Below are positions 1 to 64,000 of a DNA stretch of 64,000 bases, piece by piece. How positions within the stretch are numbered: the first letter of the stretch is position 1; each line of letters starts with the position of its first letter. The notes under the pieces were generated by a model. The model was not told where the DNA came from. It did not search any database and was given only the letters and a program-made list of their open reading frames with translations. The position numbers and the translations under genes are program-made. The DNA comes from Scytolyngbya sp. HA4215-MV1 (GTDB taxonomy: Bacteria; Cyanobacteriota; Cyanobacteriia; Leptolyngbyales; Leptolyngbyaceae), in assembly GCA_019359045.1 (NCBI GenBank), contig JAHHIA010000008.1:62001-126000 (forward strand). Reading direction: 5' to 3'.

Positions 1-1
1 G

Positions 2-124
2 CACCGCGCATCTGGGCAACGCAATACCAAGCTACCTGTAGAGGCGAAGCAGATCGTTCAGTTAGAGGATGAAGGGTCAATTAAACTCCAAAATGACGAG
101 CACACTAACCCGCGCAGGTCATAA
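2..124 (+). CDS. Possible 3' end of a truncated gene
   Basis: An open frame runs from the window edge for 40 codons to a TAA at 122-124. The translated tail is hydrophilic and charged and matches no family I know. The other two forward frames close within the first 70 bases. It may be the C-terminus of a protein whose body lies left of the window, or chance. Confidence 0.3.
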   Translation, partial: HRASGQRNTKLPVEAKQIVQLEDEGSIKLQNDEHTNPRRS

Positions 125-558
125 TAGCATTGGTTAATCGTATCTTAAACAGGGTAAAGCATCACCCGATCGATCGTATCGACTGTTCACGGGTAATAGG
201 AAGATAAGTGCCCCCTGACAGTTTCATCTAACACTCATTGCCACCGATATTTCAACTCAATAAACTATTTTAGTAAGTAATGGCTGTAATTGAATTGAAG
301 AGGTTTTTAGGAGTGGAGGGGGTAAAATTCCTTGCCTGGGGTCATAGCCTTCAAACCTCTTTCTTACGATTAGTTGGGGCTAACTTACTGATAAGTCATT
401 TTCTGGCGTAATTTTTAGCGATTTATCGTAAATTAAAATGCACTCAAATCGGTTCGATAAGAAATCGCGGATAAATTTTGGAAGTAAGTCATTACGTTCA
501 GCGATGGGCAAGGTTGAATGAAAAAATCGCCAGTTCATCCTAGATTTGCAGGTCGATT
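125..558. other. Intergenic stretch upstream of the binding-protein gene
   Basis: No coding frame with family resemblance and no convincing hairpin is visible. The AT-rich part from about 380 to 540 is the likely promoter region of the gene starting at 559, but I cannot name specific -35/-10 boxes. Confidence 0.4.
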
Positions 559-1617
559 ATGAAATTTAATATCATCCCTTACTTCTATCTGGGTAGTAGA
601 CAAAGGACTCAGTGCAATCTCAAGCCCCCTCGCTTTGCTGGATTGCTAATTATCACTTTCTTACTGTGCTTCGTTCTCAATGCCTGTGGAATTGGGCAAC
701 CCCAACCACTCCAACCCCTCAAAATCGGCATTACGACCTGGCCCGGTTTTGATATCGTGCTTTATGCTCAGCAAACTGGTCAGTTCAAGAAGCGAGGCTT
801 GCAGGTTGAGATTACCCGATTTGAGAATCAACAGGACTCTGCCCGTGCTGTGCTGCGCGGTTCTCTAGACGCAGCTTTTACCTCTTTATGGGATGTGGTA
901 CAAGTCGATCCAGGGAACGACAAACCTGTAGTGGTGTTGGTCACCAACATCTCTCATGGCTCTGATGGCATTGTTACCCAGTCCAAAATTAAATCCGTAC
1001 AAGACTTGCGCGGTAAAAAGGTCGGAGCCAAGCTAGGAACTGTCAATCATTTAATTTTACTGGAAGCATTAAAACTGCATCATATTAAACCCGCTGACGT
1101 AGAAATTGAAGATATTTCTAACGAAAGTTCTGCTCAACTAATAGAAGAAAAAAAATTGGATGGGGCAGTACTCTGGCAACCACTATTAGGTGGTACTGCT
1201 CAAAAGATTAAGGGGAATATTGTATTTACAACCAAAGAAATTGACAGTCTGGTCATTGATACCCTCGTCTCTAGTTCTGAAGCGGTGCATTCTAAACGGG
1301 AAGAAATGATCCAATTTGTTTCGACCTGGCTGGATGTGATGTATGCAGTGGAGACGAAACCAACGGAAGTTTTTGCAGTAGTTGGGAAAGTACTGGGACA
1401 GAGTGGTCAGTCATTTGGTAGTGACTATGCGGGACTTAAAAAGGGTGATATCGCTCTGCAACAACGAATGTTCCAGTCGGAGAGCCGATTGAAACAGGCA
1501 ATTCAGCAGATGTCCCAGTTATTGCAGGAAGATCCCCGTTCGGGACGAATTCCTCGTGAGGATGTGGAAATTAATGGTGACCTTATCACTGCTGCAATTA
1601 AGCAATGGAAACCTTGA
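559..1617 (+). CDS. ABC-type substrate-binding lipoprotein, NMT1/SsuA-like
   Basis: A periplasmic solute-binding protein of the NMT1/THI5/SsuA class, which binds nitrate-, sulfonate- or thiamine-precursor-type ligands. A hydrophobic segment at residues 27-42 ends in the lipobox LNAC with Cys43, so the protein is probably a lipoprotein. Family features follow: a KIGITTWPGFD strand near the mature N-terminus, a GLQVEI strand, and a DLRGKKVGAKLGT motif near residue 160. No permease or ATPase gene is adjacent. Instead the stop overlaps the start of a membrane histidine kinase by 13 bases, so the two are almost certainly co-translated. I infer that the protein presents a ligand to the kinase rather than feeding a transporter. 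The 26-residue n-region is long, but no better internal start was found. The ligand cannot be read from sequence. Confidence 0.85.
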   Translation: MKFNIIPYFYLGSRQRTQCNLKPPRFAGLLIITFLLCFVLNACGIGQPQPLQPLKIGITTWPGFDIVLYAQQTGQFKKRGLQVEITRFENQQDSARAVLRGSLDAAFTSLWDVVQVDPGNDKPVVVLVTNISHGSDGIVTQSKIKSVQDLRGKKVGAKLGTVNHLILLEALKLHHIKPADVEIEDISNESSAQLIEEKKLDGAVLWQPLLGGTAQKIKGNIVFTTKEIDSLVIDTLVSSSEAVHSKREEMIQFVSTWLDVMYAVETKPTEVFAVVGKVLGQSGQSFGSDYAGLKKGDIALQQRMFQSESRLKQAIQQMSQLLQEDPRSGRIPREDVEINGDLITAAIKQWKP

Positions 1618-3398
1618 AAGAATCACCAAAAGTACGTCAAAAAAGTTTGTCAAAACAGCTGTTGTTAGGACTTGGGCTTTCCCTGGCAACGGTGGGGTTA
1701 GCAACTTTTTGGGGCAATTACCGCCAATTCCAATCAGATCTAGAGAAGCAGGTTAAAACTAGGGCGCAGTCGATTACAGAATCCCTGGAGTTTGCCACGG
1801 AAGGTACGCTGGAACTGGAGGATCACAACTTATTACAACGGGTTGTTCAGAACTATGCCACACTCCCGGCTGTCGTCGAGATTGCGATCGTTAGTCCCAA
1901 TGGCGCTACATTGGCACATAGTTCGGGTGAGTCAAACCCACCTCCCTTTCGTTCTGTCTATCCCCAACTGGCTGATGACATGGAACAGAGCGCTATTCAG
2001 GGAATTGGAACCAATTACCAGATGGTGCTAAAAAACAAATCTGTTCTGGTCAGTATTCTGCCTTTTCGCAGTGTTCTGTTTGGGACATCAGGAAAACGAG
2101 GATTGGCGATCGCGATTGTGGATCTCGAACAGATTAAGCAAGAAGCAGACAGAGCCTTTTTTGCTTCAACGTTGACCATGTTGGGCGGTGGCAGCATAAT
2201 CTTGTTGCTGATGGGTGTCTTAGTCCAACAGACTGTCCTCTATCCTCTGAATGCACTGAACGATGCCGTTGCATCCAGCAAAAAAACGGGCACCTTCACT
2301 ATGCCTCTAGCTATCCCCACCAATGAAATTGGCTTTCTGGCACAAACCTTCGGCAATGTCTTCAAACAACTAGAAGCCTATGAACAATTAAAGTTCGAGA
2401 TTGCCCAACGAAAACAGGTAGAAGCCATCTTACGAGAAAGTGAAGCACGGGAACGCGCCAAATCCCAAGAGCTTGAGCAAATTTTGAAAGAATTGCAACG
2501 AACCCAGACTCATCTAGTACAAAGTGAAAAAATGTCCAGCCTGGGTCAACTGGTTGCTGGAGTTGCCCATGAGATTAACAATCCAGTGAATTTTATTCAC
2601 GGCAATATCCATCATGCCAATCAATATACTCAGGATTTGCTAGAACTTTTGCAGCTTTATCAAACTGCATTGCGTGTGCCCACCTCAGAAATTAAAGACA
2701 AAATTGAGGAGATTGATCTGGAGTTTTTGCGGGAAGATTTGCCGAAACTGCTGGCATCAATGAAAGTGGGAGCCGATCGTATTCGGGAAATTGTTCAATC
2801 TCTGCGGGCATTCTCTCGACTGGATGAATCAGAGGTCAAAGATGTGGATATCCATGAAGGAATTGCCAGCACATTGATGATTCTTCAAAGTCGATTGAAA
2901 TCGAAACCCAATCGCTCAGAAATTCAGGTTGTGAAAGATTATGGCGATCTGCCAGCCATTGAGTGTTACGCAGGGCAACTGAACCAGGTATTTATGAATA
3001 TTTTGAGTAACGCGATCGATGCTTTGGATGAACACGACTTGCAGCGATCGACAGCAGAAATGGCAGCGAATCCCAGCCAGATCACCATTCGTACTGAAGT
3101 ATTGCCATCTGATCGCATCAGGATTCGGATTGCTGATAATGGTTTTGGCATTCCAGAAGCGGTACAAAACCGAATTTTTGATCCCTTCTTTACAACTAAA
3201 TCGATCGGCAAAGGCACGGGGATGGGCATGTCTATCAGTCATCAGATTGTGACGGAAAAACACCGAGGAGCATTGCGCTGCATCTCTCAACCAGGACAGG
3301 GCGCTGAGTTTATCATTGAAATCCCTATTCGCCAGTCGCAGTCAACCTCTTCCCCAGACGATGTGGCTGTGGTAGAAAAAGTGCAACACCCGGTTTAA
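1605..3398 (+). CDS. Membrane sensor histidine kinase
   Basis: A 597-residue two-component sensor kinase. There is a transmembrane segment at about 18-36, an extracytoplasmic sensor region to about 187, a second membrane segment at about 190-210, then a HAMP-like linker and a coiled coil to about 310. The HisKA box AHEINNPVNF carries the phospho-acceptor His322. The HATPase domain shows an N-box (NAIDAL), DNGFGIP and GTGMGMS. There is no receiver domain and no response regulator next door, so its partner is elsewhere. It begins inside the preceding binding-lipoprotein gene, which suggests the lipoprotein is its ligand-sensing subunit. A 14-bp inverted repeat lies about 45 bases after the stop. 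Confidence 0.9.
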   Translation: METLKESPKVRQKSLSKQLLLGLGLSLATVGLATFWGNYRQFQSDLEKQVKTRAQSITESLEFATEGTLELEDHNLLQRVVQNYATLPAVVEIAIVSPNGATLAHSSGESNPPPFRSVYPQLADDMEQSAIQGIGTNYQMVLKNKSVLVSILPFRSVLFGTSGKRGLAIAIVDLEQIKQEADRAFFASTLTMLGGGSIILLLMGVLVQQTVLYPLNALNDAVASSKKTGTFTMPLAIPTNEIGFLAQTFGNVFKQLEAYEQLKFEIAQRKQVEAILRESEARERAKSQELEQILKELQRTQTHLVQSEKMSSLGQLVAGVAHEINNPVNFIHGNIHHANQYTQDLLELLQLYQTALRVPTSEIKDKIEEIDLEFLREDLPKLLASMKVGADRIREIVQSLRAFSRLDESEVKDVDIHEGIASTLMILQSRLKSKPNRSEIQVVKDYGDLPAIECYAGQLNQVFMNILSNAIDALDEHDLQRSTAEMAANPSQITIRTEVLPSDRIRIRIADNGFGIPEAVQNRIFDPFFTTKSIGKGTGMGMSISHQIVTEKHRGALRCISQPGQGAEFIIEIPIRQSQSTSSPDDVAVVEKVQHPV

Positions 3399-3441
3399 TT
3401 CAACTCCTCTGGCTCACCATCAACCCTCACAAGTTCCTCAT

Positions 3442-3479
3442 ACTTTTGAGATATCCCTAAGGAGTGATATTTCAAAAGT
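3442..3479. repeat. Hairpin downstream of the histidine kinase gene
   Basis: Arms 3442-3455 and 3466-3479 are inverted repeats with one mismatch around a 10-base loop. It lies 44 bases after the kinase stop and about 90 bases before the next gene. No clear T-run follows, so it may be a processing or stabilising hairpin rather than a classic terminator. Confidence 0.45.
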
Positions 3480-3572
3480 GTAGTTGGTTTCTCACAGAAA
3501 TTTTTAGGACTGGCTGTTCACCCGCTCCTTTGGAATGCCACGCTTTACCTTCACTTCCAAGGAGATTCGATC

Positions 3573-4199
3573 ATGCCCCATCCCAAGGTCAACCCTTATC
3601 TTTCTCTCATGGAAATTCCGGCTGGGCACCTCAACATTGCCGGATATGTAGACGAATCACGGGTGAATGGACCAGGCAGTCGTGCAGTGATTTGGGTACA
3701 AGGTTGCTTGAGAGAATGCCCAGGTTGCTTCAATCCAGATTCGTGGTCATTTGAGATCAACCAATTGGTGACGATCAATGCACTAGTAGAAAGAATTTTA
3801 GACAATCCTCGCAACGAAGGGGTGACATTTTCAGGGGGAGAACCCTTCTGGCAAGCGCCTGCTTTGGCAAAACTGGCAGCCAAGGTCAAAGCTTACGGGT
3901 TAAATGTCATGTCCTTTACCGGATTTACGCTGGAAGAGTTACAAGATTCTTATGCCCCTGCGGGAGCCAAAGATCTTTTAGAACAACTGGACCTCTTAAT
4001 CGATGGTCCCTATGTGCAATCTCAAGCTATCAATTCGCCCGATGTTCCAGTTTCTTCCCGCAATCAACGAGTGCATGTGTTTAACCCGGCATTCCACGAT
4101 CGCATTACTTGGGCAAGCAACCAAACAGAAATCCATATCTTCAAGGATGGAAGTCGGTTGGTGACTGGCTATCGGGGACAATTACTAGCCAGTGATTGA
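3573..4199 (+). CDS. 4Fe-4S radical-SAM activase-like protein (NrdG-like)
   Basis: A 208-residue protein of the NrdG/4Fe-4S single-cluster group. The cysteine motif sits in GCLRECPGC, the CX3CX2C ligands of a radical-SAM cluster. It is followed by the SAM-contacting TFSGGEP motif and the MSFTGFTLEEL stretch seen in anaerobic ribonucleotide reductase activators. The core 4Fe-4S domain fills most of the chain, with a short C-terminal extension. The ATG at 3573 has AAGGAG nine bases upstream. A second ATG at 3609 also fits homologue starts. No nrdD reductase gene is in the window, so the glycyl-radical target is unknown and the protein may have another role. Confidence 0.8.
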   Translation: MPHPKVNPYLSLMEIPAGHLNIAGYVDESRVNGPGSRAVIWVQGCLRECPGCFNPDSWSFEINQLVTINALVERILDNPRNEGVTFSGGEPFWQAPALAKLAAKVKAYGLNVMSFTGFTLEELQDSYAPAGAKDLLEQLDLLIDGPYVQSQAINSPDVPVSSRNQRVHVFNPAFHDRITWASNQTEIHIFKDGSRLVTGYRGQLLASD

Positions 4200-4288
4200 A
4201 GCCTTGGGATATTTTTTACGCTTGAAACCTGGGACCCGTTAAACCTGCTATACAATTGCGATCGAACAGCAACCGCAGGTGAGGTGCT

Positions 4289-5431
4289 ATTCTGACCCAG
4301 CCCATTTTCTCCAATTCTCAGTCCTCGATTTTACAGACTCCAGCAGCACAACTGTGGCTCCCTGCCATTTTGGGTCTCAGCCATGGGGTTGCCGATGCAG
4401 CGGCTGGATTCTTGCTGGGCATTCTGCCGCATCAGACATCCTGGCAACAAACCAGTCTGTTGATTTTGCTTTATAACCTGCTGGCGTTTGGGCACCAACC
4501 GATCGCGGGGATCGTGACTGATCGATGGCAATGTCCTCGTGCAGCTGTGTGGGTTGGGTTAGGTTGTCTGGTATTGGCAGTTTTACTCAGCCAGTATCAA
4601 CCTCAAGGGGCGATCATGTTGGCAGGTATTGGCTCTGCGGCATTTCATGTCGGTGGAGGAGCCTTAGCGACTTTGTCAACCCCTCACCAAACCCTAGGTG
4701 CTGGTCTTTTCACCGCTCCAGGAGTCGTCGGACTCGCGATCGGAGGTGCGTTAGGCATCGCTAATGATTCCGCTCAAGGAACACTCATCTTGCTATTGCT
4801 CAGCTGCAGCGGAGCATTGTTGGCATGCAAACTGCCTACTATCAGCTATTCCTGTGAGATTGACCATCCTAAAGCGTTCCAATTCCCTGCCAAAAATCAA
4901 AATCCAAAATCTCAAATCCAAAATCTCGAATTCGTCGATCGCGACTGGCTTTTACTTGTTCTTCTCAGTGCGATCGCCCTCAACTCTGTAGTCTGGACCG
5001 GATTTCAATTCCTTTTACTAGGAAAAACGAGCGTACTGGTTGCAGTGGCGATCGCCGCAGCGATCGGCAAACTGGGAGGATCAATTTTGGCAGAATGGTG
5101 GGGATGGCGACGCTGGAGCATCAGCGCACTGATTCTGGCAATCCCTTTGCTGGTGCTGGGAGAATCCCATCTGGTCACACTTTTACCAGGCGTAGCGTTG
5201 CTACAGTCCACAGTACCTGTAACCCTGACAGCAACCGTCTGCCTGATGCCGCATCAACCCGCTACAGCAAGCAGTTTGGCACTGGGGTTGGCAATCATTG
5301 TCAGTGGTATTTTGGTGCTGGGTGGGGTCAGTGTGATGCTGGGAATAACAGGAACGGTGATTGGTGGAGTCGTGCTGACGATCGCGGCGATCGCCTGGAG
5401 CATCCGCGAGCAAGAACAGATAGAGAATTGA
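4289..5431 (+). CDS. MFS-like polytopic membrane protein
   Basis: A hydrophobic protein with about ten to twelve predicted membrane segments, resembling cyanobacterial MFS-type transporters; substrate unknown. The first ATG/GTG/TTG codon in frame is a TTG at 4370, but the frame stays open upstream to a TGA at 4280. The residues before 4370 include LWLPAIL, which completes the first membrane helix. A GAGGTG ribosome site lies three bases before an in-frame ATT at 4289 (next codon CTG at 4292). I therefore place the start at this ATT or CTG, with TTG 4370 as the conservative alternative. The cytoplasmic loop near residue 195 carries an in-frame insertion made of a 7-bp tandem repeat (4892-4927). 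Confidence 0.7.
   Translation: MLTQPIFSNSQSSILQTPAAQLWLPAILGLSHGVADAAAGFLLGILPHQTSWQQTSLLILLYNLLAFGHQPIAGIVTDRWQCPRAAVWVGLGCLVLAVLLSQYQPQGAIMLAGIGSAAFHVGGGALATLSTPHQTLGAGLFTAPGVVGLAIGGALGIANDSAQGTLILLLLSCSGALLACKLPTISYSCEIDHPKAFQFPAKNQNPKSQIQNLEFVDRDWLLLVLLSAIALNSVVWTGFQFLLLGKTSVLVAVAIAAAIGKLGGSILAEWWGWRRWSISALILAIPLLVLGESHLVTLLPGVALLQSTVPVTLTATVCLMPHQPATASSLALGLAIIVSGILVLGGVSVMLGITGTVIGGVVLTIAAIAWSIREQEQIEN
4892..4927. repeat. Heptanucleotide tandem repeat inside the MFS-like gene
   Basis: Imperfect copies of a 7-bp unit (ATCCAAA / ATCTCAAA type) run in tandem through the coding sequence. They give an Asn/Gln/Lys/Ser-rich loop reading QNPKSQIQN. The same family of repeat occurs at 26922-26950 and 42165-42195. 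Confidence 0.75.
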
Positions 5432-5446
5432 AATTAATTCCTTGGA

Positions 5447-6367
5447 TTATTCCTGCTTTCTAAGTGCTTTTTTGTGGAAGAGATAGGCACCTTTTTCCAG
5501 ATCCAAAAACTCTAAAGAAATCTCAGCAAATTCATTGTCCCAAAGCGCAGCAATTTCTTGCTCATCGTCTCGATAGCCGTCATCTAAAATAACATGGGCG
5601 TGGTGACTTAACTGGGAATAAAGTAACGGTAAGGCGGGATATCGTGAGCATTTCTGAATACTACCCGGCGGACCATCGATCACAAATAAGTCGATTGATT
5701 GGTCAATTTTCAAACAATCTGTGTCGTACCAGAGCCAGGGTTGATCATTGATAGAAAATTCTTTAAGCGGGGCATGGACGATCGTGGCGACATCTTCTAA
5801 ACCATGCAATTGAATCATCTCTTGGCTAACTGCAACATATTTTGCATCATGCTCTAAAGCAACGACTTTGCCTTTTCCCACTTGTTTCAAACAATAAGCG
5901 ATGACGAGGGTAGAAACTCCACTGCTGGCTTCTAACACCAGATCAGGCTGATTGAGCAAAATTAATTCAACTAGTTTTTTTAATAAATCTGCTGAAGCTG
6001 CCCAGCCTCCGGTATAGGGTAGAGGAAGATTGAGTTTCAGCGTAGAGAAGATAGAAAATAGGGATTCAATTTGTTGGAAATGCCGCTTTTGTTGTAATTC
6101 AAGTTGTTGAAAATGTTGCGTTTGTTGCACTTCCAACTGTTGAAAATATTGAGTAATTTGCGAGTTTTGAGTTTGCCCAATATTGCGGAGTTCTTCACTC
6201 AGTCTTCGGTAAATTTCCAAGAGGATGACTAACAAGATGGCGATCGCAAGGGCTAGCAAAACGATGAAAATAGGTTCGCCAATTATCTTCCAGCCAACTC
6301 CACCTACCGTGATCAGGATAACGAATATTCCCAAAACGAGTGCACTATCCTGCTTACCAATTTTCAT
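5447..6367 (-). CDS. Membrane-anchored class I SAM-dependent methyltransferase
   Basis: About 306 residues. Two adjacent hydrophobic segments at the N-terminus form a membrane hairpin. A glutamine-rich linker follows, made of three near-identical copies of a nine-residue unit (HFQQLELQQ type), probably helical or coiled-coil. The C-terminal half is a class I methyltransferase (Methyltransf_24 type): VLEASSGVST is the glycine-rich SAM loop, VVALEHD the acidic strand-2 end, and DLFVIDGPPG the strand-4 motif. The acceptor is unknown; neighbours do not help. I chose the ATG at 6367 because AAAGGTGG precedes it; the frame is open further up to a TTG at 6409. It converges with the MFS-like gene, 15 bases apart. 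Confidence 0.75.
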   Translation of the reverse strand: MKIGKQDSALVLGIFVILITVGGVGWKIIGEPIFIVLLALAIAILLVILLEIYRRLSEELRNIGQTQNSQITQYFQQLEVQQTQHFQQLELQQKRHFQQIESLFSIFSTLKLNLPLPYTGGWAASADLLKKLVELILLNQPDLVLEASSGVSTLVIAYCLKQVGKGKVVALEHDAKYVAVSQEMIQLHGLEDVATIVHAPLKEFSINDQPWLWYDTDCLKIDQSIDLFVIDGPPGSIQKCSRYPALPLLYSQLSHHAHVILDDGYRDDEQEIAALWDNEFAEISLEFLDLEKGAYLFHKKALRKQE

Positions 6368-6520
6368 TTTCACCACCTTTTGCAACGACCTCTCAGGCTG
6401 ATATAGCAATTTCTAAACGAGTGAAGTGCGAGCAGTGCTCTCAACAAGGGGTTTAAGGCGATTTCTAGTCAACAAATTATCCGCTGTCTTCGACTTTGCT
6501 CAAACAATTTGAATCCTGAA

Positions 6521-6552
6521 CGAAAGGGACGCAAGAAATTGCGTCCCTTTCG
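6521..6552 (-). terminator. Perfect 14-bp hairpin after the aminotransferase gene
   Basis: Arms 6521-6534 and 6539-6552 are perfect inverted repeats around a four-base loop (GAAA on the plus strand), 24 bases past the aminotransferase stop. No long T-run follows, so it may terminate weakly or protect the 3' end. Confidence 0.6.
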
Positions 6553-6576
6553 ATGGTAGTTAAGACATTGCCGTGA

Positions 6577-7731
6577 TTAAGAATTGGCAAAAATCTTGGC
6601 GGCAGCGGCAACCCCTGATCCAGGTGTAAAGCCCTCGTAACCGAGTTCTTGCAGAGTTGCTTCCAATGCTGCCAGGGCAGCGAGCAGGTCCCGATCGCCC
6701 ACAAAGCCGAGATGTCCAATGCGGAAGATCTTGCCTTTGAGGTGATCTTGTCCCCCCGCCAGGGCGATGTCATAGCGTTTTTTCATCACCGAGCGGATTT
6801 GTTCTGCGTCAACCCGATCGGGGGCAACTGCGGTGATGGCGGGACTGGCTGCGGCATCCGGTGCAAATAGGGGCAAGCCCAACGCCTTGATCGCAGCACG
6901 AGTAGCAGTAGTCAGGCGTTGATGGCGCGCAAAGATATTCTCCAGACCTTCCGCTTGCATCATCCGCAATGCCACTTGCAGCGCGAAGAACATATTCACC
7001 GGCGGGGTAAACGGGGTGGTATTCTTGGCGGCATCTTTGCGATATTTGCCCAAATCGAGATAGAAGCGGGGCAGTTTGGCAGTTGCGTAAGCCTCCCACG
7101 CTTTGGGACCTACTGCAACAAACCCTAAACCAGGTGGCAGCATGTAGCCCTTCTGCGAACCCGAAGCCACCACATCCAATCCCCAGGCATCCATGGGTAC
7201 GTTGTAAGCCCCCAAACTGGTTACCGTATCCACGATAATCAACGCTTCACCATGGGCTTTGACATAGCGGTTGATGGTTTCCAGATCATTCATCACTCCA
7301 GTGGAAGTTTCACTATGGGTGATGATGACCGCTTTAATCTGCTTCTGGCTGTCTGCTTCTAACCGTTCACGAAACTGTTCCGGATCGAGCGCTTGTCCCC
7401 ATTCTGCAGTAATTTTTTCGACCGTGAGACCATAGGCTTGACTGACTTCTGCCCAACGATCGCCAAACTTACCATTACAGCCCACCAATACCAAATCGCC
7501 CGGACTGAGAAAGTTAATAATGCCTGCTTCCATTGCGCCAGTGCCACTGGCAGCCAAAATCAGCACATCGTTTTGGGTCTGGTGTAGCCACTTGAGGTTT
7601 GCAGTGACTTCTGCCATCAACTTGCCAAAATCACCACTGCGGTGCCCGATCGGGTGCTTTGCCAGCGCCAACAATACCTGTTCAGGTACTGGGGTGGGTC
7701 CGGGAATCATCAGCATCAACTTGTCGTCCAT
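6577..7731 (-). CDS. Alanine-glyoxylate / serine-pyruvate-type aminotransferase
   Basis: A class V PLP aminotransferase of 384 residues, the normal length for the alanine-glyoxylate and serine-glyoxylate family. In cyanobacteria this reaction recycles photorespiratory glyoxylate to glycine. The N-terminus carries IPGPTPVPEQV and HPIGHRS. The ASGTGAMEA motif binds the PLP phosphate, Asp168 in VDTVTSLG contacts the ring nitrogen, and Lys194 in SGSQKGYMLPPG forms the Schiff base. The exact amino donor (alanine, serine or aspartate) cannot be set by eye. The gene stands alone on its strand and ends in a strong hairpin. Confidence 0.9.
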   Translation of the reverse strand: MDDKLMLMIPGPTPVPEQVLLALAKHPIGHRSGDFGKLMAEVTANLKWLHQTQNDVLILAASGTGAMEAGIINFLSPGDLVLVGCNGKFGDRWAEVSQAYGLTVEKITAEWGQALDPEQFRERLEADSQKQIKAVIITHSETSTGVMNDLETINRYVKAHGEALIIVDTVTSLGAYNVPMDAWGLDVVASGSQKGYMLPPGLGFVAVGPKAWEAYATAKLPRFYLDLGKYRKDAAKNTTPFTPPVNMFFALQVALRMMQAEGLENIFARHQRLTTATRAAIKALGLPLFAPDAAASPAITAVAPDRVDAEQIRSVMKKRYDIALAGGQDHLKGKIFRIGHLGFVGDRDLLAALAALEATLQELGYEGFTPGSGVAAAAKIFANS

Positions 7732-8066
7732 GAGCCTGCCCTAATCTTGATAAGAATTTTGAGTGCGTGATCCAGGATCGCATAACTCGTACCTGGGAAT
7801 TCCATCATGCCAGGAAAACTGGATGGAGAAGGTCAGCGATCGTTTACAAGCCAGCAATTTAAGCAAAAATCAAGATTTTTGTGTCATCAAATTAGAATGC
7901 AGAATCTCTCCCGATTTCTGTTTTGGGACTTCTTTCTCTGCCAGTGATTGAGCGCTCGTACTGAAGCAGTCAGGAGGCAGAATACAGAATCTCCAAAATT
8001 CTGGCTCCTGACTCCTGATTTCCCAATTCTTAATCGGACTCTTAGATCAATCGTCATTATCAACAA
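7732..8066. other. Intergenic stretch with a hairpin repeat
   Basis: A 62-codon open frame at 7763-7951 has no family resemblance or ribosome site, and I do not call it. Besides the hairpin listed at 7968-8013 I see nothing coding. Confidence 0.5.
7968..8013. repeat. Hairpin repeat with AGTCAGGAG arms
   Basis: Arms 7968-7983 and 7998-8013 are 16-bp inverted repeats with one mismatch and a 14-base loop. The arm resembles the GGAG(T/C)CAGGAG core of the dispersed element at 14896-14981 and 40042-40134, so the two may be related. Confidence 0.6.
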
Positions 8067-8660
8067 TTACTTACTCTTCTGACGTGAACCTTTAGATTTG
8101 GCAGAACTGGTGGGATAGGTTGGATTTGCCGTCGAAGCTTTGGCTAGTTCGATCTGAGCGGCGGGAACGCTGGTTGGCAGGTCGATTACAGCAGCTTTTG
8201 GCTCAGGCGATCGTGAGGTAACCTCTTGTCCTAATCGGGGTCCTTCCGCATACCCACGCATCAAGCTGGGAATCGCGATCGTCGATGCTCCCACACTTAC
8301 CATGACTCCCAGTTGATAGGTTTCATCAGCCAAAAGCCCAATGGCAGCAGGATCAGCGATCGTCAAGCTGGGCACATACTGCCACACGTCTGCGATCGTC
8401 TGGAGTGTGACACTGCCCAATTGCAACTCTGGCTTAGGGCTATGGGGCTTGGCATAAAAAATTGCCCGAATGGTTAACTTGAGTGGCAATAAGAGCCTGA
8501 CCAGTTCACCATTCACGGCATCGCCAAGAGTCAGCGTAGCGCTGAGTTGGAGCGATTCGTCTTTGGGTATCAGGGCGATCGCTGCACCGCTGAGTGATCG
8601 CAGTTCTAAGTCAGAAAGGGTGCAGTGGAGGCTGGTCGAAAAAGTTTGGGGATTGTTCAT
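8067..8660 (-). CDS. Conserved hypothetical beta-rich protein, paralogue C of a three-gene cluster
   Basis: I do not recognise the family. The 197-residue chain has no signal peptide or membrane segment and alternates hydrophobic residues in a beta-strand pattern. Its first about 150 residues align by eye along the whole of the protein encoded at 8888-9313 (shared elements: SLHCTLSDL versus LSCSISNI, LLLPLKLTI versus MPLNLPIKV, ELQLGSVTL versus EIELGEANL, RGYAEGP versus NGFSEGL). The C-terminal 45 residues are an extra Ala/Pro/Ser/Lys tail, ending basic. The 228-base leader is full of inverted repeats, including a possible pseudoknot 37 bases upstream. Likely a cytoplasmic beta-sandwich; function unknown. 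Confidence 0.65.
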   Translation of the reverse strand: MNNPQTFSTSLHCTLSDLELRSLSGAAIALIPKDESLQLSATLTLGDAVNGELVRLLLPLKLTIRAIFYAKPHSPKPELQLGSVTLQTIADVWQYVPSLTIADPAAIGLLADETYQLGVMVSVGASTIAIPSLMRGYAEGPRLGQEVTSRSPEPKAAVIDLPTSVPAAQIELAKASTANPTYPTSSAKSKGSRQKSK

Positions 8661-8696
8661 GAGAGTGTCCTCGGGGCGGTAAGGGTCAAATCAAAC

Positions 8697-8749
8697 GACT
8701 GGCAGGCACTTAGAGTAACCTGCCAGTCTGTAAGCTCGTCCTAAGTGCC
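8697..8749 (-). promoter_or_regulatory. Overlapping inverted repeats, possible RNA pseudoknot in a gene leader
   Basis: GACTGGCAGG (8697-8706) pairs with CCTGCCAGTC (8719-8728). A second pair, GGCACTTAG (8705-8713) with CTAAGTGCC (8741-8749), uses the loop of the first, the layout of an H-type pseudoknot or of two alternative folds. It sits 37-89 bases upstream of the start at 8660. Confidence 0.5.
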
Positions 8750-8825
8750 TTGGGGATTAAATTCCAGTTAGACTAGGACTTGCATCTTTGCATCCTTGTA
8801 ACCAGAATTGCTAAAATCATTGGCT

Positions 8826-8876
8826 CATCTAGTCGAGCAGGAAGAGTCTATTGCAATTCGTCCCCTCGACTAGATG
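8826..8876 (-). terminator. Long hairpin immediately after the paralogue B gene
   Basis: Arms 8826-8837 and 8865-8876 form a perfect 12-bp stem, extendable with a bulge, around a 27-base loop. It lies 12 bases past the stop at 8888. No T-run follows, so it may be a 3'-end stabiliser or partial terminator between B and C. Confidence 0.5.
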
Positions 8877-8887
8877 GAGCGTACTGA

Positions 8888-9313
8888 CTAGGGAGCGTAG
8901 ACTTGCATTGCCAGTCCTTCAGAGAAGCCATTCACCAAAGCGGGGAACGCTGTGGAACCCACCCGCAACACTGCTGCAATCTTGTAAACCCGCTCAGCGC
9001 TCAGCAGGTTAGAAGTTGCCGCAGAAACGTTAGCAATCAGGTCGTAAGAAGTTACACCACCAGTGGTGCTGAGATTGGCTTCACCTAACTCGATTTCTGC
9101 ACCAGGACCGTAAGATTCTGCGTAGTAGCTGACTTTGATCGGCAGATTCAACGGCATCAGCGGAATCGCACCAGGACCACCAAAATCAACCGTGACGCTC
9201 AGGTTGAAGGATTCACCCTTGCGGACGATGTCATCGGGGTTAGGACCAGGACCAAAAACACTGATATTGCTAATCGAGCAGGATAGGGGGGCGATGTTGA
9301 CTTGAGTAGTCAT
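8888..9313 (-). CDS. Conserved hypothetical beta-rich protein, paralogue B of a three-gene cluster
   Basis: Unrecognised family, 141 residues, no signal peptide. Strand-like alternating segments and Gly/Pro turns (FGPGPNPDD, FGGPGAIP) suggest an all-beta sandwich. It is a paralogue of the protein encoded at 8067-8660 and lacks that protein's C-terminal tail. The start is the ATG at 9313, with a GGAG site 10 bases upstream. The longer open frame to 9367 has no ribosome site and would add a Cys-rich tail that the paralogue lacks. The gene lies between two other small genes on the same strand, each separated by structured DNA. Confidence 0.7.
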   Translation of the reverse strand: MTTQVNIAPLSCSISNISVFGPGPNPDDIVRKGESFNLSVTVDFGGPGAIPLMPLNLPIKVSYYAESYGPGAEIELGEANLSTTGGVTSYDLIANVSAATSNLLSAERVYKIAAVLRVGSTAFPALVNGFSEGLAMQVYAP

Positions 9314-9456
9314 GAGAAACAGTCTCCTTAAAATACAGGTACATGTTGAGTGGATTGGGGCATTCACCAGAACTGGCTTCTCGCCTTTCGATCTCGTTTC
9401 CTTGCCCTGGGCTTATCAACATGTCTGTATGATGGCAACTGCAACACCTCTCTGAC

Positions 9457-9475
9457 AGTACCCTCATCGGGTACT
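9457..9475 (-). terminator. Short hairpin after gene A of the small-gene cluster
   Basis: AGTACCC and GGGTACT form a perfect 7-bp stem around five bases, 8 bases past the stop at 9484. Just beyond, ACATGTTGA (9341-9349) and TCAACATGT (9416-9424) form a longer-range inverted repeat in the leader of gene B. Confidence 0.4.
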
Positions 9476-9483
9476 CTTCAAAG

Positions 9484-9963
9484 TCAATCGAGAAAGTCTT
9501 TGCAGGCAACCACTAACAGCCATTTCTTGTCTTCTGGGTGAACTCGCAACGAACTGATGGTGTAACGGTGTTTGTCAAGCAGCCGTTGAATCGCGTCTAG
9601 ATTGTCAACTTTGACCCACTCTTCAAATTGCTCAGGCTGGGTGTAGCGCAACATGCCTGATAGACAACCTGTATGCCATCCATCCATAAAGCGATCGCCT
9701 TTAGCGAAAGACAACACAATTTCTGGATTGGTTCCCGCCGCCACTTTTTCAGCCACAATCAAAACCTGGTCAGGTTCAGAAGGATGAGAAGTCAATCCCG
9801 TGATTTTATAGTTGTATTTTTGCAGCACCCCCTTGAAATCACTCAGCTTACTGAAGACAACCCACTGTTTTAGCCGAGCCGGAACCTCGTATTTCAACCG
9901 CCCGGTTAACTCTCCAACAGCAAATCCATCTAAAAAGAGCTGCTCACCAACTTCTTGCTGCAT
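9484..9963 (-). CDS. Hypothetical protein with internal domain duplication, gene A
   Basis: Unrecognised, 159 residues, no signal peptide or membrane segment. The chain is two tandem copies of a domain of about 68 residues. Residues 7-74 align with 90-156, sharing LDGFAVGELTGRL versus MDGWHTGCLSGML, KQWV versus EEWV, YNYKITGL versus HRYTISSL, and a V/LLVVA-type strand at the end. The start at 9963 is preceded by AGGAG. It is first in the presumed transcription order A, B, C. The leader of B begins only 170 bases after its stop. Function unknown. Confidence 0.65.
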   Translation of the reverse strand: MQQEVGEQLFLDGFAVGELTGRLKYEVPARLKQWVVFSKLSDFKGVLQKYNYKITGLTSHPSEPDQVLIVAEKVAAGTNPEIVLSFAKGDRFMDGWHTGCLSGMLRYTQPEQFEEWVKVDNLDAIQRLLDKHRYTISSLRVHPEDKKWLLVVACKDFLD

Positions 9964-10266
9964 GATGTTTCTCCTGGGGACTCAACAACTTCAGGTCTGC
10001 TAGGACTGGACTTGTGACTTTCGCTTGTGACTTTAGATATACAACTTAAGACCATTTCAGCTTCATAGCCAGGATTTAGATGTTTTTCAGTCTACCGTCC
10101 AGTGTCAATGAGGCGATCGTCCAAGTTGTCTAGAGTCCAATCAAGATTCTCTAAACTTTAAGCAGAAATGTCCTAAAAGGAAAGGGCTTCTCTAAATTTA
10201 GGTGCTAGATTTCAGGTGCCAGCTTTCTCTACCTTCCCCATCACCCCATCACCCATCTCTCGCACC
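9964..10266. other. Intergenic stretch upstream of the small-gene cluster
   Basis: Contains the presumed promoter of gene A and the 3' flank of the PBP gene, with a CACCCCATCACCCATC-like low-complexity patch at about 10235-10257. Nothing coding is seen. Confidence 0.4.
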
Positions 10267-12543
10267 TCATCGCACAATCTGCCGCATGTACTCTCCCCAC
10301 AACTGCGCTGCCTGAGCACTACTGCCAGAAGTTGACGTGTTGTCATCATTACCAAACCAAATGCCCGTCACCAGATTGGAAGCAGGAACATAGCCCACAA
10401 ACCAAAGGTCGCGATTGTCGTTACTGGTGCCTGTTTTGCCTGCCTCGCCCATGCCGATCGCCGCAGTCCGCCCGGTGCCACTACGGACCACACCCTGGAG
10501 GAGACTAGTCATGGTCTCTGCCACCTCAGGCTGGAGGACCGAAATATTGATCTCCGGGTCTTTCTGATAGTCGTAAATGACCCGACAGGTTTTCAGATTT
10601 TTATAGTCCTCGCAATCGCCGCTGTCGATGATGCGGTTAATGGTGTGAGGACGATTACTGACTCCTCGATTTGCCAGCACAGCAAAGGCTCCAGTGAGTT
10701 CTAACAAATCAACTTCGCTTTGCCCCAAAACCAAACCGGGCACTGGATTGAGCTTTGATTTAATACCCATTCGACGTGCCATCTGCATCACTTTGTCCAA
10801 ACCCACTTGCTGGGCAATTCGTAATGCCACTACGTTTTCCGATAGTGCCAATCCGGTATACATATCTAGACTTCCCCCCCCGGCATGACAGCCGTCAAAT
10901 GATTGTCCGCCCCAGTTTAATGGAGCGCAGGAGTAAGTAGAGGATGGCGGAATACCCTGTTCGATCGCCGCAGTATAAGTAAAAATTTTGAAGGTAGAGC
11001 CCGGTTGGCGAAGCGCTTGTGTAACCCGGTTAAACTGACTTTTCTGGTAGTCTTCCCCTCCTACCAACGCAATCACTTCGCCATTTTGCGAATTGAGAGT
11101 GACCAGTGCGCCCTGAAAAAAGCCTGAGCGCACACCCACGTCGTCGATCGTATTCTGTAAACTCGATTCAGCTTTGCTTTGTACCTGGGGATTTAACCCC
11201 GTCTCAATAATAAAGTTTCCTTCTTGCGCGACTTGTGCACCCAACAAATTCTCTAACTCAGTAAAGACCTGGGCGTAGTAGTAAGGTGCGATCGTGCGTT
11301 CCAATTCTTTCAGTGCTGCCGGGTTGATTTCAATACGAGAACGACGCGCACGTTGAGCCTCTTCCTGGCTGACAGTTCCTTGAGATGCCATCCGATTGAT
11401 GACACGATTGCGTAATTCAACCGCGGTTTGGTAATCCCGAATCGGGTTAAAGCGATTGGGCGCAGGCAAAATACCAACCAACGTCGCCGATTCTGACAAG
11501 CTTAAATCCTTTGCTGCTTTGCCAAAATAAAACTGGGCAGCATCTTCAAACCCATACAGACCGTTCCCTAGATAGACCCGGTTGAGATAAACCAACAGCA
11601 AGAAATTTTTGCTGTAGTGAGCTTCCAGTTTGAGTGCAACGATCGCTTCTCGCAGTTTGCGTCCAGCAGAATCTTGTGTCCCAACATAGTCTCGAAACAG
11701 GCTGCGGGCGAGTTGTTGGGTCAGGGTGCTGCCCCCCTCGCGAATTTCGCCACCTCGCAGATTGGTCAACAATGCCCGCAAAACACCCAGTGGATCAACG
11801 CCTAAGTGCCAGTAGTAGCGAGAATCCTCCGATGCCATCACTGCCCCTGGCAGATACGATGAGAACTCTGACAACTGGCGTAGTTCCGCATGGGCACGAT
11901 TTTGGGGAGGACGCAGTGGTGTCCCATCACGGGCATACACCCCAACAGGACCTTGAATAGAAACCGGGAGCGGTTGCACCGAAAACTTAACCCATTCAAC
12001 GCCGATCGCCAAGACCGCCAACACCATCAGCCCGCTCACCCCATAGAGGCTGTAGCGCAGTGCCTGAATGTATCGGGGCGGCGGATCGACATACTGCAGT
12101 CTAACTGCAGAAGCCAACTCAGGCGGTCCTAAGGTCAAAACATCGCCATGGCGCAGTTGGGTTGCTTTGACCCGCCGTTTACCCCGATACACCCCATTCG
12201 TAGACTTTTCATCTCGAATAATAAACGGTGCCCGCAGTGGTAAACCCAAAAAATTCTTCTCATAGCTATTGCGGTTGAGCGATAAGTGAACCTGGCTCAC
12301 CACCGGATTTCGCACCACAATATCGCAGGATTGCGAACTTCGCCCCAGCATGTAGCGATCGCCCAAGAGGGGATAAACCGAGGCTTTGGGGGCATCCGCA
12401 TCCTGTACCCACAACTCTGGCACCCTGGAATTGGGTCGCAGTCGCAGTTGAGAAAAATTAATCTTTGCCCGAACAGTCTGTGCTGCCTGAGTAATTGACG
12501 TTAGAAGCGTCTTAGAACGACGGGGAGGCTGAGGTTGAATCAT
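10267..12543 (-). CDS. Class A penicillin-binding protein with N-terminal FHA domain
   Basis: A bifunctional peptidoglycan synthase of 758 residues that polymerises lipid II and cross-links stem peptides. An FHA domain covers about 55-135 (YMLGRSSQSCDIVVRNPVVSQVHL, with the GRS, NP and SxxH positions kept), which would bind phosphothreonine. One membrane segment at about 163-187 follows. The GT51 glycosyltransferase domain shows ASEDSRYYWH and GGSTLTQQLAR. The transpeptidase domain has GSTFKIF (SxxK serine), a SEN motif and KTGTSND. FHA-fused class A PBPs are known in cyanobacteria; the FHA suggests that Ser/Thr kinases control septal or lateral wall synthesis. Confidence 0.93.
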   Translation of the reverse strand: MIQPQPPRRSKTLLTSITQAAQTVRAKINFSQLRLRPNSRVPELWVQDADAPKASVYPLLGDRYMLGRSSQSCDIVVRNPVVSQVHLSLNRNSYEKNFLGLPLRAPFIIRDEKSTNGVYRGKRRVKATQLRHGDVLTLGPPELASAVRLQYVDPPPRYIQALRYSLYGVSGLMVLAVLAIGVEWVKFSVQPLPVSIQGPVGVYARDGTPLRPPQNRAHAELRQLSEFSSYLPGAVMASEDSRYYWHLGVDPLGVLRALLTNLRGGEIREGGSTLTQQLARSLFRDYVGTQDSAGRKLREAIVALKLEAHYSKNFLLLVYLNRVYLGNGLYGFEDAAQFYFGKAAKDLSLSESATLVGILPAPNRFNPIRDYQTAVELRNRVINRMASQGTVSQEEAQRARRSRIEINPAALKELERTIAPYYYAQVFTELENLLGAQVAQEGNFIIETGLNPQVQSKAESSLQNTIDDVGVRSGFFQGALVTLNSQNGEVIALVGGEDYQKSQFNRVTQALRQPGSTFKIFTYTAAIEQGIPPSSTYSCAPLNWGGQSFDGCHAGGGSLDMYTGLALSENVVALRIAQQVGLDKVMQMARRMGIKSKLNPVPGLVLGQSEVDLLELTGAFAVLANRGVSNRPHTINRIIDSGDCEDYKNLKTCRVIYDYQKDPEINISVLQPEVAETMTSLLQGVVRSGTGRTAAIGMGEAGKTGTSNDNRDLWFVGYVPASNLVTGIWFGNDDNTSTSGSSAQAAQLWGEYMRQIVR

Positions 12544-12935
12544 ATATGAATTATTTTAAGCAAATGCCTGGGCACCCTAGCCGCATCATTGCAAATCATC
12601 TTGCCACCAAACTTCATCACTGCACCAATAAAAAGCAGATTCATGAAAAGAATGGTTAAAGATGATACAGAATCAGTGGCATACTTGCGAGGCGATCGGC
12701 TATTTTTGATACATAAGACAGGTTCATTCAGTGTGCGTGATTTCACGTAGGGTTTGGATGAGGCGTTAGAATCTCCAGCAATTTCCCTGGATGAACTTGT
12801 CTGAGGCTGGTTTATCAGTCCTCAAACACCTTTTGTGCATTGAATCATCACACTTCAGCAGCCGGGTAGAGCCAGTATCTTTTGAAACAAAGCTCTACCG
12901 GGTAATTCTCATTTTTTCTATTCAGGGTCGCGGCT
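12544..12935. other. Divergent intergenic stretch between the PBP and TPR genes
   Basis: Holds the two divergent promoter regions. An imperfect inverted repeat (GGTAGAGC near 12866, GCTCTACC near 12892) lies 40 bases before the TPR gene. The 68-codon open frame at 12540-12746 looks spurious. Confidence 0.4.
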
Positions 12936-13934
12936 ATGCTGTTAAATTCGTCTAGATTCAAACCCACTGATTTTTTGGCAAAGCTGATCAACATTACAGC
13001 CCTTGCCAATACTGAAACGGCTGCAAAAATAAGTCAGACAACAGGCAGTAATCGAGCTGACGCTCAACCGACTTCACAGAATCAGACGCCTTTCACAGCA
13101 ACTGCCCCTCCTCCATCGACAGCCCGTGCGGTTGCTCCCAAAATTCCTCTCGTTGCTCATCACACAGCATTCTATTTAGAGCAAGGGGCGCTTCTACAAA
13201 AGCAAGGAAACTTAGACGCTGCGGCAGCCATATACAACCAGGCGATCGCCCTTGTACCGACCTGCGTCCCCGCTTATCTAGAACTGGGAAATGTGCTGTG
13301 CAAGCAGGGTAAGGTTGCCGTTGCGATCACAAGCTATGAACAAGCCATTCGAATCGATCCCAATAACGCTGTAGCATACTCATCTCTAGGCAGTGCGCTG
13401 GAGCAAACCCATAAACTTGCTGAAGCGATCGCAGCCTACATCAAAGCGATTCGTCTCAATTCCCAAGAAACCAGAGCTTATACTCTTTTAGGCAAATTGC
13501 TCTATCGTCGAGGACGATTTACCGAAGCGATTGAGGTTTACAATCGGGCAATTCAGACGAATCCAAACAACACGGAAGCCTACACAGAGTTAGGCATGAC
13601 CTTGGTGAGACAAGGGAAATTGGCAGAAGCGATCGCCCTCTTTAAAAAAGCCAATCGAGTCAACCCCAACGATGCCAGAGTTTATTTCAATTTGGGAGTT
13701 GCTTTCTATAAGCAAGAAAGTTACTCAGAGGCAATTTCTGCCTACAATCGGGCGATTCAAATTAACCCAGAAGATCCCGAAGCTTATCTGAATTTGGCAA
13801 TGGCATTGGAAAAGCACAACCAACGTGCCAATGCAGTGATAGCGCTGCGTCAATCCCGCAATCTTTTTCGGAATCAGGGCAACACCCGTCGAGCCGAACG
13901 TATTGCCAAAGATCTCGCACGGATTGGAGTGTGA
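12936..13934 (+). CDS. Tetratricopeptide repeat protein
   Basis: 332 residues. The first about 75 are a Ser/Thr/Pro/Ala-rich linker without a signal peptide. From about residue 75 to 315 there are seven consecutive 34-residue TPR units with the usual G/A/P pattern (for example AYSSLGSALEQTHKLAEAIAAYIKAIRLNS and the near-repeats that follow). Such arrays are protein-protein interaction scaffolds. The start at 12936 has no strong Shine-Dalgarno. No neighbour points to its partner: a PBP gene diverges on one side and a hydrolase gene converges on the other. Confidence 0.85.
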   Translation: MLLNSSRFKPTDFLAKLINITALANTETAAKISQTTGSNRADAQPTSQNQTPFTATAPPPSTARAVAPKIPLVAHHTAFYLEQGALLQKQGNLDAAAAIYNQAIALVPTCVPAYLELGNVLCKQGKVAVAITSYEQAIRIDPNNAVAYSSLGSALEQTHKLAEAIAAYIKAIRLNSQETRAYTLLGKLLYRRGRFTEAIEVYNRAIQTNPNNTEAYTELGMTLVRQGKLAEAIALFKKANRVNPNDARVYFNLGVAFYKQESYSEAISAYNRAIQINPEDPEAYLNLAMALEKHNQRANAVIALRQSRNLFRNQGNTRRAERIAKDLARIGV

Positions 13935-14025
13935 TATCGCAGAGGGTTGCAAGTTGTTGATCGTTGTGGGCTGAAATCAATTTCAGAGTGTCGATCGCCT
14001 GCTTGATAGAACCAGGAAGCTCGAT

Positions 14026-14838
14026 TTACGGTCGCACTTGACTGACCAATCGAGCAAAGTCCTTGAGCGTCTGAGCGTATGCATTGCCGCCAACTTGAAT
14101 GAGATCATGATGACCTGCACCTTGTACCCAAAGAAATCGCTTGGGTTCATTAGCGGCTTTTAGTAGTACTTGGCTATGGGAAAAGGGAACAACTCGATCG
14201 TCGGTGCCATGAATAATCAAAATTGGGCAGCGAACTTGGTGAATTTTGCTTAGATTGTTAAATCGATCGAAAGGAAACAGAGGAATCCGAGTCATCACCA
14301 CAAAGGTTGAAGTAAAGGTACCCTCCAAAATCAGCCCCGAGATCGGCTTACGAGTTGCCAGATCCACACTAGGACCCCCTCCCACCGACCATCCATAAAG
14401 CAAAATGCGATCAGGGGGAATTCGCAGATGTTGGGTGAGATAGGCATAGGCTGCATCGATATCCCGATACGTGCCCTGTTCAGAAGGATTACCCTGACTG
14501 GTGCCATAGCCCCGATATTCGTAGGCGAAGACAGAAAAGCCGATCGCCTGGATAGTTTGTAGTGTTGGCAGCACATCCCCCAAATCAGATCCATTGCCGT
14601 GACTGTAGAGCACGGTATACGTAGCTTGGGGATTGGGCAGGTGAATTGCGGAAATCTGGATTTTATCGGCAGTGGTCAGTTTCAGAATTTGGGAGGTGTC
14701 TTGATAGCTAGCCTTAGGAGGGTGAAAAATCAGCCGTTCTGAAAAGAAATAAGCAAAAATTGCCAAGGAGACGTAGATGAAAACAATCGATTTCATGAGC
14801 CGTTTAACTGACCATTCTCCCCATAAAAATTTCCCCAT
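14026..14838 (-). CDS. Alpha/beta hydrolase, membrane-anchored
   Basis: 270 residues with one N-terminal membrane segment at about 15-32, then an alpha/beta hydrolase fold of the BEM46/ABHD13-like group. SHGNGSD is the HG oxyanion motif, GWSVGGG carries the nucleophile Ser151, Asp213 or Asp214 sits in HGTDDRVVP, and the catalytic His is in GAGHHDL near 243. The fold and triad support a serine hydrolase, probably an esterase or lipase at the membrane face; the substrate is unknown. A dispersed repeat element lies between its start and the recJ stop. Confidence 0.85.
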   Translation of the reverse strand: MGKFLWGEWSVKRLMKSIVFIYVSLAIFAYFFSERLIFHPPKASYQDTSQILKLTTADKIQISAIHLPNPQATYTVLYSHGNGSDLGDVLPTLQTIQAIGFSVFAYEYRGYGTSQGNPSEQGTYRDIDAAYAYLTQHLRIPPDRILLYGWSVGGGPSVDLATRKPISGLILEGTFTSTFVVMTRIPLFPFDRFNNLSKIHQVRCPILIIHGTDDRVVPFSHSQVLLKAANEPKRFLWVQGAGHHDLIQVGGNAYAQTLKDFARLVSQVRP

Positions 14839-14895
14839 GTTGGTCTGATTTTAGCGTTTGGATTTTAGCGTTTTCATGTGCCTAAAGCGTCCACG

Positions 14896-14981
14896 CTAGT
14901 AGAGCTTGGCGGAAATCTGCCTACCATTCTGACTCCTGACTCCTTCAAAAGGGTTGCCTAACTTATGCCCCAAAGTACTAG
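14896..14981 (-). repeat. Dispersed 86-bp element with CTAG ends, copy 1
   Basis: The 86-bp sequence is the reverse complement of the element at 40042-40134, with about 80 percent identity by eye and a small length difference in a GGAG(T/C)CA repeat. Both copies end in CTAGTA / TACTAG, either a short terminal inverted repeat or a duplicated CTAG target with TA ends. One end overlaps the recJ stop codon (14978-14980). It carries no coding potential, so it fits a MITE-like element. Confidence 0.7.
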
Positions 14982-17140
14982 TTTGTCAAACTTCTTTCTG
15001 CATTGAGCCTATCCAACGAATTTAAAGCGTCCAAGGCTGCCTTGATGATGTCGTTATAGGGAGGTTGGCAAACATTCACTTCTCTGGCAGTTTCACCAGA
15101 GCTGCTGAGCGTGCCGATACGTTGTCCCTTCTTCACCTGCAACATTTTTCCTTTAGCGTTGGTAATGGTGAGTACAGGGTCAGCACCATTCTGAGCGAGG
15201 CGACAGCAGTAGGAGCGATCACCCTGCATAAATTCAGCACTTGCAATTTCGGCACAGGCGACTTCAGCATATGAAGATGGCTCAGGTGTTTGCGTGCGTC
15301 TTGCCCCGATGAGTTCCAGTTGCAAAGAGATTTCGCCATTCCATTCTTCGGTTCGCAAGCGATAGGCAATATCAAGGTGTTTGGGCAGGGGATAGTAATC
15401 TCCCCAACGCCATGCGATCGCCGACATCCGCTCTGCCATACCGTTTGACTTGCCATGCCCCCGACTTAAAGTAAGTTTCAGATGCCCTTTGCCGATCGTC
15501 CGTTGATCCACCACATGGACATTGGCAGTCCAGAAAACAGGATCAGCATTTTCGATACCGCAAGGATGTAATGCATCGATTTGCTGGTACAGACCAAAGG
15601 TCATTTGATCTAGAGTTGCTTGGGCATCGACTGTGATTAGCGGTTTCAGATGCTCTGGGTCAAGTTGCCGATGGGCAAACTCGCGCAACCGAGATCGCAA
15701 CGCTGCAAAATTTTCTGCCTTGAAGGAGAATCCACCCGCTGCCCGATGCCCACCCTGTTTTTCGAAGAGATCTTTACAATATTCCAGCGCTTCAAACACA
15801 TGAAATTCGGGGATACTGCGGGCAGAGCCGCGGATCATCTCCCGGTTTTCATCTTCGTAAGTGCAGATGAATACGGGTACGCCGTAGCGTTCTACCAAGC
15901 GCGAGGCAACAATGCCAATCACGCCATGGTGCCAGCCGGGATGGACGAGTAGCAATACTCGATCGTCCTGAGCACGAGTCGGGGTTTCTTCACACAGAGC
16001 GATCGCTTCTTGCTCGATCTGAACACACAATTCCTGGCGTTTTTGGTTGATTTGTTCGCATTGCATTGCCCGTTCCAGGGCAACCCCTTCGTCGTCAGTC
16101 GTTAGTAACTCAATCACCACCTGAGGATCACCAATGCGACCGACTGCGTTGATGCGAGGACCAAGTCGAAAGCCGATCGCCTCTGGTTTCAGCGTTCTGG
16201 CTCCACTCAACCCTGCCACTTGAATAAGTGCCTGGATGCCTGCCAAGCGAGATTTTGGTAACAGTTTCAGACCTCGCTTGACCCAACGACGGTTGACCGC
16301 AGTGAGGGGTGCCAGATCCGCGATCGTCCCTAGGGTAAACAATTCCAGCAGCGGCGTACTGAGTCCCTGCGCCTTGTCCAAGCTCTGCGCCAGGGAAATT
16401 GCCAGAATATAAGCCACGCCAACCCCAGCGAGACCGCGATAGGGAGACCATTCGGGCAACTGTTTGGGGTTGAGAATGGCACTGGCGTTGGGCAACACAG
16501 GCGGTAAGTCGTGGTGATCGGTGACGATGATATGCATCCCTAGTTCACGGGCACGGGCGATCGGCTGATGGGCAGCAATACCGTTGTCTACCGTCAGGAT
16601 GACCTGCACCCCTTCTTCGTAAAACTCTTCTACAATGCGCTGGTTGATCCCGTAGCCTTCACTCATACGACTGGGGATGGCGTAGTCTACCCGGGCGCCC
16701 AGGGCACGCAGTGCACGGATCAGCAGCGCAGTGCTGGTCATGCCATCCGCATCGTAGTCACCACAAATCGCGATTGCCTGATTTTGATTGATGGCATTAA
16801 TCAACAGTTCCAGACTCAGGGGCAAATCCTGAAAGGCTTCCAATGGTGAGGGGAGTTCTTGAGCTTCTGGCTGAAGAAAAACTTTTGCCTGCTCAGGTGT
16901 GCAGATGCCCCGATTGAGGAGAACCTGCGCCAACAGAGGGGATAGCTCGGTTGCCTGGACAATTTGGGCAACGTCTTCCGGTTGAGCTGGAAAAATTTGC
17001 CAGCGCTGATCGGGAATCTTGGTCAAAGCGGAAGGGCTAGTCGGGAAATTTGCTGGGGAAGATGTTGGCTCTAAATGCGCTGTGGATGCGTCGAGGGGAT
17101 CGCTGGTGGTGGAACCTGACAAATTCATGGTGGATGACAC
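14978..17140 (-). CDS. recJ: Single-stranded-DNA-specific exonuclease RecJ
   Basis: A 5'-to-3' exonuclease of the DHH superfamily that trims single strands in recombination and mismatch repair. At 720 residues it is longer than the about 575 of E. coli, from a Ser/Pro-rich N-terminal stretch of about 45 residues and a C-terminal extension, as in many cyanobacteria. Motifs in order: the CGDYDADGMTSTAL metal site, VDNG, TDHHDLP (the DHH motif), GxGVAY, then a DHHA1 domain with the GGHRAAGGFS signature. The frame starts at GTG 17140, three bases after the upstream gene's stop; an ATG at 17128 is equally possible. The TAG stop lies inside the end of a dispersed repeat, so the native C-terminus may have been altered. 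Confidence 0.93.
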   Translation of the reverse strand: MSSTMNLSGSTTSDPLDASTAHLEPTSSPANFPTSPSALTKIPDQRWQIFPAQPEDVAQIVQATELSPLLAQVLLNRGICTPEQAKVFLQPEAQELPSPLEAFQDLPLSLELLINAINQNQAIAICGDYDADGMTSTALLIRALRALGARVDYAIPSRMSEGYGINQRIVEEFYEEGVQVILTVDNGIAAHQPIARARELGMHIIVTDHHDLPPVLPNASAILNPKQLPEWSPYRGLAGVGVAYILAISLAQSLDKAQGLSTPLLELFTLGTIADLAPLTAVNRRWVKRGLKLLPKSRLAGIQALIQVAGLSGARTLKPEAIGFRLGPRINAVGRIGDPQVVIELLTTDDEGVALERAMQCEQINQKRQELCVQIEQEAIALCEETPTRAQDDRVLLLVHPGWHHGVIGIVASRLVERYGVPVFICTYEDENREMIRGSARSIPEFHVFEALEYCKDLFEKQGGHRAAGGFSFKAENFAALRSRLREFAHRQLDPEHLKPLITVDAQATLDQMTFGLYQQIDALHPCGIENADPVFWTANVHVVDQRTIGKGHLKLTLSRGHGKSNGMAERMSAIAWRWGDYYPLPKHLDIAYRLRTEEWNGEISLQLELIGARRTQTPEPSSYAEVACAEIASAEFMQGDRSYCCRLAQNGADPVLTITNAKGKMLQVKKGQRIGTLSSSGETAREVNVCQPPYNDIIKAALDALNSLDRLNAERSLTN

Positions 17141-17142
17141 GA

Positions 17143-17571
17143 TTAGTAAGCAATGACGCGACCGTCGTCTCGGATGTAAACTGCCCGATCTCCCGGTGGA
17201 GTATACCCGGGACGCAGTTCGATTCGCAGCGTACGCTCGTTAAGCTTGGAGAGGCGAGATCGCAGCGGCAAAGCCGTCACATCCCAAAACAACACTGAGA
17301 CGTTCGGTTCGGTGCCGCCCCCCAAGTCAAACTCCACTTGTTGCCCCGGTCGCAACGGTAGGGCATCTGTTCCGTAAACTTTCTGCAACTCCACCAGACT
17401 GGCAGTTTGATTGATCACCTGAATGGTAATGCGTTGTCCTGGAGTGAACTCCAAACGGGTGGTTTGGCAAGTTTTCCCCGAGCAGGTTCCAGCGGTTGCC
17501 TCAGAGAGGGGCAGGGTGACGCTGGTTAAAAGCACGGTGATTAAACAGGCGATCGACCATCGTTTAGACAT
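17143..17571 (-). CDS. Secreted hypothetical protein, co-transcribed with recJ
   Basis: 142 residues with an N-terminal signal peptide (hydrophobic core about 8-22, predicted cut after an Ala-rich TAGT region). The mature part has one CSGKTC cysteine pair and a beta-rich, Arg-containing body; its N-terminal half reads like a small beta-barrel or Ig-like fold. I do not recognise the family. It ends two bases before the recJ start, so the two form an operon by spacing, but no functional link is obvious. Confidence 0.65.
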   Translation of the reverse strand: MSKRWSIACLITVLLTSVTLPLSEATAGTCSGKTCQTTRLEFTPGQRITIQVINQTASLVELQKVYGTDALPLRPGQQVEFDLGGGTEPNVSVLFWDVTALPLRSRLSKLNERTLRIELRPGYTPPGDRAVYIRDDGRVIAY

Positions 17572-17849
17572 TTCAGCCTCCCCGAACCCAACTGGTTAAC
17601 AGATTACTCCCAATTATTCCCTGAAATCGGTGGATCGATGACGAAAAATGCAGAGGAGAGGATTGCCTCATCCATTTGCCTAAATACCGACTACCATTTG
17701 ATTTTGCTCCAATTATTGCTGGGTCAAAATGGAAATTGAGCCTTATATCGATCCTGTAGAGATTGCGTAACCAGTTTATCTTTTGTGAGATAAACGGTAG
17801 GCTTTTACTGAAAAAAATCGAATATGTTGTTCCTTCTAAGCATGTGGTC

Positions 17850-18482
17850 ATGATTTCGACTCGGCGATCGCGGCAAGTTCTCCATCTGTCCAAACGAAGC
17901 TATATCTTCGCCAAGTCAACAAAACCTCAGCAAAAGCGCTGGTCTCACTGGTTTTTAGCTGTGGCACTTCCTTTGAGCCTGTGGATTGGTTATCGACAAT
18001 TGGGTAATCGAATCGAGCAACCCCAAGCGCTTTTGGTTTTGGGGGGATCGCTACAACGAGAAAAATTCGCCGTAAAATTTGCTCACCAACATCCCAATTT
18101 ACCCATCTGGATCTCGTCAGGCAGTCCCAGAGAGTACGCTGAATGGTATTTTGCTGAGTCGGGGATCGCACCCGATCGATTAAATCTGGATTATCGGGCG
18201 ATCGACACGGTCACCAATTTCACAACGCTGGCAGACAAACTCCAACAACGAGGAATTCACAGCGTTTATTTGATCACATCTGACTACCATATGCGACGGG
18301 CTGCGGTGATTGGAGAAATTGTCTTTGGTAGTCGAGGTATCTTTTTCAAAACCGTCCCGGTGCCCTCCCACAAAGATCCAGAGTCGATCGAAAAAGTGCT
18401 CCGCGATGGAGGTCGAGCCATCCTTTGGGTCACGACAGGTCATACGGGAGCCCGATTCGTGGAAATGTTTTCCAAGAGATAA
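17850..18482 (+). CDS. YdcF/DUF218-family membrane protein
   Basis: About 210 residues. After a basic cytoplasmic tail there is one membrane segment (WFLAVALPLSLWIGY) and an extracytoplasmic DUF218 domain. Family motifs are ALLVLGGS, DTVTNFTTLADKL and SDYHMRRA. DUF218 proteins (SanA, YdcF, ElyC) act in envelope or polysaccharide metabolism, but no enzymatic activity is settled. The frame is open back to 17763. I prefer the ATG at 17850 because the upstream part has no ribosome site and lies within an AT-rich promoter-like stretch. It diverges from the secreted-protein/recJ pair. Confidence 0.8.
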   Translation: MISTRRSRQVLHLSKRSYIFAKSTKPQQKRWSHWFLAVALPLSLWIGYRQLGNRIEQPQALLVLGGSLQREKFAVKFAHQHPNLPIWISSGSPREYAEWYFAESGIAPDRLNLDYRAIDTVTNFTTLADKLQQRGIHSVYLITSDYHMRRAAVIGEIVFGSRGIFFKTVPVPSHKDPESIEKVLRDGGRAILWVTTGHTGARFVEMFSKR

Positions 18483-18546
18483 AATTTGTAAAGCAACCTT
18501 AACTCTGCTTTCGTAGGGGGATCGCTGTTCTCGCTACCAATTGGTT

Positions 18547-18574
18547 GTAAGGGCGCAAAGTTTTGCACCCTTAC
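18547..18574. repeat. Inverted repeat GTAAGGG-type between convergent genes
   Basis: GTAAGGGCGCAAAG is followed directly by TTTTGCACCCTTAC, an almost perfect hairpin 65 bases past the DUF218 gene and facing the glycosyltransferase gene. It resembles short hairpin repeats common in cyanobacterial intergenic DNA. It could terminate either transcript. Confidence 0.5.
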
Positions 18575-18711
18575 CATAACAGCCGTATTTGTCCCAAAAG
18601 TATTGAGACCTTGAACGATGTAGTCCCAGATTGGGTTGACTGCAATCGTCCAAAGCCCATCGTCCAAAGCTCTAAAGCAGAACTTCAGATATGGAAAAAG
18701 AAACGATCTTC

Positions 18712-19674
18712 TTACCCCCCCCAAACCTTCTGGAGAATCGTTTGAGGATCGATATCAGATATTTTCCCGGTCAAAGATTGAATACCGACAAACCGATCGC
18801 TCGCAGGCAACAATTTTTTTGGATTTTCCGAACCAAATAATGCCAGCGTGAACGTCTGAGTTGCGACTGCCAGATGCATTGCCACACCAACCGGGCAGAG
18901 TACTAGACTGGCACCTGTAATAATCGCTGCCAGTTTGCCCAGATCTGCCGGAGAAGTCACCTTCAGATTGGGGTTAGATTTGAGCAGCGTTGCCACTAAC
19001 TCTTGTTCGGCTGGAGTTTGTACCAAAACGATCGGCATATCGGGCTGCCGTCGCTGAAAATCTTGAATGATACTTTGCCAACTCTGAGCTGGATAGTGGC
19101 TATCCGCCCTTTTTCCAGCCTCTATCTCACCCGTTCCCCCATCGATCAACAAATATCCCTGACCTGCAATTCCCAGGCGTTTTTGCTCAGCTTCTGCCCA
19201 AGTAATATCTCTAGCGGGCACACTGATTGCCAAATCAGGACATTGGGTCTGGATATCCAAACCTTTTAATAGATCATGGTACATACAAGCCGCATACTGA
19301 TCCGACTTTTGAGGAACTGTTTGGGTCAAAAACAACTGATCACTGCCACCAACGTAGCCAAGCCGACTGGGAATGCCAGTTAGCCAAAGCAAAAAACCGG
19401 TCATCCAGCTTCTTTCGAGAGAAATCGCCGCATCGAACTCTCGCTCTCGGATCATGCCCAGCAGATTTCCCCAATCTGCTAAACTGTTTCGCCCTTGAAA
19501 ATCAAACGAAATCGTCCGGTACACCGACTTGCAAACGCGGTATGTACCCATTGCCCTCGGTTCAACCACGACATCAATTTCAGCATTGGGATAAGCCTTT
19601 TTCAGGTCATCCAGCATTGGAAATAAGAGAATTTGATCCCCAATTCCACCAGGGACAAGGGCTAGGATTCGCAT
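18712..19674 (-). CDS. Glycosyltransferase family 9 (heptosyltransferase-like)
   Basis: 320 residues matching the GT9 family: the N-terminal MRILALVPGGIGDQILLFPML is the nucleotide-sugar glycine-rich start, followed by a YPNAEIDVVVEP strand. In the C-terminal Rossmann half there are GGTGEIEAGKR, GASLVLCPVGVAMHLA and TFTLALFGSENP. GT9 enzymes add heptose or other sugars to lipid A core or cell-surface glycans, so an envelope polysaccharide role is likely. The usual GPDSGPMH motif is replaced by CPVGVAMH, so donor specificity is open. It diverges from a GT39 gene. Confidence 0.85.
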   Translation of the reverse strand: MRILALVPGGIGDQILLFPMLDDLKKAYPNAEIDVVVEPRAMGTYRVCKSVYRTISFDFQGRNSLADWGNLLGMIREREFDAAISLERSWMTGFLLWLTGIPSRLGYVGGSDQLFLTQTVPQKSDQYAACMYHDLLKGLDIQTQCPDLAISVPARDITWAEAEQKRLGIAGQGYLLIDGGTGEIEAGKRADSHYPAQSWQSIIQDFQRRQPDMPIVLVQTPAEQELVATLLKSNPNLKVTSPADLGKLAAIITGASLVLCPVGVAMHLAVATQTFTLALFGSENPKKLLPASDRFVGIQSLTGKISDIDPQTILQKVWGG

Positions 19675-19833
19675 AAATGGATAGTTATACTCACTGGCTC
19701 CAGAGTGTATTTTAGTGGAATTATGGGACTGTGCTTGTTTAATCAGAAATTCCCCATAAAAAATTTTCGGATGATGAGTGAGAATCTTGATGCAGCAAAA
19801 TCTTGATACAAACGCTTTAGCCCAGTCGCTACA

Positions 19834-21426
19834 GTGAATATGCGAAATAACTGGGAAACTGCGGCATCTGTAACTGAAACTATGAACCTGTCTAAGAAGC
19901 CTGCTGATTTGCCTCGTTCCTGGTTTTGGCTAGGAATAATGGGTATTTTTTTGGCATCTCTATGCCTCCGTTTTTGGGGTTTGGGACGCTTTAATACACT
20001 GGTCTTTGATGAAGTTTATTACGCCAAATTTGCCAACAATTACCTGACCCAGACCCCTTTTTTCGATGGGCATCCGCCACTCAGCAAATACATCATTGCG
20101 CTGGGCATGTGGCTGGGTGAGCAATTGCCGTTTGGTCACGATGCAGTCAATGGGTTGACGGGTTCATCCCACACTCCCTGGAGCTATCGCTGGTTGAATG
20201 CGCTGACAGGTTCTCTTATCCCGTTGGTGATTGTGGGTCTTGCCTACCAGTTGGGTCGTCGTCGCAGTTATGCGCTGATTGCAGGCTATTTAGCAGCATT
20301 GGATGGGATTTTTTTGGTGGAGTCTCGTTATGCCCTCAACAATGTATATTTGGTCATTTTTGGCTTGTTGGGGCAATGCTTTTTCCTGCTGGCACTGGAT
20401 TTTTTAAGTGTCAAGCCTGTTCGTATCGTTCAGCCGAGTTGGCTGGTCAATGCCTGTTTGCTGATCTCAGGGATTGGGTTTGGGGCTTCCGCATCGATTA
20501 AGTGGAACGGGCTATGGTTTTTGTTTGGGGCTTATCTGGTCTGGCTGGCGGGTTGGGCAGTGCGCTGGTTTGAGGCATGGATAACAACGGGAACACTGGC
20601 GATCGCCTCTTTTGGTCAGAATGACGTTGCTGCCCCCCATCCCCTCAAGTTCCTGACTCGAATTCATCCGATTCAAATCATTTTGTTTTGGGCGATCGTG
20701 CCCGCATTAACCTATTACCTGGAGTGGATTCCGCATTTGCACCTCAATCCGGGTACAACCTTTTGGGACTTGCAAAAGCAAATTTTGTTGTATCACGAAA
20801 AAGTTGGCAATGGACCGACAGTCCACCCCTACTGTTCCAATTGGTATAGCTGGTTGCTGATGATTCGCCCGGTTGCCTATTTTTACGAGCGGGCGATATC
20901 GCTTTCTGATCCGGTCCCTTCGGGAGGTCCACCGATCGCGAATGGCACAGAAAAGTTTATCTACGATGTCCACGCGATTGGAAATCCCTTCCTATGGTGG
21001 TTTTCGACCGTAGCACTCATCTTATTGATTCTGTTTCTGATTACACATGTCCAAAACTGGCAGGCACAAGTTGCCCAAAGCAAAGCGGCAAGGGAACTCT
21101 GGCAAGGCACAACGCTGCAAACCACGCAATTTTGGATCGGGCTATACTTGCTCCTTAACTATGCTGCAAACTTAATTCCTTGGATGAATGTGAGTCGTTG
21201 TACTTTCCTGTATCACTACATGGGAGCGTCAGTGTTTGCCTTGCTGGCATTTACCGGATTTCTCGATCGCTGGCTGTCCAGTTCCCAAATCCACCTCAAA
21301 AGGCTGGCATGGGCTGCTTTGGGAATCGTGCTGGTTTCCTTCTTGTTCTGGCTACCCATTTATCTGGGATTGCCCCTTTCGCCCCTAGGGTTTCGACTCC
21401 GCATGTGGTTACCTACCTGGATATAG
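19834..21426 (+). CDS. GT39-type (PMT) membrane mannosyltransferase-like protein
   Basis: 530 residues with about ten to eleven membrane segments. The family is the dolichyl-phosphate-mannose protein mannosyltransferase (PMT) type, which moves sugar from a lipid carrier to an acceptor outside the membrane. Typical marks: the luminal DEVYYAKFANNY loop with the catalytic Asp-Glu pair, FDGHPPLSKYIIALG, SYRWLNALTG, IKWNGLWFLFGAY, and a C-terminal RCTFLYHYMGASVFALLAF signature. Bacterial homologues O-mannosylate secreted proteins or act on lipids. The start is a GTG at 19834 (an ATG two codons on is equally good). Its closest neighbour is the divergent GT9 gene. Confidence 0.88.
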   Translation: MNMRNNWETAASVTETMNLSKKPADLPRSWFWLGIMGIFLASLCLRFWGLGRFNTLVFDEVYYAKFANNYLTQTPFFDGHPPLSKYIIALGMWLGEQLPFGHDAVNGLTGSSHTPWSYRWLNALTGSLIPLVIVGLAYQLGRRRSYALIAGYLAALDGIFLVESRYALNNVYLVIFGLLGQCFFLLALDFLSVKPVRIVQPSWLVNACLLISGIGFGASASIKWNGLWFLFGAYLVWLAGWAVRWFEAWITTGTLAIASFGQNDVAAPHPLKFLTRIHPIQIILFWAIVPALTYYLEWIPHLHLNPGTTFWDLQKQILLYHEKVGNGPTVHPYCSNWYSWLLMIRPVAYFYERAISLSDPVPSGGPPIANGTEKFIYDVHAIGNPFLWWFSTVALILLILFLITHVQNWQAQVAQSKAARELWQGTTLQTTQFWIGLYLLLNYAANLIPWMNVSRCTFLYHYMGASVFALLAFTGFLDRWLSSSQIHLKRLAWAALGIVLVSFLFWLPIYLGLPLSPLGFRLRMWLPTWI

Positions 21427-21431
21427 GCAAT

Positions 21432-21896
21432 TTACTGCGAGATTTCGACAACCAGGCGAGACAAGGGACTGTCCATGGGCTGATTGTGCAACACCATTGT
21501 CGTGCTGGTGTTTGACTGGAACCCAATGCGCTCATAAAAGTGCTGCTGATGGGTCGTCATGAGATAGACACGCTCGACTCGGCTCATATGGGGGTGACTC
21601 AATACCGTTTGTACAAGTTTGCGCCCCAACCCTGCCCCCTGGTAATTGGGATGGATCACTACATCCCAAATGGTGGCGCGATAGATGCCATCGGATGTTG
21701 CGCGAGCAAACCCAATCAGCCGATCTCCATCCCAGGCTGTGACCACGGGTTTACTATTGGCGATCGCGACAGCAAGGTCTTCTAACCCTCTTTCCTGTGC
21801 CCAAAATGCAGTGACCTGAAATAACTTTTGTAGTTGCTGCAAATCGACATAGGTTAACCCCTCATGAAACTGAATATGACGGCAATCCATCCTCAC
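21432..21896 (-). CDS. GNAT-family N-acetyltransferase
   Basis: 154 residues of the GNAT fold. The acetyl-CoA-binding motif A reads VHPNYQGAGLGRKLVQTVL, with Q/R-x-x-G-x-G/A intact. It is preceded by the RATSDGIYRATIWDVVI strands and followed by TTHQQHFYERIGFQ, the usual Y/F-x-x-x-GF motif B. Acceptor unknown. It converges with the GT39 gene at a five-base gap. Small proteins of this type are widespread in cyanobacteria. Confidence 0.85.
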   Translation of the reverse strand: MRMDCRHIQFHEGLTYVDLQQLQKLFQVTAFWAQERGLEDLAVAIANSKPVVTAWDGDRLIGFARATSDGIYRATIWDVVIHPNYQGAGLGRKLVQTVLSHPHMSRVERVYLMTTHQQHFYERIGFQSNTSTTMVLHNQPMDSPLSRLVVEISQ

Positions 21897-22256
21897 TCAA
21901 TCTCTCCCTAATGCAAAAGCGTTGTATGCCATTTTCTTGTCTTTTATTAGACAATCCGAGCATTTTCAGAATCGTCTTCTGGGATACGAGACCTATCTTT
22001 GTTAAGAAAAATCACTTCATCCAACCATAATTCAAAATTCTGAAGAGACGACCGGGAAAATTGCCCCTTTGTTGTAAATCCATAACATAACCCACGGGAT
22101 AGGCTGAAGTCGGTTAAAGGTCTTTTGGAACCACGACAACTTCTGGAATGCGCTAGGGTAGAGGGAAAAATGCCTGTATTGGGAGACTTTTGCCTGGGAA
22201 AACGTCAAGTTTAAAGTCCACAATGTATTCTGAGTTCTGGTAGTGAGTGTGTGGTT
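21897..22256. other. Intergenic stretch before the cytochrome gene
   Basis: No credible gene; the 63-codon frame at 22032-22223 lacks family features. Promoter regions for the two flanking divergent genes must lie here, but no boxes stand out. Confidence 0.4.
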
Positions 22257-22895
22257 ATGTCCAAGCCTTTTAGTTCACCGCGTCGTTCCAAGCAACCGGT
22301 TATCTCCCTGAATCGTCCTGGTCATCAACGGGGACGATCGCCCTTTATCTTATTGTTGCTTGTGCTTTTGTGGAGTGCCTGCATGGGGTTTGGGTTTGCC
22401 TGGGCAGCTGAGTTGCCCGCTCGTCCTGCTCAGCTTTCCCCCATCGTAGCGCCCCCCCTCCCTGCAGCGAAGACGATCGCGCAAGTGAATGACGAGATCG
22501 GCACAGTTGATGTTATTCCCCAAAAACATCAATTGGGCAAAGAACTCTATCTCGAAAACTGTGCCTCTTGTCATGTTGGCGTTCCACCAGAAGTGATGCC
22601 CACTGCAACTTGGCTCCAACTTATTCAGGACGTTCAACATTATGGACAGGAGCTGCAACCCTTGGTTGATCCTACTCGATTACTGGTGTGGAATTATCTG
22701 CGATCGTTCTCTCGCCCTTACCTGGACACTGAAACCACTCCCTACCGCGTTGCCGACTCCCGCTTCTTTAAAGCCCTACACCCTAAAGTTAAATTTGCCG
22801 ACAAACCGAAATTAGAAGGCTGTGTCACCTGCCATGTGGGAGCTAAACAATATGATTTTCGTAGTCTGACGCCAGAATGGCAGACAGCTCCTTGA
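22257..22895 (+). CDS. Dihaem cytochrome c-family protein
   Basis: About 212 residues. A basic tail and a hydrophobic segment (about 28-48) end at a WAAELPA site, a cleavable signal or an N-terminal anchor. Two CXXCH haem sites are visible: NCASCHVG at about residue 101 and GCVTCHVG at about 188. Exported c-type cytochromes of this small dihaem kind occur in cyanobacterial thylakoid or periplasmic electron transport; the partner is unknown. The ATG at 22257 follows the GTG of the longer frame by two codons. I prefer it but have no strong Shine-Dalgarno to decide. Confidence 0.8.
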   Translation: MSKPFSSPRRSKQPVISLNRPGHQRGRSPFILLLLVLLWSACMGFGFAWAAELPARPAQLSPIVAPPLPAAKTIAQVNDEIGTVDVIPQKHQLGKELYLENCASCHVGVPPEVMPTATWLQLIQDVQHYGQELQPLVDPTRLLVWNYLRSFSRPYLDTETTPYRVADSRFFKALHPKVKFADKPKLEGCVTCHVGAKQYDFRSLTPEWQTAP

Positions 22896-23000
22896 AATGG
22901 GAGCGTATCCAAACAGCGACAGAGTCATGAGACTGGCAAGGGGTTACGGAGATGCGAAGACGAGGGAACCTAGATGCTTCCAAAATTGCAAATCCCAATT

Positions 23001-23031
23001 AAAAACCCCGAAATCTCGTCAGATTCCGGGG
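23001..23031 (-). terminator. Rho-independent terminator of the CsbD gene
   Basis: Read on the minus strand, CCCCGGAATCT, GACG and AGATTTCGGGG form an 11-bp stem with one mismatch. It is followed by TTTTTAATT, the expected T-run. The hairpin ends about 220 bases after the CsbD stop. Confidence 0.75.
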
Positions 23032-23057
23032 CGATCGTGGTGTCATTGTGAGTAAGG

Positions 23058-23083
23058 TTTTAGGAGCCAGCTGGCTCCTAAAA
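23058..23083. repeat. 26-bp perfect palindrome
   Basis: TTTTAGGAGCCAG joined to its exact reverse complement, with no loop, so it reads identically on both strands. It could be a bidirectional terminator, given A and T at the ends, for the convergent cytochrome and CsbD genes. The arm contains the AGGAGCCAG motif seen in other repeats here. Confidence 0.6.
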
Positions 23084-23248
23084 ACCGTTCAGAAATCAGG
23101 TCAGAGATCAGGCTTAGCTTTCACACCATACAGTTAAGGTTCAAGCAACTTTAACTCGGGGTGCCAAGGTGGTGAATCCATTGTCCCAAGCCTTGTGATC
23201 TGGCATACAAAACAGAGCTAGAAGAGCTTCTGTTTTGTACAAGAAAGC

Positions 23249-23437
23249 TTACGCTTGATCAACGCCTTTCTTAACGCCGTCTTTGACATCTTCTTTGGCG
23301 TGGCGTGCTTGTGCTTCGACTTGCTTTGCCTTGCCTTCAACCTGATCTCCGGGATCACCAGTTACTTTACCAACTGCTTCCTGGGCTTTACCCTCGACAT
23401 TTTTGGCAGTCGCTTTGGCTCTTTCTTCGAGACTCAT
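23249..23437 (-). CDS. csbD: CsbD-family small stress protein
   Basis: 62 residues, highly charged, helical and free of Cys and Trp. It fits the CsbD pattern of repeated Glu/Lys-Ala-Lys segments (KGKAQEAVGKVTGDPG, VEGKAKQVE). CsbD proteins are sigma-B-type stress proteins in Bacillus; in cyanobacteria they are general stress-induced proteins of unknown mechanism. A very good AGGAGG ribosome site lies six bases before the ATG at 23437, pointing to high translation. A terminator follows. Confidence 0.88.
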   Translation of the reverse strand: MSLEERAKATAKNVEGKAQEAVGKVTGDPGDQVEGKAKQVEAQARHAKEDVKDGVKKGVDQA

Positions 23438-25966
<2,529 letters not shown>

Positions 25967-25991
25967 GGACAGCGATCGCTGCGATTCCCAT

Positions 25992-27179
25992 TCAATTCAG
26001 TGACTTTTCATAGATGCGATAGGTTTTGTAAATCGTGCCACCAGATGCTTCGATCAGCTTGCGAGACGGCAGATTGTCTTCATAAACCCAGGAAAGCTCA
26101 GCCCGCTGATAGGGTTTTCCTTTTCGAATGCCGCCCATCATGCCCAGATAAATCAGCCCCAACGGTACCATCTTGCGGCGATATTCCGGCAAGGAGCAAA
26201 TGGCAATGACTCGCCCCTGATTAATTTGGCGGCGATACCAGAGAAATTTGAGAATGCCCAACCAGTCAAGTTTGCCATTGACGCGCTTCAGCGGAATGTT
26301 GTAATCGGGTAACCCCATCCAAAAACCAATCATTTCACCATTGTATTCGGCGATCGGAAACACATCGGGATCAACCAGATCTTGCAAAGACTTTGCTTCT
26401 TCTAAAAATTCTTCCAGGGTGCGTGGAGTCGAACTCCAGTTATTGGAAAAAGCCTTAGTAAACAGGTGATAGAGGCTAGTAGCATCTTGGAGGAAGTCCT
26501 CTCCCTTGGTATGTAAGGGACGAAAGGTAACTCCTGATTTCAGAGCGATGTGATAGCCTTTCTCAAATTCGGGAGGCAGGGGTTGATCGAGTCGAAAGTT
26601 ATAAGCATAAGCATCTTTGGCTTTGTGCCAGCCAGCCCGATCCATAAATTCTGGATAGTAGGGTGGGTTATAGGGCATCATCACCATGGGAGGTGTGTCG
26701 AAGCCCTCGACCAGAAACAGGCAATTATTATGGGTAGAAAGATCGATCGGTCCTCGAACCTGGGTCATGCCCTGGCTACGTAACCAGTCACAAGCAGCAT
26801 TGAGCAGGGCTTGGGCAACTTCAAAATTGGGAACACATTCAAAGAAGCCAAACAAGCCAATTTTTTTCCCTTCGCGTTCAATGAGGCGATCGTTGACCGC
26901 TGCTACAACTCGTCCCAGGGGGATTTTAGATTTTGGATTTTGGATTTTGGCTTGAGGTTGATTTGCAGTTTCTTGCTCGATAGCGATAAATTGCTGCAGC
27001 CGACCGTACTGAAAGAAAGGATTGCTAGGAGCAAACTGTTTGGCGATGCTACTTCTCAAGGGAGCAACCCAATTCGGATCGTCAGCATAAACTCGATCGG
27101 GAACCCGAAGAAATAATTCCTGATCGTCCGAACTGGTCACTACGCGAATTTCCGTTTGCAGATTTTGCGTCAATCCCAT
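25992..27179 (-). CDS. GNAT-fold acyltransferase-like protein (YghO-like)
   Basis: 395 residues. The N-terminal segment reads VYADDPNWVAPLRSS and NPFFQYGRLQQFIAIE, with FGFFEC further on, which is typical of the YghO-like GNAT family. From general knowledge, bacterial ceramide synthase (bCerS) of Caulobacter is a GNAT protein that N-acylates a sphingoid base; I cannot prove membership here. An internal loop at residues about 78-86 is an in-frame insertion built from a 7-bp repeat (KIQNPKSKI). It lies beside an alpha-oxoamine synthase on the same strand (79-base gap), which fits a lipid acyltransferase role. It converges with ligA. Confidence 0.7.
   Translation of the reverse strand: MGLTQNLQTEIRVVTSSDDQELFLRVPDRVYADDPNWVAPLRSSIAKQFAPSNPFFQYGRLQQFIAIEQETANQPQAKIQNPKSKIPLGRVVAAVNDRLIEREGKKIGLFGFFECVPNFEVAQALLNAACDWLRSQGMTQVRGPIDLSTHNNCLFLVEGFDTPPMVMMPYNPPYYPEFMDRAGWHKAKDAYAYNFRLDQPLPPEFEKGYHIALKSGVTFRPLHTKGEDFLQDATSLYHLFTKAFSNNWSSTPRTLEEFLEEAKSLQDLVDPDVFPIAEYNGEMIGFWMGLPDYNIPLKRVNGKLDWLGILKFLWYRRQINQGRVIAICSLPEYRRKMVPLGLIYLGMMGGIRKGKPYQRAELSWVYEDNLPSRKLIEASGGTIYKTYRIYEKSLN
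26922..26950. repeat. Heptanucleotide tandem repeat inside the GNAT gene
   Basis: About four copies of a 7-bp unit (TTTTGGA type) run in tandem within the coding sequence. On the coding strand they give KIQNPKSKI. The same family of unit occurs at 4892-4927 (inside another gene) and 42165-42195 (non-coding). Confidence 0.75.
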
Positions 27180-27258
27180 AAAAGCAACCCTTCAAAATAT
27201 CGAAGGGATGAAAGACGACGCCTCATCCCTCATCCCTATTTACAGGTCTTTGAAACGA

Positions 27259-28539
27259 TTATGCGCTAATGGTCGGTGTATACATCAGATCGCGAACTTT
27301 GACCATCGCATTGACCAACCGATCCATCTCTTCTTGCGTGTGGAGTGCATTGGCCGTGATACGAATTCGGGGTTTGGCGATGAACCAGATAGGGGAAACC
27401 CAGATGCCAAAGTGATCCATCAATTCTCTGGCGTAAAGTTTGGGATTTACTTCGGAGGGGAGAATTACGGGCACCACGTTGGTTTCACCGATCGGATCAA
27501 ACCCTTCTGCGGAAAGGCGCGATCGCAAGTAGCGAGTGTTGTCTTGCAGTTGGGTTACCAGAGCCGGATTTTGACGCACAATGCGGATACTCTCTAGCGC
27601 CGCTGCGGTCGTAGGCGCAGGGAGCGAAATGGTTCCAATGGAGGTAGGAGACACATTCAACAAGGGTTTGAGTTCTGCCACATGGCTGCTAATGGCAGCT
27701 CCAGCAGATGCCGCGAACTTAGAGAAGGTGGTCATAATCAGCGGCACCACTCCCCGCTCAATCGCATCTTGGGGCAACATATCGAAGTATTCATAGATAC
27801 CTCGACCCGTTGCACCGAGCGCACCACTGGCATGGGCCTCATCCATCAACAACACACTACCTTCGTAGTTCTGCATGACATCAAGCATGTCTGGCAATGG
27901 GGCAATATCGCCATCCATTGAGAAAACAGCATCTGAGACCACCAGAATGCGATCGTTCGGACGCACATAACGCTGAAGTTTGCGCGCCAGATCTTCCATA
28001 TCGCAATGGCGATAGGCGCGCACCCGCACTCGTGGGCTATGTCCAAACAGCTTGCCAGAACGAGTACCCGCATTCGCGATCGCCGAGACAATGCAACCAT
28101 GATTCAGAACATCAGTCAAAATCAGCGTTTCCCGCGTGTGCTGGAAGTTGGGCACCGGGATAGCGAGATGACAAAATGCATCCATCAGCGCCTGCATTGC
28201 CATCCACGCATTCAAAAACAACTGAGTATGCGGCAGATGTTTAAAGGCAGAAATTTCTTCTTCCAACTGTCGATGCAAATCAATGCGCCCACTCAAAACT
28301 GAGCAAGAGCTATTCGAGGTGCCGTATTGCTCAATGGCATTAATTGCTGCCTGCTTCACCTCTTCTCGACCAGTCAAACCCAGCACATCATTTGTACAGA
28401 AAGTCAAAACCACTCGGCGCTTGCCGGTTGACGCTTCCTCAATGTCAACCAAATTTCCCTGCCTACCATGACAGATGTACTCATCCGGGTCAAGCCCGCT
28501 TTCGTACCAGCGCTGGACGTACTCCTTGACAACTTGCAC
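27259..28539 (-). CDS. Alpha-oxoamine synthase family enzyme (SPT/AONS/CqsA-like)
   Basis: PLP enzyme of the alpha-oxoamine synthase family, which condenses an amino acid with an acyl-CoA or acyl-ACP and releases CO2. Family members are serine palmitoyltransferase, AONS (BioF), KBL, ALAS and CqsA. 426 residues. NDVLGL starts the core, NHGCIVSAI carries His147 that stacks on PLP, DEAHASGALGATGRG gives Asp233 and His236, and TTFSKFAASAGA holds the Schiff-base Lys274. No bio or hem gene is nearby, so biotin or haem synthesis is unlikely. With the GNAT, Rieske, GH3 and hydroxylase genes around it, I infer a lipid or ketone backbone synthase. Substrates unknown. Confidence 0.85.
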   Translation of the reverse strand: MQVVKEYVQRWYESGLDPDEYICHGRQGNLVDIEEASTGKRRVVLTFCTNDVLGLTGREEVKQAAINAIEQYGTSNSSCSVLSGRIDLHRQLEEEISAFKHLPHTQLFLNAWMAMQALMDAFCHLAIPVPNFQHTRETLILTDVLNHGCIVSAIANAGTRSGKLFGHSPRVRVRAYRHCDMEDLARKLQRYVRPNDRILVVSDAVFSMDGDIAPLPDMLDVMQNYEGSVLLMDEAHASGALGATGRGIYEYFDMLPQDAIERGVVPLIMTTFSKFAASAGAAISSHVAELKPLLNVSPTSIGTISLPAPTTAAALESIRIVRQNPALVTQLQDNTRYLRSRLSAEGFDPIGETNVVPVILPSEVNPKLYARELMDHFGIWVSPIWFIAKPRIRITANALHTQEEMDRLVNAMVKVRDLMYTPTISA

Positions 28540-28782
28540 AGTAAACTCCTCTCACCTTATTTCTAGATAGCCTATCGCTTTTGGCTCAATCGTATAATTT
28601 TCTGGCAAGAAACCTTTTAACCAGCCCTGATACAAAACTGGATAGAAGACTTTACCGTATTCACAAGTGCACTAACTGAACCAGACCACTCAAACCAAAA
28701 GCCCCGAACCTGAGCGGGATACCAGTAGAGAGTTTGGAGGTACTTGGTGTTGAGAGGTTGCATCATGCGAGTTGTCCTCATC

Positions 28783-29931
28783 CTACTGAAACTCTCCAGT
28801 TAAGTCAGTTTGACTCGAAGCCATCGCCTTGTGAGAGGAGACAGGTTCTTTCGTACTGGCGTTCCCATTACCAGAAGTTTGCTCAGATTTTTGTTGAAAT
28901 AGCTCATATTGCCGGATAATCAACCGCTGTAGAGCAATAATGGCCGGGTTAATCTCTACGTAACGGCGAGTGGGGCGCTCCAGATACCGCTTTTGCTCAC
29001 TTTCCATCATTTCAATATCTTGATCCAGAAACTTGAGCAAAACGAATCGGCGCAAAACGTTTCTGAGAAGAGGTTTGAGCGGATTCAGTAACCATTGAGG
29101 TAACCGGACTCTAAAGAAAAAGAGCGCGAAAGAACGACTCTCAGAGGGACCCACTGGTAACCGCATCAGATACAGAGAAGAGACTCCCTGAAGTGTGCTG
29201 TGATAATGGGGATAGTGATATTGCACAGAGATTGGCAAAGTGGTGACCGTATCTGCTTGTTCAGCTAGTCCCAAAAATTTTGCCAATCGCCCTTTATAGG
29301 AAACTTGATACTCAGCACAAATCGAGGCTTCGGTTTCACACAAACTGAGCAAAACTGGGTTAAACCAGCCCTGCAATTTTTGATGCAAAAAACCATGAAA
29401 AACATCCATTGCATTTTCATTGCAAATGGAAAAATGGGCACCAAGTCGAGCCGTGACAGAAACATCCAGCCAGCCTGGCTGCTCAAATTCTACGACATGA
29501 GGAGGTTGGCGAATTTCTGCCAGAGCTGGATCACCTGGAAAAATCCAGATTAAACCATATTTTTCCTGGATTGGGTAGCTGCGTGCCTGTGCACAAGGCA
29601 GCTTTTGCCCAGCTGGTAAGTAAGGGATATTAACACAGTCCCCTTTGCCATCAAACTGCCAGCCATGATAACGACAAGCAATCGTTTGTCCTTGCACCTC
29701 ACCTTTATGAAGGGCGACCCCTCGATGTGGACAGGCATCCTCTAAAGCGTGGAGTTGCCCTTCATCATCGCGGTACACTGCAATCGCCTGCTGCCAAACC
29801 GAGACGGGTATCACTTCGCCGGACTTTAACCGATATCCCCACTCTACCGGATACCAGTAGTCAGCATTGATGCCTACTTCCCGAACAACATTGCGAACTG
29901 CCTGACTTTTCAAGGTCGTAGCCAGTTCCAT
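28783..29931 (-). CDS. Rieske non-haem iron oxygenase alpha-type subunit
   Basis: About 382 residues. The Rieske [2Fe-2S] motif is CPHRG followed 17 residues later by CRYHGW, with Cys67/His69 and Cys86/His89. The C-terminal catalytic domain has NENAMDVFHGFLHQK, the Asp-His-x4-His mononuclear iron site. Overall it resembles PaO/CAO-like oxygenases in plants and cyanobacteria. Function here is unknown: hydroxylation, demethylation or desaturation are all possible. I chose the ATG at 29931 because GAGGAG lies seven bases upstream; the frame is open to 29958. The C-terminal 25 residues are Ser/Thr/Gln-rich. It heads the minus-strand group ending with the GNAT gene. Confidence 0.85.
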   Translation of the reverse strand: MELATTLKSQAVRNVVREVGINADYWYPVEWGYRLKSGEVIPVSVWQQAIAVYRDDEGQLHALEDACPHRGVALHKGEVQGQTIACRYHGWQFDGKGDCVNIPYLPAGQKLPCAQARSYPIQEKYGLIWIFPGDPALAEIRQPPHVVEFEQPGWLDVSVTARLGAHFSICNENAMDVFHGFLHQKLQGWFNPVLLSLCETEASICAEYQVSYKGRLAKFLGLAEQADTVTTLPISVQYHYPHYHSTLQGVSSLYLMRLPVGPSESRSFALFFFRVRLPQWLLNPLKPLLRNVLRRFVLLKFLDQDIEMMESEQKRYLERPTRRYVEINPAIIALQRLIIRQYELFQQKSEQTSGNGNASTKEPVSSHKAMASSQTDLTGEFQ

Positions 29932-30425
29932 TCCAATCTCCTCACTCACCTGAATCATTCAAACACTGACAACCGTAGGAACACGGTATGCTAGTACACT
30001 CTGCCAGCATTTATACATTCACTCCACTTATCACTGAGAGAGGTGGGATTATCCTACCCACTATCGGAAAATATTTATACCCACTCATTCCCTAAAACTT
30101 GTCTCTAATTTGAAAAACTTTACTTGCAGTGCATGATAGCACTTAAACTTCCCTTACAAAAGTCTCACATCGGGTGGTCATGGCACTTGTATGCAGTCAC
30201 CAAAGTGCCTGAAAAGTCTTTTCTAAAGGCTATTTCGATTGCATTAAGGCAAGCTGCGATCTCCCTTCCAAGCAGCGGTCACGATACTCATCCCTAATCG
30301 GCTTGGGACTAGATTAAATCATTCTGCCCTACCCACCTTATGACTGCTTGAGGTCGATCGGATCAGACAAGTCGTAATATGTCAGACTGGCTTCAATATC
30401 TAGGAAACCATTTCCCCATTCCAAC
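29932..30425. other. Divergent promoter region between the Rieske and MFS genes
   Basis: Non-coding, AT-rich in places. A GTGGG...CCCAC imperfect inverted repeat lies at 30042-30060, with a further ACCCACT copy at about 30080. It could be an operator for a regulator of the divergent genes, but that is a guess. Confidence 0.35.
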
Positions 30426-31610
30426 GTGACTGCGATCGCATCTCCCCCAAAATCTCTGAAATTAATCACTTTGCTGGCGGCAGGGTCTTTGACCACAATG
30501 GTGGGCGGCGTTGTTGCCCCGATTTTGCCAGACATGGTTCAACAACTTCATCTAAACCCTGCAATGGCAGGAAATTTGGTCAGTTTTCACTGTTTGACGA
30601 TCGCACTTTTCAGCCCTCCCTTGGGTATTTTGGCAGACCGCATTGGTCGATTACGAGTTTTAGTGCCGTCACTCCTGTTGTATGCCGTGTTTGGTGTAGC
30701 AGAAGCCTTTGTCTCAGATATTGTGCCTCTTTTACTGCTACGGGGATTGTTAGGCGCTGCCAGCGGTGGCATTGCCGCAGCTAGCTTAGGTTTACTGACA
30801 AGTTTGTATGAGGGAGAAACCCGCACTCAAGCCCTGGGATATGCCACCAGTAGCTTGACGATCGCAGGAATTCTTTTCCCGCTACTAGGAGGAATTGTAG
30901 GCGCGACCCATTGGCAATGGACATTTGGGTTATACGCGGTTAGCATCCCAATGGCATTTTTAGCCAGTGTGGTTTTACGAGAAAAGCGATCGACCTCGCA
31001 ACCCCGCAAAAACAAAGCTAATGATAAATTGCGGCAGGTTTTGCAACAACCCCAAGTCCTTTTTATGTTGCTATTGGTGGCGCTGTGCTCCGTTATCACC
31101 TACGCAGTCATTATCTACACACCGCTCTACCTCAAAACGGCGATCGGAGCTGGACCTGTTTTGAATGGGATTTTTCTAGCCTCGCGAGCGGTGGGTGCTG
31201 CAACGGTTTCAGCCCTGGGTACGAAATGGCTAATTCGCCGCTTAGGTAGCCAGAAGATGGTCGCAGTAGGCTTTCTCCTAATGGCACTGACGTTATTAAC
31301 GATTCCCGTTTTAAATCAAATTGGCTGGATTTTATCGGCAGCGATCGTTTTTGGCGTTGGGCTAGGCATCACCTTGCCCAGTCTCTACGGCTGTTTAGCA
31401 GATCTGGCACCCGAACATCTGCGTTCTAGCCTGCTCGCGTCTGGCACTGGTGCAGGTTTTTTAGGACAGTTCCTCTGTCCCATTTTGCTGGCTCCAGTTG
31501 TCCACCCTCACAACTTAACGGGGGTTTTCTATACCACAGCTGGCATTGCTGTCATCGTGGCGATCGTGATGTTGGTGAAAGAAAAATGGGGTAGAAATCC
31601 CGAAGGATGA
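30426..31610 (+). CDS. MFS transporter
   Basis: 394 residues with twelve predicted membrane segments. The loop 2-3 signature GILADRIGRLRVL is present (the major facilitator Gx3-DRxGRR pattern), with a matching inner loop in the second half (AVGAATVSALGTKWLIRRLG). It resembles drug/metabolite efflux MFS proteins. The start is a GTG at 30426 with MTAIASPP; no good ribosome site is seen. It lies divergent from the Rieske gene and converges with the GH3 pair, so a role in exporting the locus product is plausible but unproven. Confidence 0.88.
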   Translation: MTAIASPPKSLKLITLLAAGSLTTMVGGVVAPILPDMVQQLHLNPAMAGNLVSFHCLTIALFSPPLGILADRIGRLRVLVPSLLLYAVFGVAEAFVSDIVPLLLLRGLLGAASGGIAAASLGLLTSLYEGETRTQALGYATSSLTIAGILFPLLGGIVGATHWQWTFGLYAVSIPMAFLASVVLREKRSTSQPRKNKANDKLRQVLQQPQVLFMLLLVALCSVITYAVIIYTPLYLKTAIGAGPVLNGIFLASRAVGAATVSALGTKWLIRRLGSQKMVAVGFLLMALTLLTIPVLNQIGWILSAAIVFGVGLGITLPSLYGCLADLAPEHLRSSLLASGTGAGFLGQFLCPILLAPVVHPHNLTGVFYTTAGIAVIVAIVMLVKEKWGRNPEG

Positions 31611-31647
31611 AGCAGAAACATCGGGAGTTCTTGCCCTGAAATATGGA

Positions 31648-33330
31648 CTAAGCCTCTACCGGCAACCTAATTTCTTGCGCAACAGTGAGACCCGATAAAA
31701 AATTTCGGTCCTCGCTGATATGAGGAAATTTGAGCTGAGAATCGGGAACGCCTTTTTCAAGCTGGCGCTGGCGCAAGATCGCAAAACTGCCTGGGGCTAA
31801 AATTCGCAAGTAGGGCGCAGGAATCGCATCACGGCGACTAATTTGATAGTGGGTATTAGCTTCTTGCAGTCTCCGGTCAAAACTGGCTAGAAATGCCTGA
31901 GGATCGGGGAGAACCGCATGGGGTGAGAGTTCAACACACGCGAGATAACGCGCTGGAAAATCGCAATCTGAAAGGGTAACGCAAAAGTCCTCTAGATGTA
32001 GATTAAATTCCTGTTGCAGCGATCGCATCACCTCCGTCACGTGAGATTCCGTCGTCTTTTCTGTAGTTGAAGAAATCAATCCCCCCTGCCGATGCCGGAA
32101 CACAATTAAGGGAGCCTGCTGGTAAAAACCCGTTACCTCAATCACATCGCCAATGTCGTAACGGTAAAAACCGTTGTAACTTGTGGTCAGAATCCGATAA
32201 CGTTCCCCTGACTTCACTTCGGTCGCAAGCACCGTTTTGGGTTGGTCAATCTCCCACTGGTCTTGGGGAATGAACTCAAAGAAGCCGCTGTCGATCGCCA
32301 AAACACTATCATCCGAATTGACATCGGGATAGAGACTAAACATTCCTTCAGCCGAGGAGAAAACTGCCCCAAAAACGGGCGTATCGCCAAAATAGCTGGG
32401 AAATCGCTCGAAATAAAAATCAGAAGTCCCGCCACGCGCATTGGCAACAAAGGCGAGATTGGTCCATACCAATTTCGGAGTTAAGCGTCCCTCTGACTGC
32501 AAAATTTCCCGCAACTGTTTTGCCCGTGCGGGTACAGCCGACCAGCGTTTCTCTAACTGCAATCGCAAACTAGATTCCAATTCCAACCAATCCGCGATCG
32601 TCCCCTTTTCCAAATCATGAATCAGATCTTCGGCGTATTTCTCCAAGTAGTTGCAGGTTCGTAGATTCAGCATTGGAAAGTTAGCAACCATTCCCCGCAT
32701 CAACGGTTCCCGCAAGGCAAATAGCAAACACAGATAATGACGAGCCACACTGCTATTCGCCTGAATTGCCGCAAAGGGATGGGCAAAAAACTGCTCATAC
32801 AGCGTCCGGTTCATCCGTAACAACCCAGCACTAGCAGGACCATAGGGGATATTGCCACTGGTGTGCCCCCAGAGGGCGGGTGAGTTGGTGACCAACATTT
32901 TGCCAAACTGCAGCCCACGATCGCCCAGTGCCTCATTCAAAAAGCCCATACTCGTCAGACTTGCCTGGCGAAAAATGGCTTGCGATCGCTGCGTTGTAGG
33001 AATCAGTTTCTTTTTGCCCGTGGAGCCACTGGTCAAGGTCAAATAAACCACAGGGTCAGCCGTTAGAACATTCAATGCTCCCTGGGCAATGCGTTCGAGA
33101 TAGGGTTCATAACTGCTGTAGGGCAAAATAGGTACGCGCGATCGAAACTGGTCGATGGAGCGAATTTCACCCAGTTTAAATTTTTGTCCCAGCTCAGTAT
33201 TTTTTTGAACTTGAATCAGCTGACGCAAAAAACGTTCTTGAACTGCTTCAGTCTGACGCAGCTTGCGAACAAAACCTGCTTTGACGCCGCTTGCAAACGT
33301 CGTCAGCGTAGATAGCACAAAATTTGGCAT
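31648..33330 (-). CDS. GH3-family acyl-acid amido synthetase, copy 1
   Basis: GH3 enzymes activate an acyl acid with ATP and form an amide with an amino acid or amine; in plants they conjugate jasmonate and auxin. 560 residues, the normal length. The ATP-binding P-loop is TSGSTGKKKLIP, then YSSAEG, and YRYDIGDVIEV, the three ANL-type motifs of the family. It is a close paralogue of the next gene upstream, with long identical blocks such as YLEKYAEDLI versus YLEKYGEELI and FEFIPQDQW in both. The bacterial substrates of GH3 proteins are unknown. The fused context of an alpha-oxoamine synthase, oxygenases and an MFS exporter points to lipid amide formation. Confidence 0.88.
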   Translation of the reverse strand: MPNFVLSTLTTFASGVKAGFVRKLRQTEAVQERFLRQLIQVQKNTELGQKFKLGEIRSIDQFRSRVPILPYSSYEPYLERIAQGALNVLTADPVVYLTLTSGSTGKKKLIPTTQRSQAIFRQASLTSMGFLNEALGDRGLQFGKMLVTNSPALWGHTSGNIPYGPASAGLLRMNRTLYEQFFAHPFAAIQANSSVARHYLCLLFALREPLMRGMVANFPMLNLRTCNYLEKYAEDLIHDLEKGTIADWLELESSLRLQLEKRWSAVPARAKQLREILQSEGRLTPKLVWTNLAFVANARGGTSDFYFERFPSYFGDTPVFGAVFSSAEGMFSLYPDVNSDDSVLAIDSGFFEFIPQDQWEIDQPKTVLATEVKSGERYRILTTSYNGFYRYDIGDVIEVTGFYQQAPLIVFRHRQGGLISSTTEKTTESHVTEVMRSLQQEFNLHLEDFCVTLSDCDFPARYLACVELSPHAVLPDPQAFLASFDRRLQEANTHYQISRRDAIPAPYLRILAPGSFAILRQRQLEKGVPDSQLKFPHISEDRNFLSGLTVAQEIRLPVEA

Positions 33331-33483
33331 GTTTTGAGGTACTAGTGGGTTGCCAAGGAGATTGCAGAGCTAAAATTTCTGGTTGCAGATTTAGTCTACC
33401 GGCCTCTTTGTTAAGAACTTGGAAAGATTAAAAAAACTTCCGTAGAACAACGGCTTGACCTCAGATAACCATTTTTTGTGACC

Positions 33484-35169
33484 TTAATGACGATCGTCCG
33501 GTAGGCGAATTTCTTGCTCGACTCGCAAACCTGTCAGAAATTGTCGATCTTCGCTCAGGTGGGGAAATTTGAGTTGGGAATCCGGAATCCCTCTCTGCAA
33601 TTGTCGTTGCTGCAAAATGGCAAAACTGCCGGGAGCCAGTAACCGCAAGCGAGGAGCAGGAACCTGATCGCGCCGTTTCACCTCATAAGAGGTGTGAATT
33701 TCCTTCAGACGATCGTCAAATCGGCTCAGAAAGGCTTGCGGCTCTGCTAGAGATTGGTCAGGGGGTAGCTCAATATTGACCAGATAATGTGCCGGAATCA
33801 CATCCTCAGATAAGGTAATGCAAAAATCAGTGAGAGACAGATTAAATTCTTTCTGCAATGCTTCGATCACTCGCGTGACATGAAATTCAGTGGTTTTTTC
33901 AGTAGTGGAAGACAACACGCCTCCCGTGCGGTAGCGGAACACTAGAATGGGTGCCCGGTTATAGAAGCCTAGAACCTCTACTACATCGCCAATGTCGTAA
34001 CGGTAAAAGCCACTGTAATTGGTCATGAGAATCCGATAGCGTTCTCCAACTTTGACCTCGGTTGCCAGAACGGTACTGGGGTGGTTAGTGTCCCACTGGT
34101 CTTGGGGGATGAACTCAAAAAAACCGCTCTCGATCGCCAACACGCTGCCATCAGTGTTGACATCGGGATAAATTCCAAACGTCCCTTCGGCTGAGGAATA
34201 TGCACCCCCAAACACGGGCGTATCGCCGAAGTAATCAGGAAACCGTTGGAAGTAAAAATCAGAGGTTCCCCCTCGCGCCGTTCCTAGATAAGACAGATGG
34301 GTCCAAACCGCTTGTGGGGTCAATCGCCCTTCCGTTCGCAAAATCTGCCGCAGTTGAGCCGCTCGCAAAGGATCGGGTGACCACTGTCGCTCTAGTTTGA
34401 CTCGCAACTCCGGCTCTAATTTTAGCCAGTTTGCCAATTCTCCGGTTTCAATGTCCTCAATCAACTCCTCGCCATACTTTTCCAGATAGCCACACATTCT
34501 GAGCAACAGCATGGGAAAGTTGGCTGCCATGCCTCGTAAAGCTGGATTGCGCAGCGCAAAGAGCAAACATAGGTAGTGACGGGACAAACTATGGGCAGGA
34601 AGTAGCGCTTCAAACGGGTAAGCGAGCAATTGCTCAGCCAAAAATTTGCCCATGCGGATGACTCCCACACTGGCAGGTCCGTATTCAATGCCACCGCTGG
34701 TTCGCCCTAACAGATCCACAGAATTAGTGAGTAGCATTTTGCCGAAGCGAGACTTTCTGGTGCGCAGGGCATCACTTAAAAAACCAATGCTAGTCAGATT
34801 GGCTTTTCGCAAAGAATTCTGAAAGCGTTTGGTCACAGGAATCAATTTTTTGGTTCCTGTTGATCCACTGGTGAGGTTCAGGTAAACGACTGGGTCAGCC
34901 GTTAAAATGTTTTTTTCGCCTTGCGCAATCCGTTCGGCATAAGGTTCATAGCTGCTGTAAGGTAATATCGGTACGCGAGATCGAAACTGGTCGATACTTT
35001 TGATTTCTCGCAGCTTGTATTGTTGTCCTAACTCGGTATCCTGATAAGCAACCAATAACTGCTGCAAATATTGCTCTTGAGTTGCTAGCGCTTGATCCGT
35101 TTTACGGACGAAATTATCTTTGGTACGCCGCGCGAGCGCTACCAATATAGGCAGCACAAAATTTGACAT
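33484..35169 (-). CDS. GH3-family acyl-acid amido synthetase, copy 2
   Basis: A second GH3 enzyme of 561 residues. It begins MSNFVLPILVALARR, has TSGSTGTKKLIP, YSSAEGTFGIYPD and YRYDIGDVVEV, and ends in a segment like its sister's (HLSEDRQFLTGLRVEQEIRLP). The pair share well over half their residues by eye, a tandem duplication with 153 bases between. Two active paralogues suggest two acyl or amine partners. Substrate not readable from sequence. Confidence 0.88.
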   Translation of the reverse strand: MSNFVLPILVALARRTKDNFVRKTDQALATQEQYLQQLLVAYQDTELGQQYKLREIKSIDQFRSRVPILPYSSYEPYAERIAQGEKNILTADPVVYLNLTSGSTGTKKLIPVTKRFQNSLRKANLTSIGFLSDALRTRKSRFGKMLLTNSVDLLGRTSGGIEYGPASVGVIRMGKFLAEQLLAYPFEALLPAHSLSRHYLCLLFALRNPALRGMAANFPMLLLRMCGYLEKYGEELIEDIETGELANWLKLEPELRVKLERQWSPDPLRAAQLRQILRTEGRLTPQAVWTHLSYLGTARGGTSDFYFQRFPDYFGDTPVFGGAYSSAEGTFGIYPDVNTDGSVLAIESGFFEFIPQDQWDTNHPSTVLATEVKVGERYRILMTNYSGFYRYDIGDVVEVLGFYNRAPILVFRYRTGGVLSSTTEKTTEFHVTRVIEALQKEFNLSLTDFCITLSEDVIPAHYLVNIELPPDQSLAEPQAFLSRFDDRLKEIHTSYEVKRRDQVPAPRLRLLAPGSFAILQQRQLQRGIPDSQLKFPHLSEDRQFLTGLRVEQEIRLPDDRH

Positions 35170-35176
35170 TCCAACC

Positions 35177-35428
35177 TCACACCACTTCAGAAAAATACAC
35201 CATAGTCCCGATTAAAGCTGATTTTATGGGGGACTTCAAACAGCTAACAAGGTTCTCTCGCTTGAATTCAGTCTGTTTTGACACATCCAGACGATCGTTG
35301 CCCTCCTTCTGCTTGCTTGCACTGGGGCGACCCAAAAAACTATCTATCAGATCTTCCAATTCCTGCCTGGCTGCGTCAAAATTTGTAGAATCCGGTACCA
35401 GAATCGTAAAATCAGGTTCCAGAATCAT
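35177..35428 (-). CDS. Possible small ORF ahead of the GH3 pair
   Basis: An 83-codon frame with an amphipathic helix (NFDAARQELEDLIDSFLG) ends seven bases before the second GH3 start. No ribosome site is visible upstream and no family is recognised, so it may be chance. It could also encode a short regulatory or leader peptide. It overlaps the promoter region of the divergent hydroxylase gene. Confidence 0.25.
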   Translation of the reverse strand: MILEPDFTILVPDSTNFDAARQELEDLIDSFLGRPSASKQKEGNDRLDVSKQTEFKRENLVSCLKSPIKSALIGTMVYFSEVV

Positions 35429-35458
35429 TGTGTGGGAAATGTGGAGTAAGGACGGTTC

Positions 35459-35962
35459 ATGCCTTTATTGACCAAGTTTTTGATTGGACTTGTTTGTTGT
35501 GCGATCGGCTTCATTCTGGCAAGCCTGGTTGAATATTGGGTTCACCGCCTGATGCATGTCTCGCTTCGGTTTGGCAAACGTCATCGCGACCATCACCGCC
35601 GCAACGAAGGTCAAGGCGTTTTATGGGAGTTTCGTGACTACGTGAAAGGCACATTTATTATCATGGTGCCGATGTTTTTTTATTCCTTAGAAGCAGGCAT
35701 CGGGTGGACATTGGGTGGGCTGGCTTACGCTGCTTTTTCTTCCTATGCGCATCAACTCCAGCACGAAAACCCAACCAAGTGCTTCTGGATGAAAATGCCT
35801 GTTCACTATGTCCACCACAAATACAACATGTGGCACCATAACTTTGGCTTAGGGTTGGATTGGTGGGATCACATCTTTGGCACCTATCAACCGGTGGAAT
35901 GGTTAACAGAAGAAGAAACGAGTCAGCCTGTTCGAGGATATTGGCAATTGCGATGGTGGTAG
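35459..35962 (+). CDS. Fatty acid hydroxylase superfamily protein
   Basis: 167 residues, a short integral membrane di-iron enzyme. The eight-histidine signature is present: HRLMH, HRDHHR, HQLQH and HYVHHKYNMWHH. At least three to four membrane segments are expected. This superfamily includes beta-carotene hydroxylases, Sur2/Scs7 sphingoid hydroxylases and sterol desaturases. The length is shorter than most (about 200-300), so the exact substrate (carotenoid or lipid) is open. AAGGA lies close before the ATG at 35459. It diverges from the GH3 pair and leads a plus-strand group with the DUF962 gene. Confidence 0.8.
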   Translation: MPLLTKFLIGLVCCAIGFILASLVEYWVHRLMHVSLRFGKRHRDHHRRNEGQGVLWEFRDYVKGTFIIMVPMFFYSLEAGIGWTLGGLAYAAFSSYAHQLQHENPTKCFWMKMPVHYVHHKYNMWHHNFGLGLDWWDHIFGTYQPVEWLTEEETSQPVRGYWQLRWW

Positions 35963-36145
35963 GGAATTTCTTGCCAAATCCGATCAAACTGCTTGGGGAT
36001 GCCCTTCTTAGAAGCCCTCTAGCTTTTGTCCCGAGCGACTAAATCGGAAGAAATTTGCTAGAGCCTCTCGCTCAACAATTTCGTATGTTATTGTTCCTAC
36101 ATCATTCCCTCAACATTGCTTAATCTTCAGGATGAGGAGAGTCCC

Positions 36146-36475
36146 TTGAGCTTTCTTAGCTATTACCAAGCAGCAAAAGCCCATTTTGTTGCTAGCCATC
36201 AGAACCCGATTAATCAGGTTCTGCATCATGGCTCAAATTTGCTGGCGATCGTGGCGGTCGTTTTGCTGTTTTATAATTGGCGGCTGACGCTGCTCTGTTT
36301 AGTGCTGACCCAAGTGTTTGCGATCGGGGGGCATTTCGTCTTTGAAAAAAATCAACCTGCCGCAGTGAAGTACCCCGGAATCACGATTCTGGCATCACTC
36401 AGTTGGTCATTTGAACGCTGGTTTGGTCTACGCCAGATTTTGGCGTACTTTAGCCGTAAATCAACACAAAATTAG
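36146..36475 (+). CDS. DUF962/Mpo1-like membrane protein
   Basis: 109 residues, matching DUF962: SFLSYYQAAKAHFVASHQNPINQVLHHGSN starts the domain, followed by two or three membrane segments and GGHFVFEKNQPA. The conserved His-rich sites (HQNP, HHGSN, GGHF.FEKN) may bind iron. Yeast Mpo1 of this family is a Fe(II) dioxygenase that alpha-oxidises 2-hydroxy fatty acids made from phytosphingosine. That function for bacterial members is inferred. I start at TTG 36146 because GAGGAG lies seven bases upstream; the frame is open to 36116. It lies 183 bases after the hydroxylase gene on the same strand. Confidence 0.78.
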   Translation: MSFLSYYQAAKAHFVASHQNPINQVLHHGSNLLAIVAVVLLFYNWRLTLLCLVLTQVFAIGGHFVFEKNQPAAVKYPGITILASLSWSFERWFGLRQILAYFSRKSTQN

Positions 36476-36593
36476 CATTCATCATTTGTGTTCAACGGTT
36501 GACTGAATTGCTTGCGAGGAATGCTTTGTCTCGCCTTTCTATAAACTGTTGCCTCCATTCCTTGCGGTTTCACAGGTCATCACAGGAGAATTC

Positions 36594-38006
36594 ATGTATC
36601 AAGGTTTATTGGTTATTGATGCTGACGCGCATAAGCTGGAAAATCCGCTCATTCTGCGGGATTATATTGAGCCAGAATATCGCGATCGCATCGGTCTGGT
36701 CGTGGACAACTTAGGCGACCAGCGCGCAAAAATTGTGGATTTTAACCCTGCTACCCAAAAAGCTGACTTTGTTCGCATGTTCCCTCAACCTCAAGGGCTG
36801 GGCAAAGGTGGATTTCGGAACCTTCATCCCGACACAACGTTGGGTGCAATGTTCAACCGGGTGCGGGTAGAACACATGGATCAAGAAGGAGTGGATGTCC
36901 AGGTAATTTATGGCACCCTCAATCTTGTATTTTCCAGTATTTTGGATAAAGATTTGGCGATCGCCCTTTGCAAGGCATACAACAACTACATTGCCGATGA
37001 TTGCCGGGGATATGACAACCGCCTGAAACCGATCGGGGTTCTGCCCCTACAAGATGTCAACGAAGCTATCAAAGAAATGCATCGTTGCATTAATGAACTG
37101 GGCATGGTGAGCGTGGCAGTTGCCCCCAACATGCCGATTCCTCATCCCAAAGCCCCAGATGCTTTTCCCGATATTCGCACTTGCAAGCCCATCAGCCATC
37201 CTGATTTTCGCCCCATTTTGCAAGCAGCGGTCGATTTAGATGTGGCACTGGGTATTCATGGTGGTCCCGGTAGCTATATGGTGGGCGGCATCTCCGACCA
37301 TATGGAAACCTTTGTGCTGACTCACATTTTTGTGCAGCGCAACCAACAACAGCACGCCATGGCACGCATGGTATTTGATGGCGCGTTTGAGCAATTCCCC
37401 ACCTTGCGAGTCGGCTTCCTGGAAGGCGGCTGTGGTTGGGTGCCCGACCTCGCCCATGCCTTCCACGAACATTGGGAAAAGCGAATTCGTGACTTTGACC
37501 CCAAACATCCTTACCGTCCTTCGCTGATGGAATTCACGAAACTGATGATTCAGGAGCGCGGTACTCACAACAATACCAACATCATCAGCCAAGCGAAAAA
37601 CCTGTTTGATTTAATGTGGACAAAGGAGCATGATCCCACCAAGATCGATGACACCAGTCTCTATGAGCACTATGATTTGCGCCATCGTGACCCGATGGAG
37701 TATTTTGAGCGGGGACAAATCTTTACTTCGTTTGAGTCAGATGATCCTGGTCCTGCCTATTTACCGATTGCCATGGGTGAGATGGGCAAACGGATTGCCT
37801 GCTTCTCTGGTGATTATGGTCATTGGGATGGGGTTCTCAAAGATTGTGTGAAGGATGCCGCTGGCGTAACAGATTACGATCGCGAATATCTGGCACTCTT
37901 GCTCGGTGGGAATGCGTTGGCCCTGTATGGCGATCGACTCCGCAACTCCTTACCGGAAAACCTGGCAACTTCTGCTCAACAAATCCTAAGTAGCGCCACC
38001 AACTAA
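36594..38006 (+). CDS. Amidohydrolase-2 family metal-dependent hydrolase
   Basis: About 470 residues of the amidohydrolase superfamily. It opens with DADAHKLENP, the metal-binding D-x-H-like element. Then come HGGPGSYM with a metal His, and LEGGCGWVPDLAHAFHEHW. The C-terminal SGDYGHWDG resembles the usual SDYPHxD metal Asp region. The reaction (hydrolysis or decarboxylation) and substrate are unknown. The ATG at 36594 has AGGAG eight bases upstream. It follows the DUF962 gene by about 120 bases on the same strand, so it may belong to the lipid locus, or may be a neighbour by chance. Confidence 0.8.
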   Translation: MYQGLLVIDADAHKLENPLILRDYIEPEYRDRIGLVVDNLGDQRAKIVDFNPATQKADFVRMFPQPQGLGKGGFRNLHPDTTLGAMFNRVRVEHMDQEGVDVQVIYGTLNLVFSSILDKDLAIALCKAYNNYIADDCRGYDNRLKPIGVLPLQDVNEAIKEMHRCINELGMVSVAVAPNMPIPHPKAPDAFPDIRTCKPISHPDFRPILQAAVDLDVALGIHGGPGSYMVGGISDHMETFVLTHIFVQRNQQQHAMARMVFDGAFEQFPTLRVGFLEGGCGWVPDLAHAFHEHWEKRIRDFDPKHPYRPSLMEFTKLMIQERGTHNNTNIISQAKNLFDLMWTKEHDPTKIDDTSLYEHYDLRHRDPMEYFERGQIFTSFESDDPGPAYLPIAMGEMGKRIACFSGDYGHWDGVLKDCVKDAAGVTDYDREYLALLLGGNALALYGDRLRNSLPENLATSAQQILSSATN

Positions 38007-38055
38007 GGGGGTAACTTGTATTGAATTGATTCGTCTCCGCTAAGTCAGTCAATTC

Positions 38056-38089
38056 AATTTGGGAAGCAGAATCCTCTGCTTCCCAAATT
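38056..38089. terminator. 15-bp perfect hairpin between convergent genes
   Basis: AATTTGGGAAGCAGA and its exact reverse complement flank a four-base ATCC loop. It lies 50 bases after the amidohydrolase stop and 46 bases from the hetR stop, a bidirectional terminator for the two convergent genes. Confidence 0.8.
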
Positions 38090-38134
38090 TGTCTCCAGCC
38101 CTATAAGCACTCGCAGGTATGACAAATCGTCTCG

Positions 38135-39654
<1,520 letters not shown>

Positions 39655-39897
39655 TTACATGTATCTCCCCATGAGTTCACGTCTTCCACTACCTCGATGG
39701 AAAAATTCATTTCCTGCCAAACTGTCTTTTAGACCGTCTGATCTCCCTGACTGAGGGAGTAATTGAGGCAGTGAAGCTTCTTGTTGATTGGTGGTAAAAC
39801 GGGAGAAATTAGAAGGCTGTTGTCCCAAAGTTTGGGAATCAGTCATTAAAGAAACGAGCAAAGAACCGGTTAGAATGGCAGAAAAAATGGAGAGCAT
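39655..39897 (-). CDS. patX: PatX-type RGSGR signal peptide precursor
   Basis: 80 residues. The N-terminal about 20 are a hydrophobic signal-like segment (MLSIFSAILTGSLLVSLM). A polar, low-complexity Ser/Gln/Pro linker follows. Near the C-terminus lies HRGSGR (residues 67-72, bases 39682-39699), then RELMGRYM. RGSGR is the HetR-inhibiting core of PatS, and the preceding His (HRG[S/T]GR) is the mark of PatX peptides, which are exported and cleaved to make a diffusible inhibitor of HetR. Location just upstream of hetR on the same strand is the known patX arrangement. The gene is short and was not identified from homology alone; motif, signal and position agree. Confidence 0.88.
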   Translation of the reverse strand: MLSIFSAILTGSLLVSLMTDSQTLGQQPSNFSRFTTNQQEASLPQLLPQSGRSDGLKDSLAGNEFFHRGSGRRELMGRYM

Positions 39898-40232
39898 CGG
39901 TGGTGTCCGTATCAGAGTTTTCCTATTCCCTGTTACAGAGTTTTCGAGTACTCATCAGGACAGTTCCCCTGCTCACCCTAAATTGTTTTTTCTGACGGTT
40001 CTGTTTCTCCGGTTAGTGGATCTTAGCGATGTGTTAAAAGCCTAGTACTTTGGGGCGTAAGTTGGGCAACCCTTCTGAAGGAGCCAGGAGCCAGGAGGCA
40101 GAATGGTAGGTAGATTTTCGTCAAGTTCTACTAGACTTCATCACACTGATGCCAAAGTCGGAGGGATACCCACAAAAGTGCTAGCGACTTGGGCAAGCTG
40201 ATGGGCAGAGCAATGATTTTTTTGCTCTCTCA
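39898..40232. other. Intergenic stretch with the patX promoter and a repeat element
   Basis: Contains the region upstream of patX (39898 to about 40030) and the CTAG-ended element at 40042-40134. The 85-codon plus frame at 39788-40045 overlaps patX and looks spurious. Confidence 0.5.
40042..40134 (+). repeat. Dispersed 93-bp element with CTAG ends, copy 2
   Basis: A second copy of the 14896-14981 element, in the opposite orientation. It begins CTAGTACTTTGGGGC and ends TCTACTAG. It carries a GGAGCCA tandem motif at 40079-40096, one more copy than the first element. It has no coding potential. Confidence 0.7.
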
Positions 40233-42083
40233 TTACATTTGTAATTGTTCTACTAAGAGCCAATTCCCGGAGCAATTAACTTTTCCTCCAACTGTTAGAC
40301 AGGTGCCGTCCATACAATTGATGAGTTGTTGGGCGATGTCAGGTTGTAAGGTTACCAGATTTAGTTGTTTGCCGGAAAGAGAATCTGGCGCTGTAATGGT
40401 GAAGGTATAGGATTCCAATGCTGATCGATGAAAAACCCCCGAAATCATCGGGTACGTTTTTGGGGCTGACAGACTAAATTGTTGCCGATCGGCAGTTGCT
40501 CCCAGCGGACAGTTGCCGTTGTGGGGATAGGCTTCCGGCTGTTTGAGATAATAGCGTTGCCAGTTGAGCCAATCGAGATGGTTAGGGGGGAGGTTCAACA
40601 GAGGAATGATTGCCGCAGGGGCGATCGCATCCTGCAATAGGGCTTCTTGCAGTTGTGCGACTGCGAGTGCTCGGGGTTGACAATTTTGCTCAATGCAGAG
40701 TGCGGCTGCCATACCTGCGGCTTGTCCAATCCCCAAAACGACGGGTTGTAAGCGAGTTGCACCATTGGCAAGGTGGGAAACGGAAATATTTTTCTCGCAA
40801 ACCAGTAATCCATCGACTGTGACAGGAACCAGGCTGCGATAAGGAATGGTGAAAGGGGTGCCCGTCCAGCGTCCCCCCCAGCGGATGGATTTAGGCTGAA
40901 GTTCAATATCTCCACTGGGATAATGGTGATCGTTGGCGTAGTTGCCGATCGCGATCGCATCGCAGCAATTCTCTGCTTGCAAACATCCTGACACAGACAC
41001 GATCAAAGGCAGGGTAGCCACTTGTCCAGACGGAATTGGGAGAAGATCTTGCTCTCGCAGTGTGACCAGTCCTTGCAGCCGGCGACTCTCGCGGTAGTAG
41101 GGATGGAGGGCATAGGCACCTCCACCGAGGACGCTTTGAGTTTTGAGTTCTAAGGTGGAAGCGGCAGGTTCCAAAGGAAAGATGTTTTCTGCCAGCCCAT
41201 AGCGACGACCCAGTTGGGTTTGGATAAAGCGGGCAAAGCTTTGGGTATGCCAGCGGCTTTCTTGGAGAAAGGCTTGCCGTGCTGCTGTAGATCCGACCAA
41301 TCGTGCAACGCCTTCGCCATAGTCATTGCCATGGATGGGCCAATTAATCATGAAGCGATCGCCTGGTAAGCGACCGTAGTTCAAGAATTTTTCGGCACCA
41401 TACTTTGCCCAGGCTTGGGAAAATTGTTCGGGAGTGTCGTTGGGGGGAGGGGGAATTTCCGGGGTGATCGCTCCTGCGCCAAAGTCTTGCATCACCACTA
41501 CCCAAGTCGGTGCCTGGACAGGATAGCGTTGGGTCACCGCATTAGGCACGATCGGGGCGCTGGGTTCCTGAAATTCTGCCTGCAACTCCCACCCCCAACG
41601 AGAGGGAACTTCTCCCAATGCCAACAAATCACCCAACTCAGTGCCATCCAGTACCAGCTTTGCCTCAATTCGGTAGTCTTCAAACTGAACGCCACACACG
41701 CGATCGCCTTGCCTTAAGACAGCCTGAGGTGTCTGTCCAGCAATCCACCTGAGCGTTGGCAATGCTGCAACCCAATCCGCAAAAATCGCTGCACCAATCC
41801 GTGGATCATAGGTGAAAAAACTCACCCAGGCATGGTCTAATCCATGGGGCTGTCGGAATTCCAACTCACGCAAAAACGCTCCCCAAATCCCCGTTTGAAA
41901 CGCAGCCAGCTCATTTCCGTCAGGTGCCGTCACCCCTGCACTGGTGAGCATTCCTCCCAACCAAGAAAATTCACTGACGAGAATCGTGTGGGTACCTCGA
42001 CGGGCTGCTTGAATTGCCGCAGCAGTTCCACCTGCGCCTCCCCCTACAACCAGCACATCCGTTCTTAAAACTTCCATGTCCAT
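40233..42083 (-). CDS. FAD-dependent oxidoreductase
   Basis: 616 residues. The N-terminal Rossmann motif is VLVVGGGAGGTAAAIQAARRG with FAD-binding GxGxxG. The next strand ends in LVSEFSWLGGMLTSAG, typical of the FAD_oxidored (PF12831) family. An ELGDLLALGEVPS stretch and a C-terminal GIGQAAGMAAALCIEQ segment support a flavoprotein. Electron partner and substrate are unknown. It lies alone on its strand between patX and the kinase operon. The start at 42083 (MDMEVLR) has a second ATG two codons later. Confidence 0.85.
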   Translation of the reverse strand: MDMEVLRTDVLVVGGGAGGTAAAIQAARRGTHTILVSEFSWLGGMLTSAGVTAPDGNELAAFQTGIWGAFLRELEFRQPHGLDHAWVSFFTYDPRIGAAIFADWVAALPTLRWIAGQTPQAVLRQGDRVCGVQFEDYRIEAKLVLDGTELGDLLALGEVPSRWGWELQAEFQEPSAPIVPNAVTQRYPVQAPTWVVVMQDFGAGAITPEIPPPPNDTPEQFSQAWAKYGAEKFLNYGRLPGDRFMINWPIHGNDYGEGVARLVGSTAARQAFLQESRWHTQSFARFIQTQLGRRYGLAENIFPLEPAASTLELKTQSVLGGGAYALHPYYRESRRLQGLVTLREQDLLPIPSGQVATLPLIVSVSGCLQAENCCDAIAIGNYANDHHYPSGDIELQPKSIRWGGRWTGTPFTIPYRSLVPVTVDGLLVCEKNISVSHLANGATRLQPVVLGIGQAAGMAAALCIEQNCQPRALAVAQLQEALLQDAIAPAAIIPLLNLPPNHLDWLNWQRYYLKQPEAYPHNGNCPLGATADRQQFSLSAPKTYPMISGVFHRSALESYTFTITAPDSLSGKQLNLVTLQPDIAQQLINCMDGTCLTVGGKVNCSGNWLLVEQLQM

Positions 42084-42164
42084 TTCAGGGGCACATCAAG
42101 AATTTGCCCTACACGCTCCTGTACAAATTCTGCCAGCAATGCAGGAAGTCTCAGTGGGGAGTTT

Positions 42165-42195
42165 TTTGATTTGGGATTTTAGATTTTGGATTTCT
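42165..42195. repeat. Heptanucleotide tandem repeat, intergenic
   Basis: Copies of GATTTTGG/GATTTTAG-type units in tandem, in non-coding DNA downstream of the kinase pair. It is the same family of repeat found inside two genes at 4892-4927 and 26922-26950. Confidence 0.7.
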
Positions 42196-42333
42196 GAACT
42201 TGATCAACTACCCTTTCAAGTCCTTTAAGTTGTAGGCGTCATTAGTTGTAAGAAAGAGAGGTAGGGGCGTTGCTTCCAGGTAAGGGATTTCACCCTCTCC
42301 ACCCCCAAAATCATCTTCTTATCTAAAATCAGT

Positions 42334-43434
42334 TCAGCTCTGATGGTTCTCGATTGGAATCAAGATAGTAAAGATGGTTCCTTTCGGTTCATTATCTTCA
42401 ACAAAAATCTTGCCATCGTGTGCTTCGATCGCCATTTTGCAAAAGGCTAAGCCTAGCCCAATTTGAGATGCATCTTGCACCAGCGTACCAATTTCATACT
42501 TTTCAAAAATGCATTGTTTCAAATCGGGTTTAATCCCAGGACCGCAGTCAGCAACCTGAATTTTGGCACCCCCCGTTGACAAGTACTCAGCTTGTAGGGT
42601 GATTTTTCCATTTCTAGGAGAAAATTTCACTGCGTTGGACAGCAAATTGTCGATGACACGGCGAAATACAGTCGCATCCACACTCAGGCTGCCACCTTTT
42701 TCCGGCAAGGTCTGAATCAGTTTAAGAGACTTTTGGGCAGCAATCGCCTCAAAACCTGCGATCGCTGCACTACAAACTGTGAAAATATCTACATCTGTCC
42801 GGTTCAATACCATTTTGCCCGATTCTAGTTTTGCCATCAGGAGCAAACTGTCAATCAGCGATCTCAACTGGAGTCCGGCAATTTCAAGCTGCTCGATTTT
42901 ATTAATCCTTTGCTCAGTCGTTAAATTGGGCGATCGCAACATATCCGTTGCTAACAACACGCTGGTGAGTGGGTTACGTAAGTCGTGAACCATCATACCA
43001 ACCATGTCTTCGCGCGCCTGAAGCAGAATTTGCAGATCGTCATACTGCTGCTTAATCCGCAACATCGAATGAACGCGAGCACGCAGTTCCAGACCATTGA
43101 CGGGTTTACTGACAAAATCATCTGCACCCGCTGCCATACATTGAGCCAAGTCTTCCTTGGAGGACAAGCTTGTGACAATGATGACAGGAATGACTTTCCA
43201 GCGTGGATTGTTTTTTAGTTGCCGACAGACCTCAATGCCGTTGAGATCTGGCATCATCACATCCAGCAGAATGACATCGGGTTGAAAGGTTTCCAGTCGA
43301 TCGAATGCCTTTTGACCACTGGACGCATAATTCAATACGTAACCCGTATCATGTAACAGGGTTTCAATAACATCAAAGTTGTCGGGTTCATCATCCACAA
43401 CTAATACTGAATAAACTGTTTCCATAAAGTTCAT
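42334..43434 (-). CDS. Hybrid response regulator / histidine kinase
   Basis: 366 residues with a REC domain at the N-terminus (VLVVDDEP, phospho-acceptor Asp58 in ILLDVMMPD, Lys110 in SKPVNG). A short linker is followed by HisKA with His150 in MVHDLRNPLTS, then HATPase_c with VDNLLSNAVKFSP, DCGPGIK and GLGLAFCKM. This REC-HisKA order is common in cyanobacterial phosphorelays. The start overlaps the stop of the giant kinase upstream by four bases (ATGA), so the two are co-translated and probably form one relay. Confidence 0.93.
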   Translation of the reverse strand: MNFMETVYSVLVVDDEPDNFDVIETLLHDTGYVLNYASSGQKAFDRLETFQPDVILLDVMMPDLNGIEVCRQLKNNPRWKVIPVIIVTSLSSKEDLAQCMAAGADDFVSKPVNGLELRARVHSMLRIKQQYDDLQILLQAREDMVGMMVHDLRNPLTSVLLATDMLRSPNLTTEQRINKIEQLEIAGLQLRSLIDSLLLMAKLESGKMVLNRTDVDIFTVCSAAIAGFEAIAAQKSLKLIQTLPEKGGSLSVDATVFRRVIDNLLSNAVKFSPRNGKITLQAEYLSTGGAKIQVADCGPGIKPDLKQCIFEKYEIGTLVQDASQIGLGLAFCKMAIEAHDGKIFVEDNEPKGTIFTILIPIENHQS

Positions 43435-46400
43435 GACTGGTTTAAAAATTGCTGAATAATATCAGCCAGCTGTTTTAGCTTAACGGGTTTGCTGAGATAT
43501 CCATTGGCACCCGCAGATAAGCACCGCTCTTGATCTCCAGGCATTGCTAAAGCAGTCAGGGCGATAATAGGCACATGATGCAGTTCTGGAATCGTGCGAA
43601 TTTGGCGCATTGCCTCCAGCCCATCCATACCTGGCATTTGAATATCCATCAAAATTAGGTCAGGATTTTGAGCTCTAGCCATGTCAACCGCAGCTTGTCC
43701 ATGATTGGCTAACACCAACTGATAGCCCCGACTTTCCAAATAGTCAGAGAAAGTATCAATATTAGCCTGATTATCTTCTGCTAATAAAATTAAAGGTGTG
43801 GTTGAGCGGAAATGGGGAACCACGACTGGGGAGGGAGATGGGACATTGCTTGAGTATCCCAGGCGATTAAGAGTTGCATGAAGTTGCTCACGTGAAATCG
43901 GTTTAACCAGATATTCAAAAGCACCTAGCGCTAACCCTCGTGATCGCTCATCCACCACAGAAATCATTAAAACAGGAATATTCTTTGTTTGAGGATGATC
44001 TTTCAACTGCTTCAATGTTTCCCATCCCGACTGATTGGGTAATAAAATATCTAGAATAATTAATGCGGGTTGTTGAAGCAAAACCACTTCAAGCGTTCCC
44101 TCACCTTGGGGATGGATTGCGGTTATCATGCCCATTTCGTGCAAATAGCGAGCAATTTGTTCCGCAGCAGTGGAGGAATTTTCTACAATGAGAACTCTTA
44201 GGTTATCAGGTGGCAACGAGTGAGTCACTGGAGGGGGGCACGGCAAAGGAACCATAGGATGAGGGCGGTTGTTGCAAGGTAGACAAACGGTAAAGCAACT
44301 CCCTTCGCCCAATTCACTACTGACCGTAATGGAACCGCCATGTAATTCCACGATTTGTTTGACCAATGCCAAACCTAACCCTGTCCCTGCATGTTGCCGA
44401 TTGAGCCGACTATCAATTTGCACAAAAGGCTGAAAGAGTTTGTCAAGATCTTGAGCTGCAATGCCGATCCCAGTATCCAAGATGCAGAAGCAAATCGTTG
44501 GTTCCGATCGGGGATCGTCAAACAAATCATTTTTCTCTGTTACTTGATTTAACTGCACTTTGAGGGTAACCGATCCACCCGATTGGGTGAATTTAACGGC
44601 GTTATTGAGGAGATTGATTAGCACTTGGCGCAGACGGCGCTCATCAACGGTGATATCTGCCAGATTAGGTGGAACTTCGGCTGTAAGATGAATATTTTTC
44701 TGGGTTGCTTGCTGTCTTATAAAAGTGAGGCTGGAGTTGCAAAGATGATTGACCGAAACGGAGGCAAATTCTAGTTCAAGTTTGCCTGCTTCAATTTTTG
44801 ACAAATCCAGAATGTCGTTGATCAATTCCAAGAGATGGCGACCACTCCGTTCGATTGTCGCGATCGATTGTTGCTGCCGTTCGGTTAATTCGCCGAAAAC
44901 TGATTCTTGCAACCCCTCCGACATCCCCAAAATCGCATTGAGAGGAGTCCGGAGCTCGTGGCTCATGCTAGCTAAAAACTCATCTTTTAGGCGGGTCGCT
45001 CGTTCGAGTTCACGATTAATAAAGCCTAATTGTTCGTTACTTTGGCGCAGTTCCTCTTCGGCTTGTTTGCGATCGCTAATATCCTGTATAAAGCAATGGT
45101 GTCCCTTAAAGTTGCCCTGCTCATCACAGGTAGTGACCATCGTGACTTGTTTATAGAAAACAGAGCCATCTTTACGGATACCTTTGGTTTCTGCATTGAC
45201 TTTGCCAGTTTTTAGCATTCGCTGATAAGCCGTTTCCATGGCTGGAACATTCTCTGGATGAACCGTTTGCTGCCATTGTGCGCCGATTAATTCTTCGGGT
45301 TCATAGCCACAAATATTGGCATATGCTCGATTGACAGAGAGATAGTATCCATCAATGTCCAAGTAAGAAATTCCTTCGACTGCGTTGTGTAGAGCAGTAT
45401 TTAGATCCTGGAGCTTCTCTTCTGTCTGTTTTTGATTGCTCACATCCACACAGTAGCCGATGATCTCCAAGGGATTACCTTGCTTGTCAACAACAAGTCT
45501 GAGTCCATCCTGAAGCCAACGATAGCTGCCATCTTGATGCAGAAAGCGATATTCGTGGATATGGGTTCCCTGTTCAAACAGGCCGTGTAACCCTTCAAAT
45601 ACGGCAGTAACGTCTTCGGGATGAATGCGATCCGCCCAAAAATTGGGATCTGCCACAAATTCTGCTGCGGTATATCCAAGCAGATTTTCAATATTGTCGC
45701 TGATAAATGTGGTGGCGTAATTCCCATCAGGTTCGCAGGAAAAAATCATAGCTGGGCTGGAGGAAAGCACAAACTGCATCCGTTCTCTTAAAAGCTGGTT
45801 TTCCATTTCCGCCTGCTTGCGGCGGGTGATATCCTTCTCGGTTCCACTGAAACGGATGCCCTGCCCAGTCTCATCCCACAAAGCCTTCCCCCGACCTAAA
45901 ATCCAAAAATAGGAACCATTTTTGTGATGAACGCGATACTCCATTTCAAAGAACTCAGTTTGACCCGCCAGATGATTGGCGAAGGCTGCCATCACCTGAG
46001 CTTTGTCATCTGGATGAATCCCCTGTTCCCATTCTGCTTGGCTATCTCCGATTTCGTCTTCGCGAAAACCGCGCATTTCTTTCCAACGACTAGAGCGGAA
46101 AACACGGTTTGTTTTCAAGTCCCAATCCCAAATACTGTGATTGGAACCTTCAATCGCTAACTGCCAGCGTTCTTCACTCAGATGCAGGGCTTCGGTGCGT
46201 TGAGCAATGCGGGTTTCTAATTCCTGGTTGAGCTGGTACAGATCGGCTTCGGCTTGCTTACGTTCACTAATGTCTCGAATCATAAATAGGGCTTCATTCT
46301 CGCCGCTTTTCACCACTCTGACTTCTTCATAATGGAGCCGATCGCCGATTTGGATTTGTTGCTCATAAGTTTGCAATTCACCCGTTCTCAGGGCTGTTTG

Positions 46401-48941
46401 TAAAGCATCTAATTCCCGCTCAGCAAGTTCCGGTGGCAGGAGATCAACCAGGTTGCAACCAACTGGGCTGGTTGCAAATGACAACACATCGAATGAGTAA
46501 GGATTTGTTACACATCCCAGATAGACGCCGTCTGCACTGACTCGGAACATGAGATCAGGAATTGCGGCGAGAATCGCTCGACTTTGGGCTTCGCTTTGGT
46601 AGAGATCGGCTTCGGCTTGCTTGCGATCGGTAATATTTTGGACTTGTGCAATCAGGTAGAACGGTCGCTGTTCTGAATCTCGGATCAGAGAAACACTTAG
46701 CAATGTCCAGATAATCTGCCCTTGTTTATGCAGATATCGTTTTTCCATATGGAAGCAGCGAGTTTTTCCCTGTAACAATTGTTGAGTCCGGTTCAGGTCA
46801 ACCTCTAGATCCTCTGCATGAGTAATTTCTTGAAAGGTTAGAGACAAGAGTTCGGCTTCTGAGTAGCCAAACATCTGGCAGAGGGCGCTGTTGACCGCCA
46901 AAAAACGACCTTCGGGTGAAGCCAGGGACATCCCAATGGCAGCGGTTTCGAAGGCGCTCCTAAAGCGGGCTTCGCTGAGTCGCAAGGCAGCTTCTGTTTG
47001 CTTGCGATCGGTGATATCACGGACAATAATCAGCACGTCCTCTTGCCCATTGGGGACAATCCGTACCTCTTCGTAGCGAGTTTTGCCCCCAATCGCGAGT
47101 TGCTGCTCATAAACTTGTAATGTGCCAGTAGCTAAGGCTTGCTTGACATAGCGTAATTTTTGCTCTGCCAGCAAGGGATACAGCGTGCTGTAAATGATTT
47201 GGTCCTGGATTGCTCCGTCGGGATAGAAGTGGCTGGCGGCTTCGCCACAGCCAAAGTCAAGATATTGCCCATCCGCAGACATGCGGATAAGTAAGTCTGG
47301 GATGGCTTGTACAATGGCGCGATTGGTGGCTTCACTTTGGTGCAGTGTGGTTACAGCTCGCTGTCGTTCAGCCAGTTCACTTTGTGCCTGTTGATAGGCA
47401 CTAGCTTGCTGAATGGCGATCGCGATCTGATTCGCAATTTGTTGCAGAAAATCGGCATCAGCAGATTGCCACTGACGATTGGGTGAACAAGCATGGACAA
47501 TCAACAGTCCCCATACCTGGACCAATTTTTCTTCATTGCGCTGGAGAATGGGGGCGATCACTTTGGAGTGCACCTGGAGTTCTTGCATGTAGCCAATTAG
47601 GCAGGCACCCCAGTCATCCTGGTTAATATCTGAGACAATGCGAGGCAGTCCCTGACAGTAGTAGTTGTAACATTCGGTGGGAAAGCATTCCTCTTGCCAA
47701 ATCCCTTCTCCGCTTGGATAACCTGGCAGTACTGCTTCCTTAAGAACAATGCCTGATTGGTCTGAGTTAAGGCGGAAAATCAGCGTGCGATCGGCTCGTA
47801 ACATGTGCCGAACTTCGGTTACCGCAGTTGCCAAAATTTCATCCAGTTCCAAAGATTGGCGAATCGATTGGGTGATCGATCGCAATAACTGTTCCCGCTC
47901 TGCCTGAGTCTGTAGTTGGGCAGTGCGTGCCTGTACCTGTTGTTCTAATTCGGCATTGCGATTTTGCAGTAGGGTGAGTTTTTCTGCTTCTAGCTGGCAC
48001 ACTTTTTCTTCTAAAGTGCCAACCAATTTATAAATCTCTAGGGGATCGAGTAAATTTAATAAGCTGGATTGGGTCACAATGCCCAGAAGGCTCTGCTGCA
48101 AATCAGTCACCACAATGCGACTGATGCGTCGCTCTTGCATGAGTTGCCGAGCCTCCCAAAGGGAAGTCTCTGGATGGATGGTGAAGACAGGCGCACTCAT
48201 TACGACCTGTGCTTCAACCCTGGCAAAGTCCAAGCCTAATGCCAGAAATTGCACAATATCCCGTTTAGTGACGATTCCGATCGGTCGCAAAGGTGGCTGA
48301 TCCCAGTCTGGGTCGATCGGGGCGGCAAGATCAGGCGTTTGCGCTTCAACAATAATGACGGAACTGACCCGACAGTTTGTCATCAATTGAGTGAGATGTA
48401 TAAGAGCAGCGTTCGGCTGAGCATAGACGACGCCTTTAGTCATCACTTCTGAAGTGCGACGCAACCGGAGCAAGTCGATGGGACGTAGAAGTTGTTGGAG
48501 GCTTTCGTGGGTTAATAGCCCTGTGATTTGTTTGTGTTGATTGACGATCGGTAAGTGGCGGATGCGGTGTCGTTGAAAGAGGTTCAACGGCACAAACAGA
48601 TCAGTGAGTTCGGAGATTTGTAGCGTAATCACAGAACGGGTCATCACCTCGGCAACTTTGAGCTGGGCAAGGTTTTGCCCGGTCACACTCAAGTGGACAA
48701 TATCCCGCTCAGTTAAAATGCCAATCAACTTTGTGTTTTCGACCACCAAAATACAACTGGCTTGAGCTTCGATCAAATATGCGGAGATTTCTGGATGGGT
48801 TTCGCAGGAGAGTCCGCAGGTTGTTCTACCCTCACTCATTCGGGCGATCGCCTCGCTTAATGAGGCATCCGCCGAAATTGTGAGCGGATCGGGAACGATC
48901 GCCTGTGCTAAATCAATCTCTGAAGTAATATCAAAAAACAT
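43431..48941 (-). CDS. Giant hybrid sensor kinase: CBS, GAF, PAS, HK, two REC domains
   Basis: 1836 residues, no membrane segments. Four CBS domains fill residues 10-300. A GAF domain (about 352-512) follows, then about six PAS/PAC domains (about 530-1295). HisKA has His1328 in SMSHELRTPL, with HATPase_c to about 1555. Two receiver domains end the chain, with Asp1631 in LDILLP and Asp1766 in MDIQMPG; the first receiver has a changed acidic pocket (VENS). The GAF aligns without gaps to cyanobacteriochrome GAFs: Cys419 sits in EECF, where DXCF lies, and Cys447 sits at the canonical chromophore cysteine (ACLIG, Leu in place of His). CBS domains may sense nucleotides and GAF may sense light or a ligand. 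Confidence 0.93.
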   Translation of the reverse strand: MFFDITSEIDLAQAIVPDPLTISADASLSEAIARMSEGRTTCGLSCETHPEISAYLIEAQASCILVVENTKLIGILTERDIVHLSVTGQNLAQLKVAEVMTRSVITLQISELTDLFVPLNLFQRHRIRHLPIVNQHKQITGLLTHESLQQLLRPIDLLRLRRTSEVMTKGVVYAQPNAALIHLTQLMTNCRVSSVIIVEAQTPDLAAPIDPDWDQPPLRPIGIVTKRDIVQFLALGLDFARVEAQVVMSAPVFTIHPETSLWEARQLMQERRISRIVVTDLQQSLLGIVTQSSLLNLLDPLEIYKLVGTLEEKVCQLEAEKLTLLQNRNAELEQQVQARTAQLQTQAEREQLLRSITQSIRQSLELDEILATAVTEVRHMLRADRTLIFRLNSDQSGIVLKEAVLPGYPSGEGIWQEECFPTECYNYYCQGLPRIVSDINQDDWGACLIGYMQELQVHSKVIAPILQRNEEKLVQVWGLLIVHACSPNRQWQSADADFLQQIANQIAIAIQQASAYQQAQSELAERQRAVTTLHQSEATNRAIVQAIPDLLIRMSADGQYLDFGCGEAASHFYPDGAIQDQIIYSTLYPLLAEQKLRYVKQALATGTLQVYEQQLAIGGKTRYEEVRIVPNGQEDVLIIVRDITDRKQTEAALRLSEARFRSAFETAAIGMSLASPEGRFLAVNSALCQMFGYSEAELLSLTFQEITHAEDLEVDLNRTQQLLQGKTRCFHMEKRYLHKQGQIIWTLLSVSLIRDSEQRPFYLIAQVQNITDRKQAEADLYQSEAQSRAILAAIPDLMFRVSADGVYLGCVTNPYSFDVLSFATSPVGCNLVDLLPPELAERELDALQTALRTGELQTYEQQIQIGDRLHYEEVRVVKSGENEALFMIRDISERKQAEADLYQLNQELETRIAQRTEALHLSEERWQLAIEGSNHSIWDWDLKTNRVFRSSRWKEMRGFREDEIGDSQAEWEQGIHPDDKAQVMAAFANHLAGQTEFFEMEYRVHHKNGSYFWILGRGKALWDETGQGIRFSGTEKDITRRKQAEMENQLLRERMQFVLSSSPAMIFSCEPDGNYATTFISDNIENLLGYTAAEFVADPNFWADRIHPEDVTAVFEGLHGLFEQGTHIHEYRFLHQDGSYRWLQDGLRLVVDKQGNPLEIIGYCVDVSNQKQTEEKLQDLNTALHNAVEGISYLDIDGYYLSVNRAYANICGYEPEELIGAQWQQTVHPENVPAMETAYQRMLKTGKVNAETKGIRKDGSVFYKQVTMVTTCDEQGNFKGHHCFIQDISDRKQAEEELRQSNEQLGFINRELERATRLKDEFLASMSHELRTPLNAILGMSEGLQESVFGELTERQQQSIATIERSGRHLLELINDILDLSKIEAGKLELEFASVSVNHLCNSSLTFIRQQATQKNIHLTAEVPPNLADITVDERRLRQVLINLLNNAVKFTQSGGSVTLKVQLNQVTEKNDLFDDPRSEPTICFCILDTGIGIAAQDLDKLFQPFVQIDSRLNRQHAGTGLGLALVKQIVELHGGSITVSSELGEGSCFTVCLPCNNRPHPMVPLPCPPPVTHSLPPDNLRVLIVENSSTAAEQIARYLHEMGMITAIHPQGEGTLEVVLLQQPALIILDILLPNQSGWETLKQLKDHPQTKNIPVLMISVVDERSRGLALGAFEYLVKPISREQLHATLNRLGYSSNVPSPSPVVVPHFRSTTPLILLAEDNQANIDTFSDYLESRGYQLVLANHGQAAVDMARAQNPDLILMDIQMPGMDGLEAMRQIRTIPELHHVPIIALTALAMPGDQERCLSAGANGYLSKPVKLKQLADIIQQFLNQS

Positions 48942-49231
48942 GCGTTAAGACTTAGGAGAAAACCGCACCTGCTTTAAGATCTCTCTGATGACAAGTTACT
49001 TTCGCGTGTAAGGTGCTTTTACGGATAGATTACCCTCACTTACTAAGGTTCCTTTATCAACCAGAACAAGCGACATTCGTTTTTAATTCCATCAATATCT
49101 TAATCTTTCTGTTTTTCTTTTTTTTAAGGGGGTGGGCTAACAAGATCTTGAAAAGGGTTGAAAGCTGCTATCTCTAGAAATTAACCAGTTGGTGATAGAG
49201 TCACTATCGAAGGGTTGGATGAGGAGATTGT

Positions 49232-50284
49232 ATGAAAGCGCAAGTGTTTCGAGGGGTGAATCAACTCAGCTATGAAGAGGTGCCCATACCGGAGGTTGCA
49301 GCGGACGAGGTACTGGTGCAGGTAAGGGTGGTGGGTTTGTGTCAGTCTGATATCAAGAAGATTCGCTATCCGTTGTATGAGCCACCCAGGATTTTTGGAC
49401 ATGAAACGGCAGGGACGATCGCAATCGTCGGTTCTGAGGTGCAAGGGTGGCAAGTGGGCGATCGAGTGGTGGTATTGCACCACATTCCCTGTATGCATTG
49501 TAACTATTGTTTGAACGAAAATTTTTCAATGTGTGAGGTCTACAAGAACATCACAACCACAGCGGGTTTTGCTCCCAGTGGGGGCGGATTTGCTGAGTAT
49601 GTCAAAGTGCCGGGTCACATCGTGCGGCAGGGGGGATTGATCCCGATTCCAGATGCTATTACCTTTGAGCAAGCTAGTTTTGTGGAGCCAACCAATTGTT
49701 GCCTAAAAGCTATTAAAAAAGCCCGCATTGAGCATGGACAGACCGTTTTGGTAACGGGGGCAGGTCCGATCGGGCTGATGTTTATTATGTTAGTTAACTA
49801 TTTGGGGGCACGGGCGATCGCTACTGACCTGATCCCCAGTCGCATCGCAAAGGCTTTGCAGGTAGGAGCTGAGGCTGCATTTGATGCCCGCGATTCCGAT
49901 CTTGTGACTAAAATCCAGTCGGTCACTCAAGGCATGGGAGTAGACACCAGTCTGCTGGCAGTCCCCAGTGAAAAAGCATTTTTCCAGGCGCTCGATTGCA
50001 CTCGGAAGGGTGGCAAGATTTTGTTTTTTGCCGAATTTCCTGATGAGGTGGAGATCCTACTGAATCCCAACATTCTCTACCGAAGAGAAATCGATTTAAT
50101 GGGAAGCTACAGTTCCTCTTATCGGGTACAAGCACTTGCAGCGGACATTGTTTTCAACCAACGCATTGATGTGGATGCACTGGTGAGCGATCGCTATCCC
50201 CTCAAGGATTTGGCGATCGCGGTGGAGCAAGCGGTTTCACCGACTCCAGACACCTACAAAATTCTGATTTATCCAGAATCGTAG
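49232..50284 (+). CDS. Zinc-dependent alcohol dehydrogenase-like (MDR) protein
   Basis: 350 residues of the medium-chain dehydrogenase family. Catalytic zinc ligands are in GLCQSDIKK and GHETAGTI; the structural zinc site is the four-cysteine CMHCNYCLNENFSMC. VTGAGPIGLMFIMLV is the NAD(P) Rossmann glycine motif. The architecture matches sorbitol and threonine dehydrogenases; the true alcohol is not readable. The ATG at 49232 has GAGGAG six bases upstream. It lies alone and diverges from the kinase operon. Confidence 0.88.
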   Translation: MKAQVFRGVNQLSYEEVPIPEVAADEVLVQVRVVGLCQSDIKKIRYPLYEPPRIFGHETAGTIAIVGSEVQGWQVGDRVVVLHHIPCMHCNYCLNENFSMCEVYKNITTTAGFAPSGGGFAEYVKVPGHIVRQGGLIPIPDAITFEQASFVEPTNCCLKAIKKARIEHGQTVLVTGAGPIGLMFIMLVNYLGARAIATDLIPSRIAKALQVGAEAAFDARDSDLVTKIQSVTQGMGVDTSLLAVPSEKAFFQALDCTRKGGKILFFAEFPDEVEILLNPNILYRREIDLMGSYSSSYRVQALAADIVFNQRIDVDALVSDRYPLKDLAIAVEQAVSPTPDTYKILIYPES

Positions 50285-50430
50285 TCAGGAGAGAGGCTCT
50301 TATATAGCCCTTTTCAAGGGTGTGAAATACAGTGAGGGTGTTTTGCACCCCGCTATACTTCACACTGCTGTACTTCACTCAGGTGAAAACTGGTATAAGG
50401 AGATTTCTATCAAACAAATTACGCGCTGGC

Positions 50431-50472
50431 TTCGACTCCGCTCAGCTAGCTTTTGCCCTGAGCGAAGTCGAA
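50431..50472. repeat. Cyanobacterial 15-bp inverted repeat (TTCGACTCCGCTCAG type)
   Basis: Arms TTCGACTCCGCTCAG (50431-50445) and CTGAGCGAAGTCGAA (50458-50472), with one mismatch and a 12-base loop. This is the widespread 'CTGAGCGAAGTCGAAGGG' repeat of cyanobacteria. It lies between the dehydrogenase and cyclase stops. Confidence 0.75.
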
Positions 50473-50523
50473 GGGCAATGGCAGAGGGCAAAATCTTCTC
50501 TGGAAATCTCTAAAACCTCTTGT

Positions 50524-53202
50524 CTACTTAGTCATCATGATGTGAACCCCATCCCAATCGCGTGGCGGCGGATTGGTCTGATATCCTTTGGCACGATGAA
50601 GATGTACGTTGACTGCCTGATCTTTGGGACGAAGTTGATGCGCTTCTTCAAAGTCCGCGATCGCCTGGTCAAAATTCATCTTGACATAAGCCGCTCGACC
50701 CTTCTCGTAAATCTTCAAAAAACGCTGTTCTTCATCAGTCAAGGGTTGATTGCTATGTCCAAGCAATTCATAGATTTTGACTGCCTGGTGTTTTCCTTTT
50801 ACTCGAATCGTATCTAACTCTCGTACCCAAACCTTGTCTCGACAATGGCTGTAGGTGTATTCACTCAAAATAATGTCGCAACCATATTCCTTCGTAACGC
50901 TTTCCAATCGAGAACTCAGGTTAACGCCATCGCCAATTACGGTATAGTCCATCCGTTTCTGCGACCCAATGTTGCCTGACACCACTTCGCCCGAACTGAT
51001 GCCAATCCCGACATGGATTTGAGGTTGTGATTCTGAAAATCGACGCTGGTTAAACTCGTCTAATCGTCGTCGCATATCCAGAGCAGATTGCACCGCCATC
51101 CAGGCATGATTTTCGACCGGTAGGGGGGCACCGAATACTGCCATCAACGCATCGCCGATAAATTTGTCTAGCGTACCCTCATAGTTAAAAACAGCTTCTA
51201 CCATCGTTTCAAAATATTGGTTCAGCAGTTCTACGACTTTGCTGGCTTCCAAGCTTTCGGTCAGCGTTGTGTAACCCCGAATATCGGAAAATAGGATCGT
51301 GACATCTTTGCGCTCACCGATCATGAGGGCGTCTTCGCCCAATGCCATCACTCGGTCTGCCACACCCGGTGTCATATAACGATACATGGTGGTCTTCATC
51401 CGTTTTTCCTGGCTAATATCTTCCAGGACAACCAACCCACCCCGTACGCCACCTTCTGGGTTGGTCAGTGGGTTAACGGTTAGATTAATGCTGCGTTCGA
51501 TCGGGTGAATTTGATCGATCGTGAATTCAGCGGGAAGCGAAGCTAACCAGGAGTTCACATTCAGCAAGTCGTCACTCTTGAGCATCGCAGCCGTATCTGA
51601 GGTCTCGCCCCAGAGCAGATAACGCTCAGGATCGGTGCGATCGCTGATTACCAGGATGGAAAGCTTCTGTTCTTCGGATGCCCCCTGGGTTCGGAGCATA
51701 GCATCAGCTTCAGTAGTCGGCGCACTCGTTTCTGTGTCCCCGGTTTCGTTGAAAGGAAACGGAGTCTCAAAAATGCCAACATTCAAACTTTGTTCTGGAA
51801 CGTAGTGTTTGGCTGCATATTTGAGACTATCTTCCAACCGCATTTGCAAGTTCTCGATCGGGACAACTTGCCAGACCGGACAACCAATCAGCTTTCTCTC
51901 CCAAATTTGTCGATTTTGTTTATGGGTTATTTGTTTCAGTGGGCAACCCAGCAACTCTAATGCTGCGTCATTAATCGTTACGATATTGCCCTGCATGTCT
52001 GTGGAGATTACGGCATCCGAGAGGCTTTGCAGGATATCTTTTTGATATTGCTTTTCGACCAGAACGTTCTCAAACAGTTGGGCATTTTCTAAAGCAATGC
52101 CCGCTTGAATATTGAACGCCCGCATAAATTCTTCATCAGAACTTGTAAAACTACCCTGACTTTTGTTAATCAGTTGGCTGACACCAATCAAATATCCCTC
52201 CGAGTTGAATACGGGCATACATAGGATATTGCGTGTGTGATAGCCCGTTTTGCGATCAGTATCCGGATTGAAGCGAGGATCTTCGTAAGCATTAGGAATA
52301 TTCAGCGTTTCACCCGTAGAGGCAACATAGCCAGCAATCCCTTTGCTGGCTGAGATCTCGATCGGGATTACCTCTGTCCCTTCCTTATTGGTCACTTTAG
52401 TCCAAAGAATTTCTCGATCGCGATCGAGCAAAAAGAGCGTGCTGCGATCGGCTTGCATGAGATCTCGTGCCTGATCCATCACAGCACGTAAGGTGGTCTC
52501 AACATCTAGACTGCGCCCTAAGGTTTTGGTTGCTTCCAGCAACGCCAGCACACCCCGTTGGTTTCGGGCTGCGACATAGAAGGTATTACAACTCTCCAGA
52601 ATAATCCCGATGGAAGAAGCAAATTCCCGAAAGTGTTGTTCATCAGAAGCATCGAAGGGCTGCTCTCCGATTTTGTTCAGTAATTGCACAACCGCAACAA
52701 TTTTTTCCTGTTTGCTGAAAATCGGCATACAGAGAATATTGCGTGTGTGGTAACCAGTTTGCTTATCGACCTGCTTATTAAAAAGTGGATGGCTATAAGC
52801 ATCAGGAATATTTAAGCACTCGCCAGTCGTGGCGACATGTCCGGCAATGCCTTTGTCGATCGGCACCCGAATCTCCAGCATCTTGTCATTATCGCCTTGA
52901 GCCAGCTTTGCCCAAAGCTGGCCTTTTTCTTCGTCAACTAAAAAAATAGTTGTTCGATCAGCCTGTAAGATTTGACCAATTTTTAGCGTAAATGCTTCCA
53001 GAATTTGCTCTAGCAGAGTTTCTAGGGCTTCGTTGTTGATCAGATCGATCGCCCGTAAAAAATGCTCAAATTCTCTGGTGATCTGTTCTAACAGATCAAT
53101 AAATTTTGCTACGGGCAAATCTTTGACCCGATGGGTCAAGTCGCTCTTGCGATTCACCTGTGTCAGCGTAGCCAGCATACTGCCAGAGTTAGAGAATGTC
53201 AT
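50524..53202 (-). CDS. Class III adenylate cyclase with two GAF domains and a PAS domain
   Basis: 892 residues. Two GAF domains are visible at about 50-210 and 225-385, each with the NKEG/NILCMP-style core (GYHTRNILCMPIF and GYHTRNILCMPVF). A PAS domain follows at about 390-600, then the class III cyclase domain at about 620-800: FSDIRGYTTL gives a metal Asp, DKFIGDALMAVFG a second, and DYTVIGDGVNLSSRLE the nucleotide site. The C-terminal tail carries a TPR-like segment. The GAF architecture resembles CyaB1/CyaB2 of Anabaena, where GAF binds cAMP. cAMP controls motility and development in cyanobacteria. Substrate specificity for ATP is inferred. Confidence 0.93.
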   Translation of the reverse strand: MTFSNSGSMLATLTQVNRKSDLTHRVKDLPVAKFIDLLEQITREFEHFLRAIDLINNEALETLLEQILEAFTLKIGQILQADRTTIFLVDEEKGQLWAKLAQGDNDKMLEIRVPIDKGIAGHVATTGECLNIPDAYSHPLFNKQVDKQTGYHTRNILCMPIFSKQEKIVAVVQLLNKIGEQPFDASDEQHFREFASSIGIILESCNTFYVAARNQRGVLALLEATKTLGRSLDVETTLRAVMDQARDLMQADRSTLFLLDRDREILWTKVTNKEGTEVIPIEISASKGIAGYVASTGETLNIPNAYEDPRFNPDTDRKTGYHTRNILCMPVFNSEGYLIGVSQLINKSQGSFTSSDEEFMRAFNIQAGIALENAQLFENVLVEKQYQKDILQSLSDAVISTDMQGNIVTINDAALELLGCPLKQITHKQNRQIWERKLIGCPVWQVVPIENLQMRLEDSLKYAAKHYVPEQSLNVGIFETPFPFNETGDTETSAPTTEADAMLRTQGASEEQKLSILVISDRTDPERYLLWGETSDTAAMLKSDDLLNVNSWLASLPAEFTIDQIHPIERSINLTVNPLTNPEGGVRGGLVVLEDISQEKRMKTTMYRYMTPGVADRVMALGEDALMIGERKDVTILFSDIRGYTTLTESLEASKVVELLNQYFETMVEAVFNYEGTLDKFIGDALMAVFGAPLPVENHAWMAVQSALDMRRRLDEFNQRRFSESQPQIHVGIGISSGEVVSGNIGSQKRMDYTVIGDGVNLSSRLESVTKEYGCDIILSEYTYSHCRDKVWVRELDTIRVKGKHQAVKIYELLGHSNQPLTDEEQRFLKIYEKGRAAYVKMNFDQAIADFEEAHQLRPKDQAVNVHLHRAKGYQTNPPPRDWDGVHIMMTK

Positions 53203-54419
53203 GGTGATGCCCCTACCAGGGCAGCAATTGCCCGGATTCAGTCAAGATGCTCGAAAAGTCAAACAACAGGGGAAATCGCGATCTCACTCAGTCAGGACTC
53301 ACAATCCGTCAATGGAAATTTGACAGTCAAGAGACCCCATCAAGTAGGACTTCAAGAGAATTGTCAATGCATTGAAACCTTACTTGGACAAAGCTTTCAA
53401 ACACGTGCAACATCTCTAGAACATAATCAGCAGTCAGGTACATGTAAAATTTATCTGAAAAGACAAATTTGAACAACGTCAGGCTACATCTGGGGAGAAA
53501 GACTCCAAGAATTTATTGCTAACGCTCAAAATCCTGACGCAGGTAATGCACTATCCTAGCAATCTGCATATCCTACCTTACCTGATCTGCTTCTAAGCAG
53601 CATTAATCTATCGGACAGATTTTTTGAGAATGCATCCCCTAAGCTGACGTTTCCATACAAATCAGCAGAAACGAAAGGTTAAAGGTCAATGCTCGTGCTT
53701 TTCAGGGTAGCACCCTATCGTCTCAAGTCCCTGATACCGATAGAACAGAAGACAACATGATTGAATTCTGATAGATGCAGTAAATGCGAGCGATCGGTAG
53801 AGCAACCCAATGATTCGTAGGATGAGATTCACTTCGCGAATCCATGGAATTCCAGCAATTGAGGCATTCTGTTGTCATTCAGTATCCTACAATCAATTTC
53901 ACTCAGCGATTGGGCAGGAACGTTTGCCCATGAGGATCTCTGGGAAACGAAGACCAAATGACCAGGATTAAGCCTTACTTCACCCAAAAGATTCCAGCCA
54001 GCCGATCGTCCTCGATTAGATTACTTCAAAATACCAAGATTCAGGACAGACCTCACAAATATGGAGACATCTATACATATATCTGATTTAGGAGTTCAGA
54101 TCTATATATAGATCTCCTTGATAGATGCACCGATCGCAAAAATCCGAAGTTATCTATGTGAGAGAGTCAAGCATTTGAACCATTCCTTGAATTTTTTAGA
54201 GAGTGAATCTCAGATTATCTTGTATCGTTTCAGACACTTTGCCCATTTCCTTGCCTTTTTTTTGCTATAGGAAACACGTCCAAGGTTCAAAATATCTAAT
54301 CAGTCTCATTGCTCCCAATGATATTAAAAAAAACTATGATTTGGTGAAAATGGGTCGACTGTATGTATCAACATACACTTGCGCTGTCTTATCTAGAAAA
54401 ACTCACCATCTGTCCGCTT
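53203..54419. other. Long intergenic stretch before trmL
   Basis: About 1.2 kb without a credible gene. Open frames at 53131-53472 and 54203-54532 have no family features. A perfect palindrome lies at 54098-54115. The stretch is AT-rich from about 54040 onward and must include promoters for cyclase (minus) and trmL (plus). I see no RNA gene. Confidence 0.4.
54098..54115. repeat. 18-bp perfect palindrome
   Basis: AGATCTATA followed by its reverse complement TATAGATCT, in AT-rich DNA about 300 bases before trmL. It may be a protein-binding site or chance in a low-complexity region. Confidence 0.4.
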
Positions 54420-54890
54420 ATGCCGCAAGTTGTTCTGATTCATCCTCAAATTCCGCCGAATACCGGCAATATTGCTCGAACCTGTGCTGCTACAGATTCG
54501 GAACTGCATTTAGTGGGTCCTTTAGGGTTTGAAATTAGCGATCGCTACCTCAAACGAGCTGGGTTAGACTACTGGCCCCACGTCAAGCTTCACTACTACC
54601 CATCCCTCGAAGCGTTTCAGAGCATGCGGCAACAACGGAGTGGACGGTGGATCGGCTTTAGCACTTCTGGAAGCTGTAGTTATATTCAGTTTCCGTTTCA
54701 AGCAGATGACTGGTTGCTGTTTGGCAGCGAAACCTTAGGATTACCTCCTGAGATCTTAGAAACTTGCGATGCAACGGTCAAAATTCCCATCAATCGTACC
54801 CATGTTCGCAGCCTCAACCTTTCAGTCAGCGTCGCTGTAGGGCTGTTTGAGGCTTATCGCCAAATTGCCGAAGACTCCCCATCGATTTAG
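54420..54890 (+). CDS. trmL: tRNA (cytidine(34)-2'-O)-methyltransferase TrmL
   Basis: Methylates the 2'-O of the wobble base in tRNA-Leu isoacceptors. 156 residues, a SPOUT-class enzyme. Motifs are LIHPQIPPNTGNIARTCAATD at the N-terminus, GSETLGLPPEI, and IPINRTHVRSLNLSVSVAV, which forms the trefoil knot that binds SAM. The ATG at 54420 gives the family length (E. coli 157); the frame is open to 54363 but adds non-family residues. Confidence 0.93.
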   Translation: MPQVVLIHPQIPPNTGNIARTCAATDSELHLVGPLGFEISDRYLKRAGLDYWPHVKLHYYPSLEAFQSMRQQRSGRWIGFSTSGSCSYIQFPFQADDWLLFGSETLGLPPEILETCDATVKIPINRTHVRSLNLSVSVAVGLFEAYRQIAEDSPSI

Positions 54891-55754
54891 CAACCATGCT
54901 AAGTTTTTCTCTGAACCAAAATATCTTGATCTAGTGGTCTCGTCAGTTGATTTTGATATTGAAAGTTTTTGGGTGGGCAAGTTTACTCCTCCTAAGTCGT
55001 CTTTCATCCGAAACTACTGTATTGCCATAGATTGATGAATCTATAGAACAGGATGAAACCAATGATTAATTACGTCAAATCAGTGGTGTCAAGTAACCCT
55101 GGGTCACGTAACGGATCAATAAACGGTGACGAAAACTTTGTTACCCAAAATACTAAAAAGGAGTAGATACGATAAGAAATTTCTATGGCACTAACAGCAG
55201 CACAAGCCGGTTCAACTCTTAAAAAATTACTGATGAAAAGACATTTTTTTGAATATACGAAGAAAACTTGAAACGCTATTCTCACAGTCGTTTTAGCAAT
55301 TCTGTGATCTGTTCTCAATGCTGCTTTACCAGCAGAGCTAGATAATTTCACGGTTGCTGTTCTGATAATCTAGCGTTTACGATTCACGATTGGAATCAAG
55401 TTTTGATGACATAATTGGCAGCAATGTCAAATCACATTCGGCTTTAGAATTGCCTGAAGCTAATGCTTCATCAATGCTTTAAAGGTTTGGAGTCTAGTCC
55501 TATGGCGCTTTTACGGTTGTAGATTTGCAAAGGTAATGTATATTCACTTATCAAGCAGTCTGACAAGAAGCTCCAAAAAGCCAACTCCAGATTTGCGAAT
55601 AGGCAGTATTTTGCTAGTCAGGTCTGCTTTTATTCATTCCACTGTCTTCAGTTGCCGATTTTTTGAAAGTGTAAACTTGTCTAAATCGGAGAAGCAAGGT
55701 AATCTTGCCTAAGTGTATTTACCGTCTGTGATCCTGATCATTCATTGAGGTGAT
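54891..55754. other. Intergenic stretch before the LysM/M23 gene
   Basis: 864 bases, no credible gene. A 28-codon plus frame at 55184-55270 begins MALTAAQAGS and is then broken, perhaps the remnant of a gene. The minus frame at 55070-55351 covers the same DNA and has no family features. Confidence 0.4.
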
Positions 55755-58124
55755 TTGAATCGCCGGTTGTCGGAGGATCAGATGACTCGAGGACAGTTAA
55801 ACGCTGGACAACTTAGGAGGTCGTTTTTGAAACGGACATTTCCGCAGAAAGTCACACCTTTCAATAGCTGCCAAGCTGATGGCTGTGTGACGGGACAAAC
55901 AAAGCAGGTCTCCCCAGAGGTCAATCGTCGGGCACGTACTTCTGCTGCTGTGATCGGTTTGGCAATCTCAATGGGCGCCCATAGCCTGCTAATGCCTCGG
56001 CAAAGCGATAGCGCCATGGCAGCCGAGCCTGTGGCACCTGAATCAACTTTGGCGGCTTCTACGCCGGTTGAAACTGCTACACTTTTCCCCGGCAATGATG
56101 CAGATTCCCCTGCTGTTGGAGTTTCAAAGTCGGAATCAATCGTCGTTGAGCACACTGTTCAAGAAGGTCAGACCATCTGGCAACTTGCTCAGGTTTACCG
56201 AGTTAGCCCTGCTGAAATTGCTGCTGCAAATGGGTTTTCTTTGGATGTAGTGCTTCGGGTTGGACAAACTTTAAGTATCCCCACCCAACAGCCAGTCTCC
56301 CAACCGCAGGCAATTGCCAGTACCGCGATTGAGGCTTCATCTGAGAGATCTGCTACATCTCCAGATTCTCATAATGCTGTTGATTCAGCCATCACTGCTC
56401 AAGCTTCCGCAGATGCAGCCCTTGCATTAAAGGCAGAACAAGATGCTGCGCTCGTCCGCTTACAGCAAAAGCGGAATGTGCTGAAAAACAGCCTGGCAAA
56501 TTTAAAAGCAGGCAGCATCCCTGCTGATTCCCAGCCCTTTGTAGATAGCAGGCAGCAATCGGATAAAGTGATTGAAGTCTCTGCTTCTCAATTGGCTCAA
56601 GCACTAACACCTGATTCAGCGGTCGTTGCTTATCATCCTTCATCTTCGGTAGGAGCAATTGCTCCTAGTTTGCCTACGGCGCCTGAAGTGCAGGTGGTGG
56701 GAACTGAAGCCGCTAGCTATCAGGTTAAGCCAGGAGACACACTGGATGCGATCGCTCGCCGACATGGACTTTCTAGGAGCGAATTGGCAAAGCTAAACCG
56801 CCTTTCTGATCCGAACTTCATTTTAGTGGGTCAAGTCTTACGGTTGCCAACGGTTGAAGCACAGAATTTGAATGCTCCTGTTATTCCAAGTCTGCCTCGT
56901 TCAACGGCTCCAGTCTCTATTGCCTCTACTGTACCGATTGTTGCAGGCTTAACTGCACCTGCTGTTTCAGACAATTTTGTTTCCACCATTTCCGCAGTTG
57001 CGTCTGAGGAGCGGTCTGCTGTCAGTCTGCCACTCCAGATGGGAGCCAATGCAAATTCTCAACCAGATTTTCAAGGGGTCGTAGCGCCCCCTCAACCCAC
57101 TGAATCCGCTGTAACCATTCCAGTATCTGCACAGACAACCTCACCGGCGTCTGTCGTAGAAACACCCGAAGCCGCAAGAGTCGCTGCCATTCCTCAAAAT
57201 GGGGTACCTGTGGTTCAAGATGCGTTGCAGCAAGTGATTGAGCCGAGTTCTGTTCCTGGACAGAATCGGTATGTTGAAAACCTGCGGACTGAAATTGTCA
57301 AGATGCGGGAAAAATTGGAGGCAGAGCGATCTGCTGCTCCACAAAACACCGAAGTGGTTGCGGTGGCTGAACCCATGGCAGCTCAGCTTGCTGCTTCTGA
57401 GGCAAGCCCCACTGACTTACCCTCTGCTTCTCGATTGATCAACCCAGAGTTCAAGCCCAATCAACATCTTGAAGCCCTGCGGACTGAAGTTCGTGGACTG
57501 AAGTCTCAACCTGTACAGGCCGAACGCCAAGTATCTGCCGTAAAAATGCCTGAACGACAATTGGCACCCGAGGTTAGACAGTCCCAGTCTGCACCACAAG
57601 TTGTGGCTGTAGCTCCACTGGGCTCTGAATCTTACGAGCCGATTTTGCAGTCCGCGCTGGGACAAATGGTATCTCCAGAGTTGCCTCCGATCGGTAATGC
57701 TGAAAGCTATTTGCCTGGTTCTTCCGCCAAGTTTAAGGGTTACATTTGGCCCGCTAAAGGTCTTTTGACCTCTGGTTACGGCTGGCGTTGGGGGCGGATG
57801 CACAAAGGGATTGATATTGCTGCTCCGATCGGTACACCGGTGGTTGCTGCTGCACCTGGTGTTGTCGTGACCGCTGGCTGGAACTCTGGCGGTTATGGCA
57901 ATCTGGTGGAAATCCAGCACGCAGATGGTAGCTTGACTCTTTATGCTCATAACAACCGCATTTTGGTGCGGGAAGGGCAAAAGGTTGATCAGGGGCAGCA
58001 AATTGCTGAGATGGGAAGTACTGGCTATAGCACTGGACCCCATTCCCATTTCGAAGTTCATCTACCTGGTCAAGGGGCTGTCAACCCGATCGCCTACTTA
58101 CCCAAAGGGCATAGGAATTCCTAG
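55755..58124 (+). CDS. LysM/M23 peptidoglycan hydrolase
   Basis: 789 residues. A hydrophobic segment at about 52-71 acts as signal or anchor. The first LysM is at about 132-177 (VQEGQTIWQLAQVYRVS), the second at about 322-367 (VKPGDTLDAIARRHGLS). Two short helical repeats of LRTE type lie at about 510 and 575. The C-terminal M23 peptidase domain (about 680-785) keeps HKGIDIAAP and GPHSHFEVH, the zinc and active-site histidines, and cuts peptidoglycan cross-links. LysM/M23 proteins act in cell division and, in filamentous forms, in septal pore formation. Start: TTG at 55755 has GAGGTG close upstream; an ATG at 55782 with GGAGG is also good. Confidence 0.9.
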   Translation: MNRRLSEDQMTRGQLNAGQLRRSFLKRTFPQKVTPFNSCQADGCVTGQTKQVSPEVNRRARTSAAVIGLAISMGAHSLLMPRQSDSAMAAEPVAPESTLAASTPVETATLFPGNDADSPAVGVSKSESIVVEHTVQEGQTIWQLAQVYRVSPAEIAAANGFSLDVVLRVGQTLSIPTQQPVSQPQAIASTAIEASSERSATSPDSHNAVDSAITAQASADAALALKAEQDAALVRLQQKRNVLKNSLANLKAGSIPADSQPFVDSRQQSDKVIEVSASQLAQALTPDSAVVAYHPSSSVGAIAPSLPTAPEVQVVGTEAASYQVKPGDTLDAIARRHGLSRSELAKLNRLSDPNFILVGQVLRLPTVEAQNLNAPVIPSLPRSTAPVSIASTVPIVAGLTAPAVSDNFVSTISAVASEERSAVSLPLQMGANANSQPDFQGVVAPPQPTESAVTIPVSAQTTSPASVVETPEAARVAAIPQNGVPVVQDALQQVIEPSSVPGQNRYVENLRTEIVKMREKLEAERSAAPQNTEVVAVAEPMAAQLAASEASPTDLPSASRLINPEFKPNQHLEALRTEVRGLKSQPVQAERQVSAVKMPERQLAPEVRQSQSAPQVVAVAPLGSESYEPILQSALGQMVSPELPPIGNAESYLPGSSAKFKGYIWPAKGLLTSGYGWRWGRMHKGIDIAAPIGTPVVAAAPGVVVTAGWNSGGYGNLVEIQHADGSLTLYAHNNRILVREGQKVDQGQQIAEMGSTGYSTGPHSHFEVHLPGQGAVNPIAYLPKGHRNS

Positions 58125-58148
58125 GCTGAGTGATTTGTGTGAGGATTG

Positions 58149-58179
58149 AAAGGGGAGCCAATGGCTCCCCTTTGTTTTT
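58149..58179 (+). terminator. Rho-independent terminator after the LysM/M23 gene
   Basis: AAAGGGGAGCC, an AAT loop and GGCTCCCCTTT form a perfect 11-bp stem followed by GTTTTTC. It lies 24 bases past the stop at 58124. Confidence 0.88.
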
Positions 58180-58257
58180 CTGTATATTTAGCCAAACTTA
58201 CCCTATCTATGGCAATCTGAGAAACAGAGCCAATCACTCATATGAATTCAGCAGTCT

Positions 58258-59484
58258 ATGCAAACTCTGCCTAACCCCGTTGGTGCTAACGCCTTTCTAC
58301 TTTCTTTATCGACCGATCCCACTATTCAGCGACGCAAAACCCGCCCCGTGCGTGTAGGTGATGTCACAATTGGTGGCAGCTATCCCGTCGTAGTGCAATC
58401 CATGATCAATGAGGATACGCTGGATATTGAAGGGTCTGTAGCAGCAATTCGCCGACTCCATGAAATTGGTTGTGAGATTGTACGAGTTACCGTGCCAAGT
58501 CTGGCACATGCTTATGCCTTGGCAGAAATTAAACAGAAATTACTGGCAACTTATCAGGCCGTCCCTCTCGTTGCAGATGTGCATCATAACGGCATGAAAA
58601 TTGCGCTAGAAGTGGCAAAGCATGTGGATAAGGTGCGAATCAATCCAGGTTTGTACGTCTTTGAAAAACCGAAAACCGATCGCACTGAATATACTCAGGC
58701 AGAATTTGACGAAATTGGTGAAAGAATTCGAGAAACCCTCGAACCACTCGTCGTTTCTCTCCGAGACCAAGGAAAAGCAATGCGGATTGGTGTGAATCAC
58801 GGTTCTCTAGCTGAGCGGATGCTGTTTACCTATGGGGACACGCCAGAAGGCATGGTCGAATCTGCGCTAGAGTGCATTCGAATTTGTGAATCCCTCGATT
58901 TTCATAACCTGGTGATCTCGCTCAAAGCATCGCGAGTACCCGTTATGCTCGCAGCCTATCGCTTGCTAGCCCAGCGAATGAATGCGTTGGGGATGGAGTA
59001 TCCATTACACTTAGGGGTCACAGAAGCAGGAGATGGTGAATATGGGCGCATTAAATCGACTGCCGGAATTGGCACACTTTTAGCTGAAGGGATAGGTGAC
59101 ACAATTCGGGTCTCTCTTACCGAGGCTCCTGAGAAAGAAATTCCGGTGTGTTACAGCATCTTGCAAGCATTGGGTTTGCGCAAAACCATGGTTGAGTATG
59201 TTGCCTGCCCCTCTTGTGGACGCACTTTGTTCAATTTAGAAGAGGTGTTGCATCAAGTTCGGGAAGCGACCAAACATCTAACCGGACTGGATATCGCTGT
59301 CATGGGGTGCATTGTCAATGGACCAGGAGAAATGGCAGATGCGGATTACGGCTATGTGGGCAAGCAACCCGGCTATATTTCTCTATACCGAGGAAAAGAG
59401 GAGATTAAAAAAGTTCCGGAATCTCAGGGGGTACAAGAGTTAATTAATTTAATTAAGGCAGACGATCGTTGGGTTGATCCCTAG
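58258..59484 (+). CDS. ispG: 4-hydroxy-3-methylbut-2-enyl diphosphate synthase IspG
   Basis: Catalyses the [4Fe-4S]-dependent reduction of MEcPP to HMBPP, the penultimate step of the non-mevalonate isoprenoid pathway that feeds chlorophyll and carotenoid synthesis. 408 residues. Landmarks: [42 protein letters not shown], and cluster cysteines CPSCGRTLF and [12 protein letters not shown] at 58258 is the first in the frame. It is downstream of a strong terminator, so it has its own promoter. Confidence 0.96.
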
Positions 59485-59656
59485 CCTAGGCAAACAACGA
59501 TGACAAGCAATTGTGAGGTGATCGATAGTCGGACAATGGCAGACTTGGACTTCAGCGCCTCTATAAGTGAGTGGTTCATCGCGAAAATCGGCTGCCTTTG
59601 GCCTGCCTGTGTTAGATTGAGCATAAATTTTCAATTCTTTTTCCCGGCTTCAGACT

Positions 59657-60952
59657 ATGGCAATGACGAAGAGTGGTTTCGTTTTGTGCGCTACAGCTGC
59701 TGCAATCACAGCAGTGACAATTACTGGAGCTGGACTCCATCTGTCTAAAGGGCAAGCATTTTTTCGGGAAAGCCCTAAAGAGCTGGTTGATGAAGTTTGG
59801 CAAATTATCGATCGTAATTATGTCGATGGCACCTTCAACCAGGTGGATTGGAAAGCGGTTCGTACCCAATATCTAAAGCGGTCTTATGTCAACCAAACCG
59901 ACGCCTACAAAGCGATTCGGGAAATGTTGGAAAAACTGAATGACCCCTACACTCGGTTTATGAACCCAGAAGAGTTCAAAAACATGCAGATTGACACTTC
60001 TGGCGAATTAACTGGGGTCGGAATTCAGCTAGCCCAGGATGAAAAAACTAAAAAGTTGGTAGTGGTGGCTCCGATCGAGGATAGCCCGGCTTTTACAGCC
60101 GGAATCCTTTCAAAAGATATTATTCTTAAAATTGACGGTCAAAAAGCCGAGGGTTTGGACGTTAACAAGGCGGTAACGTTGATTCGTGGACCTGCCGGAA
60201 CTCAGGTAAAATTGACTGTTTTGCGAGGAACGCAAGAGTTAGAGTTTGCGATCAAACGTGCCCGCATTGAAATCCACCCTGTGCGGTATACTTTCCAAAA
60301 AACTCCAGCTGGAGGTATTGGCTACATTCGCTTAATTACCTTTAGTGCCAATGCCGCTGATGAAATGCGGAATGCCATTCAAGTCCTGGAGAAAAAGCAG
60401 GTGAATGGCTACATCTTAGATTTACGCTCCAATCCGGGGGGGTTGCTCAATGCCAGTATTGAAATTGCCCGAATGTGGCTACAAGAAGGCACGATCGTCT
60501 CTACTGTTGACCGTAAAGGTGAAGTCGATCGTGCCCAAGCAAATAGTCGAGCACTCTCGCTGAAACCATTGGTCGTTTTGGTGGATGGCGGATCAGCCAG
60601 TGCTAGTGAGATTCTATCGGGCGCATTGCAAGACAACAATCGAGCCGAATTGGTAGGCACACAGACCTTTGGCAAGGGGTTAGTTCAGTCTGTACGTCCG
60701 CTAGGAGATGGATCAGGGCTGGCAGTGACGATCGCCAAGTACTACACCCCCAGTGGTCGCGATATTAATAAACATGGGATTACTCCCAATCATCCAGTCA
60801 AGCTGACTGATCCTGAACGTGCAGCACTTTCGAGCGATCGTACAAAAATTGGCACTTTAGCGGATCCTCAGTACGTTAAAGCTCTAGAAGTTCTCACCAA
60901 AAAAGTTGCCAAAGCCCAACCAGGGGAACGAGCAGAAACAAAATCTAATTAA
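59657..60952 (+). CDS. ctpA: Carboxyl-terminal processing protease (S41, CtpA-type)
   Basis: 431 residues. An N-terminal signal peptide or anchor (about 1-27) is followed by a PDZ domain at about 110-195 (LTGVGIQLAQD, DIILKIDG) and the S41 protease core. The catalytic Ser lies in GGSASASEIL and Lys in TFGKGLVQ, the Ser-Lys dyad. In cyanobacteria CtpA removes the C-terminal extension of photosystem II D1; related paralogues CtpB and CtpC also occur, and I cannot separate these by eye. It lies 172 bases after ispG, in the same direction, probably in its own transcript. Confidence 0.88.
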   Translation: MAMTKSGFVLCATAAAITAVTITGAGLHLSKGQAFFRESPKELVDEVWQIIDRNYVDGTFNQVDWKAVRTQYLKRSYVNQTDAYKAIREMLEKLNDPYTRFMNPEEFKNMQIDTSGELTGVGIQLAQDEKTKKLVVVAPIEDSPAFTAGILSKDIILKIDGQKAEGLDVNKAVTLIRGPAGTQVKLTVLRGTQELEFAIKRARIEIHPVRYTFQKTPAGGIGYIRLITFSANAADEMRNAIQVLEKKQVNGYILDLRSNPGGLLNASIEIARMWLQEGTIVSTVDRKGEVDRAQANSRALSLKPLVVLVDGGSASASEILSGALQDNNRAELVGTQTFGKGLVQSVRPLGDGSGLAVTIAKYYTPSGRDINKHGITPNHPVKLTDPERAALSSDRTKIGTLADPQYVKALEVLTKKVAKAQPGERAETKSN

Positions 60953-60957
60953 GTAAC

Positions 60958-60985
60958 AATAAAAGAACTTTTCTGTCCTTTTATT
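60958..60985 (+). terminator. Weak hairpin after the Ctp protease gene
   Basis: AATAAAAG (60958-60965) and CTTTTATT (60978-60985) form an AT-rich stem with a 12-base loop, five bases after the stop. It may be a weak terminator. Confidence 0.4.
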
Positions 60986-61093
60986 ATTCTATAAGCTTAA
61001 ATCTTAGAACTTTCTTTTGGGGGATAGAAGATTTCTCAGAAAGAAATTGCTGGTTGCCTCTTTAAAGAGGCTTGAACTTTCAATCAATAAATA

Positions 61094-61297
61094 CTAAACG
61101 GGTTTACATTTCCCAGCCCGAATTAAGCCAACTCTTCGAGTCACAGCTTCAGTTTGGGATTCAAAAGGTCCCCATCGTTCCAAACTAATAACATCCAGCT
61201 TTCCCGAAAATCTCTCAAGATCTGAAGGATCTTCACGTAAAATTTCGCAATTTCCCTCTGGAAGCCTGACAATATACCAGTTCTCTGATTGGCTCAT
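61094..61297 (-). CDS. Small conserved cyanobacterial protein
   Basis: 67 residues of a type seen in many cyanobacterial genomes, starting with NWYIVRLPEGNCEI and ending in RRVGLIRAGKCKPV, with a WGPF core. Databases sometimes give this family a misleading transposase label; nothing here looks like a transposase. The role is unknown. It is in the opposite direction to its neighbours, with no near partner. The start at 61297 fits the conserved N-terminus. Confidence 0.7.
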   Translation of the reverse strand: MSQSENWYIVRLPEGNCEILREDPSDLERFSGKLDVISLERWGPFESQTEAVTRRVGLIRAGKCKPV

Positions 61298-61875
61298 CGT
61301 TTGTCTTTAGGTGAAAATTTCATCTCTCTGAATGGGGTTGCCCCAAGCAATCTCTGAATTTAACAAGCATTGCACGAATTTAAATGTTAAGTATAAGATG
61401 TCGATTTTGCTATATCGCTATCCTACAGACAAGTCTATTGGGCTTAGAAGTACGTACGTATCCAAAATATCCCTCTTGCAATACTGTATGATCCAAATAT
61501 TTCAAACTGCGATACTTTCTCGACATTGCTCAAAATAACCGGATGAGATAGCTTTTGAAGAGAAGTTACAATTAAGTTGTGCTTCCATGATACTGGAAAC
61601 AAAAATTTGGGAAAACTTCGCAAAAGATTGTAGTTAGTTGGTTCGGTCAGAATTCAGAATATAGGAAATCTGCTGTTCTTGCTGGATCTCGGGTTTAGGG
61701 CTATTGGTCTGGTTGATACAATATTTTCGGGGTGAATTTCATATAGTGGCTCGGTCGAATTGCTCAAAATTGTAACTGTATCAGCCGCACCAAAACTCAA
61801 AATTATCGTTACATTTGCTGACGCAAAAGGCCCCAAATACGACCATCTTAGGTTCTTGTCGAAGAGAAGTAGTGT
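61298..61875. other. Intergenic stretch before the pilT gene
   Basis: 578 bases, no gene seen. The 68- and 60-codon frames here have no family features. The region must hold the pilT promoter. Confidence 0.4.
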
Positions 61876-63207
61876 ATGACAGATTCACAGCGCCCGCCCA
61901 GTTCACCACCGCCAACCCCTCGTGTTCCTCCCGCTCCTCCTCCTCGACCCCCTGTTGGTGGTGTTCATGCGGCAGTCAATCCATCGATACCTGCCCAAAC
62001 GATGGCAATGCCAACGACTCCTGTTAACTCTCCACCGACATCGCCTCCAACACCAGCAACTCAGCCTGCCCAGGCGGGCGGGCATCGTCCCAGTGCTCCG
62101 CCTAGTATGCCGGCTTCGGTTCGCAACAAGCAGCAGCCGACGCATGGTTCACCCACTCTAGAGCAGATTGTCAAAGAAGCCTTTGATAAAGGCTTCTCAG
62201 ACGTTCACTTGGGAGTCGGCGAAGTGCCTCGTTTCCGTAATCGAGGAGAAATGGAAGCAACCAGCTATCCAGTAACCACCCTGGAAACCTTTATGAGTTG
62301 GTTGAAGGAAATTTTGAACGATGAAGAGATTCGTCGGTTTCAGGACACACTTGACTTTGATGGTGCAACTCAATATGAGTTTGCTCGCGTTCGGATTAAT
62401 ATCTTTGACGCATTGCGGGGGCCCGCATTGGTAATGCGCTTAATTCCGCTGAAGATTTTAACGATCGAGCAATTAAATTTACCTCCTGTCTTTAAGGATG
62501 TTTGTCATTACCACAAGGGGTTGATTTTGGTCACAGGACCAACAGGTTCTGGTAAATCCACCACAATGGCAGCAATGATCGACTACATCAACAATGAGAT
62601 GCCAAAAAACATCATCACCATTGAAGATCCAGTTGAATTTGTCCACCAGAGCCGTAAATCGTTGATTAAACAACGCGAAGTAGGAATTCATACGCTCAAG
62701 TTTGATAATGCTTTAAAAGCTTCGCTACGGGAAGACCCAGACATTATCCTGATTGGTGAAATGCGAGACAAAGAGACAGTTAATACTGCTCTAAAAGCGG
62801 CACAAACCGGACACTTAGTCATGGGAACTTTGCACACAAATAGTGCAGTGAAAACGATCGAGCGGATTCTACAACTCTATGAACCTGACCAACAAGCTCC
62901 AATGCGAGTTGCAGTAGCAGAGTCTCTGGTCGCAGTCATCGCCCAAGGTCTTTGCCGTACGACAGATGGTAAGCGAGCTGCATTCCACGACATTATGATT
63001 AATACTGACGCTATCAGAGATTATATTCGTCGAGGAGAATTGGATGAAATTGAGCAGTTGATTCCTCGCTGTACCTTTGATGGGATGTGCACCATGAATC
63101 AATCTCTTTATAAGCTTTATGAAGCAGGCAGAATCACAGAAGAAACAGCGTTAGAAATGTCGCCGAAAACGAATGAGATGGCTCAGATGTTACGGGGACG
63201 TGTGTAA
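61876..63207 (+). CDS. pilT: PilT-type type IV pilus retraction ATPase
   Basis: 443 residues, a hexameric ATPase that powers pilus retraction and twitching motility. The first about 95 residues are Pro-rich and disordered, and the PilT core follows. Motifs: VTGPTGSGKSTTM (Walker A), IITIEDPVEF (Asp box), IILIGEMRD (Walker B), VMGTLHTNSA (His box), and AIRDYIRRGE, like the PilT C-terminal AIRNLIRE motif. The Pro-rich N-terminus and paralogue features suit the second PilT (PilT2, a phototaxis motor in Synechocystis), but this assignment is tentative. A KaiB-domain gene follows in the same direction, 77-98 bases later. Confidence 0.92.
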   Translation: MTDSQRPPSSPPPTPRVPPAPPPRPPVGGVHAAVNPSIPAQTMAMPTTPVNSPPTSPPTPATQPAQAGGHRPSAPPSMPASVRNKQQPTHGSPTLEQIVKEAFDKGFSDVHLGVGEVPRFRNRGEMEATSYPVTTLETFMSWLKEILNDEEIRRFQDTLDFDGATQYEFARVRINIFDALRGPALVMRLIPLKILTIEQLNLPPVFKDVCHYHKGLILVTGPTGSGKSTTMAAMIDYINNEMPKNIITIEDPVEFVHQSRKSLIKQREVGIHTLKFDNALKASLREDPDIILIGEMRDKETVNTALKAAQTGHLVMGTLHTNSAVKTIERILQLYEPDQQAPMRVAVAESLVAVIAQGLCRTTDGKRAAFHDIMINTDAIRDYIRRGELDEIEQLIPRCTFDGMCTMNQSLYKLYEAGRITEETALEMSPKTNEMAQMLRGRV

Positions 63208-63220
63208 TATTTTTATCATA

Positions 63221-63247
63221 GAAAATTGACTTTAGTTATCAATTTTC
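63221..63247 (+). terminator. Hairpin after pilT
   Basis: Arms GAAAATTGA (63221-63229) and TCAATTTTC (63239-63247) are perfect inverted repeats with a nine-base loop. A short TT follows. It lies between pilT and the KaiB-domain gene and may attenuate rather than stop transcription. Confidence 0.45.
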
Positions 63248-63284
63248 TTGAACGAAATGGACGATACACAAGGTACGCGCAGGG

Positions 63285-64000
63285 ATGTCTCCCAGCTTAA
63301 ATTCAATGTCTGATCCTTCCTCAGCAAAGCTTTATAAAGGGATTGCTCTTTTTACGCCTGGAGGAGATCTGATTTATAGCATCGATCCTCAAAAACGAAG
63401 TCGATGGCATATCAATTTGTGCATCGCTTTGCAGGAAATGCTGGGTTTACTGGAGGCTCCTCACTTTTTGGTGCCTTGCTTTACGGCGACGATAGATCGT
63501 TGGCTTGACCCATATACGGGAGAGTTGAGAGTTGTTGCTGAAGCCTACCCGCCAGTTTTGCGATATCAAGGACTGCTCAATGCAGTGTTTGAAACCAAAG
63601 ATCTAGTCTGGCAAGTTGCTCCTTGCCCGGAAGGTTTGTGTGACCTAATGATGCTGAAAACTTATCAGAATGAATTTTCTGAGCTTTGGCAGGATCACGA
63701 TTTAATCGTGCGCTACGAGAATACCGCATCCCATACTCATCCGATCGCTCACCCATTTCCAAATCCTTCTGCTCCTTTTTCGCACGCTGTCGGTGCAGAA
63801 GGATATGTTTTGCGGCTTTTTGTGTCAGGTCATAATGCGGCAACAGAGAGGATTTTGAAAAATCTGTATCAAATGCTCGAACATTTTTTGCATTATCCTT
63901 ATACGTTAAAAGTCATTGATATTTTTAAGCACCCTGAAGAGGCAGAAGCCGATCAGATCTCTGCAACACCGACCTTAGTGAAAGCCTGGCCCCAGCCAAC
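63285..64000 (+). CDS. KaiB-domain protein, 3' end cut by the window
   Basis: About 238 codons are visible, open to the window edge. The N-terminal about 165 residues form a domain I do not recognise, with GIALFTPGGDLIYSID and ATIDRWLDPYTGEL. The C-terminal part, from GYVLRLFVSGHN, shows the KaiB thioredoxin-like pattern: the YVLxLxVxG start, a VIDIFKHPEEAE strand-turn, and ATPTLVKAWPQP in place of KaiB's ATPTLAKVLPPP. KaiB works in the KaiABC clock. KaiB-domain fusions such as this occur in other cyanobacteria but their function is unclear. The start could be the ATG at 63285 or at 63306; neither has a strong ribosome site. Confidence 0.75.
   Translation, partial: MSPSLNSMSDPSSAKLYKGIALFTPGGDLIYSIDPQKRSRWHINLCIALQEMLGLLEAPHFLVPCFTATIDRWLDPYTGELRVVAEAYPPVLRYQGLLNAVFETKDLVWQVAPCPEGLCDLMMLKTYQNEFSELWQDHDLIVRYENTASHTHPIAHPFPNPSAPFSHAVGAEGYVLRLFVSGHNAATERILKNLYQMLEHFLHYPYTLKVIDIFKHPEEAEADQISATPTLVKAWPQP

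Follow-up and report, generated by a model that had tools for sequence, protein, structure and literature searches.

Co-inherited candidate genes for a ceramide-type lipid in cyanobacteria, with an alpha-oxoamine synthase apparently outside the known classes

Do cyanobacteria possess genes for a ceramide-type lipid, and to what lineage belongs the enzyme that would begin its synthesis? Two adjacent genes of Scytolyngbya sp. HA4215-MV1 raise this question. They lie in a window of 64,000 nucleotides (contig JAHHIA010000008.1, positions 62,001 to 126,000), which is the whole stretch of DNA analysed here. An earlier note had read the pair as an alpha-oxoamine synthase (AOS) that makes a long-chain base and a GNAT-type N-acyltransferase that acylates it. 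We consider it probable, at roughly 70%, that the pair covers two thirds of a pathway to a ceramide-type lipid, in which the AOS, the GNAT, a reductase and oxygenases would act.

The gene pair and its neighbours

The same-strand pair with a 79-base spacing was found as the earlier note had described it, both open reading frames (ORFs) lying on the minus strand with the AOS gene upstream (Table 1), and the two strings it had named in the GNAT protein, YADDPNW and NPFF, are present. Pfam places the AOS in Aminotran_1_2 and the GNAT in Acetyltransf_1 (23.6 bits against a cut-off of 20.7).

Table 1. Proposed pathway genes and their surroundings. Positions are those of the window unless another contig is named; model scores are given as bits/cut-off.
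Feature	Position	Strand	Evidence
GNAT-fold N-acyltransferase, bCerS/YghO family, 395 aa, ATG start	25992..27179	-	ORF, YghO homology, tree, fold
PLP-dependent AOS, separate class, SPT-like by context, 426 aa, GTG start	27259..28539	-	ORF, residues, tree, fold
Rieske-type oxygenase, 391 aa, upstream of AOS	28783..29958	-	Pfam Rieske; [2Fe-2S] motif at residue 76
MFS transporter	30426..31610	+	Pfam
GH3-family acyl-adenylating enzyme, copy b	31648..33330	-	Pfam, NCBIfam; OlsH model 94/620 bits
GH3-family acyl-adenylating enzyme, copy a	33484..35169	-	Pfam, NCBIfam; OlsH model 102/620 bits
Fatty-acid-hydroxylase-family (PF04116) membrane di-iron enzyme, 167 aa	35459..35962	+	Pfam
Extended-SDR reductase, CerR-like by role	L183:6623-7582 (another contig of the same genome)		Co-occurrence, motifs

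The Rieske-type oxygenase is probably a lipid-tailoring enzyme. Among 291 genomes of the phylum, 14 have an orthologue (at least 57% identity), and all 14 belong to the 21 that hold the three-gene module described below. The nearest NCBIfam model of the oxygenase, SdmA, is reached with 238/600 bits, under the cut-off. The PF04116 protein, with 10 histidines invariant among 18 aligned sequences, is probably a long-chain-base or acyl hydroxylase, and its gene was found in 25 of the 291 genomes, namely 19 of the 21 module genomes and six with a different long-chain-base-type AOS locus. Other neighbours were counted over 67 cyanobacterial loci, leaving out L110, where the GNAT ORF is broken. The MFS gene, possibly encoding an exporter and weakly associated with the pair, occurs in 14 of these loci, every one with the AOS in the locus, and GH3 genes, also weakly associated, lie near the GNAT in nine. 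A tblastn search with E. coli D2 queries for a dedicated ACP or FAAL, covering 80 loci, the window and L183, gave a single weak FAAL match, in L073.

The acyltransferase and the synthase

The GNAT is a member of the bCerS/YghO family on the evidence of homology, and N-acylation of a long-chain base is its predicted role. The earlier note had assigned it to the YghO-like group from motifs, and it is indeed homologous over its full length to E. coli YghO (30% identity, 4e-55), which PMC9386255 equates with CC_1154, the ceramide N-acyltransferase of Caulobacter. In a midpoint-rooted tree its clade is sister, at a 100/100 fork, to YghO and the alphaproteobacterial and other SPT-linked GNATs. The structure model (pLDDT 90.3) matched tandem GNATs, generic ones only, and a PDB sequence search found no relative. 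In E. coli D2, yghO adjoins spt, ACP, NAD-epimerase and FAAL genes. Of 19 proteobacterial loci, however, only 4 have a GNAT homologue within 10 kb of SPT, a result that speaks against the ceramide-pathway reading. Seven YghO-like GNATs from other genomes of the phylum (L024-L030, the ORF scan having given no hit in L031 and L032) have no AOS or SDR within short flanks, so that a GNAT of this family is not in itself a sign of the module.

The synthase retains the catalytic residues H147, D233 and H236, the PLP lysine K274 and the carboxylate arginine R393, and its model matches the alpha-oxoamine synthase fold. In two trees, however, it forms an isolated clade outside the SPT, BioF, KBL and HemA clades; the SPT clade, without the window AOS, is supported at 100/100, and at 99/97 with cyanobacterial fusions included in the second tree, which left out 14 rows of the first tree's set. 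The AU test did not reject a position as sister to SPT (p-AU 0.158), nor sister relations to BioF, KBL or HemA. All NCBIfam cut-offs were missed, those of the SPT models (176/640, 167/500 and 110/670 bits) as well as those for KBL (195/460 and 179/493) and HemA (161/339), the best model by bits being bioF (232/426). Only 4 of 16 SPT-diagnostic columns match, the substrate serine of SPT (S81 in our numbering) is replaced by cysteine, or by threonine in L053, and the enzyme is changed at positions almost invariant in other AOS (Y52V, G75S, R80S, N115M, S149C and P387I). By cut-offs, tree placement and diagnostic residues the enzyme does not qualify as an SPT, and the grouping with SPT that the earlier note had named as supporting evidence did not appear; neither did the outcome it had named as adverse, a synthase clustering with KBL or BioF and a GNAT devoid of bCerS-like residues. 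Judged from its sequence, the enzyme is an apparent fresh branch of the AOS family, in which a bCerS-type acyltransferase would be paired with a non-SPT synthase.

Co-inheritance and a proposed pathway

Orthologues of the AOS, the GNAT and an SDR reductase occur in an identical set of 21 of the 291 genomes, a count that ignores kinship, with identities among carriers of at least 71%, 56% and 60%, respectively, and a wide gap before the next matches. Because both members of the pair are present in the same 21 genomes, their pairing goes far beyond chance. They lie less than 400 bp apart on one strand in 13 of these genomes and are separated in the other eight. Of the 68 cyanobacterial GNAT loci with a name, 66 are accompanied by the AOS, whether within the locus itself or in another part of the genome; in two cyanobacterial MAGs with the GNAT (L042 and L078) the AOS is missing, which argues against the ceramide-pathway reading. 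Outside the cyanobacteria, an AOS is directly upstream of the GNAT in 11 of 12 loci. The GNAT of Cloacimonetes (L119) has no adjoining AOS, which also argues against the reading, although other AOS genes are present in that genome.

The reductase gene, which in Scytolyngbya is on another contig, comes directly after the GNAT gene and shares its strand in 42 of the 67 cyanobacterial loci, the order AOS-GNAT-SDR being conserved. Its product has the motifs of an NAD(P)-dependent SDR, a Rossmann TGASGFTG and YDVTK140 (YxxxK), but resembles E. coli CerR only at superfamily level (24%, 2e-16; the SDR tree had one 'other SDR' outgroup). The best NCBIfam models, HpnA (198/368 bits) and SdmB (155/600 bits), are both under cut-off. 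Co-inheritance and this third, reductase-type partner lend strong support to the two-enzyme ceramide-type logic put forward in the earlier note.

In the pathway that we propose, the AOS would carry out a decarboxylative condensation of a long-chain acyl thioester with an amino acid, yielding a long-chain 2-amino-3-ketone, the GNAT would add a second acyl chain to the amine, the reductase would reduce the 3-ketone, and the Rieske oxygenase and PF04116 hydroxylase would introduce oxygen or a double bond into the chains. The substrates, the order of acylation and reduction and the ceramide-like product are what we infer. Serine may be taken as a reasonable default amino acid. The acyl donor is probably acyl-ACP, since the genes have neither an ACP nor an acyl-CoA ligase of their own and cyanobacteria, according to PMC9386255, recycle fatty acids via an acyl-ACP synthetase. 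No head-group genes for the proposed lipid were identified, which counts against a ceramide-type reading. Moorea producens and Scytonema julianum have been reported to contain sphingolipids, the only two cyanobacterial reports cited in the available text of PMC8895605, and both Moorena sp. and a Scytonema MAG carry the genes. Contamination is possible for the Moorea cerebroside, which was obtained from material collected in the field.

Known systems and alternative readings

The ceramide pathway of Caulobacter and E. coli (spt, bcerS, that is CC_1154 or yghO, and cerR) likewise combines an AOS and a bCerS/YghO GNAT with an NAD(P)-dependent SDR, and the genes often lie in a cluster. It differs in that the cyanobacterial AOS is outside the SPT clade, the SDR is alike only at superfamily level, no dedicated AcpR or acyl-ACP synthetase lies nearby, and the two oxygenases are extra. 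Nor do the cyanobacterial loci match the dedicated ACP and acyl-ACP synthetase of the Rhodobacterial five-gene ceramide set. Pairs in Elusimicrobia, Nitrospirota, Zixibacteria, Planctomycetota and TA06 (L109-L121) have an AOS directly upstream of a same-family GNAT, as here, but their AOS belongs to the SPT clade (tree rows L109, L113-L116, L120 and L121). Among single enzymes, SgaB, by its description in PMC12134224, is a PLP-dependent AOS with SPT activity from a Pseudomonas PKS cluster, in bacteria previously not known as sphingolipid producers; our comparison with the window AOS follows that description, in which SgaB works with a PKS. Npun_R3567, the sole AOS of N. punctiforme, is of the ordinary BioF-like cyanobacterial type and was once proposed as an SPT; as described in PMC8895605, this one cyanobacterial candidate put to the test made no 3-ketosphinganine. 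By that description it would correspond to the other AOS of the present genome, L002, which shares about 36% identity with the window AOS. The GH3 neighbours share a family with OlsH, described in PMC12493201 as a lyso-ornithine lipid synthetase, in a system whose description there involves no AOS or GNAT, but their scores against its model are low (Table 1).

The isolated AOS clade and the rebuilt region around the substrate-serine residue of SPT lead us to question whether serine is the substrate at all. At somewhat less than even odds, the enzyme takes glycine, alanine, cysteate or another amino acid and the genes yield an N-acyl amino lipid of non-sphingoid type, like sulfonolipids or 1-deoxyceramides, a possibility to which the lack of an ACP or acyl ligase partner, unlike in Rhodobacteria, also points. 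Yet the carboxylate-binding arginine and all catalytic residues are retained, the Alistipes cysteate acyltransferase (28eh, 105.6 bits) is not closer to the AOS than SPT is (3a2b, 133.7 bits), and what has been reported from two gene-carrying genera is sphingolipids. We suggest, as tentatively, that the AOS represents the first member of a new class specific for an amino acid of its own, that a bCerS-type enzyme was recruited to this non-SPT synthase, and that the product may be an undescribed N-acylated, hydroxylated long-chain amino alcohol rather than a classical sphingolipid.

Other AOS make quorum signals, and the patchy spread of the genes (21 of 291 genomes) and the MFS or DevC/DevA-like exporters close by in some loci would suit a soluble or secreted secondary metabolite, such as an N-acyl aminoketone or related signal, instead of a membrane lipid; we regard this as unlikely given the conserved ceramide-synthase-family N-acyltransferase, the lipid-type hydroxylase and the lack of a conserved NRPS or PKS partner in the clusters. 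It is very improbable that the Rieske enzyme and the SDR serve sterol or hopanoid modification while AOS and GNAT adjoin by chance: their nearest models are indeed SdmA and HpnA/SdmB, but all these scores are far under cut-off, the SDR accompanies AOS and GNAT in 21 of 21 genomes, and the Rieske gene occurs only where both exist. An ordinary BioF or KBL next to a generic acetyltransferase, to which the top rank of bioF among the models might point, is the least credible reading and was ruled out, for the genome has a separate BioF that passes the cut-off with 460 bits, the AOS is outside both clades, the GNAT is of the YghO family and the pair is co-inherited.

The ceramide-type pathway remains our preferred reading. 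The three-gene set, to which two probable tailoring enzymes can be added, is present in about 7% of the species that were sampled from the phylum. The AOS family gains an apparent fresh branch, and with it a case of a bCerS-type acyltransferase beside a non-SPT synthase. Because the first enzyme is of an unfamiliar branch, cyanobacteria may make sphingolipid-like lipids by a route of their own. Moorena and Scytonema, genera tied to the reported sphingolipids, are among the gene carriers, and the question of cyanobacterial sphingolipids gains a named, co-inherited gene set that makes it directly testable.

Gene pair and neighbourhood

Open reading frames for the GNAT-type N-acyltransferase and the alpha-oxoamine synthase (AOS) were found side by side on one strand, 79 bases apart, as the earlier note had described. 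The window genome is a cyanobacterium, whose same-family relatives in our sample are G183 and G288. The GH3-family tandem (31648-35169) bears a weak likeness to OlsH, the lyso-ornithine lipid synthetase.

Coordinates of the genes and loci discussed (bare numbers refer to the window)
Feature	Position	Strand	Remark
Presumed ligA	23666-25966	plus	name taken from its sequence
GNAT	25992-27179	minus
AOS	27259-28539	minus	upstream of GNAT
Rieske oxygenase	28783-29958	minus
MFS transporter	30426-31610	plus
GH3-family gene	31648-33330	minus
GH3-family gene	33484-35169	minus
PF04116 fatty-acid-hydroxylase-family gene	35459-35962	plus
Window-genome SDR	G000:C14:176637-177581 = L183:6623-7582		319 aa; contig other than the window's
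SDR used as query	L050:11128-12096		found beside GNAT in relatives
yghO, K-12 MG1655	L163:9044-10216
AOS-GNAT, Gammaproteobacteria MAG	L103:1052-3463
AOS-GNAT, Gammaproteobacteria MAG	L104:1132-4909
Second-type AOS locus	L209:6272-14110		separate ACP (Pfam)
Second-type AOS locus	L210:8151-15317		AMP-ligase, ACP and AOS in one protein (Pfam)
Second-type AOS locus	L211:3834-13157
Second-type AOS locus	L212:4552-12198
Second-type AOS locus	L214:6497-12152
Second-type AOS locus	L215:8108-9739		ACP-AOS (Pfam)
Second-type AOS locus	L216:4355-7810
Second-type AOS locus	L217:4808-13382

Assignment of the acyltransferase and the synthase

The ceramide-type interpretation of the pair proposed earlier stands in part: the GNAT is indeed YghO-like and can be filed with the bacterial ceramide N-acyltransferases (bCerS/YghO), while the synthase falls outside the serine palmitoyltransferase (SPT) clade and cannot be filed as SPT. 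Searches of the window GNAT against NCBIfam models and PDB sequences gave no match. It aligns end to end with E. coli YghO (30% identity, E 4e-55; the MG1655 copy gives the same), and in PMC9386255 the counterpart listed for the Caulobacter ceramide N-acyltransferase, CC_1154, is BL21 yghO. E. coli D2 yghO adjoins genes for spt, an acyl carrier protein (ACP), an NAD-dependent epimerase and a fatty acyl-AMP ligase; these neighbours are absent from the MG1655 stretch read around yghO, where the start of the gene lies inside an IS5 element (about 70 bp). In a midpoint-rooted tree of 36 sequences, the cyanobacterial GNATs and those of two gammaproteobacterial MAGs form one clade (100/99), the sister of which (97/91) includes YghO, alphaproteobacterial-type GNATs lying no more than 10 kb from SPT, a single distant GNAT from the window's class (G276), and GNATs of TA06, Zixibacteria, Planctomycetota, Nitrospirota, Latescibacterota, Elusimicrobia and Cloacimonadota. 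AlphaFold models the GNAT with high confidence (pLDDT 90.3), and the structures matching this model are tandem GNATs; 29 of the 395 residues are invariant among 40 aligned relatives. Elsewhere in the phylum, for the most part beyond the window's class, genomes carry distant YghO-like GNATs (loci L024-L030, one of them in an 861-aa ORF), with no AOS or SDR inside their 1.5 kb flanks.

The window AOS has the predicted fold of its family, with no one class favoured, and all catalytic residues (H147, D233, H236, K274, R393). It scores below every NCBIfam cut-off (bioF, 232 against 426 bits; KBL, 195 against 460; SPT, 176 against 640 and 167 against 500), and a separate BioF in the same genome passes that for bioF (460 bits against 426). 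The proposed kinship with SPT was not borne out by a tree of 56 AOS sequences, where the 16 window-type enzymes make up a clade with a stem length of 2.45 changes per site, apart from the distinct SPT clade (100/100), which holds the Sphingobacterium enzyme, proteobacterial SPTs and GNAT-adjacent AOS of other phyla; KBL, HemA, BioF and cyanobacterial BioF are further separate clades. A second tree agrees, and AU tests with window-type AOS as sister to SPT, KBL, BioF or HemA rejected none of these placements (p 0.158 to 0.257). Diagnostic columns matched are 4/16 for SPT, 5/30 for KBL, 5/59 for HemA, 1/7 for BioF and 11/64 for cyanobacterial BioF, and six near-invariant residues are replaced (Y52V, G75S, R80S, N115M, S149C, P387I). 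Cys79 (Thr in L053) aligns with S81 of SPT, which we take, in numbering and role, to be the substrate serine residue.

Co-inheritance and gene order

Orthologues of AOS (at least 71% identity), GNAT (at least 56%) and an extended-SDR reductase (at least 60%) each occur in 21 of 291 genomes of the phylum, and these are the identical 21, spread over 13 families (raw counts, kinship ignored). The sets are sharply bounded, the weakest AOS orthologue matching at 1e-207 and the next sequence at 1e-48, with 1e-142 and 1e-46 for GNAT, and no SDR matches between 3e-125 and the 1e-70 limit. By coordinates, AOS and GNAT lie less than 400 bp apart on one strand in 13 of the 21, and SDR is no more than 1 kb from GNAT in nine; in the remaining carriers the genes are more distant or unlinked, so linkage does not explain their joint presence.

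Among the best 80 of 146 loci from a GNAT scan (68 cyanobacterial, 12 other), the window-type AOS lies inside 33 of the 68 cyanobacterial loci, with a fragment in L110; of the other 34 genomes, 32 have it elsewhere (4/4 and 28/30, a 31st genome in the second batch being Cloacimonetes), and it was missing from two MAGs (L042, L078). A complete GNAT ORF is present in 67 of these cyanobacterial loci; SDR follows it within 1 kb in 42 of them, AOS precedes it within the same distance in 23, and 13 show both arrangements. AOS precedes GNAT in 11 of the 12 non-cyanobacterial loci; those placed in the tree with an SPT-clade AOS are L109, L113, L114, L115, L116, L120 and L121, and therefore one acyltransferase family pairs with SPT-clade enzymes there and with a divergent synthase in cyanobacteria. 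In two Gammaproteobacteria MAGs (L103, L104) a cyanobacterial-type AOS (55%) lies directly upstream of GNAT (49-50%), with SDR alongside, possibly through transfer or mis-binning. Twelve cyanobacterial loci (L043, L046, L050, L069-L072, L075, L079, L087, L091, L100) carry DevC-like permease and DevA-like ATPase genes about 1-6 kb downstream of GNAT (164/290 bits for the permease of L091, 260/296 for the ATPase of L069), possibly an exporter of the lipid.

Probable tailoring genes and predicted pathway

Rieske orthologues (at least 57%; next 38%) occur in 14 of the 291 genomes, all inside the 21. The PF04116 gene (E 1e-35 or better) occurs in 25: in 19 of the 21 (at least 66%; missing in G033 and G045) and in six non-module genomes (49-62%). 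Across 18 sequences, none of the 10 histidines that are candidate iron ligands varies. We examined AOS regions, picked from AOS matches, in these six genomes and in G002 and G076. In all six the AOS is joined to or adjoins an ACP, or belongs to a protein about 1,100 residues long; loci beyond those analysed with Pfam were assigned from protein length and AOS match. In this second type, AOS forms a single protein of some 1,100 residues with ACP and a fatty acyl-AMP ligase, or the parts are split; often a classical SDR, another acyl-AMP ligase and glycosyltransferases follow. Not every such locus goes with the hydroxylase: G076 has one but lacks a PF04116 gene at threshold. Of these eight AOS, five are sister to the SPT clade in the second tree (82/74); the other three (G058, G081, G209) fall within it (99/97), so that these loci look like glycosphingolipid-type clusters. 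That the PF04116 gene accompanies long-chain-base-type AOS loci of either kind speaks for a long-chain base as the product of the window AOS, too.

The most likely order is condensation by AOS, whose product GNAT would N-acylate, after which SDR would reduce the 3-keto group and the Rieske and PF04116 enzymes would oxygenate the product; the order of the middle ceramide steps is debated even in Caulobacter (PMC11087976). No E. coli-type ACP or acyl ligase was found near the module genes, whereas in Rhodobacteria SPT co-occurs with both (PMC9386255). Searches of open-licence papers listed none describing this module. PMC8895605 reports that Nostoc punctiforme yielded no sphingolipids and that its sole AOS does not form 3-ketosphinganine; the only cyanobacterial sources it gives as reported are Scytonema julianum and Moorea producens. 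The material that yielded the Moorea cerebroside was collected in the field (PMC6272925). In a Moorena genome, a single locus (L095) holds AOS, GNAT and SDR, and a Scytonema MAG has GNAT and SDR together with AOS elsewhere. The AOS-GNAT-SDR set is predicted to work like a ceramide-forming module.

Follow-up and report, generated by a model that had tools for sequence, protein, structure and literature searches.

The hetR gene of Scytolyngbya sp. HA4215-MV1 is preceded, on its own strand, by a small open reading frame (ORF) containing the motif RGSGR, and the question raised by this locus is whether the ORF is a patX gene, and hence whether a precursor of a HetR-inhibiting peptide is encoded beside its target. 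The analysis was centred on a 64,000 nt stretch of one contig (the window), and the features located are listed in the table. The name PatX was reportedly introduced by Elhai and Khudyakov in 2018 (Mol Microbiol). Both the gene and its place beside hetR have already been published for related species.

Features of the patX-hetR region, with positions counted from the first nucleotide of the window
Feature	Position	Strand	Basis or remark
hetR, 299 aa	38135..39034	minus	NF009718, 590.7 bits
17-bp hairpin with A-tract/T-tract, likely bidirectional terminator	39401..39437	minus	between patX and hetR
patX, 80-aa precursor	39655..39897	minus	ORF, motif, profile, NF047413 match
HRGSGR codons, expected mature inhibitory hexapeptide	39682..39699	minus	RGSGR begins at 39696
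Inverted repeat (dyad) around predicted transcription start, potential hairpin	39906..39939	minus	fold -10.8 kcal/mol, z=-2.4
GTAACAG (GTAWCAG), extended -10-like element	39930..39936	minus	leader alignment
TCCTGA box, variant of DIF1 motif TCCGGA	39955..39960	minus	63 nt before patX ATG
FAD-dependent oxidoreductase gene, upstream neighbour of patX	40233..42083	minus	PF12831

Assignment of the ORF to PatX

The ORF runs over 80 codons from ATG to TAA (translation MLSIFSAILTGSLLVSLMTDSQTLGQQPSNFSRFTTNQQEASLPQLLPQSGRSDGLKDSLAGNEFFHRGSGRRELMGRYM), and no alternative start was found in frame upstream as far as the previous stop codon. The precursor has a hydrophobic N-terminus, a polar linker, HRGSGR at residues 67-72 and the tail RELMGRYM. 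The mean hydropathy of residues 1-22 is 1.26, similar to that of relatives, and the n-region lacks K/R. The initial annotation had described an 80-residue minus-strand ORF with HRGSGR near its C-terminus, located on the hetR strand 620 bases upstream; coordinates, length, ATG, strand and motif were all borne out, and the gap between the patX stop codon and the hetR ATG measures exactly 620 nt.

Small unannotated ORFs are common, and 95 RGxGR-like 14-mers are found in the genome under a loose pattern, both of which would agree with an open frame that arose by chance and contains RGSGR by coincidence. However, when the 1-kb region upstream of hetR was Markov-shuffled, 10 of 20,000 shuffles contained a short ORF with RG(S/T)GR close to its end. 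Moreover, of the 96 distinct hetR loci for which 1 kb or more of upstream sequence was available, 49 carry a small RG(S/T)GR ORF upstream on the hetR strand, while none was found antisense in the same upstream regions (0/96) or, in the 94 loci available for the downstream control, on either strand downstream (0/94). Together with the profile score and the conserved leader described below, this one-strand conservation leaves the chance reading with a negligible probability, and it was rejected.

The hetR loci lacking such an ORF belong mainly to heterocystous Nostocales, where patX has a different location, with some of Laspinema/Oscillatoria type and single cases such as L037 and L048. In some close relatives, L037 for example, no patX was found in the upstream DNA searched. 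At locus L048, a leader of patX type (TCCTGAT...GCGTAATAG...CTGATATAGAC) lies ~714 nt upstream of hetR but is not followed by an RGSGR ORF, and this may be a decayed patX. The PatX of Lyngbya aestuarii (locus L111, 449-518 nt upstream of hetR) carries RGSGR twice, internally and at the C-terminus.

A leave-one-out profile built from the PatX sequences beside hetR in relatives, the kind of search against PatX peptides that the initial annotation had proposed, scored the window ORF at E=2.7e-10. The next independent match was a shuffle, the highest-scoring of 1,000 (E = 0.027), and among the 1,257 frames of the window none came near, save the full stop-to-stop frame of the same ORF. The NCBIfam model NF047413 (heterocyst_PatX) gave 21.2 bits, under its curated cut-off of 30, a threshold that belongs to one model and is not a biological trait of PatX. 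Ten relatives carrying patX next to hetR were also scored, and all of them fall under 30 bits (no hit to 28.7), whereas 30 bits is exceeded in 11 of the 12 heterocystous genomes. What the cut-off separates is therefore lineages, and a score below it is not evidence against membership. The gene had been described as easily missed, and standard models would indeed overlook a patX scoring in this range.

Across 15 aligned PatX sequences from both lineages, H-R-G-S-G-R is invariant and the linker varies freely. Two grounds for abandoning the assignment had been named beforehand, an ORF not conserved in related hetR loci and a motif not preserved in relatives, and neither refuted it. The tail RELMGRYM had been taken as specific to this organism, a view that did not hold: RGSGRRELM is shared with the PatX of Nostoc sp. 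106C and Calothrix elsteri, and nearer relatives have tails of the types RRELF, RREIF, RREFF and RRELV. In 12 of the 53 PatX encoded beside hetR the precursor ends exactly with RGSGR, and the tail is thus dispensable.

PatS and HetN have RGSGR in common with the window ORF, and the core inhibits HetR in these systems also, although the precursors differ. Anabaena PatS is much shorter with the motif at its C-terminus, and HetN is a ketoreductase-like protein. The extended motif HRGSGR, the hydrophobic N-terminus, the length, the match to the PatX model and the patX synteny all fit PatX, and it is most improbable that the ORF represents PatS or HetN instead. This small gene is a true patX, and the original patX-like reading can be stated as orthology, supported by the sequence profile, the motif, the promoter, the location and the conserved upstream neighbour.

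Genome-wide, a pattern search for small (H/Y)RG(S/T)GR ORFs found the window ORF and no second one. Three other pattern matches were rejected, one being an HRGSGR within a 295-codon open frame and two not encoding the motif. RGxGR followed by a stop codon is encoded at 18 places in the pattern listing for the genome, among which there may be a short PatS; no candidate resembling PatS or HetN was recognised in this genome.

Leader, spacer and flanking genes

A DIF1 motif at approximately -35 has been described for patS, patX and hetR, and is HetZ-dependent in Anabaena (PMC7377430, PMC6133370). TCC(T/G)GA is present in all 53 patX leaders beside hetR, 57-69 nt before the ATG in 51 of them. In heterocystous patX, the form TCCGGA occurs in 10 of 11 leaders, mostly 62-63 nt before the ATG, in contrast to the TCCTGA seen here. 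The first three positions of the GTAWCAG element (G25, T26 and A27) are almost invariant in 35 aligned leaders, heterocystous ones included. A DIF1-type promoter is the most likely source of the patX transcript.

In many non-heterocystous leaders, GTATCAG is matched by CTGATAC ~9-15 nt later, forming a dyad around the predicted transcription start. A fold with z<-2 was obtained for 23 of 51 patX leaders, and the dyad is absent from the three heterocystous leaders that were folded. The covariation of the leader hairpin is not above that of shuffles, 46 of 500 of which reach its score; proof of an RNA hairpin by covariation is therefore not supported, and an operator and an RNA hairpin are indistinguishable by this measure. 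An Rfam search of the region returned a chance-level match only. The dyad is undescribed in the PatX/DIF1 literature compared, with Elhai and Khudyakov 2018 outside that comparison. Tentatively, the dyad and the TCCTGA box might together form a control element not yet described, whether as the operator of a dimeric regulator, HetZ or HetR for instance, or as an RNA hairpin gating patX translation, though this is rather doubtful. If true, the element would be a promoter-level difference between the PatX circuits of heterocystous and non-heterocystous cyanobacteria.

One further DIF1-like site, TCCGGAT...GTATCAATGA, was found in the same genome at G000:C11:203516-203548 (+) (locus L138), 84 nt ahead of a gene whose product is large (400+ aa) and apparently exported. 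With the pattern reversed as a control, no match was obtained anywhere in the genome. A single further site is too little for a regulon to be claimed.

The spacer between patX and hetR includes the strong hairpin ttaaaaaacgtgctccgaaacggagcgcgttttttaa, and a generic terminator scan returned sites at 39499-39476 (-) and 39412-39426 (+). The initial annotation had placed a terminator in this spacer, and the likely terminator seen there is special to this genome rather than general to the system: any terminator-like hairpin was found in 15 of 53 patX-hetR spacers as against 9 of 53 shuffled ones, and a terminator as a family trait was rejected. Here, the hairpin suggests that hetR is transcribed separately from patX. 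No conserved hetR-proximal promoter was detected, the last 330 nt before hetR being unalignable among the 14 nearest loci.

On its other side, patX has the FAD-dependent oxidoreductase gene as its upstream neighbour in 10 of the 11 heterocystous loci. The same holds for 15 of the 36 non-heterocystous loci whose flanking sequence was long enough. As the leader and this neighbour are common to both lineages, the orthology is firm even where hetR has moved away. The gene in the window resembles heterocystous patX in its DIF1-type leader ~63 nt before the ATG and the oxidoreductase gene upstream, and its product in HRG(S/T)GR near the C-terminus, the hydrophobic N-terminus and the RREL(M) tail. 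However, hetR lies elsewhere in heterocystous genomes and directly downstream here, the linker of the window PatX is longer, and the precursor has 80 aa and scores below the NF047413 cut-off.

HetR and the predicted action of the peptide

Six residues, R223, E253, E254, D256, D270 and D278, hold the PatS hexapeptide in the HetR crystal structure (PMC4649674). All six are kept in the HetR of the window, as are the DNA contacts R62, E71 and K73, and its closest solved structures are HetR entries (3qod, 4hri/4yrv and 4ynl). In 17-18 of 53 HetRs, read by position without realignment, the residues of the hood are all displaced together, as expected from a one-residue length difference ahead of the hood.

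What is established at this locus is the identity and conservation of the gene, the architecture of its promoter, its synteny and a HetR whose peptide-binding site is intact. The best explanation of the whole, and one that is very probably correct, is that patX is the gene for a HetR-inhibitor precursor, in its usual place upstream of hetR in a filamentous cyanobacterium of a non-heterocystous group, with probable Nostoc-type maturation by homology. In Nostoc PCC 7120, PatX is exported and processed by the peptidase PatP, and DNA binding by HetR is abolished by the hexapeptide HRGTGR, whose KD for HetR is 88 nM (PMC12756182). In addition, heterocysts are blocked by PatX overexpression, and patX restrains HetR where patS is absent (PMC7761841). 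By analogy with the Nostoc work, from which export, cleavage, movement and HetR inhibition by this PatX are inferred, the precursor would be exported via its hydrophobic N-terminus and trimmed to HRGSGR by a periplasmic peptidase (PatP in Nostoc). The peptide would then move along the filament and bind the HetR hood domain, taking HetR off DNA. The complete activator-inhibitor pair of the initial annotation would follow from the same analogy, the antagonism of HetR in this lineage being drawn from the Nostoc systems.

Transcriptomes of patX, hetR and double mutants of Leptolyngbya BL0902 suggested that the effects of patX are largely HetR-independent (PMC11298460). This strain is a non-heterocystous filamentous cyanobacterium in which patX lies immediately upstream of hetR and has a predicted DIF1 promoter, as in the present genome, but its authors infer co-transcription of patX and hetR, between which a strong hairpin is found here, and it has no nif cluster (PMC11298460), whereas nifH is present here. 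The orthologue might accordingly act mainly on a target other than HetR in this lineage, with the adjacency to hetR an ancestral relic. The BL0902 double mutant resembled the patX mutant for oppositely affected genes (PMC11298460), and the terminator hairpin would separate the patX and hetR transcripts in the window, both of which would agree with such a target. Nevertheless, the hexapeptide-binding residues of HetR are all intact, and the combination of an invariant HRGSGR core with a free linker fits HetR binding as the selected function. A main target other than HetR is therefore considered unlikely, and inhibition of HetR is the preferred function of this PatX.

The patX-hetR arrangement in non-heterocystous cyanobacteria

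The genome encodes nifH (G000:C23:391091-391906, locus L158; 470 bits, above the cut-off), and the organism is therefore probably a diazotroph. The arrangement of patX and hetR would group it with non-heterocystous strains. While the promoter position of patX and its oxidoreductase neighbour are common to the heterocystous and non-heterocystous lineages, adjacency to hetR is not.

Known biology is not overturned by this patX locus. As the NF047413 cut-off misses the window PatX and all ten non-heterocystous relatives scored, such genes would be overlooked by annotation pipelines, and the leaders and peptides from the 53 loci would provide a better PatX profile. A role of HetR and PatX in necridia formation and filament fragmentation is a published conjecture (PMC7761841). 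A probable diazotroph with the non-heterocystous patX-hetR arrangement would be a reasonable place to ask what HetR and PatX do where heterocysts are not formed.
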